Shown one piece after another: positions 1 to 64,000 of a DNA stretch of 64,000 nucleotides. Made by a program: the position numbers and the translations under genes. Below the pieces are notes generated by a model, which saw only the letters and a list, made by a program, of their open reading frames with translations, was not told the origin of the DNA and did not search any database. The DNA is taken from the NCBI RefSeq assembly GCF_003258365.1, contig NZ_QHKM01000004.1, positions 62,001 through 126,000 on the forward strand, written 5' to 3'. The number at the start of each line of letters is the position of its first letter. The stretch's first letter is position 1. Origin of the DNA: Hymenobacter edaphi. GTDB lineage: Bacteria; Bacteroidota; Bacteroidia; Cytophagales; Hymenobacteraceae.

Positions 1-360
1 CAGGGCCGTAAGCTGCTCCAAGAGTTGGTCGGCGTCGAGCGCGCCGGTGCCGTTTTGCACCTGAATCAGGTAGTCATACTCCTTAATATCGGGCGCCAGA
101 AACGGTTTTTTCAGGGGCGACGGGTCCACCGAGCGGTTGCGCAGCAGGCGCAGCGTGGCCGTTTCGGTGGCGTGCAGGTAATTACTGATGACGAGGCGGC
201 CGCGGGTGAGCAAGTCGTAAATCAAGTCCTGCTGCTTCACCAAACGCAGGCGCAGGGCCCGATTCAGCGTCCAGGCCAGCTTATGGTCCCGGCTCGACGA
301 CACTACGCCGAACAGGTCGAAGTCACAATCGTAGTCGCAATCGAGGGTCAGGGTTTTCAT
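1..360 (-). CDS. IPExxxVDY family protein (3' end outside window)
   Basis: The minus-strand frame opens with ATG at 358-360 and stays open for 120 codons to the window edge, so the C-terminus is missing. The product starts MKTLTLDCDYDCDFDLFGVV and contains a PDIKEYDYLIQV stretch, which matches the family motif (a conserved Ile/Pro/Glu followed by VDY or a variant). This small protein family is largely confined to Bacteroidota and its biochemical role is not established. It diverges from acpP, a neighbourhood I associate with this family. No signal peptide or membrane segment is visible, so it is probably cytoplasmic. Confidence 0.75.
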   Translation of the reverse strand, partial: MKTLTLDCDYDCDFDLFGVVSSSRDHKLAWTLNRALRLRLVKQQDLIYDLLTRGRLVISNYLHATETATLRLLRNRSVDPSPLKKPFLAPDIKEYDYLIQVQNGTGALDADQLLEQLTAL

Positions 361-513
361 AGCGCAGCACAGAATCAGGTCCAACGGGCGTAAAACTACG
401 CACTTGCGGGGGCAAGACCAGCGCCCGCGCCGGGGCAAATGCAACCGTCCGGTTTGATAATGTTGAGGAAGATGGTGTTATTTGTGCCCGAGTTTTCTTT
501 AAACCCCACGGAA

Positions 514-750
514 ATGTCTGAAATCGCAGAAAAAGTAAAAAGCATCATCGTTGACAAGCTGGGCGTAGAGCCGTCGGAAGTGACCCCGGAGGCCAGCTTC
601 ACCAACGACCTCGGCGCTGACTCGCTGGACACGGTTGAGCTGATTATGGAGTTCGAAAAAGAGTTCAACGTGAGCATCCCCGACGACCAGGCTGAGAACA
701 TCGGCACCGTGGGCCAAGCCATTGCTTACCTCGAAGAGCACGCCAAATAA
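514..750 (+). CDS. acpP: acyl carrier protein
   Basis: A 78-residue acidic helical protein that carries growing acyl chains on a 4'-phosphopantetheine arm in type II fatty acid synthesis. The DSLDTVEL motif places the modified serine at residue 37, with helix II following. I chose the ATG at 514 because it gives the standard ACP N-terminus [18 protein letters not shown]; an upstream in-frame start would add a non-conserved leader. It is followed after 94 bp by fabF and then rnc, a common order in bacteria. A strong hairpin at 786-805 separates it from fabF and may let acpP be made in excess. Confidence 0.96.
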
Positions 751-785
751 GGCATCTTTACTTAGCTAAAGCAGAACCGCTTTGC

Positions 786-810
786 CGGCCGGCTCGTGCC
801 GGCCGTTTTC
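786..810 (+). terminator. acpP-fabF intergenic terminator or attenuator
   Basis: An 8-bp perfect GC stem (CGGCCGGC / GCCGGCCG) with a TCGT loop is followed by TTTTC and then TTTTT. It sits between acpP and fabF on the coding strand. I infer partial termination that lowers fabF relative to acpP. Confidence 0.7.
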
Positions 811-844
811 TTTTTCCCCGTTTTTACCCCTTCGCACCTCTTTT

Positions 845-2095
845 ATGGCGCTACGGAGAGTTGTTGTTACTGGTCTCGGAGCCATCACCCCGCTCGGCAA
901 AACGGTTGCCGAATACTGGGACGGTTTGTCACGCGGCGTGAGTGGGGCCGCCCCCATCACCCGTTTCGACGCCAGCAAGTTCAAAACCCGCTTTGCCTGC
1001 GAAGTGAAGGGCTACAATCCCGACGACTACTTCGAACGCAAGGAAGGCCGCAAGATGGACCTGTTCACGCAGTTCGCCGTCATTGCCAGCGACCAGGCCA
1101 TTGCCGACGCCGGCCTGCTGGAAGGCGTCGACAAGGACCGCGTGGGCGTTATCTGGGGCTCGGGCATCGGCGGGCTGCGCACCTTTCAGGAGGAGTGCAT
1201 TGCCTTCGGGCGGGGCGACGGCACGCCGCGCTTCAACCCGTTCTTCATTCCGAAGATGATTGCCGACTCCTCGTCGGGCAACATCAGCATCAAGCACGGC
1301 TTCCGCGGGCCGAACTTCGTCACGACCTCGGCCTGCGCCTCGTCGTCCGACTCCATCATCGCCGCCTTCAACTACATCCGCCTGAACATGGCCGATGTGA
1401 TTGTGACCGGCGGCTCGGAGGCGGCCATTACGGAAGCGGGCGTGGGGGGCTTCAACGCCATCAAGGCCATGAGCGAGCGGAACGACGCGCCCGAGCTGGC
1501 TTCGCGGCCCTACGACAAGGAGCGGGACGGCTTTGTGCTGGGGGAGGGCGCCGGCGCGCTGATCCTGGAAGAGTACGAGCACGCCAAGGCCCGCGGCGCC
1601 AAGATTTACGCCGAGCTGCTCGGCGGCGGTTTGTCGTCCGACGCCTACCACATCACTGCGCCCGACCCCGACGGCAACGGCGTGGTGCTGGTAATGCAGA
1701 ACGCGCTGCGCGACGCGGGCATCACGGCGGCCGACGTGGACTACATCAACACCCACGGCACCAGCACCCCGCTGGGCGACGGGGCCGAGGTGAAGGCCAT
1801 CCAGAAAGTGTTCGGCGACGAGGCCTACCGCCTCAACATCAGCTCGACCAAGAGCATGACCGGTCACCTGCTGGGCGGCGCGGGCGGCATCGAGGCACTG
1901 GCCAGCATCCTGGCCATTCAGCACGGCGTGGTGCCCCCGACCATCAACCACTTCACCGACGACCCGGAGCTGGACGCCCGGCTGAACTTCACGTTCAACC
2001 AGGCCCAGAAGCGCGAGGTGAACGTGGCCCTGAGCAATACCTTCGGCTTCGGCGGGCACAACACTTCGGTGGTGTTCGGCAAGCTGCGCGACTAA
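845..2095 (+). CDS. fabF: beta-ketoacyl-[acyl-carrier-protein] synthase II
   Basis: A 416-residue condensing enzyme that elongates acyl-ACP with malonyl-ACP in the cytoplasm. The thiolase-fold catalytic set is visible: Cys164 in TSACASS, His304 in NTHGTSTPLGD and His341 in KSMTGHLLGGAGG. The C-terminal NTFGFGGHN motif is also present. The ATG at 845 gives the usual MALRRVVVTGLG start; the open frame extends further upstream but that part is not conserved and overlaps the acpP hairpin. The length is normal for FabF. It sits between acpP and rnc. Confidence 0.96.
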   Translation: MALRRVVVTGLGAITPLGKTVAEYWDGLSRGVSGAAPITRFDASKFKTRFACEVKGYNPDDYFERKEGRKMDLFTQFAVIASDQAIADAGLLEGVDKDRVGVIWGSGIGGLRTFQEECIAFGRGDGTPRFNPFFIPKMIADSSSGNISIKHGFRGPNFVTTSACASSSDSIIAAFNYIRLNMADVIVTGGSEAAITEAGVGGFNAIKAMSERNDAPELASRPYDKERDGFVLGEGAGALILEEYEHAKARGAKIYAELLGGGLSSDAYHITAPDPDGNGVVLVMQNALRDAGITAADVDYINTHGTSTPLGDGAEVKAIQKVFGDEAYRLNISSTKSMTGHLLGGAGGIEALASILAIQHGVVPPTINHFTDDPELDARLNFTFNQAQKREVNVALSNTFGFGGHNTSVVFGKLRD

Positions 2096-2167
2096 AGGCT
2101 GGACACCGGGCCGGCTGATGACCTAAACCCATCATGCTGAGCCCGGTGGGCACATCCGAAAACCCCT

Positions 2168-2252
2168 GTCATGCTGAGCCCGTCGAAGCATCTCTGCCAG
2201 TTTGATTTGCTTCAACGCAGCGGTAGAGATGCTTCGACGGGCTCAGCATGAC
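2168..2252. repeat. palindromic intergenic repeat (GTCATGC family, copy 1)
   Basis: Two perfect 28-base arms (2168-2195 and 2225-2252) flank a 29-base loop between fabF and rnc. The arm begins GTCATGCTGAGCCC and ends GAAGCATCTCT. A partial third copy (ATCATGCTGAGCCCG) lies at 2131-2145. The same design recurs at 7575-7695 and, more distantly, at 43814-43979. It looks like a REP/BIME-type dispersed element rather than a plain terminator, because no T-tract follows. Confidence 0.85.
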
Positions 2253-2324
2253 GTTCTTTAAGCCGCCGGTCCACACCGGGGCGGGTTCCGCCGCCCGCTT
2301 TACTCAGTACCAACCCTTTCGCTT

Positions 2325-3074
2325 ATGCCAACCCGTAGCGGACGTACGCTTCCGCTGTTCGGAATTTTTCGCCGGCTGCTCGGCCACGACCGGCAGTTCC
2401 GGCAGGCTATTGCCTCCGTGACGGGCAAGACGCCCGATAACGTGCGCCTGTACCGACTGGCCTTCACGCACGCCTCCCTGGTGCGGCAGCAGGGCCAGAC
2501 GCGCCACCTGTCGAACGAGCGGCTGGAGTTCTTAGGCGACGCCGTGCTCGGCGCGGTGGTGGCTGAGTACCTGTTCCTGAAGTACCCCTACGAGCCGGAG
2601 GGCTTCCTGACGGAAATCCGCTCGCGCATCGTGAACCGGGAAAGCATGAACCAACTGGCCCTGAAGCTGGGGCTCGACGCGCTGGTGCAGCTCGACCCCG
2701 GCCAGAGCCGCTCGGCCCGCTCGCGCTCCGTCAACGGCAACGCGCTGGAGGCGCTGGTGGGCGCGGTGTACCTCGACCACGGCTACGAGCAGGCCCGGCA
2801 GTTCGTGCTCAAGCGCCTGATTCGGCCCTACGTGGACGTGAAGGCGCTGACTTCGACCACGGCCAACTTCAAGAGCAAGCTCATCGAGTGGGCGCAGCGC
2901 CACGGCAAGGCCGTGCGCTACGAGCTGAACGGGGAGCAGCGCACCGGCGGCGTGATGGAGTTTTCGGCCACGGTGATGATTGACGAGGAAGCCGTGGCCA
3001 CGGGCATGGGCCTGTCGAAGAAGCAGGCCGAGCAGCAGGCGGCCGAGCGGGCGTTGGTGGCGCTGGGGGTGTAG
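2325..3074 (+). CDS. rnc: ribonuclease III
   Basis: A 249-residue double-strand-specific endoribonuclease for rRNA and mRNA processing. The signature NERLEFLGDAVLGA lies at residues 64-77 and carries catalytic acids Glu68 and Asp72. The second half-site reads NGNALEALVGAVYLD, with Glu142. A double-stranded RNA-binding domain occupies roughly 175-249 and ends GLSKKQAEQQAAERALVAL. At the position three residues before Glu142, where E. coli has Asp114, this protein has Asn139; see findings. It is third in the acpP-fabF-rnc order. Confidence 0.95.
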   Translation: MPTRSGRTLPLFGIFRRLLGHDRQFRQAIASVTGKTPDNVRLYRLAFTHASLVRQQGQTRHLSNERLEFLGDAVLGAVVAEYLFLKYPYEPEGFLTEIRSRIVNRESMNQLALKLGLDALVQLDPGQSRSARSRSVNGNALEALVGAVYLDHGYEQARQFVLKRLIRPYVDVKALTSTTANFKSKLIEWAQRHGKAVRYELNGEQRTGGVMEFSATVMIDEEAVATGMGLSKKQAEQQAAERALVALGV

Positions 3075-3189
3075 GCGGCGCCTGCCGGCGGCACGCCGGC
3101 GAATAGGGGAGACGGTAGCGGGGCACAACCCGAATCCGCCGTTTCGAGTTACTTGCAGGACGATTTACCAACCACCCTGCCCCCTGCTT

Positions 3190-5166
3190 ATGCGACTTGC
3201 CGGCGCCGCCCTGAACCAGACTCCGATTGATTGGGAAAACAACCTGCGCACCATCCGCGAGGCCATTCAGCAGGCCAAAGACGCCCAGGTGGAGCTGCTG
3301 TGCCTGCCCGAGCTGTGCCTGACGGGCTACGGCTGCGAGGATCTGTTCTTGCACGACTGGCTGAGCGAAACCGCCCTGGAACACCTGCAGACGGTGCGCC
3401 AGTGCTGCACCGACCCCAACATGGCGGTGTGCGTGGGCCTGCCCGTGCGCCTGCAGGGCCGCACCTACAACACGGCCTGCGTTATCCGCAACCGGCAGAT
3501 TCTGGGCTTCGCGGCCAAGCAGTGGCTGGCCAACGACGGAGTGCACTACGAGCCGCGCTTTTTCACCTCCTGGCGCGCCGGCACCATCGAAACCTTCGAC
3601 TTCGCGGGCGAAACCTACACCATCGGCGACCTGACCTTTGAGCACCAGGGCGTCACCTTCGGCTTTGAAATCTGCGAGGATGCTTGGCGCCCGGCCCAGG
3701 ACCGGCCCGCCGGCCGCCTCAAGCAGCGCGGCGTGCAGCTTATCGTAAACCCCTCGGCCTCGCACTTCGCCATGAGCAAGACCGACGTGCGCTACCAGCT
3801 GGTGCTCAAGGCCTCCCGCGACTACCAGGTGACGTATCTGTACGCCAACCTGCTCGGCAACGAGGCCGGCCGCATCACCTACGACGGCGAAATCCTCATT
3901 GCCCGCAACGGGGAGCTGCTCAAACGCAACCAGCTGCTGAGCTACAAGGACGTGGACCTGGAATTTGCCGACGTGGATTTCCAGCAGGAGCCGCCCGTCA
4001 CCCAGGATATTGCCCCGCTGCCCACGCCCGACGAGTACCGCGAGCTGAACCAGGCCCTGAGCCTGGCCCTGTTCGACTACCTGCGCAAGGCCCGCAGCAA
4101 GGGCTTCGTGCTCAGCCTGAGCGGCGGGGCCGACTCCTGCATGTGCGCCGTGGGCGTGGCCGAGCTGGTGCGCCTGGGCGTGGCTGAGCTGGGCGTGGAG
4201 GGCTTCATGCGCAAGGCCGGGGCCTACACCGAGGATGAAATCCGCTTTGCGGTGGAGTACCGGCAGCTACCCGGTGGCCCGGTGCAGGAACCAGCCAGGG
4301 AAACCGACGCCGGCCGCGTGCAGGGCGCCTCGCACCCCGGCGCCCAGACCACCGGCAACGAGCAGCGCACCCTCAACCAGCAGCTTACCCGCCGCCTGCT
4401 CACCTGCGCCTACCAGGGCACCGTCAACTCCTCCGACGACACCTACCTCTCGGCCCAGGAGCTGGCCGATGATACCGGCGCGGTGTTCTTTAGCTGGGAC
4501 ATTGACCAGGAGGTGAAGGGCTACACCGGCAAGATCGAGCACGCACTGGGCCGGCCGCTGAGCTGGCAGACCGACGACCTGACGCTGCAGAACATTCAGG
4601 CCCGGGTGCGCGCCCCCAGTATCTGGATGCTGGCCAACGTGCTCAACTGCCTGCTCATCACCACCTCCAACCGGAGCGAAGCCGCCGTGGGCTACTGCAC
4701 CATGGACGGCGACACGGCCGGCAGCATCTCGCCCATTGCCGGCGTCGACAAAGCTTTCGTGAAGCAGTGGTTGGTATGGGCCGAGACGGAGCTGAACTAC
4801 CCCGGCCTGCACCGCGTCAACAACCTGCAGCCTACGGCCGAGCTGCGGCCCCTGGAAGACAAGCAGACCGACGAGCGGGACCTGATGCCCTACCCGCTGC
4901 TCAACCGCATCGAGCGGCTGGCCTTTTACGAGCGGCTGAGCCCCCGGCAGGTGCTGGCCCGGCTGGAAGGCGAGCTGGAAGACGCCGACGCGGAGCAGCT
5001 GAAAGTGTACGTGCGGCGCTTCTACTCGCTCTGGAGCCGCAACCAGTGGAAGCGCGAGCGGTACGCGCCCTCCTTCCACCTCGACGACTACAACCTGGAC
5101 CCGCGCTCCTGGCTGCGCTTCCCCATCCTGAGCGGGGGCTTCGCGGCCGAGCTGAACGCGCTGTAA
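3190..5166 (+). CDS. nadE: glutamine-dependent NAD(+) synthetase
   Basis: A 658-residue two-domain enzyme that makes NAD from deamido-NAD using ammonia released from glutamine. The N-terminal nitrilase-type glutaminase shows its triad: Glu41 (CLPELCLTGYG), Lys110 (FAAKQW) and Cys162 (FEICEDAW). The C-terminal synthetase has the ATP pyrophosphatase P-loop SGGADS at 311-316. The ATG at 3190 gives the expected MRLAGAALNQTPIDW start just before the nitrilase fold; the frame is open further upstream only because it shadows the end of rnc. The length fits the glutamine-dependent class. Confidence 0.95.
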   Translation: MRLAGAALNQTPIDWENNLRTIREAIQQAKDAQVELLCLPELCLTGYGCEDLFLHDWLSETALEHLQTVRQCCTDPNMAVCVGLPVRLQGRTYNTACVIRNRQILGFAAKQWLANDGVHYEPRFFTSWRAGTIETFDFAGETYTIGDLTFEHQGVTFGFEICEDAWRPAQDRPAGRLKQRGVQLIVNPSASHFAMSKTDVRYQLVLKASRDYQVTYLYANLLGNEAGRITYDGEILIARNGELLKRNQLLSYKDVDLEFADVDFQQEPPVTQDIAPLPTPDEYRELNQALSLALFDYLRKARSKGFVLSLSGGADSCMCAVGVAELVRLGVAELGVEGFMRKAGAYTEDEIRFAVEYRQLPGGPVQEPARETDAGRVQGASHPGAQTTGNEQRTLNQQLTRRLLTCAYQGTVNSSDDTYLSAQELADDTGAVFFSWDIDQEVKGYTGKIEHALGRPLSWQTDDLTLQNIQARVRAPSIWMLANVLNCLLITTSNRSEAAVGYCTMDGDTAGSISPIAGVDKAFVKQWLVWAETELNYPGLHRVNNLQPTAELRPLEDKQTDERDLMPYPLLNRIERLAFYERLSPRQVLARLEGELEDADAEQLKVYVRRFYSLWSRNQWKRERYAPSFHLDDYNLDPRSWLRFPILSGGFAAELNAL

Positions 5167-5254
5167 GCGGACACGCTCCATTTAGGGGCCGTAGACCGTG
5201 AGCAGACAAGGCTTTATGAGCCTTGCCAGGCCGTTCTGCTCATCCAGCGTCCGC
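5167..5254. repeat. nested stem-loop directly after nadE
   Basis: Three ordered stems are visible: 5167-5177 with 5246-5254 (GCGGAC.. / ..GTCCGC), 5199-5206 with 5235-5242 (TGAGCAGA / TCTGCTCA), and 5207-5213 with 5219-5225 (CAAGGCT / AGCCTTG, loop TTATG). There is no T-tract. It could stabilise the 3' end of the nadE transcript or be a dispersed palindromic element. Confidence 0.65.
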
Positions 5255-5482
5255 TTGCCGAACCGCAGGAAGGCGTAGCCAAGCATCCCTGCTGCTTTAG
5301 TCGCCCGAAACCGGTTGGCAGAGTGGCTTCGACCAGCTTCGCAGGACGTTCGTGTTGTTGGCGGTCCACTCCGCCTAGCGGCGCCGGTTCGGTCGTTTTG
5401 TAAATAATTGTGCTGTCAGCCAATGGTTTGTAAAATGACCGAGCCGGCGGCGCAAGTTTTGGGCACGGATGGAGCCTAAGCC
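5167..5482. other. 316-bp intergenic region with a structured hairpin and an inverted repeat
   Basis: No gene could be supported here. A nested stem-loop at 5167-5254 begins on the base after the nadE stop codon. An imperfect inverted repeat at 5385-5404 / 5427-5446 (16 of 20 bases pair) precedes the sigma-factor gene. A minus-strand frame at 5260-5180 reads protein-like for about 35 residues but has no recognisable start or family; I treat it as unassigned. Confidence 0.6.
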
Positions 5483-6190
5483 ATGGCAAGCCCGGTAAGT
5501 GCGCCGAAGCCTGCCGACTGCGTGCCTGCTCCGCTTTCCTCTCAGCTCCCGATTCCCTTGGTGTGTTCACTGCCCTTATCCGCTGTTCCGGAGCCGCAGG
5601 CCGCCCGCCCCGCGGTGGCGGCTGCCGAGGCCGAGCTGCTGGCGCAGCTGCAGCAGGGCAGCGAGGCGGCGTTTCGCACCTTGGTGGAACGCTACCAGAA
5701 CCGCGTGTACCGCACGGTGCTGGCCTTGCTGCGGTCGGCGGAAGAAGCGGAGGACGTGGCGCAGGAGGTGTTCGTGGAGGTGTACCAAACCATCGGGCGC
5801 TTCCGGGGCGACGCGGCCTTGAGCACCTGGCTGTACCGGCTGGCCACCTCGCGGGCCCTGAAGCACCGCCGGCGGGCCCGGGCCAAAAAACGCTTTGCCT
5901 ACTTCACCAGCCTGCTGGGCTTCGACAACCACGTGCTGCACGAGCTGCCCGACCACGCGCACCCGCAGGCCCGGCTGGAAGGGAAGCAGCAGCTGCAGTT
6001 GCTGCTCGACCACATTGCCCGCCTGCCCGACCAGCAGCAGGTGGCCTTTACGCTGCGCCACGAGCAGGAACTCAGCTACGAGGAAATAGCCGCCGTCCTG
6101 CAGACCACCGTTCCGGCCGTGGAATCCTTGCTGTTCCGCGCCCGCCAGACGCTCCGCAAACACCTTCAACCCTCGTTCCGCCATGTCTAA
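5483..6190 (+). CDS. ECF-type RNA polymerase sigma factor
   Basis: A 235-residue sigma-70 family protein. Region 2 (roughly 55-125) contains EAEDVAQEVFVEVYQTIGRFRGDAALSTW written across sigma2.2-2.4, and region 4 (roughly 165-230) shows LPDQQQVAFTLRHEQELSYEEIAAVL, the sigma4 helix-turn-helix. No other in-frame ATG exists upstream of region 2, so the roughly 50-residue Pro/Ala-rich leader may be real or the start may be non-ATG. The stop overlaps the start of the next gene by 8 bp, so the pair is translationally coupled. The regulon and signal are not readable from sequence. Confidence 0.9.
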   Translation: MASPVSAPKPADCVPAPLSSQLPIPLVCSLPLSAVPEPQAARPAVAAAEAELLAQLQQGSEAAFRTLVERYQNRVYRTVLALLRSAEEAEDVAQEVFVEVYQTIGRFRGDAALSTWLYRLATSRALKHRRRARAKKRFAYFTSLLGFDNHVLHELPDHAHPQARLEGKQQLQLLLDHIARLPDQQQVAFTLRHEQELSYEEIAAVLQTTVPAVESLLFRARQTLRKHLQPSFRHV

Positions 6191-6488
6191 TTCGTCTCTT
6201 CGCCCCGGCGCCGATGAGGAATGGGAAGACCTGCTGCGGCAGTGGCGCGCCCAACCGTCCGCCCAGCCCCGCCCGTTCTTCTACGGCCGGGTGCGGGCCC
6301 GGCTCGACGACGCGGCTGCCCAGCCTTGGTTGCCGGCCTGGCTGCGCCGGCCCGCTTATGCCGTCATGCTGGGCTTGCTAGGCATGGCGCTCAGCGGCGA
6401 CAGTGCCGCCCTCCCTTCGGCAGCCGGTGCTGCGCCGCAAAATGAAGCCCCTGGCAGCCCGCTGCCGTCGGCGGTGCCCCAGGGCTGA
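6183..6488 (+). CDS. small single-pass membrane protein, possible anti-sigma factor
   Basis: A 101-residue protein that overlaps the ECF sigma gene by 8 bp. An acidic N-terminus (DEEWEDLLRQW) is followed by PRPFFYGRVRARL, a phrase typical of short cytoplasmic domains of Bacteroidota sigma-regulator proteins. One hydrophobic segment lies at about 58-75, and a Pro/Ala/Ser-rich tail would be periplasmic. There is no HxxxCxxC zinc motif of ZAS-type anti-sigma factors. The anti-sigma role is inferred from overlap and topology only. Confidence 0.6.
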   Translation: MSNSSLRPGADEEWEDLLRQWRAQPSAQPRPFFYGRVRARLDDAAAQPWLPAWLRRPAYAVMLGLLGMALSGDSAALPSAAGAAPQNEAPGSPLPSAVPQG

Positions 6489-6551
6489 ACCACCTATGCC
6501 GCTCACGTCTGCCGGGCTGATTCCGCCCGAGAACGAGCCCGCCACCCCTGG

Positions 6552-6569
6552 GCATTCGGCAAGCCGAAT
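6552..6569. repeat. 18-bp palindrome upstream of lgt
   Basis: CATTCGGC-AA-GCCGAATG is a perfect inverted repeat with a 2-base centre, ending 7 bp before the -7 promoter element at 6577. Its position near where a -33 element would lie suggests an operator; this is inference. Confidence 0.45.
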
Positions 6570-6576
6570 GTCTGAG

Positions 6577-6584
6577 TACCTTTG
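6577..6584 (+). promoter_or_regulatory. -7 promoter element for lgt
   Basis: TACCTTTG matches the Bacteroidota -7 consensus TAnnTTTG and lies 26 bp before the lgt ATG. A clear -33 TTG is not seen; the palindrome at 6552-6569 occupies that place. Confidence 0.55.
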
Positions 6585-6610
6585 ATTCCTCTCCTAGCGC
6601 CCTCGCTTCT

Positions 6611-7513
6611 ATGCTCGCTTACATCACCTGGGACGTTTCGCCCATCCTGGCCCAACTCGGCCCGCTGACGCTGCGCTGGTACGGCCTGCTGTTCGCGGCC
6701 GGCTTCATCATCGGCTCGTTTATTCTCACCCACATCTACAAGTCGGAGAAAGTGTCGCCGCGCTGGGTAGATGTGATTACCGTGTACATGCTCATCGGCA
6801 CGGTGCTGGGCGCCCGCCTGGGCCACGTGCTCTTCTACGACCCCGATTATTACCTGACGTCGGAGCACTTCATCGACATCTTCAAGATCTGGGAGGGCGG
6901 GCTGGCCAGTCACGGCGCCACGCTGGGCATTTTGCTGGCCACCTGGCTGTTTGCGCGCAACAATAAGTTCGACTACCTCTGGGTCTTGGACCGCATCGTT
7001 ATCGTGGTGGCCACCGGGGGTATGTGCATCCGCCTGGGCAACCTGATGAACTCGGAAATTATCGGCAAGCAGACCGACGTGCCGTGGGCGTTCAAATTCG
7101 TGCGCTACAACGAGATTCACCACGAAATGACCAACGTGCCCAACGAGCTGCACCACCCCACGCAGATCTACGAGGCGCTGTTTTGCGTGTTCCTCTTCGT
7201 GCTCCTCTATAGCCTCTGGAACCGCTGGAAGGCCAATACGCCCCGCGGCTACCTGTTCGGCCTGTTCGTCACGCTGCTCTTCTCCTTCCGCTTCCTGGTC
7301 GAGTTCCTGAAGGAAAACCAGGAGGGCTTCGAAAGCACCTGGGCGCTGGCCCCGCTGAACATGGGCCAGGTGCTCAGCATTCCGCTGGTGTTCGTGGGCA
7401 TCTGGGTGCTGCTGACCGCCGGCCGCCGCCCGGGCCGCCCCGAGGACGCCCCCCGCGACCTGGGCCTGGAAGCCACGCCCAAGCAGCCGCTGCCGGTGCA
7501 GATGAAACGCTAA
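6611..7513 (+). CDS. lgt: phosphatidylglycerol-prolipoprotein diacylglyceryl transferase
   Basis: A 300-residue inner-membrane enzyme that adds diacylglycerol from phosphatidylglycerol to the lipobox cysteine of prolipoproteins, the first step of lipoprotein maturation. About seven membrane segments are visible. The Lgt signature appears as RLGNLMNSEIIGKQTD starting at Arg141; His101 (SHGA) and the HPTQIYE motif are also conserved. Many lipoproteins encoded in this window (for example those at 9185, 33602, 40241, 45748 and 57493) would be substrates. A hairpin terminator follows directly. Confidence 0.95.
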   Translation: MLAYITWDVSPILAQLGPLTLRWYGLLFAAGFIIGSFILTHIYKSEKVSPRWVDVITVYMLIGTVLGARLGHVLFYDPDYYLTSEHFIDIFKIWEGGLASHGATLGILLATWLFARNNKFDYLWVLDRIVIVVATGGMCIRLGNLMNSEIIGKQTDVPWAFKFVRYNEIHHEMTNVPNELHHPTQIYEALFCVFLFVLLYSLWNRWKANTPRGYLFGLFVTLLFSFRFLVEFLKENQEGFESTWALAPLNMGQVLSIPLVFVGIWVLLTAGRRPGRPEDAPRDLGLEATPKQPLPVQMKR

Positions 7514-7530
7514 TTATTAGGCCACAAAAA

Positions 7531-7562
7531 AGCCCGCTGGATTGCTCCAGCGGGCTTTTTTT
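7531..7562 (+). terminator. rho-independent terminator of lgt
   Basis: A perfect stem AGCCCGCTGGA / TCCAGCGGGCT with loop TTGC is followed by a run of seven or more T. It lies 17 bp after the lgt stop. An A-run on the other side makes it potentially bidirectional. Confidence 0.9.
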
Positions 7563-7574
7563 ATGGACCATTAC

Positions 7575-7695
7575 AGAACGTCATGCAGAGCGCAGCGAAG
7601 CATCTCGCGTGCTGACGCCAGATAGTAAAGTCATCGTTCAACGAGAAAATTACTATCCGGCGAGATGCTTCGGCTGCGCCTCTGCATGACGTTCT
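7575..7695. repeat. palindromic intergenic repeat (GTCATGC family, copy 2)
   Basis: Outer arms at 7575-7608 and 7660-7695 (AGAACGTCATGCAGAGC... and its near complement) enclose a second, inner pair GATAGTAA / TTACTATC (7621-7628 and 7650-7657). It occupies the gap between the convergent genes lgt and fbaA. The arm shares the GTCATGC-GAGC and CGAAGCATCTC blocks with the element at 2168-2252. Confidence 0.8.
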
Positions 7696-7706
7696 TTTTG
7701 CGTTGA

Positions 7707-8801
7707 CTACTCGGCCGAAGGCCGACGGTTCACGGCGTTCAGGTCTTCGAAGGCCTGCTTCAGGCGCGTCACGAAGGTCTTTTCGCCTTCGCGCAGCCAC
7801 ACGCGCGGGTCGTAGTACTTCTTGTTGGGCGAGTCTTCGCCGGTAGGGTTGCCGATCTGGCCCTGCAGGAAGCCTTCGTTCTTCTTGTAGAAGTTCTTGA
7901 TGCCGTCCCAGAACGCCCACTGCAGGTCGGTGTCGATGTTCATTTTGATGGCGCCGTAGCTGATGGCCTCGCGGATTTCCTCCTGCGACGAGCCCGAGCC
8001 GCCGTGGAACACGAAGTTGATCGGGCGCTCGGCCTCCAGGTTGTACTTCTCGCGCACGTACTCCTGCGAGTTTTTCAGGATGACGGGCTGCAGCTTCACG
8101 TTGCCGGGCTTGTACACGCCGTGCACGTTGCCGAACGCGGCCGCGATGGTGAAGCGCGGGCTGATTTTCAGCAGCTCCTCGTAGGCGTAGGCCACTTCCG
8201 AGGGCTGGGTGTAGAGGCGGGCCGAGTCAACGTCGGAGTTGTCCACGCCGTCTTCCTCGCCGCCGGTCACGCCCAGCTCGATTTCCAGCGTCATGCCGAT
8301 TTTGTCCATGCGCGCCAGGTACTCCTTGCAGATGTCGATGTTCTCCTCGATGGGCTCCTCGGAGAGGTCAATCATGTGCGAGCTGTAGAGCGGGCGGCCG
8401 TACTGGGCGAAGTGCTTCTCGCCGGCTTCGAGCAGGCCGTCGATCCAGGGCAGGAGCTTTTTGGCGGCGTGGTCGGTGTGCAGGATGACGGGCACGCCGT
8501 ACAGCTCAGCCATCAGGTGCACGTGCTGGGCGCCCGAAATGGCGCCGGCAATGCTGGCCTGCTGCTTGTCGTTTGGCACGCCTTTGCCGGCGAAGAACTG
8601 GGCCCCACCGTTCGAGAACTGAATGATGACGGGCGAGTTCAGGTCGCGGGCGGCTTCGAGCACGCCGTTCACCGTGTCGGTGCCGGTGACGTTGACGGCG
8701 GGCAGGGCGAAGCCTTGCTCCTTGGCGTAGTCAAACAGTTGTTGTACCTCGTCGCCGAAGAGGACGCCGGCGCGCAAAGTGGAAACGGCAGTGCTGCTCA
8801 T
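7707..8801 (-). CDS. fbaA: class II fructose-bisphosphate aldolase
   Basis: A 364-residue zinc-dependent aldolase that splits fructose 1,6-bisphosphate into glyceraldehyde 3-phosphate and dihydroxyacetone phosphate. The motif VILHTDHAAKK places Asp110 (catalytic) and His111 (zinc ligand). Further conserved His residues lie in FGNVHGVYKPGN and FVFHGGSGSS, the second being followed by the phosphate-binding glycine/serine stretch. The length matches the E. coli FbaA type. It converges on lgt and has its own promoter at 8854-8885. Confidence 0.95.
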   Translation of the reverse strand: MSSTAVSTLRAGVLFGDEVQQLFDYAKEQGFALPAVNVTGTDTVNGVLEAARDLNSPVIIQFSNGGAQFFAGKGVPNDKQQASIAGAISGAQHVHLMAELYGVPVILHTDHAAKKLLPWIDGLLEAGEKHFAQYGRPLYSSHMIDLSEEPIEENIDICKEYLARMDKIGMTLEIELGVTGGEEDGVDNSDVDSARLYTQPSEVAYAYEELLKISPRFTIAAAFGNVHGVYKPGNVKLQPVILKNSQEYVREKYNLEAERPINFVFHGGSGSSQEEIREAISYGAIKMNIDTDLQWAFWDGIKNFYKKNEGFLQGQIGNPTGEDSPNKKYYDPRVWLREGEKTFVTRLKQAFEDLNAVNRRPSAE

Positions 8802-8853
8802 ATTGAAAAGAAGGGAAAAGAACCGCCCGGGGGCGGCGGGGTCAAGGGATTAG

Positions 8854-8885
8854 CAAAAGTAAGCGGCGAACGGCGCCGGTCCCAA
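8854..8885 (-). promoter_or_regulatory. promoter of fbaA
   Basis: Read on the minus strand, TTG (8885-8883) is followed after 21 bases by TACTTTTG (8861-8854), matching the Bacteroidota -33/-7 pair TTG and TAnnTTTG. The -7 element ends 52 bp before the fbaA ATG. Confidence 0.65.
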
Positions 8886-8937
8886 CGAAATCGGGCTACG
8901 GTACCATTCGCCGCGCGCAAAGGCCGGCTGGCGAGCG

Positions 8938-9008
8938 TAGCGCGGGCTTCAGCCCGCGTCCACCAGAGCGGTTTTGTTCGGGCGGACGCGGGCTTCAGCC
9001 CGCGCTAC
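8938..9008. repeat. GTAGCGC palindromic repeat, copy 1
   Basis: Two 25-base arms (8938-8962 and 8984-9008) are inverted copies differing only in the central two bases. Each arm is itself nearly palindromic (CGCGGGCT-TC-AGCCCGCG), so the element can form nested hairpins. A related GTAGCGCCGGCACTTAGCCGG copy lies at 36098-36138. Confidence 0.8.
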
Positions 9009-9047
9009 AGTTAACTGTCAACGAAATACAGCGGCTTGCTGAATGCA

Positions 9048-9097
9048 GAAGCGCAGCCGCCGTGCCCGGACAAAAGGGCGTTGGTAGCTGCGCTTCG
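9048..9097. repeat. hairpin repeat family (GAAGCGCAGC), copy 1
   Basis: Arms GAAGCGCAGC (9048-9057) and GCTGCGCTTC (9087-9096) flank a loop containing TGCCCGGAC and GGGCGTTGGT. The same arrangement, including the loop words, occurs at 21711-21755, so this is a dispersed repeat and not a chance hairpin. Confidence 0.75.
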
Positions 9098-9184
9098 GGG
9101 TTGGTGCAGGGTGCGAGTAAGGTGCTTGGCCTCGCCTTCCTTCGGTTCGCTGTGCTCAGAATGACCGTTCTGTTATACAGCTTC

Positions 9185-10072
9185 TTACTGACCGATCTGG
9201 TAGCGGTACAGGTTACCCTGCTCGGTGCTGATCATCAGTGTTTTGTTGTCCTGAAACACGGCGCCTTCGGTCTGGCCCGCGCCGGGCAGGCGCACGGCGC
9301 GCGGGGTGGTCTGGGTGAAGTTGCCGCCCGACACGGAGCAGAGGAACAACTCCTCGCGGCCCAGCAGGGCCAGCGTGCGGCCGTCGGGGCTCAGCGCGGC
9401 GTCGGTGACTTCGCCGGCCACGGCAATTTTGCCCAGCAGCTGCGCCGTTTGCTTGGCCGGGCCGTCGGCCTGCAGGCGGTACACCTTGCAGGTGCTGCCC
9501 TGGCCGCGGTCCTTGGTGAAGAGGTAAATGCCGCCGTTGTACCAGAGCGAGGCCTCGCAGTCGAAGTTGCGCTCCTTCTTGCCGGGCGGAAATTCCTTTT
9601 GGTCGGGGTAGGTGAAGCGGATGCTGCGCGGCGCGGCATTGGGCTGGCGCGGGTCGAAGCGGTAGATGGTCAGGTCGCGGCGGTCGTTGTTGTTGTTGCC
9701 GCAGTCGCCGATGTAGAGCACGCCCTGCGGGTCGGCCGTCACCGATTCCCAGTCGACCTGCCGCACGCCGGGCACGGGCAGCGACTTCACCAGGCCGCCG
9801 TCTTCGCGCACGAGGTAGAGCGTGGGCTCGGCCCCGTCGTCGCCGTGGGTGTAGAAGGTGCCGGCCTCGGGGCCCAGGGCCAAGCCGGAGCTTTCCTTGA
9901 CCTCGCCGCCCATGTGGCCCACTTTGGTCAGGCCGGCAATGGGGTTCATTACCGAAGTTTTCTTCCCACCCTTTTTGCCGCCGCCTTTCTTGCCCTTGCC
10001 GTCTTGGGCTTCGGAGCAGGCGGCCGAAGTCAGCAGAGTCAGGCCCAGCAGGCCCGCAACGATTCGATTCAT
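9185..10072 (-). CDS. beta-propeller-like lipoprotein of unknown function
   Basis: A 295-residue protein starting MNRIVAGLLGLTLLTSAAC, a lipoprotein signal peptide with Cys19 as acylation site. A Lys/Gly-rich linker (GKGKKGGGKKGGKK, about 25-39) precedes a domain with repeated blade-like units such as GDCGNNNNDRRDLTIYRF and SPDGRTLALLGREELFL, which suggests a propeller resembling SdiA-regulated or phytase-like folds. No catalytic residues are recognisable. The ATG at 10072 is chosen because it gives the signal peptide; the frame runs on upstream without conservation. A terminator-like hairpin ends 19 bp before this ATG. Confidence 0.7.
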   Translation of the reverse strand: MNRIVAGLLGLTLLTSAACSEAQDGKGKKGGGKKGGKKTSVMNPIAGLTKVGHMGGEVKESSGLALGPEAGTFYTHGDDGAEPTLYLVREDGGLVKSLPVPGVRQVDWESVTADPQGVLYIGDCGNNNNDRRDLTIYRFDPRQPNAAPRSIRFTYPDQKEFPPGKKERNFDCEASLWYNGGIYLFTKDRGQGSTCKVYRLQADGPAKQTAQLLGKIAVAGEVTDAALSPDGRTLALLGREELFLCSVSGGNFTQTTPRAVRLPGAGQTEGAVFQDNKTLMISTEQGNLYRYQIGQ

Positions 10073-10091
10073 ATCAGCCAATACTTCCGTG

Positions 10092-10121
10092 AAAAAAGCC
10101 CCGCTGCCGAAACAGCCGGGG
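10092..10121 (-). terminator. intrinsic terminator upstream of the lipoprotein start
   Basis: On the minus strand, CCCCG and CTG pair with CAG and CGGGG (one bulged G, loop TTTCGG), followed by TTTTTT. It ends only 19 bp before the ATG of the lipoprotein gene on the same strand, so it either closes an upstream transcript or attenuates this gene. Confidence 0.6.
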
Positions 10122-10207
10122 TCAACGGTATACGGAAAAAGCGGCAACCGGGGCCGTATTGCGGCGCGAATTGCGGTGCAGCGGGCTTCTGCAACCGGTC
10201 CGGGACC

Positions 10208-10355
10208 GTTCGGCACGTTCTCGTGCGCCTCCGCAAAGCATCGCGCGAGCGTCCGGCACCCGGCCGCGAACGGCAGACACGTTGCCGCGAGCCTTCGTGA
10301 CATTCCCGTGAGGGTTAGGAACCTGCTCAAGTGCGTTAGGAACGTTCCCAAGAGC
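10208..10355. repeat. degenerate 21-bp tandem repeat, seven units
   Basis: Units start at 10208, 10229 (22 bp), 10251, 10272, 10293, 10314 and 10335. The plus-strand consensus is roughly GTTCGG-CACGTTC-CCGCGAGC. The two rightmost units agree at 15 of 21 positions and both start GTTAGGAAC. A period of 21 equals seven codons and also two DNA helical turns. Confidence 0.65.
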
Positions 10356-10416
10356 AATGTTCGGCCCTGCGGAGGCTCCGGAGGCCGTTTCGGATGCGGG
10401 CGCCGCTCGCGTACCG

Positions 10417-10644
10417 CTACTTCTCCGGCACCGGGTCGTAGCCGAAGCCGCCCCAGGGGTGGCAGCGGCCGATGCGGCGCAGGGCCAGCCAGCCGCCGCG
10501 CCAGGGGCCGTGGCGGCGCAGGGCCTCGGTGGCGTAGGCCGAGCAGGTGGGCTGGTAGCGGCAGGTGGCCGGCTTGAGCGGCGAAATCAGGTGCCGGTAC
10601 ACCCACACCAGGGCCAGGAAGAAGTACTTGAACAGCGCGGACAC
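10417..10644 (-). CDS. yidD: membrane protein insertion efficiency factor YidD
   Basis: A 75-residue protein with the family hallmarks: an N-terminal hydrophobic/amphipathic stretch ending [28 protein letters not shown], the conserved CRYxPTCSxYA core with its two cysteines, and the [19 protein letters not shown]-terminus. YidD lies at the inner membrane face and assists YidC-dependent insertion. It is not next to rnpA or yidC here. It diverges from the S46 peptidase gene. Confidence 0.93.
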
Positions 10645-10721
10645 GGCAAAGCGGATGGGGCGACAAGCCGCCCGCGCGGCGGAAAACCGAACGGGCGTTA
10701 GGCAAACAACGCCGGCCTTTG

Positions 10722-10729
10722 TAAGTTTG
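10722..10729 (+). promoter_or_regulatory. -7 promoter element for the S46 peptidase
   Basis: TAAGTTTG matches TAnnTTTG and lies 55 bp before the ATG at 10785. The expected -33 position has GTTAG rather than TTG. Confidence 0.5.
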
Positions 10730-10784
10730 GTTCGGCGTTGCCCTTGGCAAGTTGCGCCGTTTCACTCACTTATTTCCCCAATCG

Positions 10785-13073
10785 ATGTTCAACCCCAACT
10801 GGCTGAAAGGCCTGCTGCTGGCGCTGCTGCTGCCGGTGGTGGCCCGCGCCGACGAAGGCATGTGGTTGCCGCTGCTCGTGAAGCGGCTCAACCAGGCCGA
10901 CATGCAGAAAAAAGGCCTCAAGCTCACGGCCGAGGAAATCTACGACGTCAACAACGCCTCGCTCAAGGACGCCATCGTGCAGCTCGGCGGCTTCTGCACC
11001 GGCGAGTTCGTGTCGGGCCAGGGCCTGCTGCTCACCAACCACCACTGCGGCTACGACGCCATTCAGAGCCACAGCACCACCCAGAACAACATCCTGCAGA
11101 ACGGCTTCTTCGCCGCCACCAAAACCGACGAGCTGAAGAACCCCGGCCTGTTCGTCGACATCCTGGTGCGCATGGAGGACGTGACGCCCAAGATGCTCGA
11201 AGGCATCACGCCCCAGACGCCCGAGGCTACGCGCATGGCCACCATTCAGCAGCGGCAGCGCGAGCTGGCCGCCGCGGCCAAGGAAAACGGCCAGTACGTG
11301 GCCTACGTGCGCGACTTTTTCGGCGGCAACGAGTACTACCTCTTCGTGTACCAGCGCTTCGGCGACGTGCGCCTGGTGGGCGCCCCGCCCGAGGCCGTGG
11401 GCAAGTTCGGCGGCGACACCGACAACTGGATGTGGCCCCGCCACACCGGCGACTTTTCGATGTTCCGGGTGTACGCCGACAAAAACAACAAGCCCACCGC
11501 CGGCTTTCAGGACGGCAACCAGCCCTACATGCCCAAAAAGCACCTGCCCGTAAGCCTGCAAGGCGTGAGCGAGGGCGACTTCTCGATGGTGTTCGGCTTC
11601 CCGGGCCGCACGCAGCGCTTTCTGCCCGCCGCCGGCCTGCAGATGACGCTGGAGCAGAGCAACCCGGCCCGCATCAAGCTGCGCGACACCCGCCTCAAGC
11701 TCTGGAAAGAGGACATGGACCGCGACCCGGCCCTGCGCCTGCAGTACGCCTCGAAGTACGCCAACATTGCCAACTACTGGAAGTACTTCATCGGCCAGAA
11801 CGAGGGCATGAAGCGCCTCCGGACGGTAGACCAGAAAAAGGCCGAAGAAGCCGCTCTGCAGCAGTGGATCGGGGCTGATGCCACCCGCACCGCGCAGTAC
11901 GGCACCGTGCTCAGCGACATCAACCAGGCCTACGCCGGCCTGCGCGAGTACAACCTGAGCAGCCAGTACGTGAACGAGGCCGCCTTCGGCACCGAAATCG
12001 TGACGCTGGCCGCCCGCATGCTGCCGCTCTACAATGCCCTGAAAGGGGACGGCAAAATGCCCGCCGACCCGGCCGCCGCCAAGAAGGCCGCCGAGGACCT
12101 GAAGGAGCCGGTGGAGGAATACTTCAAGGACTACAGCGCCGCCACGGACAAGAAAATCTTCGCCGCGCTGCTGGGCCTCTACATGCAGGACGTGCCCAAG
12201 GAGCAGCAGCCCGACGTGTTTCAGCTGGTGCAGAAACAGTACGGCGGCTCGATGCCGAAGTACGCCGACTACGTGTACGCCAATTCCTTCCTGACCTCGA
12301 AAGCAAAAGTTGAGGCCTTCCTGGCCGCGCCCACCGTGGCCAAACTGGAAGCCGACCCGGGCTTTAAGACCTACCAGTCGGTGTACCAGAACTACGTGCA
12401 GAACATCCTGCCGAAAATGCAGGCCCAGCAGGCCAGTCTGGTGCGCGCCAACCGCTTGTACGTGGCCGCGCTGCGCGAGAAAAACACCCAGAAAGTGTAC
12501 TCGCCCGACGCCAACTCCACCCTGCGCCTGAGCTACGGCACCGTGCGCCCCTACAAGGGCCGCGACGCGGTGAACTACAGCTTTTTCACCACCGGCCAGG
12601 GCATTCTGGAAAAGCAGGACAACTCGAACCCCGAGTTTGTGGTGCCGCCGAAGGAGGAGCAGCTGCTCACCGGCAAGGACTACGGCCGCTTCGCCGACAA
12701 GGACGGCACGCTGCACGTGGGCTTTATCACCGACAACGACATTACGGGCGGCAACAGCGGCTCCCCGGTCATCAACGGCCGCGGCGAGCTGATCGGCCTG
12801 GCCTTCGACGGCAACTGGGAAGCCATGACCGGCGACCTGGCCTACGACCCGGAGCTGAAGCGCTGCATCAACGCCGACATCCGCTACGTGCTCTGGTGCA
12901 TCGAGAAGCTCGGCGGCGCCAAGCACATCGTCGACGAAATGACCATCGTCAACAACGGCCCGAACCCCAACGCCAGCATGGCCACCGCCCCGGGCAACTC
13001 GGATGCGCAGCCGGTAAAGATGAAGGTGAAAACCAAGAAGAAAGGCAAGGAAGCCGCCTCGGTGGGCCAGTAA
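10785..13073 (+). CDS. S46 family dipeptidyl-peptidase (DPP7-like)
   Basis: A 762-residue exported serine exopeptidase that removes dipeptides from oligopeptides in the periplasm. A signal peptide (about 1-22, ending ARA) precedes the chymotrypsin-like fold. The triad is visible: His87 in TNHHCGYDA, Asp223 in HTGDFSMFR and Ser658 in GGNSGSPV. Eighteen residues after the serine is Gly676 (AFDGNWE); in characterised enzymes Gly at this place goes with DPP7-type hydrophobic preference and Arg with DPP11-type acidic preference. The C-terminus is Lys-rich. The ATG at 10785 gives the signal peptide. Confidence 0.92.
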   Translation: MFNPNWLKGLLLALLLPVVARADEGMWLPLLVKRLNQADMQKKGLKLTAEEIYDVNNASLKDAIVQLGGFCTGEFVSGQGLLLTNHHCGYDAIQSHSTTQNNILQNGFFAATKTDELKNPGLFVDILVRMEDVTPKMLEGITPQTPEATRMATIQQRQRELAAAAKENGQYVAYVRDFFGGNEYYLFVYQRFGDVRLVGAPPEAVGKFGGDTDNWMWPRHTGDFSMFRVYADKNNKPTAGFQDGNQPYMPKKHLPVSLQGVSEGDFSMVFGFPGRTQRFLPAAGLQMTLEQSNPARIKLRDTRLKLWKEDMDRDPALRLQYASKYANIANYWKYFIGQNEGMKRLRTVDQKKAEEAALQQWIGADATRTAQYGTVLSDINQAYAGLREYNLSSQYVNEAAFGTEIVTLAARMLPLYNALKGDGKMPADPAAAKKAAEDLKEPVEEYFKDYSAATDKKIFAALLGLYMQDVPKEQQPDVFQLVQKQYGGSMPKYADYVYANSFLTSKAKVEAFLAAPTVAKLEADPGFKTYQSVYQNYVQNILPKMQAQQASLVRANRLYVAALREKNTQKVYSPDANSTLRLSYGTVRPYKGRDAVNYSFFTTGQGILEKQDNSNPEFVVPPKEEQLLTGKDYGRFADKDGTLHVGFITDNDITGGNSGSPVINGRGELIGLAFDGNWEAMTGDLAYDPELKRCINADIRYVLWCIEKLGGAKHIVDEMTIVNNGPNPNASMATAPGNSDAQPVKMKVKTKKKGKEAASVGQ

Positions 13074-13099
13074 GCCCGCCACCAGCTCCTGGCCGATCC

Positions 13100-13136
13100 A
13101 AAAGCCCCGGTACCGCTTGGTGCCGGGGCTTTTTTG
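13100..13136 (+). terminator. terminator of the S46 peptidase gene
   Basis: AAAAGCCCCGGTACC pairs with GGTGCCGGGGCTTTT around loop GCTT, followed by T residues, 26 bp after the stop codon. Confidence 0.9.
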
Positions 13137-13208
13137 CGGTACTGACTCGGAAATTCGACGGCAAGATTTTCCCGGCTGCGGGCAGTAGCTAATCCGTTGC
13201 GGGCCAAT

Positions 13209-13216
13209 TATCTTGC
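13209..13216 (+). promoter_or_regulatory. -7-like element for the PorV-like gene
   Basis: TATCTTGC is one base short of the TAnnTTTG pattern and lies 18 bp before the ATG at 13235. No -33 TTG is seen at the expected distance. Confidence 0.4.
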
Positions 13217-13234
13217 ACCGATTAGCCCGCGCCT

Positions 13235-14116
13235 ATGCCCAAACTCTACGCTGCCCTTGGTTTCTTTATGTTAGCTGCTTCGGCCGCCCACGCCCAGGGC
13301 AACGGCCCCGGCGTGCGCGGCGCCCGGGCCGCTGGCCTCGGCACCGCCGCCACCACGCTCTCCGACGTGTGGGCCATCGGCAACAACGTGGCCGGGCTGG
13401 GCCAGCTCACCCGCGCCGAAGTGGGCGTATACGCCGGCAACCAGTTTTTCATCCGCGAGCTGAGCACCGCCGCCCTGGCCGCCGCCGTGCCGCTGGGCCC
13501 CCAGCCCGAGGGCGCCAAGGCGGCCCGCAACGGCGTGGTGGGCGTGGAGCTGCAGCGCTTCGGGGGCAAGCTCTACAGCGAGCAGCGCGTGGGCCTGGGC
13601 TACGGCTACCGGCTGGGCCTGGTAAGCATCGGTGCCCGCGCCGACGTGCTGCAGGTGAGCATCGAGGGACTGGGCAGCCGCCGGGCGGTGGCCATGTCGC
13701 TGGGCGGGCAGGCCGAGGTGATTCCGCAGAAGCTGACCTTTGGGGCCTACCTCTACAACCTCAACCAGGCCAAGCTGGCCCAGTACCAGGACGAGCGGGT
13801 GCCCACCGTGCTCAAAGCGGGACTGAGCTACCGCCCCAGCGCCAAGGTGCTGCTGGTGGTGGAAACCGAAAAGGACATCGAGCAGTCGGCCGACTTCAAA
13901 GCCGGGCTGGAGTATCAGCTCATCGACGCACTGACGGTGCGCGCCGGCTTTGCCACCCTGGCCGAGCAGGCCACCGGCGGGCTGGGCCTGCGCCTGGGCC
14001 GCCTGCGCCTCGACTATGCCGCCGGCTACCACAACGTGCTCGGCCTGAGCCAGCACCTGAGCGCCGGCCTGCGCTTCGAGCCCAAAGCCCAACCGCAGCC
14101 CCCGACCCAGCCATGA
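13235..14116 (+). CDS. PorV/PorQ-like outer-membrane beta-barrel protein
   Basis: A 293-residue exported protein with signal peptide MPKLYAALGFFMLAASAAHAQ. The mature N-terminus GNGPGVRGARAAGLGTAATTLSDVWAIGNNVAGL resembles the start of the PorV/PorQ (UPF0164-like) family, in which alternating hydrophobic strands form an FadL-like barrel. PorV is an outer-membrane component that recruits T9SS substrates; whether this copy is the T9SS PorV or a paralogue cannot be decided. Its TGA overlaps the ATG of the next gene (ATGA), so the two are co-translated. Confidence 0.72.
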   Translation: MPKLYAALGFFMLAASAAHAQGNGPGVRGARAAGLGTAATTLSDVWAIGNNVAGLGQLTRAEVGVYAGNQFFIRELSTAALAAAVPLGPQPEGAKAARNGVVGVELQRFGGKLYSEQRVGLGYGYRLGLVSIGARADVLQVSIEGLGSRRAVAMSLGGQAEVIPQKLTFGAYLYNLNQAKLAQYQDERVPTVLKAGLSYRPSAKVLLVVETEKDIEQSADFKAGLEYQLIDALTVRAGFATLAEQATGGLGLRLGRLRLDYAAGYHNVLGLSQHLSAGLRFEPKAQPQPPTQP

Positions 14117-16287
14117 TGCCCCGCTTCGACTTTGCTACGCGGCGGCTGAGCGGTGGGGGAGGAGCCCGCGCCGCCGGACTGCTGACGGCCGCCCTGCTGC
14201 TGGCCGGTACTGCCCAGGCCCAGGTGCAGGACTACCAGCGCCCGCGCCCTGACCTCGACAAGCTGGTGCAGGAGCTGTTTGCCGAGCCCCAGAGCGACCA
14301 GGAAAACTACGAGGACCTCTACGAAAACCTGCTGCAGTACCTGCAAACGCCGCTGAACCTGAACACGGCCAACCGCGAGGAGCTCAGCAGCCTGCTGCTG
14401 CTCTCGGAGCCCCAGATTACGGCCCTGCTGGAGCACCGCCAGCTCTACGGCCAGCTGCTGGCGCTGTACGAGCTGCAGAGCATCCGCGGCTTCGACCTGC
14501 GCACCATCTACCGGGTGGCGCCCTTCGTGACGGTGGGCAACACCGACACCAACGCGGCCCGCGGCCCCTTGTGGAAGCGCATCTGGCAGGAAGACAACAA
14601 CGCGCTGTTTTTGCGCTACGAGCGGGTGCTGCAGGACCGCCGCGGCTACGGCCCCGTCGCGCCCAACAGCAACGGCGAGCTGCCCGCGCACTACCTCGGC
14701 TCGGCCGACAAAATGCTCGTGCGCTTCCGCACCAGCCACGCCCGCGACTTCTCCATCGGCTTCGCGGCCGAAAAAGACGCCGGCGAGCAGTTCACCTGGG
14801 ACACCAAGACCCGCCGCTACGGCTTCGACTACTACTCGGCGCACTTCGCCCTGTTCGACCGCGGCCGGCTGAAGTCCGTGGTCATCGGCGACTACCAGCT
14901 GCAGTTCGGGCAGGGGCTGCTGCTGTCCTCGGGCCTGCAGGTGGGCAAGGGCGCCGAAACCATCACCACTCTGCGCCGCTCCAACGTGGGCGTGCGGCCC
15001 TACTCCTCGGTGCTGGAAACGGCGTTTTTTCGCGGCGCCGCCGCCACCGTGGCCCTTACACCCGCCCTCAAGCTGACCGGCTTTGCCTCGCGCAAGCGCA
15101 TCGACGCGACCCTGCGCACCAGCGCGGTGGTCGACTCGCTGCGCCAGGCCGATGACTTCAGCGACTTTGCTTCGGGGCTGCCCATCACCGGCTTTCACCG
15201 CACGCCCTCGGAGCTGGCCAACCGCCAGGCCCTGCAGGAAACCGTCACGGGCGGCGACCTGAGCTTCGCACCCGGCACCGGCCGGCTGAACGTGGGCCTG
15301 ACGGCCGTTAACACCCTGTTCGACAAGCCCCTGCAGAAGCGCAACGAGCCGTACAACTTCTACGAGTTCAGCGGGCGCCACAACCTGGCGGTGAGCACGC
15401 ACTACAGCTACGGCTGGCGCAACGTGAGCTTGTTCGGCGAAACGGCCCGCAGCAGCAGCGGCGGCCTGGGCACCGTCAACGGCTTGCTGGCCAGCCTGGG
15501 GCCGACGGTGGATGCCTCGGTGCTCTTCCGCCGCTACGACAAGGATTTCCACACGCTCTACGGCAACGCGCTCGGCGAAAACACCCGCAACATCAACGAA
15601 AACGGCCTGTACCTGGGCCTGAAGCTGCGCCCTATTGCCCGCTGGGAGCTGTCGGCTTACTACGACCAGTTCCGCTTTCCCTGGCTGCGCTACCAGGCCG
15701 GCGCCCCCGGCAGCGGCTACGACTGGCTGCTGCGCGTGAGCTTCGCCCCGACCAAAACCAGCCAGCTCTACGCCCAGATCCGCACCCGCGTGAAGGAATA
15801 CGACGACGCGAGCAGCACCCGGCCGATGCCGCTGCCGGTGCCCGTGATGCGCCGCTCCCTGCTTTTGTTCTACGACACCAGCCCCACGCCCGCGCTCAGC
15901 CTGCGCACCCGCGTGCAGGGCGTGCGCTACCGCGAAGCCGACCGCCCCGTGAAAACCGGCTACCTGCTGGCCCAGGACGTGACGGTGCAGCCCTGGCAAC
16001 GCCTGCGCCTCACCGCCCGCTACGCCCTCTTCGACACCGACGACTACGACACCCGCCAGTACGTGTACGAGCAGGACGTGCTCTACGCCTTTTCCATCCC
16101 GGTGCTCTACGGCCGCGGCACGCGCTACTACCTGCTGGCCGAGTACAAAATCAACCGCCGCCTCACCCTCTGGGTGCGCTTCGCCAACACCCGCTACCGC
16201 CACCAAAACACCGTCGGCTCCGGCCTCGACGAAATCCGCGGCAACGAACGCAGCGACGTGAAAGCCCAGCTGCGGGTGGCGCTGTAG
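14113..16287 (+). CDS. helix-hairpin-helix domain outer-membrane protein
   Basis: A 724-residue exported protein. After an Ala/Gly-rich signal region (about 10-37) comes LNLNTANREELSSLLLLSEPQ, a ComEA-like helix-hairpin-helix, and a second one around YELQSIRGFDL. The remaining ~550 residues are rich in alternating aromatic strands (for example YGFDYYSAHFALF and RYALFDTDDYDTRQYVYEQD), typical of an outer-membrane barrel, and end in RVAL. Similar proteins are common in Bacteroidota, often beside PorV-like genes, but the function is unknown. Its stop TAG directly abuts the stop of the convergent gene at 16288. Confidence 0.75.
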   Translation: MMPRFDFATRRLSGGGGARAAGLLTAALLLAGTAQAQVQDYQRPRPDLDKLVQELFAEPQSDQENYEDLYENLLQYLQTPLNLNTANREELSSLLLLSEPQITALLEHRQLYGQLLALYELQSIRGFDLRTIYRVAPFVTVGNTDTNAARGPLWKRIWQEDNNALFLRYERVLQDRRGYGPVAPNSNGELPAHYLGSADKMLVRFRTSHARDFSIGFAAEKDAGEQFTWDTKTRRYGFDYYSAHFALFDRGRLKSVVIGDYQLQFGQGLLLSSGLQVGKGAETITTLRRSNVGVRPYSSVLETAFFRGAAATVALTPALKLTGFASRKRIDATLRTSAVVDSLRQADDFSDFASGLPITGFHRTPSELANRQALQETVTGGDLSFAPGTGRLNVGLTAVNTLFDKPLQKRNEPYNFYEFSGRHNLAVSTHYSYGWRNVSLFGETARSSSGGLGTVNGLLASLGPTVDASVLFRRYDKDFHTLYGNALGENTRNINENGLYLGLKLRPIARWELSAYYDQFRFPWLRYQAGAPGSGYDWLLRVSFAPTKTSQLYAQIRTRVKEYDDASSTRPMPLPVPVMRRSLLLFYDTSPTPALSLRTRVQGVRYREADRPVKTGYLLAQDVTVQPWQRLRLTARYALFDTDDYDTRQYVYEQDVLYAFSIPVLYGRGTRYYLLAEYKINRRLTLWVRFANTRYRHQNTVGSGLDEIRGNERSDVKAQLRVAL

Positions 16288-17361
16288 CTACGGCGCGGCC
16301 GTCAGCCGGGCTTCGGCGCAGCTGATGTGCAGAGTGCGGCCGCTTTCCAGGCCCAGCACCAGCTCGTAGGCGTCCACGTCGTGGGGCAGGTGCGCAAACC
16401 ACAACTGCTGATCCAGTGCGGGCGGCCCGGTGTCGGCGGGCTTGACGACCAGCTTGTCGACTTTCCGGCATTGCAGCGTGAGCGTGGCCGGAAGTCGGGA
16501 ACTGACGCCGGACTTGCGCTGCCAGTGCAGCGTGAGCCCGCGGGTGGCGCGCTGCTCGGCGTAGCCCACGAAAGCATAATCCTGGCCGAGGCGGTATTGC
16601 TGCTTGCCAAGCACAAACACGGCGTCGTCCCGCAGGGAGAAGTTTCGGGAAAGGTTGGCGTCCGGCCGGCCTTTGGGCATGAAAAAGAACCCGCCGCTCA
16701 GCAGCTCGTCGACGCTCCAGGCCACGTGCGTGCCGTGGTCAAACAAGCCCGCGGCGGGTGGCACGCTCAACTGGCCATTCGAGGGCAGGTGGTAGTTTAG
16801 CTCCTGCAGTAAGCTCCGAACGCGCTGGGCAAGGTCGGCTGCTTCCTTGCTTCGGAAAGCTTCCCATTGGGCTTCCGTTTCCAGGCTCACGTTGGCCGAT
16901 TCCTTCGGCTGGAATCCGAGGCAGCGGAAGTAGCCGCAATCAGTCCCGGCTGCGGTCTGGAATGGCAATGGCACCAGCAGGCGGCCCAGCACCGCATTAA
17001 TGGCCTGGAACTGCACCGGCGTAATGTTCTGCACCCAGTACAGGTGGTTGGGGTTCGGGTTGTTGTGGCCCGACTGCAGGTAAATCTGCCGCCGCGTGAT
17101 GTAGAGCCCCAGCTGGCCATCGATGCTGGTGAAGGGCCAGCTAAACCAATACCCGCGCGGGGCGACGTTGCCGTTGCGTGGGTATTGGGAATAGATAAGT
17201 AGGCCCGTCAGGTCCTGGTCCAGCGCGTACGGCGGCATCACCGTCACGCTGTCGACCGGGTCAAGCCAGGCGCGGCGCAGCTTCACGAGGCCCTGCGCCG
17301 CGGCCGGTTGAGCCAGCTGGCCCGCGAGTACTAGCAGTGCAACGCGGCGGAAAGTGCGCAT
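16288..17361 (-). CDS. secreted protein of unknown function
   Basis: A 357-residue protein with signal peptide MRTFRRVALLVLAGQLAQPAAA followed by Q. I do not recognise a domain. The mature part contains aromatic-rich segments (YWFSWPFTSIDGQLGLYI) and a single Cys pair near CGYFRCLGF, with no transmembrane helix or lipobox, so it is probably periplasmic or released. It is monocistronic: the upstream side ends in the bidirectional hairpin at 17375-17410 and the downstream side abuts another gene's stop. Confidence 0.65.
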   Translation of the reverse strand: MRTFRRVALLVLAGQLAQPAAAQGLVKLRRAWLDPVDSVTVMPPYALDQDLTGLLIYSQYPRNGNVAPRGYWFSWPFTSIDGQLGLYITRRQIYLQSGHNNPNPNHLYWVQNITPVQFQAINAVLGRLLVPLPFQTAAGTDCGYFRCLGFQPKESANVSLETEAQWEAFRSKEAADLAQRVRSLLQELNYHLPSNGQLSVPPAAGLFDHGTHVAWSVDELLSGGFFFMPKGRPDANLSRNFSLRDDAVFVLGKQQYRLGQDYAFVGYAEQRATRGLTLHWQRKSGVSSRLPATLTLQCRKVDKLVVKPADTGPPALDQQLWFAHLPHDVDAYELVLGLESGRTLHISCAEARLTAAP

Positions 17362-17374
17362 CGGGGCTAAAAAT

Positions 17375-17410
17375 AAAACCGGCCGGCTTCACACGAAGCC
17401 GGCCGGTTTT
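17375..17410. terminator. strong hairpin terminator downstream of the metalloprotease
   Basis: AAAACCGGCCGGCTTC / GAAGCCGGCCGGTTTT is a perfect 16-bp stem with loop ACAC. It closes the metalloprotease gene (minus strand, T-run after the stem) and precedes the gene at 16288-17361 on the same strand. Confidence 0.85.
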
Positions 17411-17432
17411 AAAGATAGAGTTTCGGGGCGGA

Positions 17433-20400
17433 TTACAGCTTCATCAGCTTCTCCACCGCCGTGCCACCGCCGGGCAGCGCCAGGTGCAGCTGGTACATGC
17501 CGCGGCTGAGCTTGCTCATGTCGAGCCGCTCGTTCAGCTGACCGGCCGTTTTGCGCAGTTCCTTGGTCAGCACCACGCGGCCCAGGGCATCGGTTACCGA
17601 CACGCTCAGCTGGCCGCTCAGGCCGTTGTCCACGTTCAGGTAGAAGTCGCCGTTGCTCGGGTTCGGGTACACCGATACGCCCTGCAGTTGCTGGCTTTCC
17701 TTCTTGCTGGTGAGCAGCGCGTCGCGGGTGGTGCAGATTTCCAGGCCCCAGCCCGTCAGGTCACCGCCGTTGCCGGCCGCCACGTCCGATACCAGCAGCG
17801 TCCAGGTGCCGAAGGGGTTGGTGCCCAGGTAGCCCGACAGCGGGTTGGCCGGCTGGTAGGCCGCGCCGGTGTTAGCCGGGCAGGTCAGGGCCGCGGCCGC
17901 GTCGTCGAAGCTGGCGTTCAGGTTGGCCGCGCCGTAGCAGGGCACCGAGGTCAGCGTGATGCGGCGGCCGGTGGGGCCGCTGAGCGACACGATCAGCTCA
18001 CCCGTGTTGGGGTGGCTGATGGCCACGTTGCGCACGCGAATGGCGCTGATAACGTCGCCGGCCACCAGCTGGGTAGCGGGGTTGGTGCCCTGCGTCACGC
18101 TGATCGACGAGAGAACCAGCGACGAGCCCGTGGACGGGATGCTCTGGGGCACGTCGGTGGCGTTAAACACGGTCGGGATGCAGAACTGACGGCCCACGGC
18201 GAAGACGCCGGAAGTCGACCACGGCCCGGTGCCGCAGTCGGCAATGCCGCGCACGCGCCAGTAGTACTGGGTGTTCTGCGTCAGGGCCGAAGTAGCGGTG
18301 TAGATGTTGTTGACCAGGCCGGTTTCGTTGATAACCAGGTTGGTGAAGGCCGCGTCGGTGGCCACCTGCAGGTCGTAGGAGCTGGCCACCGTGATGGGCG
18401 TCCACTGGAAGTTCGGCATGGGCAGCGCGCGCATCGAGTTGACGGCCGGCGAGGTCGGCGTCGGGGCGACGTTGGCCGCGTTGCGAATCGTCACGCTGAT
18501 GCTCTGCGTCTCGGTCTGCGAGCCGCTGGTGCCGATAACGTTCACCGTGTAGGTGCCCGAGGGCGTGGTGGCCGACGAGGTCAGCGTCACCGACGAGGTG
18601 GCGCCGGCCGCTACCGGGTTGGCTGCGAAGCTGGCCGTCATGCCGGTGGGCAGGCCCGTGGCCGACAGCGTCACCTGGCCGGTGAAGCCGAGCAGCTGGC
18701 CCACGCTCACGCTGCAGGTCGACGAGCTACCGGGGCAGAACGTGGGCGCGGTGTTGGCGCAGCCGCTGGTCAGGTAGAAGCTCGGGGCCGTGGGCGTCTG
18801 CAGGGTGAAGTTGCTGTTCGAAATATCGAAGAACACGTTGCCGCTGGCCTTCACCTTGATGCGGCACTGCGTCGACGAGGCCACCGTGGCGGGCACGGTC
18901 ACGGCTTCGCTGCCGTCGTTAGGCGTGCCGGCCAGCAGGGTGTGCGGGTAGGTCTGGCCGCCGTCGGTCGAGAGCAGAATGTCCACGTTGGCCGCGTTGA
19001 TGGGGGCCGCCGTGGTGTTGGCCACGTCCCACGAAACCTGCTGGGGCACCGTGGCGCGCCATACCAGGCCCGAGGCGTTGGGCTGGGTCACCAGGAAGGG
19101 ACCGGCCGTGTTCACCACCGGCACCGATACGGTGTCGTAGCTGGTGCCGCCGCCGTTCACGCGGTTGTCGCGCACGGTAAGGCGGAAGTGCAGCTGGCGA
19201 CCGTAGCTGGGCAGAATTTCCCCCATGGCCTGGGTGTTGGCCAGCAGGTTGCTCAGGCGCGGGAAGGTGCGCGAGGGGCTGGTCGTGGGCATAAACGAGC
19301 GGAAGATCGGCGCACTGCCCGAGGGCGAGTTGGGCGCGCCGCCCGGGCCCAGGTCGTACTGCTCCCAGCAGTAGGTGATGGCGTCGCCGTCGGCGTCGCT
19401 GCCCGAGCCGGTCAGCTCGAAGGGCGTGCCCTTGGGAATGATGCGGCGGGTGCCGGCGCTAACCGTGGGCGGGGTGTTGTTGGTCGCCGTCTGGGCGGCG
19501 CAGTTGCCGGTCCCGGTGATGTGGGCAATGATCTGCTCCAGGCTCTTGGCGTGGAAGTAGGCGTCGGAGGCCGACTGGATGTTGCTGGGCGCGCAGATGT
19601 TGGCGTAAGCCATGATGGTCGAGCCCGAGCCCGGCTCGTAGGCCGCCGTCGAAGAACGCGTGCCGTTGGTGCAGTTACCGTCGGCGTTGGAGTTGAAGGT
19701 GTGCGAACCGCCGAATTGGTGGCCGATTTCGTGGGCCACGAAGTCGATGTCGAAGGCGTCGCCCACGGGGTTGGGCAGGCCCGTTACGCCCTGCGCCTTG
19801 TTGCCCGCTACGCATACGCTGCCCAGCCGGGCAATGCCGCCGCCGCCGGTGCTGAACACGTGGCCGATGTCGTAGTTGGCCGAGCCGATGATGTTGGTCA
19901 CCGTCGTCTGGTTTTCACCCAGCATGGTCGGCCCGTCGTTGTTGGTGTACGGGTCGTTGCTGGCGTTCAGGTACACCAGCTGGTCAGTGTTGGGCACCAG
20001 CTGGAAGGCCACCGACAGCTCCGTGGTGTACACCCCGCTCACGCGGTTGACGGAAGTGGTGATGCCCGACATGGCGCCGAGCACGGTGCCGCCCTTGGTG
20101 GCGGCGTACTCCCCGGTGCAGGCCATGGCCAGGCGGTAGAGGCGGCGCTGGGTGCCGTGCGCCCCGATGGCGGCCGGCGACGACGAGGTGGCGGGGTTGG
20201 CGGTAGGGGCCAGGCGCTGGGCCGCCCCGGCCGCGTCATCCACGCCGCAGACGCCCCGGCTCAGCGCGCTCTGGCTGATGTCGCGCTTGTAGAACACCAG
20301 GTGGTTTACCCCGTCGGCCGTGGGGTCCATGTACACCGTGTTGCCCGGCGACAGGATCATGGTGTGCAGGCCGGCCGGCGTCACGTCGAAGTAGGCCACG

Positions 20401-20804
20401 GCGCTCGGGTCGTCGATGCCCTGCCCGGCGTAGGTCTTGATCTGCGGGAATTTGGCGGCCAGCTGCGGGTGCATCACCTGGGTTTCGACCACGCGGAAGC
20501 GGCCGGCCGTGCCGTCGGGCAGGGGCAAGGACACCACGGTGGCCGACTGGCGGGCGCCGGCGCCTTTCTCGGCGGGGGCGCTGGCCAGGGCGGCGCGCAG
20601 GTTGGCGGTCTGTACGCTGACCACCCGGTACCGGTCGAGGGCTTGGGTGGTGCTACGGGCGGCGGCGGGCAGGCGCTCGGCTTTGGCGTCGGCCCAGAGC
20701 ACGCGCTGCGCGGAGGCAGCAAACGGCGAGGCCAGACCCAGCAGCAACAAGCCCCCCAGCAGCGAGCTTCGCCGCGTACCGGTCGGGGTAGAAGATGGGC
20801 GCAT
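17433..20804 (-). CDS. secreted reprolysin-like zinc metalloprotease with T9SS sorting domain
   Basis: An approximately 1,123-residue exported protease. Order: signal peptide (about 10-33, ending SAQ); propeptide (about 35-180, with LPLPDG and VMHPQLAAKFPQIKTYAGQ); M12B-type catalytic domain with zinc site HEIGHQFGGSH near residues 358-368 and Met-turn STIMAYANIC; Ig-like segments; a fibronectin III domain (about 780-875); a proprotein-convertase P domain (about 880-1035, ending GWGLEICTT); and a C-terminal type A sorting domain starting SVYPNPSNGDF. It should leave the cell by T9SS and be activated by propeptide loss. I use ATG 20804; a TTG lies two codons earlier. Confidence 0.92.
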   Translation of the reverse strand: MRPSSTPTGTRRSSLLGGLLLLGLASPFAASAQRVLWADAKAERLPAAARSTTQALDRYRVVSVQTANLRAALASAPAEKGAGARQSATVVSLPLPDGTAGRFRVVETQVMHPQLAAKFPQIKTYAGQGIDDPSAVAYFDVTPAGLHTMILSPGNTVYMDPTADGVNHLVFYKRDISQSALSRGVCGVDDAAGAAQRLAPTANPATSSSPAAIGAHGTQRRLYRLAMACTGEYAATKGGTVLGAMSGITTSVNRVSGVYTTELSVAFQLVPNTDQLVYLNASNDPYTNNDGPTMLGENQTTVTNIIGSANYDIGHVFSTGGGGIARLGSVCVAGNKAQGVTGLPNPVGDAFDIDFVAHEIGHQFGGSHTFNSNADGNCTNGTRSSTAAYEPGSGSTIMAYANICAPSNIQSASDAYFHAKSLEQIIAHITGTGNCAAQTATNNTPPTVSAGTRRIIPKGTPFELTGSGSDADGDAITYCWEQYDLGPGGAPNSPSGSAPIFRSFMPTTSPSRTFPRLSNLLANTQAMGEILPSYGRQLHFRLTVRDNRVNGGGTSYDTVSVPVVNTAGPFLVTQPNASGLVWRATVPQQVSWDVANTTAAPINAANVDILLSTDGGQTYPHTLLAGTPNDGSEAVTVPATVASSTQCRIKVKASGNVFFDISNSNFTLQTPTAPSFYLTSGCANTAPTFCPGSSSTCSVSVGQLLGFTGQVTLSATGLPTGMTASFAANPVAAGATSSVTLTSSATTPSGTYTVNVIGTSGSQTETQSISVTIRNAANVAPTPTSPAVNSMRALPMPNFQWTPITVASSYDLQVATDAAFTNLVINETGLVNNIYTATSALTQNTQYYWRVRGIADCGTGPWSTSGVFAVGRQFCIPTVFNATDVPQSIPSTGSSLVLSSISVTQGTNPATQLVAGDVISAIRVRNVAISHPNTGELIVSLSGPTGRRITLTSVPCYGAANLNASFDDAAAALTCPANTGAAYQPANPLSGYLGTNPFGTWTLLVSDVAAGNGGDLTGWGLEICTTRDALLTSKKESQQLQGVSVYPNPSNGDFYLNVDNGLSGQLSVSVTDALGRVVLTKELRKTAGQLNERLDMSKLSRGMYQLHLALPGGGTAVEKLMKL

Positions 20805-20921
20805 AGGCAATGAAAAGAGAGTGGGTGTTATGAGAAAAGGGAAAAACCTGATTTTGGGAGCCCCAAGTTACAGTATTTCGGCCGCTGCCGGAAGCGGTTC
20901 GGGGCAGAATGTTCGCCCCCG

Positions 20922-21458
20922 TCAGCGCTTTAGGGGCCCGGGCTCCGACCACTGCTTGCTGTCCGGGGGCAGGGCCGCCTTGTCGAAGCAGATGTAGTGC
21001 TGGGTGTCGCCGGCGCGGTAGGGCTCGATAAACTGGGTGCGGCCGTAGCCGATAATCTGGGCGCGCAGGCCGGTGGGCGTCAGCTCCAGGCGCAGCGCGG
21101 CGGTGGCGTCGGCCGCGTCCTGGCCGGCAAAGGTTTGCAGCTCCGGGAACTTGGCCGCCAGCTCGGGCGCCATCACGTTGCTGCGCCGCACCCGAAACTG
21201 GTGCTTCGAGCCGTCGGGCAGGGGCAGGGTGAGCAGGGTGGGGGCGTCGCCCTCGGCGGGCACGGCCCGGAGGTAGCGCTGGGCGGCCGGCAGGTTCAGC
21301 TGCAGGGTGCGGTAGCGCAGGGGCTGGATGCGCGGCGGCCCCAGCTTGCGCCCGGCCGCGGCCGACAGCTCCGTCCAGTAATCGGCGGGCGGCGGCGCGG
21401 CCGAACCACCGGTGAAGGGCGCAAGCAGCAGGGGCAGCCAGAGGGCAGAGGCAAACAT
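20922..21458 (-). CDS. stand-alone metalloprotease propeptide-like protein
   Basis: A 178-residue protein with a hydrophobic signal segment (MFASALWLPLLLAPF). The rest aligns by eye with the propeptide of the metalloprotease 117 bp downstream: both have a YR-T/V-L-start block, TLPLPDG or SLPLPDG followed by FRV, VMAPELAAKFPELQTFAGQ versus VMHPQLAAKFPQIKTYAGQ, and an LTPTGL / VTPAGL block. It stops where the catalytic domain would begin, with no zinc motif. It may inhibit or chaperone the protease in trans or be the remnant of a duplicated protease. ATG 21458 is preferred over a GTG at 21482. Confidence 0.7.
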   Translation of the reverse strand: MFASALWLPLLLAPFTGGSAAPPPADYWTELSAAAGRKLGPPRIQPLRYRTLQLNLPAAQRYLRAVPAEGDAPTLLTLPLPDGSKHQFRVRRSNVMAPELAAKFPELQTFAGQDAADATAALRLELTPTGLRAQIIGYGRTQFIEPYRAGDTQHYICFDKAALPPDSKQWSEPGPLKR

Positions 21459-21710
21459 AGCGGTAAGGTAATACGCCGCCACCGGAGCGGCATGAAGACT
21501 GGATGAACCCTGGCAAAGAATAGACCAACGGGCCGGCGGAAGGTTGTTTCGGGCCGGGCGTGGCGGCGGCTGATTTGTGTGTAGGGGTTGGTTAGGGCCG
21601 TGTCAGCCTCATCTGGCGTAGCCAACCGCAGGTCGGCGTAACCAAGGGCCTTCCTCAAGCCCTGCCCCGCTGCCTACGACGAGCAAACGCTTTTTCTGCA
21701 GTCACAAAAA

Positions 21711-21755
21711 AAGCGCAGCTACCATGCCCGGACGGGGCGTTGGTGGCTGCGCTTC
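21711..21755. repeat. hairpin repeat family (GAAGCGCAGC), copy 2
   Basis: Arms AAGCGCAGC (21711-21719) and GCTGCGCTT (21746-21754) enclose CCATGCCCGGAC and GGGGCGTTGGT. It matches the copy at 9048-9097 in arms and loop with a few substitutions and a short indel. Confidence 0.75.
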
Positions 21756-21838
21756 GTCGTTGAGGCGGAGTGCAAGACAAGTTCTTGGCTACGCCAGATA
21801 AGAACGACAGGCTGATTGGTCCGGCGGCCGTATTTCCC

Positions 21839-21873
21839 TAACTCCTAACTCCTAACTCCTAACTCCTAACTCC
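21839..21873. repeat. five tandem copies of TAACTCC
   Basis: The 7-base unit repeats exactly five times, ending 8 bp before the stop codon of the DUF3857 gene at 21882. A short repeat of this kind can change copy number by slippage, but it is outside the coding frame. Confidence 0.9.
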
Positions 21874-21881
21874 TCCCAAAC

Positions 21882-23825
21882 TCACGACTCCGGGTGCACG
21901 AGCACCAGCTGGGCGCGGTCGGCTTTGCTGATGCGCTGGCGGAAGTCTTCGTAGGCTTCATACTCCTTCGCTTCGAAGCGGCCGGCGGGCATCTGCAGGC
22001 GGCGGGTGTACTGCACGGTGCCGTCGGGCAACACCTGGGTCTGGGCCTCGTAGCTGCCGAAGGCGGTGCGCAGCTGCACCGGGGCGGGCACGGCCTCGGG
22101 CTTGTAGCCGGCCGGCACGCGGAAGCGGATGGTGTCGGCGTCGACGAAGGGGGTGGCGAGCTGCAGCGGGGCCTGCCGGGCGCCCACGCGCGGGGCGGGC
22201 GGGGGCAGGCGGTTCAGCAGGTTGGGCGTGAGGAAGAGGCGGCGGCCGGTGCGCGAGGCGTAGCTGGGCAGGGCCAGGGTGAGGCGCTCCGTCACGACGG
22301 GCTGGGCGCCGCGGTGGTTTTGCTGCCAGCTGCTCTGCTCGATGGTGACGGCCGGCAGGGCCAGGCGCTGGTAAGCCTGCTTGCGCTGCTCGTCGGCGGG
22401 CAGCTGGTGCATGATCTGGGCTAGCTCGTCCTGCTGCTCGCCGGTGCTGGTGGTGCGCACGGTGGCGCGGCCGTGGCCCTGCTCGTCGATCTGCACTTCG
22501 GCGCGGCGGTACTGGCGGTTGTCGAGGGCGGCATTGGCGGGCGTGCGCACCAGCTTGCCCCCCTGGGGCGTGAGCAGCAGGGCGTGGCGGTTGCCGGTAA
22601 ACGAGCCCAGGTAGCCGAAGGCCTCCGTCTGCGAGGTGCATTCCAGCCACACGGTATCGGCCTGGAGCGGCACGCACAGAATGACGTGGTTGAACTGGTC
22701 GTTGGGGAAGCTGGTGCGCACAGCCGCCTTCTGGCGCCCGGCGCTGATCCAGGCCGCGTAGCTTTCCACGCCGGCCGCCTTCAGCAGGGCCAGGCAGTAG
22801 TTCGACAGGGCCTTACAGTCGCCGTAGCCGGTGCTGGCCACGGTGCTGGCCGGGAAGGGCTGGTAGCCCCCGATGCCCAGCTGCACCGACACGTAGCGGG
22901 TGGAGCTTTGCAGCAGCTCGTACACTTTGCGGGCCCGGGCCCGCGGGTCGTCGACGCCCTTGACGAGCTCCTTCACCCGGGCCTCGGTTTCGGGCGTGAG
23001 GGTCATGCGGTCTTGCGTGAGCTGAAAGCCCCACTGGCCCAGCTGCTGCCAGCTGGTGAGGGCGCCCGGGTAGCCCTGCACCTCGAAGGCGGTGGGGGCG
23101 GTGTACACGGTGGGCACCAGCTCGGCCAGTGGGGGGCTGTAGGGTTCCCGCTCCACGGCCGGCAGCAGCTGAAACTGCCAAGTGTACACCCGCAGCGCGC
23201 CCTGCTGGCTCTGGGCCACGGCGCTGCCGGCGGGCAGGCGCTCCTCGCGGTAGCGCAGGGGCAGCTCGGGCGGCGTCACCACGCGCAGGGTGGCGTGCTC
23301 CACGCTCACGTGCTCGTCTTCCTGGGGGCTCCAGGCCGGGAAGGCCAGCGTATTGGTCGACACCAGCTCGTACTCAAACTCCGCCGTGTAGGGGTAGCGC
23401 GCCTGGCGCAGGTCGCTCACGCGCACCCGGTTGTCGGTGAAGAGGCTGAAGCCGTCGTGGGCGCTGTAGTCCTTGGTATCGGCGGCGCGCAGGCTGCGGA
23501 TCAGGCGGCCGTCGGCGTCGTACACCGAGCCGCGCAGGTAGCTGATCTGGTGCAGCTTGTCGTAGCCCACCACGGCCGCGCCGTACCGCTCGCCCTGCTC
23601 GTCGAGCACGGTGGCCACCAGGTGAATGGTGTGCACCAAGCGGCCGGCGCCCTTCACCGTGATGATGTCGTCCTGCTGGCGGATGACGGCGTGGGCGTTT
23701 TCGCGCAGGGCGGCCGGAATGGCGGCCACCGGCCAGTGCGGGTCGGCGCCGGCCCGGGCCCCGGCGGCGCCGAGTAGCAGCCCGGCGCCCAGCGCGCCGC
23801 GCAGGAGGGAGGAGAAGTAGTTCAT
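21882..23825 (-). CDS. DUF3857 / transglutaminase-like protein with catalytic Cys
   Basis: A 647-residue exported protein (signal peptide about 1-25). The N-terminal half is a DUF3857 beta domain; a transglutaminase-like core follows. The core has GYGDCKALSNYCLALL with Cys337 and FNHVILCVPL with His380, so two residues of the papain-like triad are present. The usual third position (WLDPT in relatives) reads WLECT, a Glu. It is last of four tandem DUF3857 genes and its ATG overlaps the preceding stop by one base (TGATG), indicating coupled translation. The substrate is unknown; a periplasmic peptide or polysaccharide role is only inference. Confidence 0.8.
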   Translation of the reverse strand: MNYFSSLLRGALGAGLLLGAAGARAGADPHWPVAAIPAALRENAHAVIRQQDDIITVKGAGRLVHTIHLVATVLDEQGERYGAAVVGYDKLHQISYLRGSVYDADGRLIRSLRAADTKDYSAHDGFSLFTDNRVRVSDLRQARYPYTAEFEYELVSTNTLAFPAWSPQEDEHVSVEHATLRVVTPPELPLRYREERLPAGSAVAQSQQGALRVYTWQFQLLPAVEREPYSPPLAELVPTVYTAPTAFEVQGYPGALTSWQQLGQWGFQLTQDRMTLTPETEARVKELVKGVDDPRARARKVYELLQSSTRYVSVQLGIGGYQPFPASTVASTGYGDCKALSNYCLALLKAAGVESYAAWISAGRQKAAVRTSFPNDQFNHVILCVPLQADTVWLECTSQTEAFGYLGSFTGNRHALLLTPQGGKLVRTPANAALDNRQYRRAEVQIDEQGHGRATVRTTSTGEQQDELAQIMHQLPADEQRKQAYQRLALPAVTIEQSSWQQNHRGAQPVVTERLTLALPSYASRTGRRLFLTPNLLNRLPPPAPRVGARQAPLQLATPFVDADTIRFRVPAGYKPEAVPAPVQLRTAFGSYEAQTQVLPDGTVQYTRRLQMPAGRFEAKEYEAYEDFRQRISKADRAQLVLVHPES

Positions 23826-25831
23826 CAGGACTTGCGCTTAAGCACGATTTTTTCGGCCTGCTTGGCCAGCATCCGCTCGTAGAACTCGCGCAGGCCGGCG
23901 TACTCATCCGCCAGGTACATGCTGCGGTTCAGGGTCATGCGGCTCACGATCTGCAGGTTGTTGCCCACCGGCGTCACGCTGAACAGGAAGCGGCCCCCGC
24001 CGTTGGGCAGGTCCACCACCGCGTTTTTGGGCAGCTCCTCCACGGTGTAACCCGCGGGCAACGTCAGCGTCACCAGGCTGGTTTCCTCGCGGCGGGCGCC
24101 GAAGTCCACCGGGAAGCGGCGCTCGGTGAGGCGGAAGGGGTTGGCGGCTTCGTCGAGGGCCTGCAGCACGCTCAGGTAAATGGTGTTCAGGGGCTGCTCG
24201 GCTTCGCCGGGCACACGCACGTCCAAATCCAGCATCAGCGGCTTGCCGAGCGCGTCCACGTTCTGGAAGGCAAACTTGTCGATTTTCCAGCCCTGCTGCT
24301 CTTTCAGCAGGTTTTCCACGTACTTCTTCTCGCCCTGCTGGCGCAGCTCGGCGCGGTGGCTGGCGGCCAGGTAGCCGCCGTGCTCGTCGCGCAGCTTGCC
24401 CGTAAGGCTGCCGCGCTCATCCAGCGTGAGCTGGGCCGAGCGGTAGCGCACGTGGCGGAAAGGCGAGTCGAGCTGAACCCAGGCGCCGCTCTTCTCGCCC
24501 TGGATCAGGCGGCCCTGCCCGCTCAGGCAGGCGGCGGGCAGCATGCCGAAGGGCGCAAACGGCTCGGTGGCGTCGGCCAGCACCCGGCTGCTGTCGTTGA
24601 GCTGCACGGCGGCCACCACGTAGTTGAAGCGCGAGAGCAGCGGGAAGTTCGGATCGACGCGGCCGTGCTCCCGGGTACTGAGGATGACCGGGTAAGCCGG
24701 CAGGCCGGCCTCGCGCAGCAGGGCAATGAGCAGCAGGTTCACGTCGGCGGCGTTGCCGCGGTGCTGCTCCCAGGTTTTGCGGATGCCGGCCTCGCCCAGC
24801 AGCCCTTCGCCGGTCGACTTCACATTGTCGCGCACCAGCGCGTGCACGGCGGCGGCGCGCTCGGCGGCGTTGGGATACTGGGCCATAAGGGCCGTAACCT
24901 GGGCCTTGAGGAAGCCGCCGCGGCCCAGCTGCCCGCCAAACGTGTCGTAGGCCAGCAGTTCCGTCTGCATCTTTTCCCAGGTGCCACTCACGTTCTGGTA
25001 GGCTTCGCCCGGCCAGTGCAGGCCCTCCAGCTCGAAGTTGATCTGCGTAACGTAGTCGCGCGGGGTGGTCATGAAAGGCTCCGGGGTCAGGGCCGGCACG
25101 TCCTTGGTGGCCCAGCGGTAGTTTTTCACCTGCGCCACCACCGCCTTGTTGCTGCTACGGATGAAAAACTGGGTGCTGCCCTCGGTGACATCCCGCTGGG
25201 CCAGCGGCTCGTAGCCCTGCCACAGCTGCTTGTAGATAAAGTATTCCGGAATGCTGGCGCGGTACTCGCTCCAGCGCGTGGGAATGTCGTGCTGAAAGGT
25301 CCAGTTGTGAAAGTTGAACCAGTAGTCCGAGGTGACGGTGTAGGCGTATTCCACCACCGAGCCCTCGTGCACGTTGGGCAGGGTAAACCTGCGCCGGGTG
25401 AGGTTGGCGTCGACCTGTTCCGTGAACACGCTGCTGGTTTCCAGCTTTTCCTTGGTGATTTCACCGTTGGCGCCGACGTTGTAGGTGAAGCCGCGCAGGT
25501 TGCTGAGCTTTTCCGTGTCGGCGCCCCGGTGGTAGAGCACCACCGAGCCGTCGGCCCAGTGGTAGCCGCCCTTCTTAAGGATTTTGATGCGCACAACGCG
25601 TTCGAACACCGTCACGAAGTCACCCTTCATGCCCATGTCGAAGCGGGAGCGGCCGTAGTCGCAGAGCACCACGGCATTAGCCGCCGAGTCGCGCACAAAC
25701 GTGGCCTTGTCGAAGTCCTTGGGGTCGATTTTGCCGAAGGTGATGGGCGGGGCCGCTTGCCCGTGCGCGGGCAGGTAAGCCAGCGCCCCGAGGCCGGCGG
25801 CCAGCAGGAAGGTGCGTAACACGTGTTTCAT
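23825..25831 (-). CDS. DUF3857 protein with inactive transglutaminase-like core (paralogue 1)
   Basis: A 668-residue exported protein (signal peptide ending AHG). DUF3857 covers roughly 60-300 and a transglutaminase-like domain about 320-440. The catalytic block reads HRGNAADVNLLLIALLREAGL, so the Cys position is Ala361; the His position reads FNYVVAAV (Tyr), while the Asp (LADATEP) is kept. It closely resembles the next two upstream genes in length and motifs. The protein is probably a non-catalytic binding version. Its stop overlaps the start of the Cys-bearing gene downstream. Confidence 0.8.
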   Translation of the reverse strand: MKHVLRTFLLAAGLGALAYLPAHGQAAPPITFGKIDPKDFDKATFVRDSAANAVVLCDYGRSRFDMGMKGDFVTVFERVVRIKILKKGGYHWADGSVVLYHRGADTEKLSNLRGFTYNVGANGEITKEKLETSSVFTEQVDANLTRRRFTLPNVHEGSVVEYAYTVTSDYWFNFHNWTFQHDIPTRWSEYRASIPEYFIYKQLWQGYEPLAQRDVTEGSTQFFIRSSNKAVVAQVKNYRWATKDVPALTPEPFMTTPRDYVTQINFELEGLHWPGEAYQNVSGTWEKMQTELLAYDTFGGQLGRGGFLKAQVTALMAQYPNAAERAAAVHALVRDNVKSTGEGLLGEAGIRKTWEQHRGNAADVNLLLIALLREAGLPAYPVILSTREHGRVDPNFPLLSRFNYVVAAVQLNDSSRVLADATEPFAPFGMLPAACLSGQGRLIQGEKSGAWVQLDSPFRHVRYRSAQLTLDERGSLTGKLRDEHGGYLAASHRAELRQQGEKKYVENLLKEQQGWKIDKFAFQNVDALGKPLMLDLDVRVPGEAEQPLNTIYLSVLQALDEAANPFRLTERRFPVDFGARREETSLVTLTLPAGYTVEELPKNAVVDLPNGGGRFLFSVTPVGNNLQIVSRMTLNRSMYLADEYAGLREFYERMLAKQAEKIVLKRKS

Positions 25832-25868
25832 GCGCGAAAGAGGATTGGAGTAGCAATTGGGAAAGCAT

Positions 25869-27917
25869 TCAGGGCGTGCGGCGCAGCACCAGCGGCTCCT
25901 GGTGCTTGGCCACGGCCCGCGTCACCAGCTCGCGCAGGGCCGCGTACTCGCCGGGGGCGTACCGGGCCCGGGTCAGCTGCAGGCGGCTGGTGAGCTGCAG
26001 CACCTGGCCCTGCAGGCTGGTATCGAAGGCGAAGCGGCCGGCCCCGCCCGGCAGCTCGAGCAGCAGGCGGCCGGGCAGCGCCTCGGGCCGGTAGCCCGCG
26101 GGCAGGGTCAGCAGCACCGTGGTGGCGTACTCGTGGGGCATGCCCAGGTCCACCGGGTACAGGCGGGTTTCGGGCTGGAAGGGGTTGTCGTTGGTGGCCA
26201 GCAGCCGCATCAGGGGCAGGTACAGCGGCTGGGCCGCGCCCGCGCCGGGCAGGCGCAGGTCCACATCGAGCAGGAGCGGGGCGGCCGGGTCGGCGGCGCG
26301 CTGCACCGCGCGGCGGGTCAGCTGCCAGTCGGGGCGCTGCTGCTGCCACTCGGCCAGGAATTTCTGCTCGCCCTGGGCGGCCAGGCGGGCACGGGCGCTC
26401 AGGCCGGCGTAGCCGCCGTACTCCACGCGCACCGAGCCCTGTACCTCGCCCTGGGGCGTGAGGGTCAGGCGGGCGTTGGTGAAGCAGGAGTAGCGCTGGG
26501 CCGGGGTGAGCGGCAGCCAGCGGCCAGCGGGGGCAATGAGGCGGCCGTAGCCGTTCAGGCAGCGCTCGGGCAGGGTGCCGGCCGGGGCCAGCGGGTCGGT
26601 GGCGTCGAGCAGCAGGTCCTGGCCGGCGGGCAGGGCCACGTGGGCCACCACGTAGTTGAACTGGCTGAGCACCGGAATTTCCTGCTGCACGCGGCCGTGC
26701 CCGCGGGTGCTCAGCAGCACGGGGTTGGCCGCCAGACCCGCGTCGCGCAGGGTGTGCACCAGCAGCAGGTTCACTTCGGCCGCGTTGCCCAGCTGCTTGT
26801 CTACCAGCTGGCGCAGCTGGGGCGTGCGGGCGTACAGCCACTCCTCGCCGTCGTAGCGCAGGGCGCCGCGCACCAGGGCCAGGGCGGCGGCGGCGCGGGC
26901 CGTCGGGTCGGGGTGGCTGGTGCGCAGGGCGGTGGCGGCGGGCGTCAGGGGCGAGGCGTTGGAAAATTCGCCGGCCAGGTCGCGGCGTTCCAGCAGGCCG
27001 CCGAAGGCTTCTTCCTTGAGCAGCTCGTCGGTGATTTTCTCCCAGGTCGACGTCACGGCCTTGGGCCGGGCCGGGTCGAAGGCCGTCTGGTGCAGCTCGA
27101 ATTCCAGGGCGGCCAGGTAGTCGCGCGGGGTGGTCATGTAGGCTTCCGGGCGGAAGGCGGGCACGTCGCGCATCACCCAGCGGCTGCTGATGGCATCGGT
27201 CACCAGGCGCTGGGTGGGGGCCACGTCGGCCGTGTTGCCGCGGTCGTCCTGGTGGCTCACGTGGTAAATGGTGCTGTAGGGCACCACGGCCTGGGTGCGC
27301 AGCGCGTAGGGCAGGTAGCCGCGCGGCATTTCCTTGTACACGTAGAAGCCGGGCACGATGGTGCGGTACTCGCTCCAGGCCACCGGCACGTCGGGGTGCT
27401 GAAACTGCCAGGGGTGCAGCTTGAACAGCCGCCACGATTTCACCGTGTAGGCGTACTCCACGATGCTGCCCTCGCGCACGCCCGGCAGGGTAAACTTGCG
27501 GCTCATCTGGTCCGGGCCGGTTTGCTCCCGAAAAACGGCGCTGCCGGCCATTTTCTGCTTTTCCACGCGGCCGTTCACCAGGTTGTAGGTGGCCCCGCGC
27601 AGGTTCAGCAGCTCGTCCTCCTGGCCCTCGAAGCGGTAGAGTGGCACCTGCACCTCGGCCTGGCTGTAGCCGGCCTTGGTTTGAATCAGCACCCGCGTGA
27701 CGCGCTCAAACGCCACCCGAAAGCCGTCGTGCGCGCCCTCGATGCGCGTGACGCCGTAGTCGCAGAGCACCACGGCCGGAGCCCCGGCGGCGCCTTTCAG
27801 GGCCGAGGCGTCGAAATCGGCGGCCGTCACCTGCCCGAACTTAACGGGGTCGGGCTGGCCCTGCGCCAACGCGCCCCAGCCGAGGACGAGCAGCAGCGTG
27901 AGCAACGCTTGTTTCAT
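25869..27917 (-). CDS. DUF3857 protein with inactive transglutaminase-like core (paralogue 2)
   Basis: A 682-residue exported protein with signal peptide ending AQG. The first mature motifs (VVLCDYGVTRIEGAHDGFRV and EGSIVEYAYTVKS) are shared with the neighbouring paralogues. In the transglutaminase-like core the Cys site reads LGNAAEVNLLLVHTLRDAGL and the His site FNYVVAHV, so both catalytic residues are missing; the Asp (LLLDATDP) remains. It is 37 bp from the next gene and 23 bp from the previous one on the same strand, fitting one operon. Confidence 0.8.
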   Translation of the reverse strand: MKQALLTLLLVLGWGALAQGQPDPVKFGQVTAADFDASALKGAAGAPAVVLCDYGVTRIEGAHDGFRVAFERVTRVLIQTKAGYSQAEVQVPLYRFEGQEDELLNLRGATYNLVNGRVEKQKMAGSAVFREQTGPDQMSRKFTLPGVREGSIVEYAYTVKSWRLFKLHPWQFQHPDVPVAWSEYRTIVPGFYVYKEMPRGYLPYALRTQAVVPYSTIYHVSHQDDRGNTADVAPTQRLVTDAISSRWVMRDVPAFRPEAYMTTPRDYLAALEFELHQTAFDPARPKAVTSTWEKITDELLKEEAFGGLLERRDLAGEFSNASPLTPAATALRTSHPDPTARAAAALALVRGALRYDGEEWLYARTPQLRQLVDKQLGNAAEVNLLLVHTLRDAGLAANPVLLSTRGHGRVQQEIPVLSQFNYVVAHVALPAGQDLLLDATDPLAPAGTLPERCLNGYGRLIAPAGRWLPLTPAQRYSCFTNARLTLTPQGEVQGSVRVEYGGYAGLSARARLAAQGEQKFLAEWQQQRPDWQLTRRAVQRAADPAAPLLLDVDLRLPGAGAAQPLYLPLMRLLATNDNPFQPETRLYPVDLGMPHEYATTVLLTLPAGYRPEALPGRLLLELPGGAGRFAFDTSLQGQVLQLTSRLQLTRARYAPGEYAALRELVTRAVAKHQEPLVLRRTP

Positions 27918-27940
27918 AGGAAAGCGGGAAAGGCCCGGGC

Positions 27941-29977
27941 TCAGCGCGTACGGCGCAGCACCAGCGGCTCGGTGTGCTTGGCCAGGGCGCGGGTAAACAG
28001 CTCGCGCAGGCCCGGGTATTCACTGGGCTGGTACTGGGTTTTGCGCAGCTGCAGGCGGCTGTTGAGGTAGAGCACGTTGTCGCGCAGCACGGCCTCGAAG
28101 GAGTAGCGCCCGTCGCCGTTGGGCAGGCTCAGCACCAGGTTCTTGGGCAGCTCTTCCACCGCGTAGCCCTTGGGCAGCGTCAGCGCCACCGACAGCACAT
28201 CCTCGTGCTGGGTGCCGAAGTCGACCGGGTAAATGCGGGTGTCGGGCTGGAAGGGGTTCTGGCGGTCGGTGAAGAACTGCAGCAGCGGCAGGTACACCTG
28301 GGCCGGGCCGGCGTCGAGGGCGGGCAGCGTCAGGTCCACGTCGAGCACCAGCGGCTTGCTGAGCGAGTCGACCTGGTTCAGGGCGGAGCGGCGCAGCTGG
28401 CAGTCGGTGTACTGCTTCTGCAGGGCGCCGAGGTAGGCTTTTTCGCCCAGCTCGGCCAGCTGGTTGCGCTCGGCCAGGCCCGCGTAGCCGGCGTATTCGC
28501 GGTGCAGGTTGCCCTGCAGCTGGCCCTGCTCGTCGAGGCTGAAGCGGGCCGTGGTTACGCGCGTGAACTTCTGGCGGGGCGTGAGCGGCAGCCAGCGGCC
28601 GGCCGGGGCCACCAGCCGGCCCTGCCCGTTGAGGCAGCGGCCGGGCAGCGTGCCCGCGGCGGCGGCGGACTCGGTGGCGTCGAGCAGCAGCTCGGGGCCC
28701 TCGGCCAGCGGCACGGCGGCCACCACGTAGTTGAACTGGCTCAGGAGCGGCAGCTCGGTGAATACCTGGCCGTGGCTGCGCGTGCTCACCAGCACCGGCC
28801 AGCAGGGCAGGCCCGCGTCGCGCAGGGTGCGCACCAGCAGCAGGTTCACCTCGGCCGCGTTGCCGCGCTGCTGCTCCAGCACCCGGCGCAGCGGCTGGGT
28901 GGCGTAGAGGCGCTCCTGGCCGTTGTAGCGCACGGCCTGCTGCACCAGCGCCTGCACGGCGGCGGCCCGGGTGGCCGGGTCGCGGTAGGTGGTGGCCAGG
29001 GCTTCGGCCTGGGCCGTCAGGGGCGTGCGTCCGCTGATCCAGGCCCCGAATTCCTCGGCCTTGGTCAGCTCAGCGCTGATTTTCTCCCAGGTCGACGTCA
29101 CCGGGTGGGGCTGGGCCGGGTCGAACTGGATCAGGTCCAGCTCGAAGTCGATGCCGGCCAGGTAGTCGCGGGCGGTGGTCATGTAGGGCTCCTCGCGGAA
29201 GGCGGGCACGTGCTCCATCACCCAGCGGCAGCGCAGGGCCTTGGTGGTGAGCGTGGAGGTGTTGCCGCTTTCGGTCAGGTGGGTGCCGTAGCCGTCCTTC
29301 GAGGAGGCGTGGTAGGTGGTGTGGTAGGGCACCACGTCGGTTTCCTGCGCCTTGTAGGGCAGAAAGCCGTGTTGAATCTGCTTGTACTGGTAGAAGCTCG
29401 GCATCACGGCCCGGTACTCGCTCCACTCCACCGGAATGTCGCGCTGAAACTGCCAGTCCTGCAGGTTGAAGACGAAGTCGGACTTGATGGTGTAGGCATA
29501 CTCCACGATGCTGCCCTCGCGCACGCCCGGCAGGGTGAACTTGCGCCGGTTGTGGTACTGGTCGAGCTTTTCGCTGAACACCGACTTGGGGTCCAGCTCC
29601 TGCTTTTGCAGCTTGCCGCCCACCAGGTTGTAAGTGGCCCCGCGCAGGTTCAGCAGCTTTTCCTCGTCGGCCTCGCGGTGGTAGAGCGGAATCTGCACCG
29701 TGGCCTGCTCGTAGCCGGCTTTGGTCAGTACCAGAATGCGCGTGACGCGGTCGAACACCACCCGGAAGCCGTCGTCGGCGCCCTCGATGCGCGAAGTGCC
29801 GTAGTCGCAGAGCACCACGGCCGGGGCCCCGGCGGCGCTCGGGTACTGCGCCGGGTCAAACAGCTTGGCGTCGACCTTGCCGTACTTGACGGGTTCGTTT
29901 TGGGCGCGGGCCCCGAGGGCGCTCAGGGCCAGCAGCGCCGCCGGCAGGGCGCGGCGCCAGGGTAGAAATAAGCTCAT
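27941..29977 (-). CDS. DUF3857 protein with inactive transglutaminase-like core (paralogue 3)
   Basis: A 678-residue exported protein, first gene of the four-gene operon. Signal peptide about 1-25 (ending ARA). It shares VVLCDYGTSRIEGADDGFRV, EGSIVEYAYTIKS and AYMTT/PYMTTARDYL blocks with paralogues 1 and 2. The core has RGNAAEVNLLLVRTLRDAGL and FNYVVAAV, again lacking Cys and His, with LLLDATES retaining the Asp. Paralogues 2 and 3 look more alike than either is to paralogue 1. A 131-bp gap separates it from the MFS gene upstream, which may contain the operon promoter. Confidence 0.8.
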   Translation of the reverse strand: MSLFLPWRRALPAALLALSALGARAQNEPVKYGKVDAKLFDPAQYPSAAGAPAVVLCDYGTSRIEGADDGFRVVFDRVTRILVLTKAGYEQATVQIPLYHREADEEKLLNLRGATYNLVGGKLQKQELDPKSVFSEKLDQYHNRRKFTLPGVREGSIVEYAYTIKSDFVFNLQDWQFQRDIPVEWSEYRAVMPSFYQYKQIQHGFLPYKAQETDVVPYHTTYHASSKDGYGTHLTESGNTSTLTTKALRCRWVMEHVPAFREEPYMTTARDYLAGIDFELDLIQFDPAQPHPVTSTWEKISAELTKAEEFGAWISGRTPLTAQAEALATTYRDPATRAAAVQALVQQAVRYNGQERLYATQPLRRVLEQQRGNAAEVNLLLVRTLRDAGLPCWPVLVSTRSHGQVFTELPLLSQFNYVVAAVPLAEGPELLLDATESAAAAGTLPGRCLNGQGRLVAPAGRWLPLTPRQKFTRVTTARFSLDEQGQLQGNLHREYAGYAGLAERNQLAELGEKAYLGALQKQYTDCQLRRSALNQVDSLSKPLVLDVDLTLPALDAGPAQVYLPLLQFFTDRQNPFQPDTRIYPVDFGTQHEDVLSVALTLPKGYAVEELPKNLVLSLPNGDGRYSFEAVLRDNVLYLNSRLQLRKTQYQPSEYPGLRELFTRALAKHTEPLVLRRTR

Positions 29978-30108
29978 CGTCAGAAGCCGATAAAACCAAC
30001 TAAATCGGGTCGTTCAGGCGCTAACAGCCGCCTGGGCCCACTTTCGGTACCTTAAAAGTACCAAGCGGGCTGCATATTCTGAAGATAGCATGAAAAATTT
30101 TAATCCGC

Positions 30109-31302
30109 TCAGGAAGCCGCCGGCCGCTGCACCGGCTGCCGGTACAGGTACACCAGCGCTACGAGCACGCAGGCCGCGCTCAGGGCGTACACCCACGGCA
30201 GGCGGGCCGCGTCGTTGGAGTACACCCAGCCGGCCAGCAGCGCCCCGAACATGATGCCCACCTCCAGCGCGATGTACATGGTGCCCACGGCCCGGCCCCG
30301 GTGCTCGGGGTGGCTCAGGTCCACCGTCCAGGCGTAGAGCGTGGGCGAGTTCAGCCCCGACGCCAGCCCGAACAGCAGCGCCCCGCCCAGAAACACCAGC
30401 GGCGTGCGCGCCAGCGTGAGCACGGCCAGGGCCAGCACCAGGGCCAAGGTGGAAAGCCGGAGCACCGGCACCCGGCCGTACACGTCGGAGGCGCGGCCGG
30501 CCACCAGGCGCACCACCAAGGTGGACACGGTGTAGCAGATGAAGAACGAGCCCTTGGTGAGGCCCGTCAGGCCCAGCAGCTCGCTTTGGTCGGGCACGAT
30601 GGTGATGATGGCCCCGTACGGGAACAGGCAGAGCAGCGTGACCAGGGCCGGGCGCAGCACCCGCGGCTCCAGCACCTCGTTCCACTCGATGCGCAGCAGC
30701 CCCCAATGAAACTTCTGCCGCTGGGCCTGGGCCAGGGTTTCCGTCATGGTACCCTGCACCAGCACCGAGAGCAAAGCCAGCCCCGACGAGACGTAGAACA
30801 GCGTGTTGATGGAGAAATACTCGGTGATGGGGCCGCACAGGGCCGGGCCCACGGCCATGCCCAGCGTGCCGCACACGCCCAGCAGGCCCATGGCCTCGCC
30901 GCGGCGCTCCACCGGGATGATGTCGGCAATGAAGGCGGCCGTGCCGGTGGGCTTGAAGCCGGTGCTGAAGCCGTGCAGCAGGCGCAGCGTCAGAAACGAA
31001 GCCACGGTGGTGGCCCAGGCGTACAGAAAGCCGCACACAAAGCACACCAGGGTGCCGATGACCATTACCGGAATGCGCCCCACCGTGTCGGCCAGCTTGC
31101 CGCTGAAAGGCCGCGAAATGGCCGCCGTGACGGTGAACAGGGCAATGATGTAGCCCTTGTACTCGCCGCCGCCCATGCGGGTGAGGTGGGCCGGCAGCTC
31201 GGGAATAAGCAGGTTGAAACTCAGGAAGAACAGGAAGGACGACAGGCACATCAACCAGAAACCGGTTGTGTAAACCTTCCCCGGGGAAGCAGCAGTAGAC
31301 AT
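30109..31302 (-). CDS. MFS transporter
   Basis: A 397-residue protein with about 12 hydrophobic segments, in the drug/sugar-efflux-like part of the major facilitator superfamily. The loop 2-3 motif appears as GKLADTVGRIPVMV near residue 65, and its counterpart in the second half as GRASDVYGRVPVL. The substrate cannot be read from sequence. I use ATG 31302 (MSTAASPGK), 27 bp downstream of the -7 element at 31330-31337; an in-frame upstream start would lie within or before that promoter. It diverges from an ABC exporter. Confidence 0.85.
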   Translation of the reverse strand: MSTAASPGKVYTTGFWLMCLSSFLFFLSFNLLIPELPAHLTRMGGGEYKGYIIALFTVTAAISRPFSGKLADTVGRIPVMVIGTLVCFVCGFLYAWATTVASFLTLRLLHGFSTGFKPTGTAAFIADIIPVERRGEAMGLLGVCGTLGMAVGPALCGPITEYFSINTLFYVSSGLALLSVLVQGTMTETLAQAQRQKFHWGLLRIEWNEVLEPRVLRPALVTLLCLFPYGAIITIVPDQSELLGLTGLTKGSFFICYTVSTLVVRLVAGRASDVYGRVPVLRLSTLALVLALAVLTLARTPLVFLGGALLFGLASGLNSPTLYAWTVDLSHPEHRGRAVGTMYIALEVGIMFGALLAGWVYSNDAARLPWVYALSAACVLVALVYLYRQPVQRPAAS

Positions 31303-31329
31303 GGGTAAGCGGTTGCGCGGGTGGCGGGG

Positions 31330-31337
31330 CAAAGGTA
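31330..31337 (-). promoter_or_regulatory. -7 promoter element for the MFS gene
   Basis: On the minus strand TACCTTTG, followed by C, lies 27 bp before the ATG at 31302. No TTG is found 19-21 bases upstream. Confidence 0.55.
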
Positions 31338-31588
31338 GCCTTTCGCGCTACAGCCCGCCGGCCTACGCCGGGAATGTTCAATTATAGTCGCCAGATTCCG
31401 CCCGCCGCAAGCACGGCTAAAGTATGGGTCAAATAAGGTCTGCCCAGGACCCTGGCCGGACAAGCGTGGCGCCCCCGATCCTTCGAAGAATCCTGTCATC
31501 CGTACTCGGGCCAACCCAGCCGGCGCGCTGCCTGCCAAAACGGCGCGGCCCGGCCGTTGGCGCGGCATGTGCGTAAGCCCCTGCACCT

Positions 31589-33469
31589 ATGAGCTTTTGG
31601 ACCACGCTTTTCGAACGTGTATCGGCCAAGCGCCCGCGCCCCGACGGCAAGCCCGCCGTGAGCGTGCGGGAGCGGTTTTCGGCCCTGCGCAACCTGCCCG
31701 AGTTTCTGCGCCTGATCTGGCAGACCTCCCCCGGCCTCACCCTCGGCAACGTGGCCCTGCGCCTGCTGCGCGCCATGCTGCCCGTGGCCATGCTCTACGT
31801 CGGCCAGCTCATCCTCGACAGCGTGGTGGGCCTGGGCCGGCAGCCCGCCGCCGCGCGGGTGCTCACGCCGGTGCTGGAGCTGGTGGCGCTGGAGTTCGGC
31901 CTGGCCATTCTCTCCGATGCCCTCGGCCGCGGCGTGGCCCTGCTCGATTCGCTGCTCGGCGACCTGTTTGCCAACCAGACGTCCATCCGCCTGATGCAGC
32001 ACGCGGCCGAGTTGGACCTCGACCAGTTCGAGGACAGCACTTTCTACGACAAGCTGGAGCGCGCCCGCCGCCAGACCCTCTCGCGCACCGTGCTCATGGC
32101 CCAGGTGCTCTCGCAGGCGCAGGACTTTATCACCATGGCCTTCCTGGCCGTGGGCCTGGCCGCCTTCAATCCCTGGCTGCTCTTGCTGCTGCTGGTGGCC
32201 GTGGTGCCGGCCTTCCTGGGCGAGTCGCACTTTAATGAGCGCAGCTACTCGCTGGTGCACGGCTGGACGCCTGAGCGGCGCGAGCTGGACTACCTGCGCC
32301 AGACCGGTGCCTCCGACGAAACGGCCAAAGAGGTGAAGATTTTTGGCCTGTCGGACTTCCTCATCGACCGGTTTCGGCTGCTTTCCGACCAGTTTTACCA
32401 GCAGAACCGCAGCCTGGTAATTCGGCGGGCGGGCTGGGGCACGTTCTTCGCCGCCGTGGGCGCCGCCGGCTACTACGCGGCCTACGTGTACATCATCAGC
32501 CAGGCCGTGCGCGGGCAGATCAGCATCGGCCAGCTCACGTTTCTGGCCGGCTCCTTCGCCCGCATGCGCGGCCTGCTCGAAGGCATTCTGAGCCGCTTCA
32601 GCTCGGTGGCCGACGGCGCGCTCTACCTGCAGGACTTCTTCGACTTTTTCCACCTGCAGCCGCGCATCCGCCGCCCCGAGGTGGGGCAGGCGGTGCGGCC
32701 TTTCCCGCGCCCGATTCGCGAGGGATTTACGTTCGACAACGTGGGCTTCAAGTACCGCAACGCCCAAAAGTGGGCCCTGCGCAACCTGAGCTTCCACCTG
32801 CGCGCCGGCGAAAAGCTGGCGTTGGTGGGCGAAAACGGCGCCGGCAAAACCACCCTCGTCAAGCTGCTGGCCCGCCTCTACGACCCCACGGAGGGCCGCA
32901 TCCTGCTCGACGGCCACGACCTGCGCGAGTACGACCCGGCCGAGCTCCGCCAGGAAATCGGGGTGATTTTTCAGGACTTCGTGCGCTTTCAGCTGCCGGC
33001 CGGTCAGAACCTGGCTGTGGGCCGCATCGAGGAGAAAAACAACCAGCCCCGCATCGAGCAGGCCGCCCAGCAAAGCCTGGCCGACTCCGTCATTGCCAAG
33101 CTCCCGCAGGGCTACGAGCAGATGATCGGGCGGCGCTTCAACGGCGGCGTGGACCTCTCGGGGGGCGAATGGCAGAAAATAGCCCTCGGCCGCGCCTACA
33201 TGCGCGACGCGCAGCTGCTCATTCTCGACGAGCCCACCGCCGCCCTCGACGCCCGCGCCGAGTACGAGGTGTTTCAGCGCTTCAAGGACCTGACCCAGGG
33301 CAAAACCGCCGTGCTCATCTCGCACCGTTTCAGCACCGTGCGCATGGCCGACCGCATCCTCGTCATCGAGCACGGGCAATTCGTGGAGCTGGGCTCGCAC
33401 GAGGAGCTGCTGGCCCGCGGCGGCCGCTACGCCGAGCTGTTTCGGCTGCAGGCGGCCGGCTACCAGTAA
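31589..33469 (+). CDS. ABC transporter, fused permease and ATPase
   Basis: A 626-residue half-transporter of the type I exporter class. Membrane segments lie in roughly 50-360. The ATPase domain shows Walker A GENGAGKTT (near 414-422), signature LSGGEWQ (near 522), Walker B LLILDEP (near 543) and the H-loop SHR. Like other exporters it would act as a homodimer in the inner membrane. The substrate is unknown, and the divergent MFS transporter may or may not share it. The ATG at 31589 begins MSFWTTLFERV, a plausible cytoplasmic start. Confidence 0.9.
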   Translation: MSFWTTLFERVSAKRPRPDGKPAVSVRERFSALRNLPEFLRLIWQTSPGLTLGNVALRLLRAMLPVAMLYVGQLILDSVVGLGRQPAAARVLTPVLELVALEFGLAILSDALGRGVALLDSLLGDLFANQTSIRLMQHAAELDLDQFEDSTFYDKLERARRQTLSRTVLMAQVLSQAQDFITMAFLAVGLAAFNPWLLLLLLVAVVPAFLGESHFNERSYSLVHGWTPERRELDYLRQTGASDETAKEVKIFGLSDFLIDRFRLLSDQFYQQNRSLVIRRAGWGTFFAAVGAAGYYAAYVYIISQAVRGQISIGQLTFLAGSFARMRGLLEGILSRFSSVADGALYLQDFFDFFHLQPRIRRPEVGQAVRPFPRPIREGFTFDNVGFKYRNAQKWALRNLSFHLRAGEKLALVGENGAGKTTLVKLLARLYDPTEGRILLDGHDLREYDPAELRQEIGVIFQDFVRFQLPAGQNLAVGRIEEKNNQPRIEQAAQQSLADSVIAKLPQGYEQMIGRRFNGGVDLSGGEWQKIALGRAYMRDAQLLILDEPTAALDARAEYEVFQRFKDLTQGKTAVLISHRFSTVRMADRILVIEHGQFVELGSHEELLARGGRYAELFRLQAAGYQ

Positions 33470-33601
33470 GCGCCGCCGGGGCGCCGTGCTTCGAGACGGC
33501 CCGCCCGGCAGCCGCAAATTCCGGGGACGCCCTTAGCTGGCTGGCCCTGCAACCTGCCCGGGCCGCCAGGACTCCTAGCCTGAAAAGACCACCCCGCACC
33601 G

Positions 33602-34183
33602 ATGAATACCACGCGAAAAACACTGTTGCTGCTCGCAGGGCTGCTGATTGGGCTGCCCGGCTGCGACGAGTGCGGCCCCTTCAAGCAGCAGTACATCGAC
33701 GTGAACGAGGCCCGCCTGCTGGCAACCCGTGCCCGGCCGGGAAGCAGCGTGGTAATCGTGGGAAGCGGCGAAACGGTAGCGGCGGCCGAACTGCAGCTGC
33801 AGTTGCTGCTGCGGGGCCCGGCATACAGCGCGGTGCCTGAGCGAGCGGGCGGGTTTGCCGCCGTGGCCTGCGAGCCGGCCGATCCGCAATTCACGGAAAC
33901 CGTGGATTCGCTGCGCGTGAGCAGCCTCTACGACTTCGACGCGGCCCACCCGGCCGGCACCTCGCTGAACGACTTTATCCAGACCTCCGATGGCTCCGGG
34001 CGCCCGGTCAGCCTGACCAGCCTGCTGGCCACGCCGCAGGCGGCCGGGTGGCTGAACCACAAGATCCTGACGCTGGCGCAGGCCCCGGCCGGCGCGCACC
34101 CGCAGCAGTTCCGGGTGCGTTGCCACCTGACCAACGGCGAAGTGTACCAGGCCGAAACCCTGGTGCTGAACGTAACGCCCTGA
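33602..34183 (+). CDS. small lipoprotein of unknown function
   Basis: A 193-residue protein with lipoprotein signal MNTTRKTLLLLAGLLIGLPGC (Cys21 acylated). Further cysteines (DECGPF, VACEP, RCHL) could form disulfides. The layout resembles DUF5034-type Bacteroidota lipoproteins but I cannot assign it firmly. It follows the ABC exporter by 132 bp on the same strand. Confidence 0.65.
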   Translation: MNTTRKTLLLLAGLLIGLPGCDECGPFKQQYIDVNEARLLATRARPGSSVVIVGSGETVAAAELQLQLLLRGPAYSAVPERAGGFAAVACEPADPQFTETVDSLRVSSLYDFDAAHPAGTSLNDFIQTSDGSGRPVSLTSLLATPQAAGWLNHKILTLAQAPAGAHPQQFRVRCHLTNGEVYQAETLVLNVTP

Positions 34184-34335
34184 GGGGGCAGCGGAAACCG
34201 GGAAAGCCGTAGAAAATTTACCGGCTATTACAACCTGCCGGGGTAAAGTAGGATCATGGGGGCAGAGGCAGCCGCCACGGGGCATCATTGCCGGTGGCCC
34301 GGCCGCTGTCTTTAGCGCTACTATTCTTACCCACC

Positions 34336-34839
34336 GTGAAGTTGTTTATTACTGCCAGCCTGTTAGTCGTGCTGATCGGCACGAGCTGCCAGCACGATTC
34401 GGCCACCGCCCAGCCGGGCGGTGGCACTTATGCTACCGCCGCCAGCCAGACCATCGAGGCCGCTGATGTTGCCGATGAAAGCGTCCGCGAAGCCGCCCGC
34501 CTGGCCTACGCCGAGGAAGTATTGCGGCGCAAAAGCACCCGGCAGCTGCCCAGCCACCTGCGCCGCCGCCGCTACCAGGCCCTCAAAGTATTGCACAAGT
34601 ACCGCACCACCGGGCAAGTGGTAGTGCCCGCCGCGGCTCCCGGCCTGCTCGATCCGCAGGGCCGCCCCGCTGCCCTGGGCTACCTGATGCAGCAAACCGG
34701 CCGCCCCGAGCTGCCGGAGCAGCTCAACCGCCACTACCACGCCCCCATCAGCGCCATCGACGACGCATCCCTACGGCACTGGGTGCGCATGTCGGGCCTA
34801 ACGATGGAAGAATGCGCCATGATTCAGGGCGCACGCTGA
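34336..34839 (+). CDS. putative small lipoprotein (GTG start)
   Basis: A 167-residue product if translation begins at the GTG at 34336, which gives VKLFITASLLVVLIGTSC, a good lipobox with Cys18. A TTG 48 bp upstream in frame would put an extra hydrophobic stretch before the signal peptide and is less likely. The mature protein is Arg/Lys-rich in the middle (RRKSTRQLPSHLRRRRYQAL) and ends with a short helical segment. No known domain was recognised. Confidence 0.55.
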   Translation: MKLFITASLLVVLIGTSCQHDSATAQPGGGTYATAASQTIEAADVADESVREAARLAYAEEVLRRKSTRQLPSHLRRRRYQALKVLHKYRTTGQVVVPAAAPGLLDPQGRPAALGYLMQQTGRPELPEQLNRHYHAPISAIDDASLRHWVRMSGLTMEECAMIQGAR

Positions 34840-34941
34840 GCAGCCGGCGGTAGTGCATAAGCTGTTTGGCAAACCCGTCCCGGGCGTGCCTCTCGGCCCC
34901 GCAGGCCGCCCGTAGGCTGACCACCCGGCCAAGGAGGGCGT

Positions 34942-35970
34942 TTAGCCGCGGGGCGCGTTACGGACCCGAATCAGCTCGGCGGCCACGCTGATGGCTATTT
35001 CCTCGGGCGTGCGGCTGTGAATGGGCAGCCCGATGGGCGCGTGTACCCGGGCCAGCTGCGCCTCCGGGTAGCCCTCGGCCCGCAGCTCCCGGCGCATGGT
35101 CGTAATCTTGGCCGCGCTGCCCATCACCCCGAGGTAGGCAAACGGCCGCCCGAGCAGCTGCCGCAGCGCCACCCCATCGGTGCGGTAGCCGAAGGTCATC
35201 ACCACCACGTACTGATGGGGGCCATCGGCAATGGCCTGCCCGAGGACGCCGTAATCGACGGTGCGTTTGTCGTGGGCGTAGGGGTTGAGCTGCAGCGTGT
35301 TCAGGCCGCTGCGGTCATCGAGCACGGTGAGGCGGAAGTCGAGGTGGGCCACCACTTGCGAGAGGGCCAGTCCCACGTGGCCGCCGCCCACGATGGTGAG
35401 CTGGTCGCGAAAGCCCAGCATTTCCACGTACTGCCAAGCATCGGCGGCATCGTCGGCGGGGCGGTGCAGGCCGGGCGCGCGGGGCGGCGCGCCGGCGGCG
35501 GCCTGCAGCTCGCCGCGGGCCGTACAGCGCAACCAGGCGGGGTGGTGGTGCTGCAGGGCGTCGGCCACGAAGCGCAGGGTGGGCAGGTGGTCTTCGTGCA
35601 GCGGCAGCAGCAGCAGCGTCTGCTGCCCCGAGCAGATCATGCCCGAGCGGTTGTGCGGGGCTTCGCCGCGGTGAACCTGCTCGCGCAGCAGCACTTCCCG
35701 GCGGCCGTCGGCCAGGCCGTGGCGGGCCAGCTCCACGAACTTGTGCTCCATGATGCCGCCCCCGATGGAGCCCACCATGCTGCCCGGCGCCACGCTCATC
35801 TTGAAGCCCTGCCGCCCCGGGCTGGAGCCGCTGCTGCTCACCACCAGCAGCAGACTGACCGGAATGCCGGCGCGCAGACACGCAATGGCGTGCTGCCATA
35901 CCAGCAGGTCGCGTGGAACGGAAGGCGAAGCGTTAAAAAGGTCCAAGGTGGTGGGTGAATCCAACTGCAA
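34942..35970 (-). CDS. xdhC: XdhC family protein (molybdenum cofactor insertion/sulfuration factor)
   Basis: A 342-residue protein. The N-terminal XdhC/CoxI domain shows SSSGSSPGRQGFKMSV and the Gly-rich GSIGGGIMEHKFVE, followed by a C-terminal Rossmann domain with IVGGGHVGLAL and VMTFGYRTD. XdhC proteins bind molybdopterin and help load sulfurated cofactor into xanthine dehydrogenase, whose subunit genes lie upstream on the same strand. No in-frame ATG precedes the domain; the frame begins at TTG 35970, so the start is uncertain. A TATTTTTTG at 35995-35987 could be its own promoter element. Confidence 0.85.
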   Translation of the reverse strand: MQLDSPTTLDLFNASPSVPRDLLVWQHAIACLRAGIPVSLLLVVSSSGSSPGRQGFKMSVAPGSMVGSIGGGIMEHKFVELARHGLADGRREVLLREQVHRGEAPHNRSGMICSGQQTLLLLPLHEDHLPTLRFVADALQHHHPAWLRCTARGELQAAAGAPPRAPGLHRPADDAADAWQYVEMLGFRDQLTIVGGGHVGLALSQVVAHLDFRLTVLDDRSGLNTLQLNPYAHDKRTVDYGVLGQAIADGPHQYVVVMTFGYRTDGVALRQLLGRPFAYLGVMGSAAKITTMRRELRAEGYPEAQLARVHAPIGLPIHSRTPEEIAISVAAELIRVRNAPRG

Positions 35971-36070
35971 GGAAGCATTTTATGGGCAAAAAATAGGATA
36001 TCGGCGCGGGCAATTTCACCCTGGCAAGGCCCCGCGGCTCGGCCGGCTTGCGCCGGCCAGGCAAAAACAA

Positions 36071-36138
36071 GCGCCCACCGCCCGCCCGGCACTTAGCCGG
36101 GCGGGCGGTGGGCGCAGGGCCGGCTAAGTGCCGGCGCT
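36071..36138. repeat. GTAGCGC palindromic repeat, copy 2, overlapping the xdhB stop
   Basis: A perfect 20-bp stem (36071-36090 with 36096-36115, loop ACTTA) is followed by CCGGCTAAGTGCCGGCGCTAC, an inverted copy of the stem's inner part, written here as CCGGCTAAGTGCCGG then CGCTAC. Read on the minus strand, GTAGCGCCGGCACTTAG runs straight out of the xdhB stop codon TAG. The design matches the repeat at 8938-9008. Confidence 0.75.
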
Positions 36139-38443
36139 ACGAGGCGGCGGTGGGGGCGTGTTGAGCAGCCGGGGCCGCGGCCGACACCCCCGCCGGGGCG
36201 TAGAGGCTGGTCAGCACTTTCTCGGGGGTGATGGGAGCCGAAAAGGCCGGGCGCACGTCGGGGCGGAAGGCGCGCACGGCGTTGCGAATGGCGAAGTAGC
36301 CGCCCAGGCCGTACATCAGCGGCGGCTCGCCCACGGCTTTGGCCCGCAGAATGGCGTTGGGGTGGCCGGGCGTTTCCAGGAATTCCACGTCGAGCACGGC
36401 CGGCACGCTGTAGAGGTCGGGCACTTTGTAGGTGCTCAGGGCATTGCTGAGCAGGCGGCCGTCGGCGTTGTAAATCAGCTCCTCCATGGTCATCCAGCCC
36501 AGCCCCTGCACCAAGCCGCCCTCGATCTGCCCCCGGTCGATGCCCGGCGTGAAGCTCTGCCCGAAGTCGTGCACCAGGCGCACCGCGTCCACGTCGTAGG
36601 TACCGCGCACGGCGTCGACGGTGGCCTGCACCACGGCCGTGCCGTAGACGTGGTAGGCGAAGGGGTGGCCCTTTTCCTGGCTGGCGTCAAACCACAGGTC
36701 GGGCGTGGCGTAGTGGGCGTTTTCCGTCAGGCTCACCCGCTTCCAGTAGGCCGTCGACACCAGCTTTTCCCAGTTGGTTTCGGCGGGCGTGCCGGCGGCC
36801 AGCACCTGCTCATCGTGAATGTCCAGGCCCTCGTAGTTCATCTGCAGATCCTCGGCGGCGTGGCGCAGCAGGCGGGTGCGCAGCTCGCGGCAGGCCATTT
36901 CCACGGCTTTGCCGTTGAGGTCGGCCGTGGCCGAAGCCGCGGAGGGCGAGGTGTTGGCCACGCGGGTGGTGTTGGTGGCTTCCAGCCGCACGCGGCTGGC
37001 ATTGATGCCCAGGGTGCGGGCGGCCACCTGAATCATCTTGGTATTCACGCCCTGGCCCATTTCCACCGCGCCGGTGCTGATGCCCACCGAGCCATCGGTG
37101 TAGATGTGCACCAGCGCCCGGGCCTGGTTCATGGCCGTTTTGGTGAACGAGATGCCGAAGCAGATGGGCATCACCGCCAGCCCGCGCTTTTTCGTCGCAT
37201 TCCGGGCGTTAAAGGCGTCGACTTCGGCCTGCCAGCCCGCCAGGTCAAACTTCTGTTCGGCCGTCTGCCAGCTTAGCCCGGCGTTGCAGGCCTCCACGCG
37301 CTGCCCGTACGGAAACACCTGCCCGTCCTGCAGCAGGTTGCGCCGCTGAATTTCGTAGGCCGGCACACCCAGCTGCTCGGCCGCCTGCGCAATGGCCGAC
37401 TCGATAACGAACATGCCCTGCGGCCCGCCGAAGCCCCGGAAAGCGGTGTTGGGCGGCAGGTTGGTGCGGCAGCTGTAGGCCGTGGCCCGCACGTTCGGAA
37501 TGAAGTAGGTATTGCAGGCGTGAAACAGGGTGCGCTCCAGCACGGCCGGCGAGAGGTCGGCCGCGGCGCCAGCGTTTTGGTAGAAGGTCACCTCGTAGGC
37601 CAGCAGCTGCAGGTCGGCCGAAAGGCCCAGCTTGAAGTCGGAGGAGTAGGGGTGGCGCTTGCCGGTCATGCGCAGGTCGTCGTGGCGGGGCAGCACCAGC
37701 TTCACCGGCTTTTTCAGCACGTAGGCGGCCAGCGCGGCCAGGGCGCCCCAGGTGGTGGCCTGGTCTTCCTTGCCGCCGAAGCCGCCGCCCAGGCGCACCA
37801 CGTCCACTTCCACCTTGTGCATCCCGGTGCCGAGCACCCGCGCCGTGTGGCGCTGCACGGCCGTCGGGCCCTGGGTGGAGGAGTGCACCCGCACCCCGCC
37901 GCCGTCGGTGGGGTAGGCGTAGGCGCCCTGCGTTTCGATGTAAAGGTGCTCCTGCCCGCCGCTGTCGGCCGTGCCCTCGATAACGTGGGCGCAGTCGGCC
38001 CAGGCCGTGGCCGGGTCGCCGAGGCGGAAGGTGCGCGGCGGCACAATCAACTCGCCCTGCGCCTGCGCCACCCGCGGGTCGGTAATGACGGGCAGCGGCG
38101 TGATGTCGGCCTCGATGAGCTGGACGGCAGCGCGGGCCTGGGCCTCGGTTTCGGCCAGCACCAGGGCTACCGGCTGACCCTGAAAATGCACGTGGCCCTC
38201 GGCCAGCAGCGGCTCGTCGGGCACGATGCCGCCAATCTGGTTTTCGCCGGGAATGTCCTCGGCCGTGAGGATGCGCACCACGCCGGGGGCGCGCCGGGCG
38301 GCCTGCAGACTGAGCCCGTCGAGCACGCCGTGGGCCAGCGGGGAGCCGAACACGGCCGCGTGCAGCGTGCCGCGCTGCACCGGAATGTCGTCGAGGTATT
38401 GGGATTCGCCGCGCACGTGGCCGGCAGCGTCGAGGTTGTGCAT
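36137..38443 (-). CDS. xdhB: xanthine dehydrogenase, molybdopterin-binding subunit
   Basis: A 768-residue large subunit that oxidises hypoxanthine and xanthine to urate. The substrate-site residues of true xanthine dehydrogenases are present: Glu226 in GGGFGGKED, Arg336 in AFRGFGGPQG and the catalytic base Glu706 in VGEPPLMYG. Together they favour a purine substrate over aldehydes. The ATG at 38443 (MHNLDAAGHVRGESQYLDD) fits the start of the a/b hammerhead domain; the frame is open further upstream without conservation. It lies between the small-subunit and xdhC genes. Confidence 0.93.
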   Translation of the reverse strand: MHNLDAAGHVRGESQYLDDIPVQRGTLHAAVFGSPLAHGVLDGLSLQAARRAPGVVRILTAEDIPGENQIGGIVPDEPLLAEGHVHFQGQPVALVLAETEAQARAAVQLIEADITPLPVITDPRVAQAQGELIVPPRTFRLGDPATAWADCAHVIEGTADSGGQEHLYIETQGAYAYPTDGGGVRVHSSTQGPTAVQRHTARVLGTGMHKVEVDVVRLGGGFGGKEDQATTWGALAALAAYVLKKPVKLVLPRHDDLRMTGKRHPYSSDFKLGLSADLQLLAYEVTFYQNAGAAADLSPAVLERTLFHACNTYFIPNVRATAYSCRTNLPPNTAFRGFGGPQGMFVIESAIAQAAEQLGVPAYEIQRRNLLQDGQVFPYGQRVEACNAGLSWQTAEQKFDLAGWQAEVDAFNARNATKKRGLAVMPICFGISFTKTAMNQARALVHIYTDGSVGISTGAVEMGQGVNTKMIQVAARTLGINASRVRLEATNTTRVANTSPSAASATADLNGKAVEMACRELRTRLLRHAAEDLQMNYEGLDIHDEQVLAAGTPAETNWEKLVSTAYWKRVSLTENAHYATPDLWFDASQEKGHPFAYHVYGTAVVQATVDAVRGTYDVDAVRLVHDFGQSFTPGIDRGQIEGGLVQGLGWMTMEELIYNADGRLLSNALSTYKVPDLYSVPAVLDVEFLETPGHPNAILRAKAVGEPPLMYGLGGYFAIRNAVRAFRPDVRPAFSAPITPEKVLTSLYAPAGVSAAAPAAQHAPTAAS

Positions 38444-38618
38444 GGGAAGGGGGCGTGTTTCGTTGTGCGTTTTGGGCTTTTCGGCCGGGGCCGAAGCCAC
38501 GCTACAGGCCCGGAGCTGGCGCAGCCGTGCCGGGCTTCGCTCAGGCAACCGAAAGCCGCACGGTCCCAACGGGCCAATGGCGGCGAAAAACGAACAACGA
38601 GTAACGAAAAACGAAGAT

Positions 38619-40079
38619 TTAAACCAGCTCCTGCAGCGTCAGCTGCTGCGGGAAATGCTCCAGGAAGTGGGCGTACAGCAGCTGGCGCAGCAGCAGGCGC
38701 TTGTACTCCGAGGTGCCGCGGGCGTCGCTGATGGGGCTGATTTCCTGCTGGGCCAGCTCGTTGGCGGCGCGCAGCGTGGCGGGCGTCAGCGGCTGACCGG
38801 CCAGCCACTCGGAGGTGCGCCGCAGGTAGAGCGGCGTGGGGCCCACGCCGCCGGCCGAGAGGTGCGCGTCCTGAATCACGCCATGCAGCACGCGCAGGCG
38901 GGCGGCCGAGTTCACGCTGGCAATGTCGAGGTGGGTGCGCTTGCTGACTTTCTCGAAGTTGAACACCTCCTCGGCCGTCGGCGGGCGGAAGCTGATGGCC
39001 ACCAGCTGCTCGTCGGGCTGGCGGTTGAGCTGCTTGTAGCCGCGGTACAGCTCGCGCAGCGGCAGCCGGCGTGCCTGGCCGGCGGCGTTCTGCAGGGTCA
39101 GCTCGGCGTCGAGGGCCAGGAAGAAGATGGTCAGGTCGCCGATGGGGGAGGCGTTGACGAAGTTGCCGGCCACAGTGGCCATGTTGCGAATCGGCGTGCT
39201 CGACACCAGCTTGAGGTGCCGGCGCAGGCGCGGAAACCGGCTCTGCAGCAGCTCGGAGGCGCGCAGGTCTTCCACCGTGGTGGCCGCGCCCAGCGTGAGG
39301 CGGCCGTCGGCTTCTTCGCGGATAAAGCAACGCTCCTGCTGGCCGTAGAGTAATTGCACTTCGGCGGCCAGTACCTCGTCGGCGCGCTGCACCAGCAGGT
39401 CGGTGCCGCCGCCGAGCAGGTAGCGGGCCGCGTCGGCCTCGAGCTGGCCGCCGGTGCGGGCGGCTACGTCGGCCACGGTGGCGGCGCGCAGCTCGGCTAG
39501 GCGTTCGGGCATCCGCTCGAAATAAGCCGGCACGAAGCCCTGCTGCACCAGCCACTGCAGCCGCGCCGGGGCCGCGTCGCGCTCCAGCAGCTGGGCCGTA
39601 AGCCGGTCGGCGGCCCGCTCCAGGGACTTGTAGCCCGTGCAGCGGCAGATGTTGCCGTCGATGCTGGCGCGGGCGTCTTCCGGAGTGGCCGCGCCGCCCA
39701 GGCAGTGCCCGGTCAGCGACATCACGAAGCCCGGCGTGCAGAAGCCGCACTGGGTGCCGCCCTCGGCCACAATGGCCTGCTGCACCGGCGTCAGGGCCGC
39801 CGCCGGCTGGCTGATACCCTCCACCGTGACGATGTGCCGGCCGTGGGCGTTGCCCAGGGGCGTGAGGCAGCTGGTCATGGACTGGTAGCGCACGACGGGC
39901 TGCCCGCTGGCGTCGGGGCGCAGCTCGCCCACCAGCACGGTGCAGGCGCCGCAGTCGCCCTCGCGGCAGCCGATTTTGGTGCCGGTCAGGTGCTGCTGGT
40001 AGCGGATGTAATCGAGCAGGGTGCTGCCGGCCCGGTGGGTGGGGCGCACGAGCTGGTCGTTGAGGTAAAACTGGAGCAT
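38619..40079 (-). CDS. xdhA: xanthine dehydrogenase, iron-sulfur and FAD subunit
   Basis: A 486-residue protein that passes electrons from the molybdenum centre to FAD. The first 2Fe-2S cluster uses Cys38, Cys43, Cys46 and Cys71 (GCREGDCGAC); the second uses Cys111, Cys114, Cys145 and Cys147 (CGFC and CRCTGY). The FAD domain starts near residue 200 with LLGGGTDLLVQ and NMATVAGNFVNASPIGD. It is first in the xdh cluster; 175 bp separate it from xdhB, and this gap holds only a short repeat of ACGAAAAACG words. TATATTGC on the minus strand at 40115-40108 may be its -7 element. Confidence 0.93.
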   Translation of the reverse strand: MLQFYLNDQLVRPTHRAGSTLLDYIRYQQHLTGTKIGCREGDCGACTVLVGELRPDASGQPVVRYQSMTSCLTPLGNAHGRHIVTVEGISQPAAALTPVQQAIVAEGGTQCGFCTPGFVMSLTGHCLGGAATPEDARASIDGNICRCTGYKSLERAADRLTAQLLERDAAPARLQWLVQQGFVPAYFERMPERLAELRAATVADVAARTGGQLEADAARYLLGGGTDLLVQRADEVLAAEVQLLYGQQERCFIREEADGRLTLGAATTVEDLRASELLQSRFPRLRRHLKLVSSTPIRNMATVAGNFVNASPIGDLTIFFLALDAELTLQNAAGQARRLPLRELYRGYKQLNRQPDEQLVAISFRPPTAEEVFNFEKVSKRTHLDIASVNSAARLRVLHGVIQDAHLSAGGVGPTPLYLRRTSEWLAGQPLTPATLRAANELAQQEISPISDARGTSEYKRLLLRQLLYAHFLEHFPQQLTLQELV

Positions 40080-40240
40080 AGGGAAAGCGCCGCCGTGGGG
40101 CGGATTAGCAATATAGCAATTCCGGGAGCGGGCACTAAGCCCGATGGTTTAAACTTTGAGAATCAACCGCTATATTTTTTGCGTAAACAGAAATATGCCT
40201 AACTTCTAAGCCCTAACACCTCATTGCCCGCGCTGCGCAT

Positions 40241-40840
40241 ATGAAACCCACTTGTACTGCTGCAACTGTATTTCTCGCCCTGCTGCTCAGCAGCTGCTTT
40301 ACCGCCCGCGAAGGGCGCATCGAATCCGACTACAGCTACGCGGGCAACTTCCGGCACTACCGCACCTTCGCCTTCCTGCAGGGCGCCGACGGCACGGCCC
40401 GCGACAGCGCCGCCATGCTCGATGAAACCGTGCGCGACGCCATCCAGACGCACCTGCGCGCCCAGGGCTACAAGCTCAACCAGCGCCGCCCCGATTTGCT
40501 GATTTCCTACCGCGTGTTCGACGGGGCCATGCGCTTCACCGGCTACAACCAGCCCGACCTGATGCAGTGGGTGCGCAAGGAATCGGTGGAAGACGACGAG
40601 ACGCCCACCGACGAGCGGCAGGGCTACGACCGGGTGCGCTACCTGCTCAACGACGGCACGCTGCTCATCACCCTTATCGACCACAAAAACGGCCGCGCCG
40701 TGTGGCAGGGCTACGCCTCCAACGTAACGGCCCGGCAGGGCGCCCAGGCCAGCATCATCATGCGCCGCGCCGTGCGCTCCATCTTCGACCGCTACCGCGT
40801 GCTGTCGGAAGACTACCAGAACGAACCGCAGATGCGCTAG
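40241..40840 (+). CDS. DUF4136 domain lipoprotein
   Basis: A 199-residue protein with lipoprotein signal MKPTCTAATVFLALLLSSC (Cys19). The mature part follows the DUF4136 pattern: a YSYAGNFRHYRTFAF block, a helix with DAIQTHLRAQGYKLNQRRPDLLISY, and a strand-rich end where LLITLIDHKNGRAVWQGYA is conserved. These are small outer-membrane or periplasmic lipoproteins of unknown role. Its stop codon is followed on the next base by the inverted-repeat element at 40841. Confidence 0.85.
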   Translation: MKPTCTAATVFLALLLSSCFTAREGRIESDYSYAGNFRHYRTFAFLQGADGTARDSAAMLDETVRDAIQTHLRAQGYKLNQRRPDLLISYRVFDGAMRFTGYNQPDLMQWVRKESVEDDETPTDERQGYDRVRYLLNDGTLLITLIDHKNGRAVWQGYASNVTARQGAQASIIMRRAVRSIFDRYRVLSEDYQNEPQMR

Positions 40841-41057
40841 GGGCCTCGCCCCCCGGCCCCCTCTCCAAAAGAGAGGGGGAGCTTGACGTCAATAAAAAAG
40901 CGGCCGCCATAAGCATGATGCTCATGGCGGCCGCTGTCGTTACATTTCATTTAAACTTGTCCCTATTGGGCCGCGGATGTTTCCTGTAGCGGTCCGCCCA
41001 ACCTGCTGACGTCAGGCTCCCCCTCTCTTTTGGAGAGGGGGCCGGGGGGTGAGGCCC
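40841..41057. repeat. 217-bp element with 51-bp terminal inverted repeats filling a convergent gap
   Basis: Arms 40841-40891 and 41007-41057 are inverted copies that differ at 2 of 51 positions. They begin GGGCCTCGCCCCCCGGCCCC and include CTCTCCAAAAGAGAGGGGG, itself a hairpin, and end GACGTCA. The left arm starts on the base after the stop of the DUF4136 gene; the right arm ends on the base before the stop codon of the convergent gene. The 115-bp centre carries a terminator hairpin. Confidence 0.9.
40892..40935 (-). terminator. terminator inside the inverted-repeat element
   Basis: A perfect 12-bp stem AGCGGCCGCCAT / ATGGCGGCCGCT with a 13-base loop is followed on the minus strand by a T-run (TTTTTTATT). 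It would terminate the gene at 41058-41987. Confidence 0.75.
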
Positions 41058-41987
41058 TTACCGGTTTTTGCCGGCCGGAATGCGAAACTGCAGGCCCAAC
41101 GTCGGCAGGATGGTGACGCCTTTGAGCTTGGTTTCCTTGTTGTTGAGAATCTTGTAGGTGCCGAAGTTCTGGTAGTAAATGGCCAGCGCCGGCAGGAAAT
41201 AGGCGTAGCGGTAGCCCACTTTCAGGTTGACGAAGCCGCCGATGGCCCCGTAGCTGCGCCGCTCCAGCAGGTTCGGAATGCGGTCGGTGACGCGGTTGGA
41301 GCCGGGAATGTAGTTGAAGATTTTGCCGGGCTGGAAGCCGTATTTCAGGAAGGTGCGGCTGTAGACCAGGCCGTACGACACGTTGCCGATCTGCTCTTCG
41401 GGCCCGAAGGAGGTGCTGAACACCAGCGGCACCAGCAAATCGACGCGGCGGGCGGTGAAGCCCAGCAGCTTCTCGGTGTCTTCGAGAAAGGGAATGCTCG
41501 GCAGCTTGGCCTTCTGGGTGGAAAACTGCAGGCCCACGCTGCCGTACATGTCGCCCGACTGGCCCTGGGGCTTCTCGGGCGTGCCCAGCGGCCCCATAAA
41601 CTGGTACATGGCATCGAAGCTGTGCGCCCCGAACGAATACTTGTAGCCCACGTCGACGCGGTTGAGCAGGCCGTAGCGCACGTAGAGGTCGGAGGTAGCC
41701 ACGGTCGGGTCGAGCACGTAGGCCAGCGCGGCGGCCTGCACCCGGTCGAGGCCCTGCTCGTAGCGGATGGTGTCGCGGTTGATGGCCTGCTGCACCACGT
41801 CTTTGGCCGCTCCGGTGATTTTGCCGATGGAGGCCGTGCCGATGTTGAAGCCCAGGTTGCCGCCGGCCTTGAACTGGCCTTTGGGCGTGACTTTGCCCGA
41901 CGAAATAATGGAGCGCGGAGCCGAGCAGGCCCCGACGGCCAGCAGCAGTGCGAAGGGCAGCAGGCGGCGGAGAGAAGAAAGGAGCAT
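41058..41987 (-). CDS. outer-membrane beta-barrel-like lipoprotein of unknown function
   Basis: A 309-residue protein with lipoprotein signal MLLSSLRRLLPFALLLAVGAC (Cys21). The mature protein has many Gly- and aromatic-rich strands (GGNLGFNIGTASIG, VDVGYKYSFGAHSFDAMYQF, LKVGYRYAYFLPALAIYYQNF) and resembles barrel-forming Bacteroidota proteins. No enzyme motif is visible. It is a single gene between the inverted-repeat element and the divergent gene at 42094. Confidence 0.65.
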   Translation of the reverse strand: MLLSSLRRLLPFALLLAVGACSAPRSIISSGKVTPKGQFKAGGNLGFNIGTASIGKITGAAKDVVQQAINRDTIRYEQGLDRVQAAALAYVLDPTVATSDLYVRYGLLNRVDVGYKYSFGAHSFDAMYQFMGPLGTPEKPQGQSGDMYGSVGLQFSTQKAKLPSIPFLEDTEKLLGFTARRVDLLVPLVFSTSFGPEEQIGNVSYGLVYSRTFLKYGFQPGKIFNYIPGSNRVTDRIPNLLERRSYGAIGGFVNLKVGYRYAYFLPALAIYYQNFGTYKILNNKETKLKGVTILPTLGLQFRIPAGKNR

Positions 41988-42056
41988 AGAAAGGGGAGAA
42001 AGTCAGCGGGAAGCAAAGCGCGAATATCCAAAAAGCGGGCCGGTCTTGGTAGTGCG

Positions 42057-42087
42057 TTGGCCCGCGGCACCGTTTTCGGCACCTTTG
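42057..42087 (+). promoter_or_regulatory. promoter giving a probably leaderless mRNA
   Basis: TTG (42057-42059), a 20-base spacer and CACCTTTG (42080-42087) match the Bacteroidota promoter apart from one base. The -7 element ends 6 bp before the ATG at 42094, leaving no space for a leader or ribosome-binding site. Confidence 0.55.
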
Positions 42088-42093
42088 CGCCCA

Positions 42094-43791
42094 ATGATAC
42101 TCGTTGTGCTCGTTTGGTTGGTTGCGGCCCTTGGCACCACCGCGCTGGGCGTGGGCGCGTGGCGCCTGGCCGGCCGCTTGGGCGTGCGCGGGGCCGGGCA
42201 GCTGCCCGCGCCCGAGTGGCTGAGCCTGACGGGTGGGGCCCTGCTGACGGCCGCCCTGCAGCTTTACTCATTGGCCGCCCCGATTGACGCGCGGGCACAG
42301 CTACTATTCGGCCTCGGCCTGGCCGTCGTGCTGCTGCTGAACCGCCGCGCCTGGTGGCAGGCTGTGCGCCGGTCGTGGCCCGCCCGCTGGAGTTCCGCTG
42401 AGCGTCTGGGCGCGGTGCTGCTCCTACTGCTGCTCGGCTGGCTGCTGACCTTCGCCGCGCAGGCGCCCACCAACTACGACGTGGGCCTGTACCAGCTGCA
42501 AACGCTGCAATGGACCGAGCAATTTGCCGCCGTGCCCGGCCTGGGCAACCTGCACGGCCGCTTGGCTTTCAACTCCAGCCTGTACCTGCCGCTGGCTTTG
42601 TTTCGGGCGACGACGCCCGTCGGCCCGGCCTACGCGCTCAGCGCCTACAGCTACGCCCTGCTGGCCGTGGCGGCGGTACGGGCCCTGGTGGCCGGCCTGC
42701 GCGCTCCGCAGCCCGATGCGCGCCGGGTGTGGGCGCCCCTGCTGCTGCTGCTGCTGCTGGTGTACTCGTTTCAGGTCTGGCTCTCGTCGGTTACTTCCGA
42801 CTGCACCACGGCCGCGCTGCTGGTGCTGCTGTTCTATTACTTCGCCCAGCACCCGCCGCTGCGCGCCACCGAGGCCCAGCGCCTGTTGCTGACCTTGCTG
42901 GCCGCCTGGGCTGTCACGCTGAAGCTCTCGGCGGCACCGGTGCTACTGCTGCCGCTCTACGCCGCGCGGGCCGCCCCGGAGTCGCTGCGTTTCGGCCGCC
43001 GCTGGGGCGGGCCGCTGGCGCTGGGGCTGCTGCTGGCCCTGCCCTGGCTGACGCGCAACGTAGTTTTGTCGGGCTACCTGATCTACCCGCTGCCAGCCAT
43101 TGATTTATTCGACGTCGACTGGAAGCTGCCGCTGGCCTACGCCCGCATGGAGCATAATATGATTGTGAACCTGGCCCGCAACTCGGCCGAAAGCCCCTAC
43201 GCCGCGCCCCACCAGACGCTGTGGCAGTGGTGGCCGAACTGGTGGGCCCCGATGGTGGGCTTCCCCGGCGCCGTGGTGGTGGCCGCGCTGGCCTCGCCAC
43301 TGGTGGCCGCGTGGCGCTGGCGGCGGCCGCGCACCGCCGCCGAGCAGGGCTGGGCCGGCGGCTGGCTGGTGGCCTGGGTGGGCAGCGTGTTCTGGTTTGT
43401 GGCCGCCCCCGATTACCGCTTCGGGGCGGGCTTTCTGCTGGTGGCAGCGCTGTGGCCCTGGCTGGGGCCCCGCTGGCCCGGCCCGGCCCAGGCGGGCCGG
43501 CTGCGCTACCTGCCGGGCCTGCTGCTGCTGCTTTGGGTGCTGCATAACCTGCGCGGCCCGCTTTACCAGCTGCGCCACAACCCGGCACGCTTTGCCCGGC
43601 GCCTGGTGTGGCCCGAACTACCCGCCGTGCCCGCCACCGTGGCCGTGCCTGTCGCGCCCGGCCTCCTCGTGCGCGTGCCGCGCGAGGGGTTTCAGTGCTG
43701 GGGGGCACCCTTGCCCTGCGCCCACTGCGCCGAAGCCGGCCTGCGCCTGCGCGGCCGTACGCTGGGCGAGGGTTTGCGGCGCACGGAGTAG
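42094..43791 (+). CDS. multi-pass membrane protein, LIC_10190-like / glycosyltransferase-like
   Basis: A 565-residue, very Leu/Ala-rich inner-membrane protein with at least ten hydrophobic segments. After the fourth segment it has NYDVGLYQLQTLQWTEQF, a motif I associate with the LIC_10190 family, whose topology resembles GT-C glycosyltransferases. A short cytoplasmic-like tail contains CWGAPLPCAHC, a Cys cluster. The ATG at 42094 follows the promoter directly. The next gene encodes a soluble glycosyltransferase, which agrees with a role in envelope glycans, but this is inference. Confidence 0.65.
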   Translation: MILVVLVWLVAALGTTALGVGAWRLAGRLGVRGAGQLPAPEWLSLTGGALLTAALQLYSLAAPIDARAQLLFGLGLAVVLLLNRRAWWQAVRRSWPARWSSAERLGAVLLLLLLGWLLTFAAQAPTNYDVGLYQLQTLQWTEQFAAVPGLGNLHGRLAFNSSLYLPLALFRATTPVGPAYALSAYSYALLAVAAVRALVAGLRAPQPDARRVWAPLLLLLLLVYSFQVWLSSVTSDCTTAALLVLLFYYFAQHPPLRATEAQRLLLTLLAAWAVTLKLSAAPVLLLPLYAARAAPESLRFGRRWGGPLALGLLLALPWLTRNVVLSGYLIYPLPAIDLFDVDWKLPLAYARMEHNMIVNLARNSAESPYAAPHQTLWQWWPNWWAPMVGFPGAVVVAALASPLVAAWRWRRPRTAAEQGWAGGWLVAWVGSVFWFVAAPDYRFGAGFLLVAALWPWLGPRWPGPAQAGRLRYLPGLLLLLWVLHNLRGPLYQLRHNPARFARRLVWPELPAVPATVAVPVAPGLLVRVPREGFQCWGAPLPCAHCAEAGLRLRGRTLGEGLRRTE

Positions 43792-43813
43792 GAGGGAAGC
43801 GGCTCACCCCACT

Positions 43814-43979
43814 GTCATTGCGAGCAAAGCGAAGCAATCCTTCCTCCAGTAGCACCGCCGAGGCAATCCTTGCTGCCCGAAAACGGCACCGCCGAAACTG
43901 CAGATGCCCGTTTCGGGCGGTGCTGCTTGTCCCGTTTGTGCCGCGAGGGGAAAGATTGCTTCGCTTCGCTCGCAATGAC
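43814..43979. repeat. palindromic intergenic repeat with GTCATTGCGAGC arms
   Basis: Arms 43814-43839 and 43954-43979 (GTCATTGCGAGC... and GCTCGCAATGAC) are inverted copies with one mismatch in 26 bases. An internal pair GCACCGCCGAAAC / GTTTCGGGCGGTGC nests within. It separates the membrane protein gene from the glycosyltransferase and shares the GTCAT-GC-GAGC-GCGAAGCA architecture with the repeats at 2168 and 7575. Confidence 0.8.
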
Positions 43980-44050
43980 GGCGGGGTGAACCGTCTGCCA
44001 GCTCCGCCATTTCCTTGTTACTTGCTCGTCGTTACCTGATAATTGCCCGC

Positions 44051-45118
44051 ATGAACATCCTCTACGGCGTGCCCGGCGAAGGGCTCGGCCACGCCACCCG
44101 CAGCAAAGTCGTCATCCGTCACCTGCTCGACGCCGGCCACGAGGTGCAGGTGGTCAGCAGCAGCCGGGCCTACAAGCTGCTGGCCGACAACTTCCCCGGC
44201 CGGGTGCGCGAAATCAAGGGCTTTCACCTGGCCTATAAGGAGCTGACCGTGTCGAAAAGCCGCACGGCCGCCCTCACGCTGCGCGCGGCGCCGGACAATC
44301 TGCAGCTGAACTTCCGCCGCTACCGCGACCTGCTGGCCGACTGCTGCCGCTTCGACCTGGTCATTTCCGACTTCGAGTCGTTCAGCTACTTCTTCGCCAA
44401 AACCCAGCGCCTGCCGGTCATCAGTATCGACAACATGCAGATTATCAGCCGCGCCCAGCTCGACGTGCCGATTCCGCGGGAAGAGCGCGGCAACTTCGAG
44501 CTGGCCCGGGGCATCGTGCGCGCCAAGCTGCCCCGCTCGCGGCACTACTTCGTCACCACCTTCTTTCGCCCGCCCGTGGCGAAGCCCGACACCACGCTGG
44601 TGCCGCCCATCATTCGCCCCGAAATCGTGGCCCAGCAGCCTACGCGCGGGCAGCACGTGCTGGTGTACCAGTCGAGCACCAACCAGCGCGACCTGGTGAG
44701 CCTGCTGCAGCAGCTGCCCGGGCAGCAGTTCCGCGTCTACGGCTTCAACCGCGACGAGGAGCACGGCAACGTGCAGCTGCGCTCCTTCTCCGAAGCGGGC
44801 TTTATCGACGACCTGGCCTCGGCCCGCGCCGTGGTGACCAACGGCGGCTTCTCGCTGATTTCCGAGGCCGTGTACCTGCACAAGCCCGTCTGCGCCATTC
44901 CGATTCCGGCGCAGTTCGAGCAGTGGCTGAACGCGGCCGAAATCGAGCGGCTGGGCTACGGCCGCCACTTCCCGGCGCTAACTCCGGACAACCTGAAGGC
45001 GTTTTTGTACGACCTCGCGCCGTTTGAGCAGGCGCTGGGTGAGTACCGGCAGGAGGGAAATGAGGAGCTGTTCCGGGCGCTGAATGCGGAGTTGGTGCGG
45101 GTAATGTCGGACCACTAG
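44051..45118 (+). CDS. glycosyltransferase, MJ1255/VC2487-like
   Basis: A 355-residue cytoplasmic protein with the GT-B pattern of the MJ1255/VC2487 family, distant relatives of MurG: N-terminal ILYGVPGEGLGHATRS loop, central DLVISDFESF, and a C-terminal donor-binding block NGGFSLISEAVYLHKPVCAIP. I use ATG 44051 because it starts directly at this Rossmann strand; 12 upstream residues are not conserved. Donor and acceptor are not known. Confidence 0.82.
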   Translation: MNILYGVPGEGLGHATRSKVVIRHLLDAGHEVQVVSSSRAYKLLADNFPGRVREIKGFHLAYKELTVSKSRTAALTLRAAPDNLQLNFRRYRDLLADCCRFDLVISDFESFSYFFAKTQRLPVISIDNMQIISRAQLDVPIPREERGNFELARGIVRAKLPRSRHYFVTTFFRPPVAKPDTTLVPPIIRPEIVAQQPTRGQHVLVYQSSTNQRDLVSLLQQLPGQQFRVYGFNRDEEHGNVQLRSFSEAGFIDDLASARAVVTNGGFSLISEAVYLHKPVCAIPIPAQFEQWLNAAEIERLGYGRHFPALTPDNLKAFLYDLAPFEQALGEYRQEGNEELFRALNAELVRVMSDH

Positions 45119-45185
45119 GGTGGTAGCAGGGCAAGTCAGTATGTTGACAATGATCAGAAGCTGTTTTTGTTAAAATTCGATTGTG

Positions 45186-45635
45186 ATGGACGCAGCTAAA
45201 TTTAATTACTGGCTATTCAAAATAGTATGTGTGGTGCCGATAGTGGTAGGATTGCTGCTTTGTAAAGCATCGATAGATGCTCAATTGATGATTAATAGAT
45301 TGGTGAAGTCAGGTACTGTAGTTGATGGTGTAATAAATATTATATCTGAAAATAATACGGTGGACGAATCTTCTACTATATATACTGCTGAGTACGAGGT
45401 TGCCGGAAATTTGTATCAAGTAAGCAATAAAGTTTTGATAAAGAGTGATACTAACCAAGTAGGGAGAAAGGTTAAAGTTGTTTACAATCCTCATGATCCG
45501 ACCGAATCAATAATATACAATACATCAGAGGTTGGATTGTATGGTGCTTTTATGGTTATTGGTTTTGCTCTGGTGGTGCTGGGTTTACTAGGTCTAAAAT
45601 TTTTTAAACTAAGTAATAAAGTATCATACGATTGA
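45186..45635 (+). CDS. DUF3592-like membrane protein on AT-rich DNA
   Basis: A 149-residue protein with an N-terminal membrane helix (about 10-32), an extracytoplasmic beta domain with VDGVINIISENNT, AEYEVAGNLYQVSNKV and VGRKVKVVYNPHDPTESI, and a C-terminal helix (about 115-137). The YNPxxP block and topology fit DUF3592. Codon use is AT-rich (many ATA, AAT, GTA) and unlike every neighbour, which suggests recent transfer. ATG 45186 is preferred over the GTG one codon earlier. No homologous recombination signals or mobile genes lie next to it. Confidence 0.75.
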   Translation: MDAAKFNYWLFKIVCVVPIVVGLLLCKASIDAQLMINRLVKSGTVVDGVINIISENNTVDESSTIYTAEYEVAGNLYQVSNKVLIKSDTNQVGRKVKVVYNPHDPTESIIYNTSEVGLYGAFMVIGFALVVLGLLGLKFFKLSNKVSYD

Positions 45636-45747
45636 TGATTGACTGGCGCATAGATAATCTTGTCAGGCACAAGGATTGAAAGCGAAAAGGTAGAAGAAGT
45701 CACTAGTGCGCCTTTCATCCCGCCCGGTTTGCCTAATTTCCGGCTTG

Positions 45748-47736
45748 ATGACGCTTCGCCCCGCCACCGCCCTCGCGGCCCTCGGCCTGCTGCTCGCGGC
45801 CTGTTCCACCGGCCGCACCCCGCAAGCCGCCGCCCCGCTCAACCAATTCGCCGCCGACAGCACCCTGCGCCGCATCGCCACGGCCCAGGACCAGCGCCAG
45901 ACCCAGGCGCTGCGCCCCTTCCTGCACCACCCCAAGGCCCGCTACCGGCAGGCCGCGGCCCTGGCCTTTGCCTCGGTGCAGGACCGCGCCGCACTGCCCG
46001 ACCTGCTCGGCGCCCTTTCCGATGCCAACGTGGAGGTGCGCCAGGCTGCGGCCTTCGCCCTGGGCCAAGCGGCCGACAGCGCCGCCGCCGCGCCCCTGGC
46101 CAGCCAGCTCGGCACCGAAACCGATGCCCGCGCCCGCCGCTACGAGCTGGAAGCCCTGGGCCGCTGCGTGGGTCGGGGCGGGCTGCCCTTGCTGCTCCAG
46201 CTGCCCCGAACCGCCACGCCCGCTGATACCCTGCTCACCATCGGGCAGGCCTGGGGGCTGTACCGCGCCGGTCTGCGCGGGCTGACCTCCGAGGCCGCCG
46301 TGCGCCGCACTGTCAGCTTGCTGAGCCGCCAGCAGCCGTTTTCGGCTCGGCTGGCCGCCGCCCACACCCTGGCCCGCACCCCGCGCCTCGACCTGACGGC
46401 CTACCAGGAACCCATTACGGCCGCCGCCACCACCGACCCGAGCTACGCCGTGCGCTCGGCTGCCACCAGCGCCCTGGGCAAGGTGAAGGCCGCGACGCTG
46501 GCGCCCGTGCTGGCCGGCATCCTGCGCCGCGACGCCGACTACCGCGTGCGCGTGGCCGCCCTGCGCGCCCTGAACGCCGCCATGTACGCCCCGGTGAAGG
46601 AAGCCGCCTGGGCCGCCCTCGACGATGCGCAGAACCAGGTGGCCGTCACCGCCGCCGAGTTCTTCCTTGCCCATGCCACCGGCGAAACCGGCCGCCTGTT
46701 CCTCGACAAAGCCGCCCGCATGACGGCCTGGCGGCCCCGCGTCGTGGTACTGGCCGCCGCGCTGCACCATGCTTCGGCCGCCGAGAAGGAGGGCATCCGC
46801 ACCGCCATTCAGCAGCGCTACACCGCCGCCACCGATGCCTACGAGCGGGCCTTTCTGCTGAAAGCCCTCGGCGAAGATCCGGCCGCGTTTGCCTTCGTCG
46901 AGCAGGCCACGTTTGCCCCGAACCAGCCGCCGGTGGTCAGCACCTACGGCATCGAGGCGCTGGTGGCCCTGCGCAGCCGCCCCGACTTTCCCGAGGGCCA
47001 GCAGCCGCTGTTCGTGCGGACGCTGGAGCGCGCCATCAGCAGCGACGACGTGGCCCTGATCGGGACGGCGGCCGGGGCGCTGAAGGAGGAAAAGCTGAAC
47101 CTGCGCCGCGACTTCCGCAACCTGGCGCTGCTGCGCACGGCCCAGCAGCGCATCCGCCTGCCCCGCGACGTGGAAGCCTGGCAGGCCCTGCAGCAGGCCC
47201 TCGATTACCTCGAAGGCAAAACCACCCCGACGCCCACGCCCAGCGCCGCCGCCCAGCATCCCATCGACTGGGCGCTGGTGGAGACGATTCCGGCCGGGCA
47301 GCGCGTGCGCGTGAGCACGGCCCGCGGGCCGGTGGTGCTGCGCCTGCTGGTGGAAGAGGCGCCCGGCTCGGTGGCCAGCTTCGTGCAGCTCATCCGCCAG
47401 GGCTTCTACGACGGCAAGAACTTCCACCGCGTGGTGCCCAACTTCGTGGCCCAGGGCGGCTGCCCCCGCGGCGACGGGTGGGGCGGCACCGACTACACCC
47501 TGCGCTCCGAATTTGCGGACCGGGGCTACCTCACGGGCGCCGTGGGCCTAGCCTCGGCCGGCAAGGACACCGAGAGCTGCCAGTGGTTTATCACCCACAG
47601 CCCCACGCCCCACCTCGACGGCCGCTACACCATTTTCGCCGTCGTGGAAAGCGGCATGGACGTGGTGCACCGCCTCGACATCGGGGACCGAATCGACAAG
47701 GTGGAGCTGCTGCCCACGGCCGCCGGCGTCCGATAG
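45748..47736 (+). CDS. HEAT-repeat lipoprotein with C-terminal cyclophilin-type peptidyl-prolyl isomerase
   Basis: A 662-residue protein. Lipoprotein signal MTLRPATALAALGLLLAAC (Cys19); about 400 residues of HEAT-type helices (for example LPDLLGALSDANVEVRQAAA and repeated ALGxxKA motifs); then, from about 515, a cyclophilin-like domain with FHRVVPNFVAQGGCPRGDG, SCQWFITHSPTPHLDGRYTIF and GMDVVHRL. The isomerase-like core keeps the FHRVVPNFVAQGG and QWFITHSPTPHLDG blocks. It probably acts as a membrane-anchored periplasmic folding factor. ATG 45748 is chosen for the signal peptide. It converges on the beta-helix gene. Confidence 0.87.
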   Translation: MTLRPATALAALGLLLAACSTGRTPQAAAPLNQFAADSTLRRIATAQDQRQTQALRPFLHHPKARYRQAAALAFASVQDRAALPDLLGALSDANVEVRQAAAFALGQAADSAAAAPLASQLGTETDARARRYELEALGRCVGRGGLPLLLQLPRTATPADTLLTIGQAWGLYRAGLRGLTSEAAVRRTVSLLSRQQPFSARLAAAHTLARTPRLDLTAYQEPITAAATTDPSYAVRSAATSALGKVKAATLAPVLAGILRRDADYRVRVAALRALNAAMYAPVKEAAWAALDDAQNQVAVTAAEFFLAHATGETGRLFLDKAARMTAWRPRVVVLAAALHHASAAEKEGIRTAIQQRYTAATDAYERAFLLKALGEDPAAFAFVEQATFAPNQPPVVSTYGIEALVALRSRPDFPEGQQPLFVRTLERAISSDDVALIGTAAGALKEEKLNLRRDFRNLALLRTAQQRIRLPRDVEAWQALQQALDYLEGKTTPTPTPSAAAQHPIDWALVETIPAGQRVRVSTARGPVVLRLLVEEAPGSVASFVQLIRQGFYDGKNFHRVVPNFVAQGGCPRGDGWGGTDYTLRSEFADRGYLTGAVGLASAGKDTESCQWFITHSPTPHLDGRYTIFAVVESGMDVVHRLDIGDRIDKVELLPTAAGVR

Positions 47737-47755
47737 TGCGGCCAGCAGTAAATGC

Positions 47756-47791
47756 CAACGGCCCGCCGAAACACGTTTCGGCGGGCCGTTG
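47756..47791. terminator. bidirectional hairpin between convergent genes
   Basis: CAACGGCCCGCCGAAA / TTTCGGCGGGCCGTTG is a perfect 16-bp stem with loop CACG, 19 bp after one stop and 23 bp before the other. No long T-run is present. Confidence 0.7.
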
Positions 47792-47814
47792 GGCGTTGTT
47801 GGGGAGTCCGGCGA

Positions 47815-50760
47815 CTATTCTACCCGCAATTGCCGGGCGCTGCTCAGCAGGCCTCGGCCGCTCACGCGCACCACGTACAGGCCGGGCTTCACGTGGCCGG
47901 CCAGCTGCAGCTCCAGGCGCTGGCCCACGACAGGCGCCGTGGTCGTCCACACCGTGCGGCCCACGGCATCGAGCACTTGTACCGTGGCCTGCGTGGCGCT
48001 GGTAGCGGGCAGCTGAATGGTCAGCTCGTTGCGCGTCGGGTTCGGGTACAGGGCCAGTTGGCCCTTGCCGCCGGTCAGCTGCACGGCCACCACCGACGAG
48101 TATTTTGCCTGGCCGTCGAAGTCGACCTGGCGCAGGCGGTAGTACACCACCTCGCTCAGGCCCGAGGCGTCGAGGAAGCTGTACTGCTGGGCGCTGGTGG
48201 TGGTGCCGTGCCCGGCCACGAAGCCCACCCGCTGCCATTCGCGGCCGTTGAGGGCGCGCTCCACGTCGAAGCCGCGGTTGTCCTTCTCTTGGGCGGTGGT
48301 CCAGTACAGGCGGGCGCGGCCTTCGCCGGCGGCTTCGGCCCGGAACGAGGTCAGCTCCACCGGCAAGGGGTTGATGGGGGAGGTGGAGCCGAAGGTGAAC
48401 GGCCCGAAGCCGCCTACCGGGCCGGCCGAGGCCACGGAGCCCGCGCCGGCGCTGCCCGTGGTGCCGCCGTTGCCCTCGCTGAGCCACTGGCTGCCGTCGA
48501 AGCGGGCCACGCGCAGCTCGGGCAAGGAATTGATGCCGCTGCGGCCGCCGTCTTCCCAGTACAGGCGCACGGCCACCGCGCCGCTGCCGGCGGGGCGCTC
48601 CAGGTTCCAGTATTCCACCCGGCTGATGGTGGCCAAGCCCGGCTCGGCCGCCTGCGAAGCGTAAGCCTGTGCGAAGTACTCGGCCGTGAAGGTGCTGCTA
48701 GCCGTGGGCGCCGAAATGCCCAGGCGGGCCCACACGCCGTTGCGACCCAGCGGAAACACGAAGGCCGTGCTGCCCACCTTGCTCACCGGCCCTTGCACGT
48801 AGCTGCCCGCGTTGCCCTCGGTGCTGCTGCTGCCGGCGGCTAGGGTGAGCAGGCTTGTGGCCGAGCTGTTGATGAAGCCGGCCGTGAGCGTGAGGCTGCC
48901 GCTGAGCGTGAGCGGAGCGCCCAGCGTGAGGGCCTTACCGCTGCCGTTCAGCGTCAGGTCGCGCAGGGTCAGGGCGGCGTTGGTTTGCAGCAGCGTAATG
49001 TTCTTGGTCACCACCACCGATTCGTTGTAGGTGCCGCCCTCGGCCTCAATGGTGCCCCCGTCGAGGATGGCCACGGCGGCCTCCTGCAGGTTGCCGGCGG
49101 GCAGGGCATCGGGCACGTTGGCGGCCACGCGCAGGTAGCTCAGGTCCGGCTGAAAGCCCGTTTCCACCGACACGTCGGTTTTGCTGTTCAGGAAGGGGCT
49201 GAACTGCAGCCGGCCCGTCGGGGCCAACGACGATACTTCCGTGAAGCTGCCGGTGAGCGTGCGCACCAGTCCGCCGGTGCCGCTGGCGCCGCGGATATCG
49301 GCCAGCACGTTGCTGCCCAGCCAGTTCAGGGCCGCGTTGGCCGGGTTGGTCAGGTTGATGGCCCGAATGCTGACCACGTCGCAGGTATCCACCAGGTTTT
49401 CCTGCACCATCACCCCGCTCGATACCAGCAGCTGGTTGCGCGGAATGTCGAAGTAGGGCGTGGCCTGCTCGGAGGTGGTAGCGGGGCGGTCCTGCACCTG
49501 AATGCCCAGCTGACAGCGCGTCACCACGTTGTGGCGCACCTGGTGGTTGCTGCCCTCCAGCACGATGCCGAAGCCGCTGCGGTTGAGCAGCGCAAACGCC
49601 GTGGAGCGGTAGCCGCGAATGGTGTTGCTTTCAATCCAGAGGCCGCTGGTGGTCAGATCGTCGTTGTAGCTGGGGCGCCCGGCAATCAGCCGGTCCCGGT
49701 CGACCACGGCAATGGCGGCGTTGTCGGCCACCAGGTTGGTGGGCTGCGCCAGGCCCCGCGTGATGCGGTTGCGGCGCACCACGAAGCTGCCCGGGCCGCT
49801 GTCCAGCCCGGTTCCCGTGCACGATTTCAGCTCCAGCCCGTTGTCGGCGTTGTCCTCGATGACGTTGTCCTCGATCAGCGCCCCGATGCTGGTGTAGGTA
49901 CCGCCCGCGTCGCGCTGGCCGGCCACTTTCAGCAAGGCCAGGGCGGGGCCCAGGTTGCCGTAGAAGCGGCAGCCGCGCACGATCAGGCCGGAAGTGGCGC
50001 GCTCGTTCACGTCGATGCCGGCGCGGCGGTTCTGCTCGAAGGCCGAGTTTTCGATGAGCAGGTTGTTCTTATCGGCTCCGGCGTCGGCGCCGTTGAAGAA
50101 CAGGCCCCGGCCGTAGTTATTGCCGCTGACGGAGGGTGCCCCGCCCCCGGCCGTCGCGCTCTGAATGCGCGTAAACCGGATGCTCACCCGCCGGAAGGTC
50201 AGGTTGCTCACGTTGCCGCCCAGCTCGATGCCCTGGCGGTAGCACTTGAACACGTCCAGGTCCTCAAACACCACGTTGCTGATCTGGCTGCCGGGCAGGC
50301 TGCCGTAGATGCCGTAATCGTAGCGGCGCAAACTTAGGCGGCTGATGCGGATGGGCTGGGCCGCAGTGCCGCTGGCCGCTACCGAAATGGCCGGCACCAC
50401 GTCGTACACGTTGTCGGCTGTGCGCGGCCCGTCGCTGAAGATGGTGGCCGAGGCCGGGCTGCGGAGCGAGTCGCCCGCGCCCTGCAGGCTCACCGGCTTA
50501 TCGATGATGACCAGCTGCTGGTAGCGGCCCGCATCCACGAAAATGGTGGCGCCGGGGGCCGCCGCCGCCACGGCCCGGTTGACGGTGGCAAACGGTGCCG
50601 ACGCCGAGCCGGTGCCGGTAGCGTCGCTGCCGGGGGCGGAGGTATACACGTCGCCGGTGGTGGCCGCGTCGTTGACGTAAAGCGAAGATTGGGCTACCGT
50701 GCTGGTCGATGTCAGGCCCGCCAGCAGCGCCGTTCCCAAGGCAAGTATGGTTGGTTTCAT
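47815..50760 (-). CDS. secreted right-handed beta-helix protein with T9SS sorting domain
   Basis: A 981-residue exported protein (signal peptide about 1-23, ending VAQ). Residues about 45-480 contain parallel beta-helix rungs with short turns (NVVFEDLDVF, NLTFRRVSI, NLLIENSAFEQN, LIVRGCRFYGN, GLWIESNTIRGY), the fold of pectate lyases and other polysaccharide-active proteins. A beta-sandwich region follows, and the C-terminus is a type A sorting domain starting LALYPNPTRNELTIQL. No catalytic residues of a specific lyase family could be identified. It should be a cell-surface or released protein. Confidence 0.85.
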   Translation of the reverse strand: MKPTILALGTALLAGLTSTSTVAQSSLYVNDAATTGDVYTSAPGSDATGTGSASAPFATVNRAVAAAAPGATIFVDAGRYQQLVIIDKPVSLQGAGDSLRSPASATIFSDGPRTADNVYDVVPAISVAASGTAAQPIRISRLSLRRYDYGIYGSLPGSQISNVVFEDLDVFKCYRQGIELGGNVSNLTFRRVSIRFTRIQSATAGGGAPSVSGNNYGRGLFFNGADAGADKNNLLIENSAFEQNRRAGIDVNERATSGLIVRGCRFYGNLGPALALLKVAGQRDAGGTYTSIGALIEDNVIEDNADNGLELKSCTGTGLDSGPGSFVVRRNRITRGLAQPTNLVADNAAIAVVDRDRLIAGRPSYNDDLTTSGLWIESNTIRGYRSTAFALLNRSGFGIVLEGSNHQVRHNVVTRCQLGIQVQDRPATTSEQATPYFDIPRNQLLVSSGVMVQENLVDTCDVVSIRAINLTNPANAALNWLGSNVLADIRGASGTGGLVRTLTGSFTEVSSLAPTGRLQFSPFLNSKTDVSVETGFQPDLSYLRVAANVPDALPAGNLQEAAVAILDGGTIEAEGGTYNESVVVTKNITLLQTNAALTLRDLTLNGSGKALTLGAPLTLSGSLTLTAGFINSSATSLLTLAAGSSSTEGNAGSYVQGPVSKVGSTAFVFPLGRNGVWARLGISAPTASSTFTAEYFAQAYASQAAEPGLATISRVEYWNLERPAGSGAVAVRLYWEDGGRSGINSLPELRVARFDGSQWLSEGNGGTTGSAGAGSVASAGPVGGFGPFTFGSTSPINPLPVELTSFRAEAAGEGRARLYWTTAQEKDNRGFDVERALNGREWQRVGFVAGHGTTTSAQQYSFLDASGLSEVVYYRLRQVDFDGQAKYSSVVAVQLTGGKGQLALYPNPTRNELTIQLPATSATQATVQVLDAVGRTVWTTTAPVVGQRLELQLAGHVKPGLYVVRVSGRGLLSSARQLRVE

Positions 50761-50955
50761 AGCGGGAAAAAGTCAGGTTTTGCCCTCCCAAAACGTAACT
50801 GCCTATTTCCGGGTTGGTGCCGGAACGGACCGCCGCCGCGGCCGGCGCGCCGATGTTGCCCCTGCGTCCAGCAAAGGGCGTTTTTGCGCGGCCAAGCTTT
50901 AAAAATTTATTTCTAATAAGTTGATATTAATATAGTTACAGATTTTAATAAACAA

Positions 50956-50990
50956 AGAAAAAGCTGCCTGTTTTTTCGACGGGCAGCTTC
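50956..50990 (-). terminator. terminator of the cupin gene
   Basis: On the minus strand AAGCTGCC / GGCAGCTT with a 13-base loop is followed by TTTCTTT, 23 bp after the cupin stop. The next 60 bases (50895-50955) are strikingly AT-rich for this genome. Confidence 0.65.
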
Positions 50991-51012
50991 TTAATGGGAA
51001 CGACTGGACTTG

Positions 51013-51351
51013 CTATTCGTCGCGCTGGTGGGCGTGGGCCGGGGGCGTGGTGGCTTCGACGGCCGTGAAGGGCTCCAGCACCCGGTAGCGGTGGCTGGCG
51101 CCCTTGGGCACCACCCAGGAGTTGCCGGGCTCCAGCAGCACCATCTGGCCTTCCAGGTGCAGCTCGGCCCGGCCGCTGATGACGAAGCCCACCGTTTCGT
51201 AGGCGCGGCTGACGGCTTCCTTTTGCTCGCCGGGCTGCTCGTTTTCCCAGAGGCGCATGGCCACCTGCGTGCCCGAGGCGAGGTATTTCTGGCCTTCCGG
51301 GCCGTGCGGCGAAAAGCGCGAGTCTACTTTGGTGATGGTCGTGTCGGCCAT
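51013..51351 (-). CDS. cupin domain protein
   Basis: A 112-residue single-domain cupin. The barrel core reads YETVGFVISGRAELHLEGQMVLLEPGNSWVVPKGASHRYRVLEP, seen as the two usual cupin motifs although the first motif lacks the classical HxH metal pair (it has YETVGFVISG). His86-like GASHRY is kept. It may bind small molecules or metal weakly; no specific function can be given. It diverges from the serine acetyltransferase gene. Confidence 0.75.
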   Translation of the reverse strand: MADTTITKVDSRFSPHGPEGQKYLASGTQVAMRLWENEQPGEQKEAVSRAYETVGFVISGRAELHLEGQMVLLEPGNSWVVPKGASHRYRVLEPFTAVEATTPPAHAHQRDE

Positions 51352-51362
51352 GGGACGGGTGT

Positions 51363-51394
51363 TTTGGGAGGTAAATACTGCGGATGTACCTTGC
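51363..51394 (+). promoter_or_regulatory. promoter of the serine acetyltransferase gene
   Basis: TTTG (51363-51366), a 20-base spacer and TACCTTGC (51387-51394) fit the TTG / TAnnTTTG pattern with one mismatch. It lies 107 bp before the ATG at 51502. Confidence 0.55.
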
Positions 51395-51501
51395 CCTAAC
51401 GCAGCCAGCCTCGCGGCGGTTGTGCCCCGCTGGGGCCAACATTTCGGCCCCGCTGCCGGTTGAATTCCGCTCACCGGGCGCCCCGCCCACCGCCGCCCGC
51501 C

Positions 51502-52332
51502 ATGACCGACGCATTTTTCCGCTCCCTGGCCGATGCTCACCGCACGGCCCCGCCGCCCCTGCCCGGCCCCGCGCTCTGCCAGCTGGCCGAAGACCTGCTC
51601 GACCTGCTCTTTCCCGAGCGCACCGGGCAGCGCCTGCCCGAGCCCGCCGCCGTGGCCGCCCGCCTGCAGGCCCGGCAGCAGCAGCTCGAAGGCCTGCTGA
51701 CCACCGTATCGGGCCTGCCGGTGCCGCCCGCCGCCCTCGCCGCCGACCTCTTCGACCGGCTGCCGGTGCTCCACGAGCTGCTGCTGCTCGACGCCCGCGC
51801 CATCATGGCCGCCGACCCCGCCGCCCAGGATCTGGCCGAAGTCATCTGCACCTACCCCGGCTTCTACGCCCTCGGCCTGCACCGCCTCGCCCATGCCCTC
51901 TACCAGCGCCAGGTACCGCTGTTGCCGCGCCTGCTCAGCGAATACGCCCACCAGCGCACCGGCATCGACATTCACCCCGGCGCCCGCATCGGCCGCAGCT
52001 GCAGCATCGACCACGGCACGGGCATCGTCATCGGCGAAACGGCCGTGCTCGGCGACCATGTGCGCCTGTTCCAGGGCGTCACGCTGGGGGCGCTGAGCGT
52101 GGCCAAGGAGCTGGCCCACCAGAAGCGTCACCCCACCATCGAAGACCACGTGGTCATCTACGCCGGGGCCACTATCTTGGGCGGCAGCACCGTGGTGGGG
52201 CGCCACAGCCTGATCGGCGGCAACGTGTGGCTGACCGAGAGCGTGCCCTCGCACTCCCGCGTGTACCACCGCGCCCAGATCCACGTCACCCGCGTCGAAG
52301 ACCCCTCGGCCGACCTCACGTTTTCCATTTAG
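51502..52332 (+). CDS. cysE: serine O-acetyltransferase
   Basis: A 276-residue enzyme that makes O-acetylserine from serine and acetyl-CoA for cysteine synthesis. The C-terminal left-handed beta-helix shows hexapeptide repeats with the catalytic signature IDHGTGIVIGETAVLGD and HPTIEDHVVIYAGATILGG. The N-terminal helical domain (about 1-120) resembles the EpsC-type enzymes. ATG 51502 gives MTDAFFRSLADAHRT; a 14-residue upstream extension is Pro-rich and not conserved. The cysteine synthase gene follows 96 bp later. Confidence 0.92.
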   Translation: MTDAFFRSLADAHRTAPPPLPGPALCQLAEDLLDLLFPERTGQRLPEPAAVAARLQARQQQLEGLLTTVSGLPVPPAALAADLFDRLPVLHELLLLDARAIMAADPAAQDLAEVICTYPGFYALGLHRLAHALYQRQVPLLPRLLSEYAHQRTGIDIHPGARIGRSCSIDHGTGIVIGETAVLGDHVRLFQGVTLGALSVAKELAHQKRHPTIEDHVVIYAGATILGGSTVVGRHSLIGGNVWLTESVPSHSRVYHRAQIHVTRVEDPSADLTFSI

Positions 52333-52428
52333 CGAGTTGGTGAGATAGTGAAATGGGGAGTGCCGTTGAAGCGGCCTGCCTCGAAACACTAGCTCCCTAT
52401 TTCACCAGCTCGCCATTTCACCTCTTAC
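52333..52428. repeat. inverted repeat between cysE and cysK
   Basis: The words GCGAGTTGGTGA and TGAAATGGGGAG after cysE recur in inverted form as CTCCCTATTTCACCAGCTCGC just before cysK (split here as CTCCCTATTTCAC and CAGCTCGC), with a further inverted GAAATGGCGAG. The element spans essentially the whole intergenic gap. Confidence 0.55.
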
Positions 52429-53352
52429 ATGAAAGCCAATTCCATCCTCGACACCATCGGCAACACGCCGCTCGTCCGCATCAACCGCCTGTTTCAGGAT
52501 ATCCGCCCCGACGTGGAGGTGTGGGTGAAGCTGGAGCGCGCCAACCCCGGCGGGAGCATCAAAGACCGCATTGCCCTCTCGATGATCGAGCAGGCCGAAA
52601 AGGACGGCCTGCTCACCCCCGACAGCCTTATCGTGGAGCCGACCTCCGGTAACACCGGCGTGGGCCTGGCCATGGTGGCCGCCGTGAAGGGCTACAAGCT
52701 CACCCTGGTCATGCCCGAGTCCATGTCCATCGAGCGGCGGCGGCTGATGGCCGCTTACGGTGCCAACCTGGAGCTGACCCCGCGCGAGAAAGGCATGAAG
52801 GGCGCCATCGAAAAGGCCCACGAGCTGGTGCAGAACACGCCCGGCGCCTGGATGCCCATGCAGTTCGATAACCCGGCCAACATCCGCGTGCACGCCGAAA
52901 CCACCGCCCGCGAAATCCAGCAGGACGCCCCCGAGGGCTTCGACTTCCTGATTACCGGCGTGGGTACCGGCGGCCACATCACCGGCGTGGCCGAGGTGCT
53001 CAAGCCGCAACAGCCGAACCTGCAGGTCTTCGCCGTCGAGCCCGAACTCTCGCCCGTCATCAGCGGCGGCGCGCCCGGTCCGCACCCCATCCAGGGCATC
53101 GGCGCCGGCTTCATCCCCACGAACCTGCACCAGGACGTGCTCGACGGCGTCATCCAGGTCAGCCAGGCCGAAGCCTTCGACTACGCCCGCCGTGCGGCCA
53201 AGGAGGAGGGCATCTTCCTCGGCGTATCCTCCGGGGCCTCGCTGGCAGCCGTGGCCAAAAAGCTGGCCGAAGTGCCCCAGGGCGGCCGCGTCCTGACTTT
53301 CTGCTACGACACCGGCGAGCGGTACCTCTCCGTCGACGGTCTGTTCGTGTAG
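52429..53352 (+). CDS. cysK: cysteine synthase
   Basis: A 307-residue PLP enzyme that replaces the acetyl group of O-acetylserine with sulfide. Lys45 in [12 protein letters not shown] forms the Schiff base; the substrate loop [12 protein letters not shown] and the phosphate-binding [11 protein letters not shown] are intact. The ending SVDGLFV and overall length fit CysK. It works with the upstream serine acetyltransferase, and the two enzymes often form a complex. A terminator follows at 53378. Confidence 0.94.
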
Positions 53353-53377
53353 GCGGCCGGCCCGCGCCCATAACGGC

Positions 53378-53412
53378 AACGCCCCGGTACCGCAAGGTGC
53401 CGGGGCGTTTTA
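53378..53412 (+). terminator. terminator of cysK
   Basis: AACGCCCCGGTACC pairs with GGTGCCGGGGCGTT around loop GCAA and is followed by TTATT, 25 bp after the stop. Confidence 0.85.
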
Positions 53413-53491
53413 TTGGGGAGAACCGTCGTCTTCGCTGCAAGCCGCGGAAGCAGCAGCCTAAGCACGGAGCCTAACGGCAGCCAGGGGCAAC

Positions 53492-53519
53492 AAAAAACCC
53501 GACCTTGTGGGTCGGGCTT
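53492..53519 (-). terminator. terminator of the tRNA-Ala gene
   Basis: On the minus strand CCCGACC / GGTCGGG with loop CACAA is followed by TTTTTT, 24 bp past the 3' end of the tRNA. Confidence 0.85.
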
Positions 53520-53542
53520 CTTGGGGCATTTGAAAACAGGAG

Positions 53543-53616
<74 letters not shown>

Positions 53617-53653
53617 GTTTGTCAAACCCATTCGCCGGTTGCGTTTGGTGATG

Positions 53654-53683
53654 CAAAAGTACAGCGCGTTTTTGATTCTGCAA
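53654..53683 (-). promoter_or_regulatory. promoter of tRNA-Ala
   Basis: On the minus strand TTG (53683-53681), 19 bases and TACTTTTG (53661-53654) match the Bacteroidota consensus exactly, 37 bp before the tRNA 5' end. Confidence 0.75.
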
Positions 53684-53716
53684 GAGCTGGGCGAAAAAAA
53701 CTTGCGAAAAAAAGCA

Positions 53717-53751
53717 AAAAAAAGTGGGCTGACGACTCGTCAGCCCACTTT
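53717..53751 (-). terminator. terminator of the TonB-dependent receptor gene
   Basis: On the minus strand AAAGTGGGCTGAC / GTCAGCCCACTTT with loop GAGTC-like bases is followed by eight T, about 20 bp after the receptor stop codon. Confidence 0.88.
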
Positions 53752-53771
53752 CTAAGCGCTAAGCCCTTGGC

Positions 53772-56700
53772 TTAGTTGAAGATGTAGCGCAGGCCGAACT
53801 GCATGTAGTAGGTCGACGTAAGAGCGTTGTTGTTGCGGAACGTGGAGGTGATGGGGTTGCCACGGTCGTTGGCCAGACGGAAGGTCGGGCGCGTCGTGCC
53901 GCCGGGGTTCACCGTCGAACCGGTCGACGTTACGTTCTGCGGTACCAGCAGAGCCGAGTTGTTCACGAGGCGGTAGATACCCCAGTCGCTGTTGAGCAGG
54001 TTGCCCGCGTTGAAGATATCCAGGGTGAACTGCAGCGTGTTGCGCTTGTCGCCCAGGTTCGTGAACAGGTCCTGCGCCAGCTTCACGTCGAACTGGTGAC
54101 GCCAGGGGTACTTGGCGCCGTTACGCTCGGCGTACTTGCCGCGGCGGCTCTTCAGGTAGTCGTCCTGCTCGATGTACTCGAAGAACAGACGCTTCTGCTC
54201 CTCGGCGCTAACCGTGGCGGTGCCGAACGAGCCCGACACGAAGTCGATTTCGCTTTCGTTAGCCGGTACGTAGATCAGGTCGTTGGTCTGACCGTCGCGG
54301 TTGAAGTCGCTGCTGTAGGTGTAGGAGAAGCGGCCCTGGGTCGAGGCTTCGTAGAAAACCGAAATCTGGGTGCCCAGGTGGCCGAAGTACTCCTTGCGGT
54401 ACGAGAGCGAACCGACCAGGCGGTCCGGCACCACGAAGCTGGAGTAGCTCAGCTCGGGGCGGTTCGGGTCGTTGACGATGGGCGTACCCGACCAGGTGTT
54501 GATCAGCTGGTCGCCGCTGCCGTCGTACAGCACTTTCTGCTGGCTCTTCACGTAGGCAATCGAGGCGAACAGGCCGTTGGAGAAGCGCTTGTCCAGCTTA
54601 GCCGTCAACGACCAGTAGTAGCCCTTGTAGCCGTTGCTGAGGACGATGGGGTTGAAGGCCGAGTTGAACGGCCCGGTTGCGGGCGTCCCGTTGGCATTCG
54701 TGTTGCCGGCGGCCAGGCCGCCGTTGTTCAGCGGGTTGATGAACTTGGCGCTGTTGGCCAGCGGGTAGATCGGACGGTTATCGGGGTAGACTACGCCGTT
54801 GGTGGTAGTGTTCAGCGGCTGAGCATCCACCAGGTTGTAGTTTTTGCCGTAGGCCGTCACCAGGTCACGGTTGTAGATACCTTCGAGGGTACCCACCAGG
54901 CCCCAGGGCAGCTGGGCGTCAACGGCCAGGCTGCTCTTCCATGCTTGCGGGTTCTTGAAGTTCGGGTCCGTGGCGCTGATGGTCGACGGGATAACCGCGC
55001 CGGGGGCCGGCTGGGTGGCCGGACGGTAGGCGTTCGGGTCGTCGCTGAAGGGCATGCTGGCGAAGGGCAGCGTGCCACCGTTGGTCGTCGACCAGGTCTG
55101 CGTTACCTGCAGCAGGCCGGCGTCGCCCGACTGGGCTACGATCCACACCGTGGGAACTTTGCCGGCGAAAATGCCCGAGCCACCGCGGATTTGCAGGGTC
55201 CGGTCACCTTTCACGTCGTAGTTGAAACCGATGCGCGGCGAGAGCAGCACCCGGTTTTTGGGCAGAATGCCCGTGTCGATTTTGCGTCCGCCGGCGAAGT
55301 TCAGATCCGCTACTTTCTGCAGGGTCTGCACTTCCTTCACGTCGCGGTAGGCGTTCAGCTCGGCGCGCAGACCCAGGGTCAGGCGGAACTTCTCGCTCAG
55401 CGTCAGCTCGTCCTGGCCGTAAACCGAGTACTGGGCGAACTTGAAGCGCGGGAAGGCTTGCTCGTAGCCCGGCAGCAGCGAATAGGTCAGGGCGAAGTCG
55501 CGCGGGTTGCGGCCGTTCACGAAGTCGCTGTACGAGTTGAAGGCGTAGTAGCTGGTGGCGAAGCGCTGGAAGCCGTTCTTGGTTTCCTGCAGGTCAATCT
55601 GGCCGCCCAGGGTGAAGTTGTGGATGCCCGTGGTGTAGTTGACGAAGTCCACAATCGAGTAGGACTTCACGTCGCGCAGGTTGCCGAAGGTGAAGGGCTC
55701 GTAGCCGAACGAGGTCAGCGGAACGCTGTTGTTGTTGGTGATGGTACCGGTGCCGTCGAGGATGTCGACGAACGGGAACACCTCGCTGTCCGAGCTGCGG
55801 GGGTCGTTCTGGTGCGTGAACGTGCCGCGCAGGGTGTTGAAGAACTTGCCGCCGAAGGTCGAGTTCAATTCCACGGCCAGGGAGTAGAAGTTGGCCTCCT
55901 GGAAGTAGTTCGAGTTTTTAAACGGCAGGGCAAAGTTGCTGGTGCGCGTCTGGGGCAGGTTGGCCAGCGGGCTGCGCGAGGTGCTCACGAAGCTCGGCGA
56001 CTTGCTTTCTACCTGGCTGTAGCGCACGGCCAGGTGGTGGTTGTTGCTGATGTTCCAGTCGATACGGCCCAGAATGTTGGTCCGGTCGCTCTTGAACGCG
56101 TAGTTCTGGTACGGGCCGGTGGCGTAGCCGTAGCGGGTCTGCAGGTAGTTGCTCACCGAGTCCAGGAAGGTCGCGCGCGGACGCACCACGTTCGAGGGCG
56201 TGCCCTGGGCTCCGTAGCGCAGTTCCGGCGTCGAGGCCAGGTTCTGCTGGCCCGGGCGCTCGGTCTGCTGGCGCTCGGCGTTCAGGAAGAAGAACAGCTT
56301 GTTCTTAATCACCGGACCGCCGATGCGGAAGCCGTACTGCTTGTCGTCGAGCTTCTGTTTGGGGAAGGTTTCGTTGCCGACCTCGTTGCCCTGCTGGTTC
56401 TGGTTGCGCCAGTAGGTGTATACCGAGCCCGAGAAGTCGTTGGTGCCCGAGCGGGTCACGGCGTTAACGGCGCTGCCGATAAAGCCCGACTGACGCACGT
56501 CGAACGGGGTCAGGTTCACGCTGATTTCCTGCACGGCATCCAGCGAGATGGGGTTGCCGTTGGCCGGCAGGTTGCCGCCGATACCGAAGTTGTTGTTGAA
56601 GTCAGCCCCGTCGATGGTCACGTTGTTCTGACGGTAGTTGCCCCCGCCGATAGCGCCCTGGTTGGTCGAGGACGACTGCGGCGTCAGACGCGTGAAGTCG

Positions 56701-57179
56701 TTCAGGTTACGCGTGATGGTGGGCAGGCGCTGGATTTCCTCCGTGCTGATGTTGGTCGTCGAGCCCGAACGCTCCGCGTTCAGCACCGAGCGCGAATCGC
56801 GGCCGGTTACTACTACGTCGGCCAGGGTCTGGGTTTGCTCGCTCAGGTTCACGTCCAGGCGCAGGGTCTGGCCCAGCGTCAGGTAAACGCCTTCGCGGGT
56901 CACGTCCTGGTAGCCCACGAAGGTGATGCGAACCGTGTAGGGACCACCCACGCGCATGTTTTGCAGGTTGAAGCGACCTTCCGAGTTGGTGGGGGCCACA
57001 TACTGCGTACCGGTGGGCGTGTGCACGGCAATAACCGTGGCGCCCGGCAGGCCCGAGCCCGCCTTATCGGTAATCACCCCGCTGATGGCGGAGGTGGTTA
57101 TGCCTTGGCTCCAGCCCGGCGTTGCAGCAGCTACCAGCAGCGTCGGGGCTAGGAAATGGTGAATAAACTTGTGTTTCAT
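53772..57179 (-). CDS. Oar-like TonB-dependent outer-membrane receptor
   Basis: A 1,135-residue outer-membrane protein. Signal peptide about 1-25 (ending SQG); carboxypeptidase-regulatory-like beta-sandwich about 28-115 (SGVITDKAGSGLPGATVIAV); plug domain about 120-240 (VVVTGRDSRSVLNAERSG, NVTIDGADFNNNFG); then a large beta-barrel ending MQFGLRYIFN with a terminal aromatic. The absence of a SusD gene next to it and the plug sequence favour the Oar type, which handles proteins or adhesion-related cargo, over SusC sugar importers. Possible -7 element TAGTTTTG on the minus strand at 57377-57370. Confidence 0.88.
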   Translation of the reverse strand: MKHKFIHHFLAPTLLVAAATPGWSQGITTSAISGVITDKAGSGLPGATVIAVHTPTGTQYVAPTNSEGRFNLQNMRVGGPYTVRITFVGYQDVTREGVYLTLGQTLRLDVNLSEQTQTLADVVVTGRDSRSVLNAERSGSTTNISTEEIQRLPTITRNLNDFTRLTPQSSSTNQGAIGGGNYRQNNVTIDGADFNNNFGIGGNLPANGNPISLDAVQEISVNLTPFDVRQSGFIGSAVNAVTRSGTNDFSGSVYTYWRNQNQQGNEVGNETFPKQKLDDKQYGFRIGGPVIKNKLFFFLNAERQQTERPGQQNLASTPELRYGAQGTPSNVVRPRATFLDSVSNYLQTRYGYATGPYQNYAFKSDRTNILGRIDWNISNNHHLAVRYSQVESKSPSFVSTSRSPLANLPQTRTSNFALPFKNSNYFQEANFYSLAVELNSTFGGKFFNTLRGTFTHQNDPRSSDSEVFPFVDILDGTGTITNNNSVPLTSFGYEPFTFGNLRDVKSYSIVDFVNYTTGIHNFTLGGQIDLQETKNGFQRFATSYYAFNSYSDFVNGRNPRDFALTYSLLPGYEQAFPRFKFAQYSVYGQDELTLSEKFRLTLGLRAELNAYRDVKEVQTLQKVADLNFAGGRKIDTGILPKNRVLLSPRIGFNYDVKGDRTLQIRGGSGIFAGKVPTVWIVAQSGDAGLLQVTQTWSTTNGGTLPFASMPFSDDPNAYRPATQPAPGAVIPSTISATDPNFKNPQAWKSSLAVDAQLPWGLVGTLEGIYNRDLVTAYGKNYNLVDAQPLNTTTNGVVYPDNRPIYPLANSAKFINPLNNGGLAAGNTNANGTPATGPFNSAFNPIVLSNGYKGYYWSLTAKLDKRFSNGLFASIAYVKSQQKVLYDGSGDQLINTWSGTPIVNDPNRPELSYSSFVVPDRLVGSLSYRKEYFGHLGTQISVFYEASTQGRFSYTYSSDFNRDGQTNDLIYVPANESEIDFVSGSFGTATVSAEEQKRLFFEYIEQDDYLKSRRGKYAERNGAKYPWRHQFDVKLAQDLFTNLGDKRNTLQFTLDIFNAGNLLNSDWGIYRLVNNSALLVPQNVTSTGSTVNPGGTTRPTFRLANDRGNPITSTFRNNNALTSTYYMQFGLRYIFN

Positions 57180-57492
57180 GAGTGAGTGTGAGAAACGGTG
57201 AGCAAGCTATTTTTTCCGCTCCAGCGGGGCGGTTGCGCGGTCAAGACCAGCAGCGGACGGTAGGGGGTGGGGCCTCAGAAAGGAGGCGTCCCGGCGGCGC
57301 TCAGCAGTCAGCCAGCAACATCTTTCAGGAGCGCGACAGTCGGGAAGAAGGAAGAGGCAAAAAACGCGGCAAAACTACGGCTTCAGGGCAGCAAGTCGGT
57401 GTTACAGAATTATTACATTTTAGGTGAGAAGTCAGCGCCTCGGTTCGGGAGAAGCCAAAAGGCCAAAAACACCGCAAAGCTACGAGGGGATT
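57180..57492. other. 313-bp region upstream of the TonB receptor gene
   Basis: No gene is supported. On the minus strand two TAnnTTTG-like words occur, TAGTTTTG (57377-57370) and TAGCTTTG (57482-57475), each in a similar context (GTAG-TTTTGCCGC and GTAG-CTTTGCGG). The receptor is probably transcribed from one of them with a long leader. Nothing else stands out. Confidence 0.5.
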
Positions 57493-58140
57493 TCACAACT
57501 TCGGCCGCACCGCCTTAATAAAGCGGCTTAAGTAGTAATCACTTTCCAAAGCGTTTTCCACCACGCCCAGGGAGGTGGAGGAGTGGATAAACTGCACCCC
57601 TTCCGAACTTACGTCGGTGACGAGGCCCACGTGGGTGATGCTGGCGCTGCCAGGTGAAGCTCCGAAAAATACCAAATCTCCGGTTTGCAGATCCTGCGGC
57701 CGCACCGGGTCGCCCCAGGCCGCCTGCTCGTTCGACGACCTTGGAATCTGAATGCCGGCCGCCGCAAACGACACGCTCAGCAGCCCCGAGCAATCCATGC
57801 CCAGGCGCGTGGTGCCGCCAAACTTGTAGGGCGTGCCCTGGTACGAGCGGGCCTCCTCGATGACGTTGGCAATCTGCCGATTGGCCGATGCCGGGCTGCT
57901 GGCCCGCCGGGGGCCTTTGGCCACGATTTTGCGGCTGCCGGGGCTCATGCCGGCCGTTTTGGTTTTTACTTTGGTCTTGCCCGAACCCGCGCCGCGCCGC
58001 TCGGCGGCCTTCATGCGCGCTATTTCCGAGGCCGAATAATAACGCCCGTTGCGGTAGTTCAGCTTTTTGGTGCCGCCGCAGCTGGCCAGCAGGAGCAACC
58101 CGGCAAACAGGGAGGGCGCCAGCCAGCGGGTGGGCCACAT
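57493..58140 (-). CDS. NlpC/P60 (C40) family lipoprotein, peptidoglycan endopeptidase
   Basis: A 215-residue lipoprotein with signal MWPTRWLAPSLFAGLLLLAS and Cys21. A basic linker (GKTKVKTKT) precedes the C-terminal NlpC/P60 domain, with catalytic Cys117 in GMDCSG, His170 in ITHVGL and His186 in FIHSS. Such enzymes cut the gamma-D-Glu-diamino acid bond of peptidoglycan stems. ATG 58140 gives a clean lipobox and lies 39 bp downstream of the -7 element at 58180; an ATG 11 codons upstream would almost overlap it. Confidence 0.9.
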   Translation of the reverse strand: MWPTRWLAPSLFAGLLLLASCGGTKKLNYRNGRYYSASEIARMKAAERRGAGSGKTKVKTKTAGMSPGSRKIVAKGPRRASSPASANRQIANVIEEARSYQGTPYKFGGTTRLGMDCSGLLSVSFAAAGIQIPRSSNEQAAWGDPVRPQDLQTGDLVFFGASPGSASITHVGLVTDVSSEGVQFIHSSTSLGVVENALESDYYLSRFIKAVRPKL

Positions 58141-58148
58141 CGAATGCC

Positions 58149-58156
58149 GTACCTTT
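58149..58156 (+). promoter_or_regulatory. -7 promoter element for the GlcD-type oxidase
   Basis: TACCTTTG lies 36 bp before the ATG at 58193; no -33 TTG is visible at the usual distance. Confidence 0.5.
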
Positions 58157-58179
58157 GGGAACGTTTTCCGCATCGGCTA

Positions 58180-58187
58180 CAAAGATA
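58180..58187 (-). promoter_or_regulatory. -7 promoter element for the NlpC/P60 gene
   Basis: TATCTTTG on the minus strand, 39 bp before the chosen ATG at 58140. With the plus-strand element at 58149 it forms overlapping divergent promoters. Confidence 0.5.
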
Positions 58188-58192
58188 CGTGA

Positions 58193-59623
<1,431 letters not shown>

Positions 59624-59683
59624 ACCACGGATTCGACGAATTGTTCGGATTACGCGGATTTCGGGGACGATTATTCTTCCGCG

Positions 59684-59718
59684 TAAAGCCGCCTAGCCAG
59701 CGTGGCCGGGCGGCTTTA
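59684..59718. terminator. hairpin in the element, first
   Basis: TAAAGCCGCC-TA-GCCA pairs with TGGC-CGGGCGGCTTTA at 14 of 16 positions around loop GCG. A- and T-rich ends on both sides could allow termination in both directions. Confidence 0.6.
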
Positions 59719-59771
59719 TTTAAGTAGCAGCCAAGGTCCGGCGTCGAGCGCTACTGTGGCAACCAGAAATG

Positions 59772-59803
59772 AAAAGCCGGAGCCCTAACGGCTCCGGCTT
59801 TTT
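59772..59803. terminator. hairpin in the element, second
   Basis: AAAAGCCGGAGCC / GGCTCCGGCTTTT is a perfect 13-bp stem with loop CTAAC and A/T-rich flanks, a strong bidirectional terminator for the GlcD-type and acyl-CoA-binding genes. Confidence 0.8.
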
Positions 59804-59854
59804 AATCGTCCACGAAATCCGCGTAATCCGAACAATCCGTCGAATCCGTGGTCC

Positions 59855-60376
59855 TTACTGCTGAGTCTTCAGCTTGTCCTCGCCGCCGTACGGGGCGCCG
59901 GCGTTGATGTCGCCGCGCAGGCCGCCCATCGACTGGCCACCCTCATTTTCGTAGGGCGCCTTGGCCGTGCCGGGCGCGGGCGCTTCGTTGCCGGGCACTT
60001 TGTCGCCGTTCCCGACCTGCGAAGCCGTGGCGGGCTGACCGTTGCCGGTAATGACGGTGGTGGCTTCGCCCACCGGACCGGCCAGCTCCCCGACTTTCTC
60101 GATATACTGGCGCTTGGCGGCGTCTTCGCTCACGCCCTTGTACTTGCTCCAGGCATCCCACTGGGCCTGCGAAAGACCGGCCGGGCCGTTGGGATTGTCG
60201 GGGGTATCGTCGCCGACGCTGTCTTTTTTGGTGTCATGGTCGCCCTCGGTGGCTTGTTTGTAGAGCCCGTACAGCTCGTTCATGTGGGCGGCGGCTTTGT
60301 CGCCGGGCAGGCCGTCGACGCGCGACACGGCCGCTTCGAATTGCTGCTGCAGGCTTAGCTGATCTTGGAGGCTCAT
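59855..60376 (-). CDS. acyl-CoA-binding protein with C-terminal extension
   Basis: A 173-residue protein whose first ~90 residues follow the ACBP four-helix pattern: FEAAVSRVDGLP, MNELYGLYKQATEGD, LSQAQWDAWSKYKGVSEDAAKRQYIEKV. The KQAT and WDAW-KYKG blocks bind acyl-CoA in eukaryotic ACBPs. The remaining ~80 residues are Gly/Pro/Ala-rich and look disordered. ACBPs are uncommon in most bacteria. ATG 60376 gives MSLQDQLSLQQQFE; the upstream frame is not conserved. It would buffer or present long-chain acyl-CoA in the cytoplasm. Confidence 0.85.
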   Translation of the reverse strand: MSLQDQLSLQQQFEAAVSRVDGLPGDKAAAHMNELYGLYKQATEGDHDTKKDSVGDDTPDNPNGPAGLSQAQWDAWSKYKGVSEDAAKRQYIEKVGELAGPVGEATTVITGNGQPATASQVGNGDKVPGNEAPAPGTAKAPYENEGGQSMGGLRGDINAGAPYGGEDKLKTQQ

Positions 60377-60524
60377 CGGAAGGGAAGGGGTTAGGGGAAA
60401 AAGGAGGATTGACCGTATCGACGGCGCCGACAGGAACTCTACTGCCGCGGGCGGGCTTTGGTTGCGCACTGGCTTGCTCCAGTGCCGCGGTGCTATTTTG
60501 TCGCCCGCAAGTCCTCAACCTTCG

Positions 60525-60532
60525 TACCTTTG
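60525..60532 (+). promoter_or_regulatory. -7 promoter element for asnB
   Basis: TACCTTTG, followed by C, ends 10 bp before the asnB ATG at 60543, leaving at most a few leader bases. A TTTTG at 60496-60500 is 24 bases upstream, a spacing a little longer than usual. Confidence 0.5.
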
Positions 60533-60542
60533 CCCACCAATT

Positions 60543-62498
60543 ATGTGTGGAATCACCGGACTCTTCGCCTTTTCTGATTCAGGACGTTCCTCGCTGGCGG
60601 GGCTGCAAGCGTCCACCGACGCCATTGTGAGCCGCGGGCCCGACTCGCAGGGGCACTTTGTGTACGACCAGTGCGGCCTGGGCTTCCGCCGCCTCGCCAT
60701 CCTCGACCTCTCGGCCGACGGCAACCAGCCGATGACCGACGAATCAGGGCGCTACACCATCGTCTTCAACGGGGAAATCTTCAACTTCCGCGAGCTGCGG
60801 GCCAAGCTGCAGAAGAAGGGCTACACCTTTAAGTCGCACACCGACACGGAGGTTATCCTGAAGCTCTACATCACCGAAGGCCGCGGCTTCCTGAAAAAGC
60901 TCAACGGCTTTTTCGGCCTGGCCATCTTCGACAAAGAGGAAAACACGCTCTTCATTGCGCGGGACCGGATGGGCGTGAAGCCCCTGCTGGTGTACCGCGA
61001 CGAGGACAAGCTGATGTTTGCCTCCGAGATGAAGTCGCTGCTGGCCCTCGGAGTGCCGCGCAAGCTCGACTACGCCGCCCTCAGCCACTACCTGCAGCTG
61101 AACTACATCCCGGGCCCGGCCACCATCTTCAAGGGCGTGAAGAAATTGCTGCCCGGCCATTACCTTTTCATTAAGGCCGATGGCAAGGTGGTGCGCAAGC
61201 GCTGGTACAAGATTCCGTACGACCCGAAGAAAGTCGCCAAAAACAAGCTCAGCTACGAGCAGCAGCAAGCCAAGCTGGTGGAGCTGATGGACGCCTCCGT
61301 GGCGCGCCGCCTCGTGGCCGACGTGCCCCTGGGCTCCTTCCTGAGCGGTGGCATCGATTCGTCGGTGGTGACGGCGCTGGCCGCCAAGCACACCCCGCAC
61401 CTGAACACGTTCAGCATTGGCTTCAAGGACGAGCCCTTCTTCGACGAGACGAAGTACGCCAACTTGGTGGCCAAGATGCACAAGACCGAGCACACGGTCT
61501 TCTCGCTGACCAACAACGACATCTACGAGCACCTCTTCGACGTGCTCGACTACCTCGACGAGCCGTTTGCCGACTCCTCGGCCCTGGCCGTGTACATCCT
61601 CAGCAAGCGCACCCGCGAGAAAGTCACCGTGGCCCTCTCGGGCGACGGGGCCGACGAAATGTTTGCCGGCTACAACAAGCACATGGGCGAGTGGCAGGTG
61701 CGCCACCCCGATTGGAAAGCCGAGGCCGTCACGGGCCTGAACCTGCTCTGGGACGCCTTGCCGAAGTCGCGCAACTCCTTCCTGGGCAACAAGGTGCGGC
61801 AGTTTCAGCGCTTCTCGCGCGGCATGCTGGCCGGGCCCAAGGACCGGTACTGGGACTGGGCCACCTTCGTCAACGAGAAGGATGCCCGCAACCTGCTCAG
61901 CCCCGATGCCCGCCGCAAGGTCAACAAGAAGCTGGCCGACAAGCGCCGCAAGGACATCCTGGAGGACATTCACGCCGACGGCGACCTGAACGAGGTGCTG
62001 CTCACGGACATGCACCTGGTGCTGCCCTACGACATGAACGCCAAGGTGGATCTGATGAGCATGGCCAACTCCCTGGAGGTGCGCAGCCCGTTTCTGGACT
62101 ACAACGTGGTGAACTTCGCCTTCTCGCTGCCCGTCGAAAGCAAAGTCAACGCGCAGATCAAGAAGCGCATCGTGCAGGACGCCTTCCGGCCCATGCTGCC
62201 CGAAGAGCTGTACAAGCGCCCCAAGCACGGCTTCGAGGTGCCGCTGCTGAAGTGGTTCCGCAACGAGCTGCGCCCGCTCATCGAGGACGACCTGCTCTCC
62301 GACGGCTTCGTGGAAGCCCAGGGCATTTTCTCCGTGGATGCCGTGCGCGCGCTCAAGCAGCAGCTGTTCTCGCGCAACCCCGGCGACGTGCACGCCCGCA
62401 TCTGGGCGCTCATCGTGTTCCAGCACTGGTGGAAGCGCCACATGAATCCAGTAAAATCAACTCTTCAAGCATCTTCTGCGCAACATTTTCCTTCCTAA
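60543..62498 (+). CDS. asnB: asparagine synthase (glutamine-hydrolysing)
   Basis: A 651-residue class II amidotransferase. The ATG at 60543 is fixed by the need for Cys2 as N-terminal nucleophile ([10 protein letters not shown]); an earlier in-frame start would bury it. The synthetase domain has the PP-loop FLSGGIDSS and [12 protein letters not shown]. It converts aspartate plus glutamine to asparagine, but homologues at the head of polysaccharide loci often amidate sugars or other acids instead. Its TAA overlaps the next ATG by one base (TAATG). Confidence 0.92.
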
Positions 62499-63262
62499 TG
62501 AATCATACCTCTACGGCCGACATTCAAGCCGCTCCGGTGCAATTTCCGCCGCGTAAGCTCAGTATTGTCGTTCCTGCCTACAACGAAGGCCCCACTATTC
62601 ACTTGATTTTGGATCATGTGAAAGCTGTGCAGCTCATCGGTAATCTGGAAAAGGAAGTTATTATCGTCAATGATTGCTCCAAAGATGATACGGAGGCTGC
62701 TATCGAGCGTTATATCAATCTTAATCCTGAGTTGCCGATTCGCTATTTGAAGCACGAGATTAATCAAGGAAAAGGGGCAGCCCTTCACACGGGTATTCGG
62801 CATGCCACGGGTGATTATGTCATTATTCAGGATGCTGACTTAGAGTACGACCCGGAGGAATATAATGTATTGCTAAGGCCGATTATGCGTGGAATGGCTG
62901 ATGTAGTATATGGGTCGCGCTTTATGGGTGGTCGACCGCACCGTATTCTGTTTTTCTGGCATAGCATTGGTAATAAGTGGCTGACGATGGCCTCTAATGC
63001 CTTTACTAATCTGAATTTGACGGATATGGAAACTTGCTACAAACTATTCCGTCGAGATATTATACAAGGGCTAAAACTTGAAGAAAATCGTTTTGGTTTT
63101 GAGCCAGAAGTAACGGCTAAAGTAGCTAAGGTGCCTAATGTGCGTATTTATGAGGTGGGCATCAGCTATTATGGCCGTACTTATGCTGAAGGAAAGAAAA
63201 TTGGTTGGCGAGACGGATTTCGTGCCATTTATTGCATTCTGAAATACGGCCTGTTTTCGTAA
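62498..63262 (+). CDS. family 2 glycosyltransferase, dolichol-phosphate-mannose-synthase-like
   Basis: A 254-residue GT-A enzyme with [35 protein letters not shown] (nucleotide-binding Asp) and the [11 protein letters not shown] metal-binding block, as in enzymes that load a sugar on to undecaprenyl or dolichyl phosphate. There is no C-terminal membrane pair, so it is probably soluble or peripherally bound. It overlaps asnB by one base. Codon use is distinctly more AT-rich than asnB. It probably supplies a lipid-linked sugar to the membrane protein that follows. Confidence 0.88.
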
Positions 63263-63339
63263 GAAGTAGCAGTTTTTGCCTAATGCTGATTGGGTGAGGA
63301 TTGCTGCTTCTGTGTACTCATAGTATTGCTTCGCTGTTC

Positions 63340-64000
63340 ATGCCCATAATTATTGAAAATAGCCGAGCCCAAGGCCTTTACGTACGTCTGCTTACGCTAT
63401 GCGTAGTTTTGGTAGTGCTGGCCCGCTTGTTTTTCATCGGCGAGGGCACTATGGCCTTTCCAGACGAGACGCGCTACCAAAGCTCTCTAATAGCCGCGAA
63501 AAGCCTGCTTAATGGAAATTGGCAGACTTTTGCTGCAAAAGTTACTAGTACTTCTGGGCGCCCTGGTGACGCTTTTGTTCGATTGGTACCAGCCCTGTTA
63601 CAGAATGCTGCCTATACGGCGTTTGGTTTGAATCTAAATAGTCCAGATTCTCTCATGATTCCAGTTATAATTAACTGGTTGGTATTGATAGTCTCTGCCT
63701 ATATTTTTTATAAGGTCGCTCACCTCTTACTGCGGAGTGAGTTGTTAGGTGTGATGGCTACGCTGATATACGCTGGGTTGATCAATACCAACGTGTATAT
63801 GCGACATGTACTGCCATACGATTTTGCTATGTGCTTAATGTTATATGTATTGTATACTGTGTTAAGGCAAAAGCAGCAGGGCCGTGCTTGGAACTATGCT
63901 TTCTTTGCCAAGGTTGGGTTTATCTCTGTTTTTTTAATTACCGTTTATCCAGGATTTTATATGGCTCCCTTTATTGTGCTGGCTGTATTGCTGGATGATC
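63340..64000 (+). CDS. multi-pass membrane protein, GT39-like (3' end outside window)
   Basis: An open frame from ATG 63340 to the window edge gives 220 residues without a stop. At least four hydrophobic segments are visible (starting LLTLCVVLVVLARLFF). After the first comes FPDETRYQSSLIAAKSLL, which resembles the periplasmic acidic DE motif of PMT/GT39-type transferases that use lipid-linked sugars. It is 77 bp downstream of the family 2 glycosyltransferase and shares its AT-rich codon use. Confidence 0.7.
   Translation, partial: MPIIIENSRAQGLYVRLLTLCVVLVVLARLFFIGEGTMAFPDETRYQSSLIAAKSLLNGNWQTFAAKVTSTSGRPGDAFVRLVPALLQNAAYTAFGLNLNSPDSLMIPVIINWLVLIVSAYIFYKVAHLLLRSELLGVMATLIYAGLINTNVYMRHVLPYDFAMCLMLYVLYTVLRQKQQGRAWNYAFFAKVGFISVFLITVYPGFYMAPFIVLAVLLDD

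Follow-up and report, generated by a model that had tools for sequence, protein, structure and literature searches.

Paired inverted arms in contact with stop codons in Hymenobacter edaphi and their probable link to elements carrying GxxExxY nuclease genes

Results

The focal gap and its counterparts in congeners

We analysed a stretch of 64,000 nucleotides from Hymenobacter edaphi, referred to here as the window, together with its source genome (G000; 6.04 Mb in 43 contigs) and seven congeners (G001-G007); contigs and loci carry the prefixes C and L. A gene for an FAD-linked oxidase and a gene for an acyl-CoA-binding protein (ACBP) converge on a gap that holds an inverted repeat (Table 1). 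Each arm is 51 nt long, the two are 96% complementary with 2 mismatches, and they lie 129 nt apart. A preliminary description of the window had given arms of 50 bp with 2 mismatches, at 0 nt and 2 nt from the two stop codons; we confirmed both the repeat and its placement with the 51-nt arms, and the earlier distances differ because the arms on which they were based were slightly shorter. It had also seen no obvious sequence in common with another inverted-repeat element at 40841, which agrees with our assignment of that element to family B and of the focal arms to family A.

Table 1. Features of the focal gap, its flanking genes and the second inverted-repeat element, in window coordinates
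Feature	Coordinates	Strand	Remarks
Left arm, family A	59623..59673	+	Begins on the final G of the FAD-oxidase TAG stop; family model match
Right arm, family A, inverted	59803..59853	-	1 nt short of the ACBP TAA stop; family model match
Loop between arms	59674..59802		Weakly alignable to G002, better to the reverse complement in G005
Hairpin, probable FAD-oxidase gene terminator	59684..59718	+	RNA fold; terminator scan did not call
Terminator-like hairpin of ACBP gene	59772..59802	-	Directly inside right arm; terminator scan and fold
FAD-linked oxidase (GlcD-type) gene	58193..59623	+	Pfam FAD_binding_4 and FAD-oxidase_C
Acyl-CoA-binding protein (ACBP) gene	59855..60469	-	Start uncertain: ORF list 60469, gene caller 60376
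Other inverted-repeat element of the preliminary description	40835..41063		Family B arms; full form in G000 brackets DUF559 genes

The gap is predicted to fold into a very stable RNA (-152.6 kcal/mol against a mean of -75.5 for shuffled sequences; z -15.7; 0 of 200 shuffles as stable). Terminator hairpins had been described inside the element; one, beside the right arm, was indeed called terminator-like on the minus strand (shuffles average 0.4 such calls), and a second strong stem, beside the left arm, was visible in the RNA fold only and absent from the terminator scan. An Rfam scan of the window at gathering thresholds returned one tRNA and nothing else.

The FAD-oxidase gene adjoins the ACBP gene in all eight genomes of the genus (identity 100 to 84%), and its C-terminal NPxKIF-stop end is conserved in congeners with and without arms. 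Including the stops, the gap measures 237 nt in G000, 239 nt in G002 and 213 nt in G005, which carry A arms, and 118, 123, 132 and 126 nt in G001, G007, G003 and G004, which have none. In G006 the gap (281 nt) gave no A or B match, and by eye it contains an inverted pair of another repeat (GTCATTGCGAGC). The loops of the armed gaps (131, 113 and 106 nt) are close in length to the arm-free gaps, which would fit the addition of arms on each side; no alignment between armed loops and arm-free gaps was found, the highest z (3.4) being with the G006 filler. The G005 loop aligns to that of G002 as its reverse complement (z 7.5 inverted versus 1.0 direct), as recombination between the arms would give, and among the loci compared such inversion between species was seen at the focal gap only. 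A general rule by which the arms persist and the loops are replaced every time was rejected: loop sequences align in direct orientation at seven of eight other loci common to G000 and G002 (z 5.4 to 30.8) and fail to do so at the eighth.

The same gap is filled differently in relatives at further loci. At C28:239120/239380, G000 has an A pair where G002 has another inverted pair together with a promoter-like TACCTTTG, an ATG and five codons; the end of the G000 arm at 239380 replaces this box, the ATG and the five codons of a gene that is deoC-like by eye. An A pair in G000 stands against a GTCATTCCGAGC pair in G002 at C36:250091, B arms at C40:77030-77170 in G000 against CCCCTCC-type (CCCCTCCTTTTTGAAGGAGGGG) arms in the same gap of G002:C12, and one gap has an A pair in G002 where G000 has a GTCATTGCGAGC pair. 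Arms of the CCCCTCCTTTTTGAAGGAGGGG type were also seen around DUF559 genes. A GTCATTGCGAGC-type pair flanks a central hairpin at 43785-44008 of the window, and pairs of this type are nested within the A arms of three A pairs (L026, L012, L014).

Dispersal and pairing of the arms

A DNA search of G000 with the focal element gave at least 72 match rows, with each arm matching both query arms; 40 of 61 candidates were scored, so that this count is a lower bound. Using a profile built from the two focal arms, we found 48 matches of family A, and 58 of family B (that of the 40841 element), in an 864-kb contiguous sample (C21:1-400000, C28:1-400000 and the window) and 57 loci, with redundant DNA removed; as the loci were chosen around matches, these counts give no copy density. 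Family A was matched in 11 of 58 genomes searched, from 2 of 27 genera, and its sharing is uneven, extending to 7 of the 58 relatives searched besides the closest of G000.

The arm consensus of family A is 50 nt long, with the ends GACC... and ...GGACGATT, and matches itself, by eye, at a short terminal CCACG/CGTGG alone; B arms contain a hairpin. A arms of several loci, for example C28:239120, C11:1322491 and the focal right arm of G002, contain a recurrent insert of some 20 nt resembling TTGGCTACGCCGAACTTCG.

When two arms of one family lie at most 1 kb apart, they run plus then minus in 15 of 17 neighbouring A arms and 17 of 17 neighbouring B arms. Two A matches in L026 are partial and overlap in position, and a mixed pair of one A and one B arm lies at C39:169631/169766. 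Arms within a pair resemble each other just slightly more than randomly paired arms (A 0.777 versus 0.746, 279 of 10000 permutations; B 0.844 versus 0.812, 7 of 10000).

Without reference to either family, separated inverted repeats (ungapped finder; minimum arm length 25 nt, minimum loop length 40 nt) were present in 25 of the 516 gaps of 60-2000 nt in the 864 kb and in none of 516 shuffled gaps. By gap type they occurred in 6/94 convergent, 16/309 tandem and 3/113 divergent gaps. These figures supersede an earlier BLAST census (convergent 3/94, tandem 13/309, divergent 4/113), which missed near-symmetrical gaps such as 40841.

Contact with coding limits

Gene limits for arm placement came from a simple gene caller made for the present analysis. 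Where an A arm faces the 3' end of a gene, it lies within -2 to +1 nt of the stop in 24 of 27 cases (the count is also 24 for -2 to +2 nt, where a uniform position expects 0.7); for B, 19 of 28 lie within -2 to +2 nt, where 2.1 are expected. The same -2 to +1 nt contact holds for 34 of 45 three-prime-facing A arms at 40 loci of relatives plus L008 of G000 itself. Beside A arms, the arm donates one base of TAG in six cases, two of TGA in six and one or two of TAA in four. Two different repeat families share the placement far above uniform expectation, which supports the preliminary description on this point. Arms lying elsewhere without bias would, by that description, have argued against specific placement; the other copies keep the placement, and matches inside called genes number 0 of 48 for A and 3 of 58 for B.

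Gene 5' ends are faced by 21 of the 48 A matches, some of which contact the start codon or a TAnnTTTG box, which we take to be the Bacteroidota promoter motif, and others of which stand apart. Among these 21 rows, the GTG reads in frame and open in 10; discounting L018, whose flank is a stop codon of the opposite strand, and L014, whose arm abuts a promoter-like box, leaves 8. An in-frame GTG is no independent test of frame, because the gene caller itself chooses such starts.

A general insertion preference, or a functional requirement, at convergent gene ends had been suggested. As regards the stops themselves it stood, given the contact of A and B arms described above, but 21 of the 33 A/B pairs lie in tandem gaps. 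The convergent excess is mild (11/33 pairs versus 94/516 gaps, p=0.03), and divergent gaps are avoided (1/33 pairs, p=0.003). The governing rule is contact with coding limits, and convergent ends are a mild bias only. The comparison with sister species proposed in the preliminary description did yield gaps without arms, but no target duplication: direct repeats of 2-8 nt at the 33 pairs were no commoner than in shuffled pairs, and those of 2-5 nt at the 48 single A matches did not exceed shuffles.

Nuclease genes between inverted arms

Of 15 A pairs, one encloses a GxxExxY gene and one another ORF, of 125 aa and without a family match. The former, C28:399755/400525, holds the one GxxExxY gene found in G000, an ORF of 133 codons (TIGR04256, E 1.2e-36; PF13366, PD-(D/E)XK) whose protein maps to C28:399883-400224. 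A arms enclose GxxExxY genes in G007 and G005 as well, and across the genus 6 of 7 such genes lie within an inverted repeat (a raw count, made without shifted windows), three with A arms and three with other arms (L183, L184, L186/187; one of these three genes is split in two). No inverted arms were detected at the seventh, L185. G002 has at least 19 A matches, yet no GxxExxY gene was found there.

Family B shows a parallel arrangement with DUF559. In G000, a B pair surrounds each of the three strong DUF559 matches but not the fourth, weak one, which belongs to a frame of 1641 codons. Of the 22 matches listed for the genus, three belong to frames 1641-1706 codons long; 18 of the remaining 19 lie within an inverted repeat, and 11 of these 18 have matches to the B model (again a raw count without shifted windows).

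The positions G26, G28, E31, Y34, E41, D70, K82, Q94 and Y98 are invariant in 69 GxxExxY sequences, and E80 is conserved in at least 90%. The predicted structure (pLDDT 91.4) is nearest to SSO0001, a Cas4 protein, and to alkaline/lambda-type exonucleases, with resemblance to SSO0001 and LHK-Exo at E about 4e-4 and a modest TM of about 0.5. A PDB sequence search with the nuclease profile gave 0 matches, PADLOC gave weak matches only (Cas4b E 0.0027, DpdF 0.0066), and PHROGs gave weak matches mostly of unknown function. In their accessible parts, PMC8934634 and PMC12085832 name GxxExxY in passing only, and neither a link of A-type repeats with GxxExxY nor one of B-type repeats with DUF559 was met in the open-access literature searched, which lacks most subscription journals.

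Inverted repeats accompany GxxExxY genes in many phyla. A contig scan with an alignment of five GxxExxY proteins confirmed at least 542 relatives among 589 stretches; the best 80 were kept, and 69 of these had enough flank. At a cut-off of E<=0.01, an inverted repeat spans the gene in 53 of the 69 loci; for control windows displaced by 1.3-2.8 kb at the same loci the figure is 14 of 387. The loci with a spanning repeat comprise 18 of 18 with Hymenobacter in the title and 35 of 51 others, whose titles include Planctomycetota, Poribacteria, Verrucomicrobia, Calditrichaeota, cyanobacteria and Patescibacteria; at 16 of these 51 no spanning repeat was found. The arm start GTCTGAA(C/T)C(A/G)C(G/A)GATT is common at GxxExxY loci, with GGATT-type words repeated within the arms. 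Where the repeats reach E<=1e-4 (44 loci), the end of a long ORF lies within 12 nt of the arm in 37 of 88 cases (background 11/342) and within 60 nt in 53 of 88 (background 49/342), and in arms starting TGTCTGAA the arm's own TGA is often the stop of the ORF. The exact arm-head motif GTCTGAAYCRCRGATT occurs in 11 of 16 genomes searched, with up to 29 copies and none in a reversed control; 14 of the 16 had been picked for A-like arms, so that copy number and pairs are the news here. By reading, nine GTCTGAAYCRCRGATT pairs run plus then minus within about 310 nt. G000 and G002, in which arms start GACC, have no exact GTCTGAAYCRCRGATT head. For DUF559 across phyla, an inverted repeat was present in 15 of 28 loci (29 with one that was too short; raw count without shifted windows), including 14 of 16 short-frame, high-scoring loci, in two of which it is just 16 nt.

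Discussion

On balance, we favour the reading that the focal feature derives from a mobile element with inverted arms around a GxxExxY gene, of which it would be a non-autonomous copy that lacks the gene. The full form would consist of an arm, the nuclease gene and an inverted arm; gene-less forms would retain the arms, separated by a short loop in which terminator-type hairpins lie. Within G000, arms of this family surround a TIGR04256 gene (C28:399755/400525), and gene-less pairs of them lie elsewhere, among the 15 A pairs. The GxxExxY protein may cut at or near the arms, and host repair would then copy the arms into or over intergenic DNA, copying or replacing the gap. Enzymes like SSO0001 and the exonucleases process DNA ends, so a role in gap replacement is thinkable as a prediction from the modelled fold. 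Arms may settle at coding limits because an arm end is able to complete a stop (TA/G, T/GA or T/AA, the slash marking the arm border) or provide a GTG start, and copies flush with genes may be tolerated because hairpins just inside the arms, as putative terminators, could end the transcription of the neighbours. Some copies may still be mobile at present.

Several observations count against this reading. G002 combines at least 19 A matches with no GxxExxY gene found, and G000 has one gene only. GxxExxY genes also lie in non-A arms, and no arms were detected at L185 or at 16 of the 51 loci outside Hymenobacter. There is no direct duplication, at the level of either pairs or single arms. The uneven sharing of family A among relatives and the slightness of the resemblance within pairs likewise count against it. 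Natural selection for a structured filler of whatever kind might also explain why one locus carries two different fillers.

The contact with stops and starts may have arisen either through targeted insertion or through repeated loss of spacer. The arms nearest to the consensus (scores 62, 60 and 60) already touch stops, which speaks for targeted insertion, and the replaced deoC-like start speaks for spacer loss. A deletion ratchet, in which arms insert anywhere and flanking deletions halt at necessary coding sequence, would account for the arm end at C28:239380 that has replaced TACCTTTG, ATG and five codons still kept by G002, and for the lack of target duplication; recent copies would be expected to stand apart from genes, and as those closest to the consensus do not, we regard it as unlikely to be the main explanation. 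We give rather little credence to a structure made by the host, in which selection maintains the arms for a hairpin, of RNA or DNA, by which convergent transcripts are protected or insulated, and mobility is incidental. The very stable fold (z -15.7), the same location of the arms in G000, G002 and G005 and at other shared loci, and the slight excess of similarity within pairs (A 0.777 versus 0.746; B 0.844 versus 0.812) would agree with such a role, but four of eight genomes have no arms at the focal gap, 21 of 33 A/B pairs are tandem, 21 of 48 A matches face a gene start, and arms enclose nuclease genes too.

Miniature inverted-repeat elements (MITEs) have inverted termini and no coding content, lie near genes and can overlap coding ends. 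Family A resembles them in its terminal inverted repeats without coding content and in its many copies, which are old and unequal. However, an ordinary MITE derived from an insertion sequence with these terminal repeats is improbable here: no target duplication was seen at 33 pairs or 48 single A matches, and what was read between A arms is GxxExxY (three loci) and the one 125-aa ORF without a family match, so that no transposase with A ends was found and the parent-like form carries a nuclease gene instead. Bacterial MITEs such as ERIC, NEMIS and Correia are described in the accessible part of PMC3733652 (Di Nocera et al. 2013), which also treats REP dimers of the GTAG and CGTC superfamilies and TIRtrons, in which long terminal inverted repeats flank a tyrosine transposase and from which repeat families derive. 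As far as that text goes, A and B arms share much with REP dimers, namely short dispersed repeats in head-to-head or tail-to-tail pairs, hybrid dimers, stem-loop spacers, a location next to gene 3' ends (as for the 24 of 27 three-prime-facing A arms within -2 to +1 nt) and ends that supply a TAG stop. These likenesses, and the presence in G000 of one REP-associated tyrosine transposase (RAYT/TIRYT; NF047646), would suit movement of the arms in trans by this enzyme. In contrast to REPs, which are palindromes of 20-40 nt, A arms are 50 nt long and built of repeated CGGATT-type words, carry no GTAG or CGTC end tag, and in their full form enclose a PD-(D/E)XK nuclease gene. The G000 transposase gene is itself bracketed by a different inverted repeat of 86 nt (D arms; 96.5% identical), so that we found RAYT ownership of the A arms unsupported and think it very unlikely. 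D arms had no match in the sampled DNA, which excludes the locus of that gene.

The arrangement proposed for the GxxExxY element, inverted arms around one small gene with gene-less arm copies elsewhere, is that of TIRtrons as given in the accessible text of PMC3733652, but the arms here enclose GxxExxY (A) or DUF559 (B) and not an HUH transposase, and the repeat around the only Y1_Tnp gene of G000 is a different one. Across the genus, 10 of the 13 Y1_Tnp loci read lie within an inverted repeat. For DUF559, the DUF559/Vsr-like nuclease VsrA of Caulobacter, of the PD-(D/E)XK type, has been connected with cellular DNA damage (PMC12907096), and the gene enclosed by B arms belongs to the same family; the accessible part of that paper treats a role in repair and does not contain the terms 'inverted repeat' or 'palindrom'.

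More tentatively, and as a suggestion that we would not yet expect to hold, small PD-(D/E)XK nucleases (GxxExxY and DUF559) might found a class of transposase-free mobile elements whose arms are the scattered GGATT-type or CCCCTCTCC-type repeats of several phyla. GxxExxY would be Cas4/lambda-exonuclease-like in fold and DUF559 Vsr-like, and gene-less arm pairs would spread by replacing intergenic DNA up to stop or start codons. GxxExxY and DUF559, families of unclear role, here gain a concrete genomic partner in their own inverted arms, and the scattered intergenic repeats of several phyla gain a candidate origin and a candidate enzyme. These links also prompt the question of what allows an element to sit with such precision beside stop and start codons.

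Further repeats were observed alongside these families. The only RAYT found in G000 lies at L135:1263-2066 (G000:C41), where the right 86-nt repeat adjoins a stop-touching remnant of an A arm. Inverted GTCATGCTGAGC-type pairs (CGTC-tagged, REP-like) occupy 2168-2252 and 7514-7706 of the window, where congeners have related but different fillers, and a GTAG-tagged REP-like dimer (GTAGCGCGGGCTTCAGCCCGCG) at 8937-9008 is missing from the corresponding gap of the congeners compared. In G000, the gaps between tandem genes at C21:37786-37897 and C28:379023-379135 consist almost entirely of an inverted GGTGAGATGGTGAGG-type repeat lying a few nucleotides from both genes.
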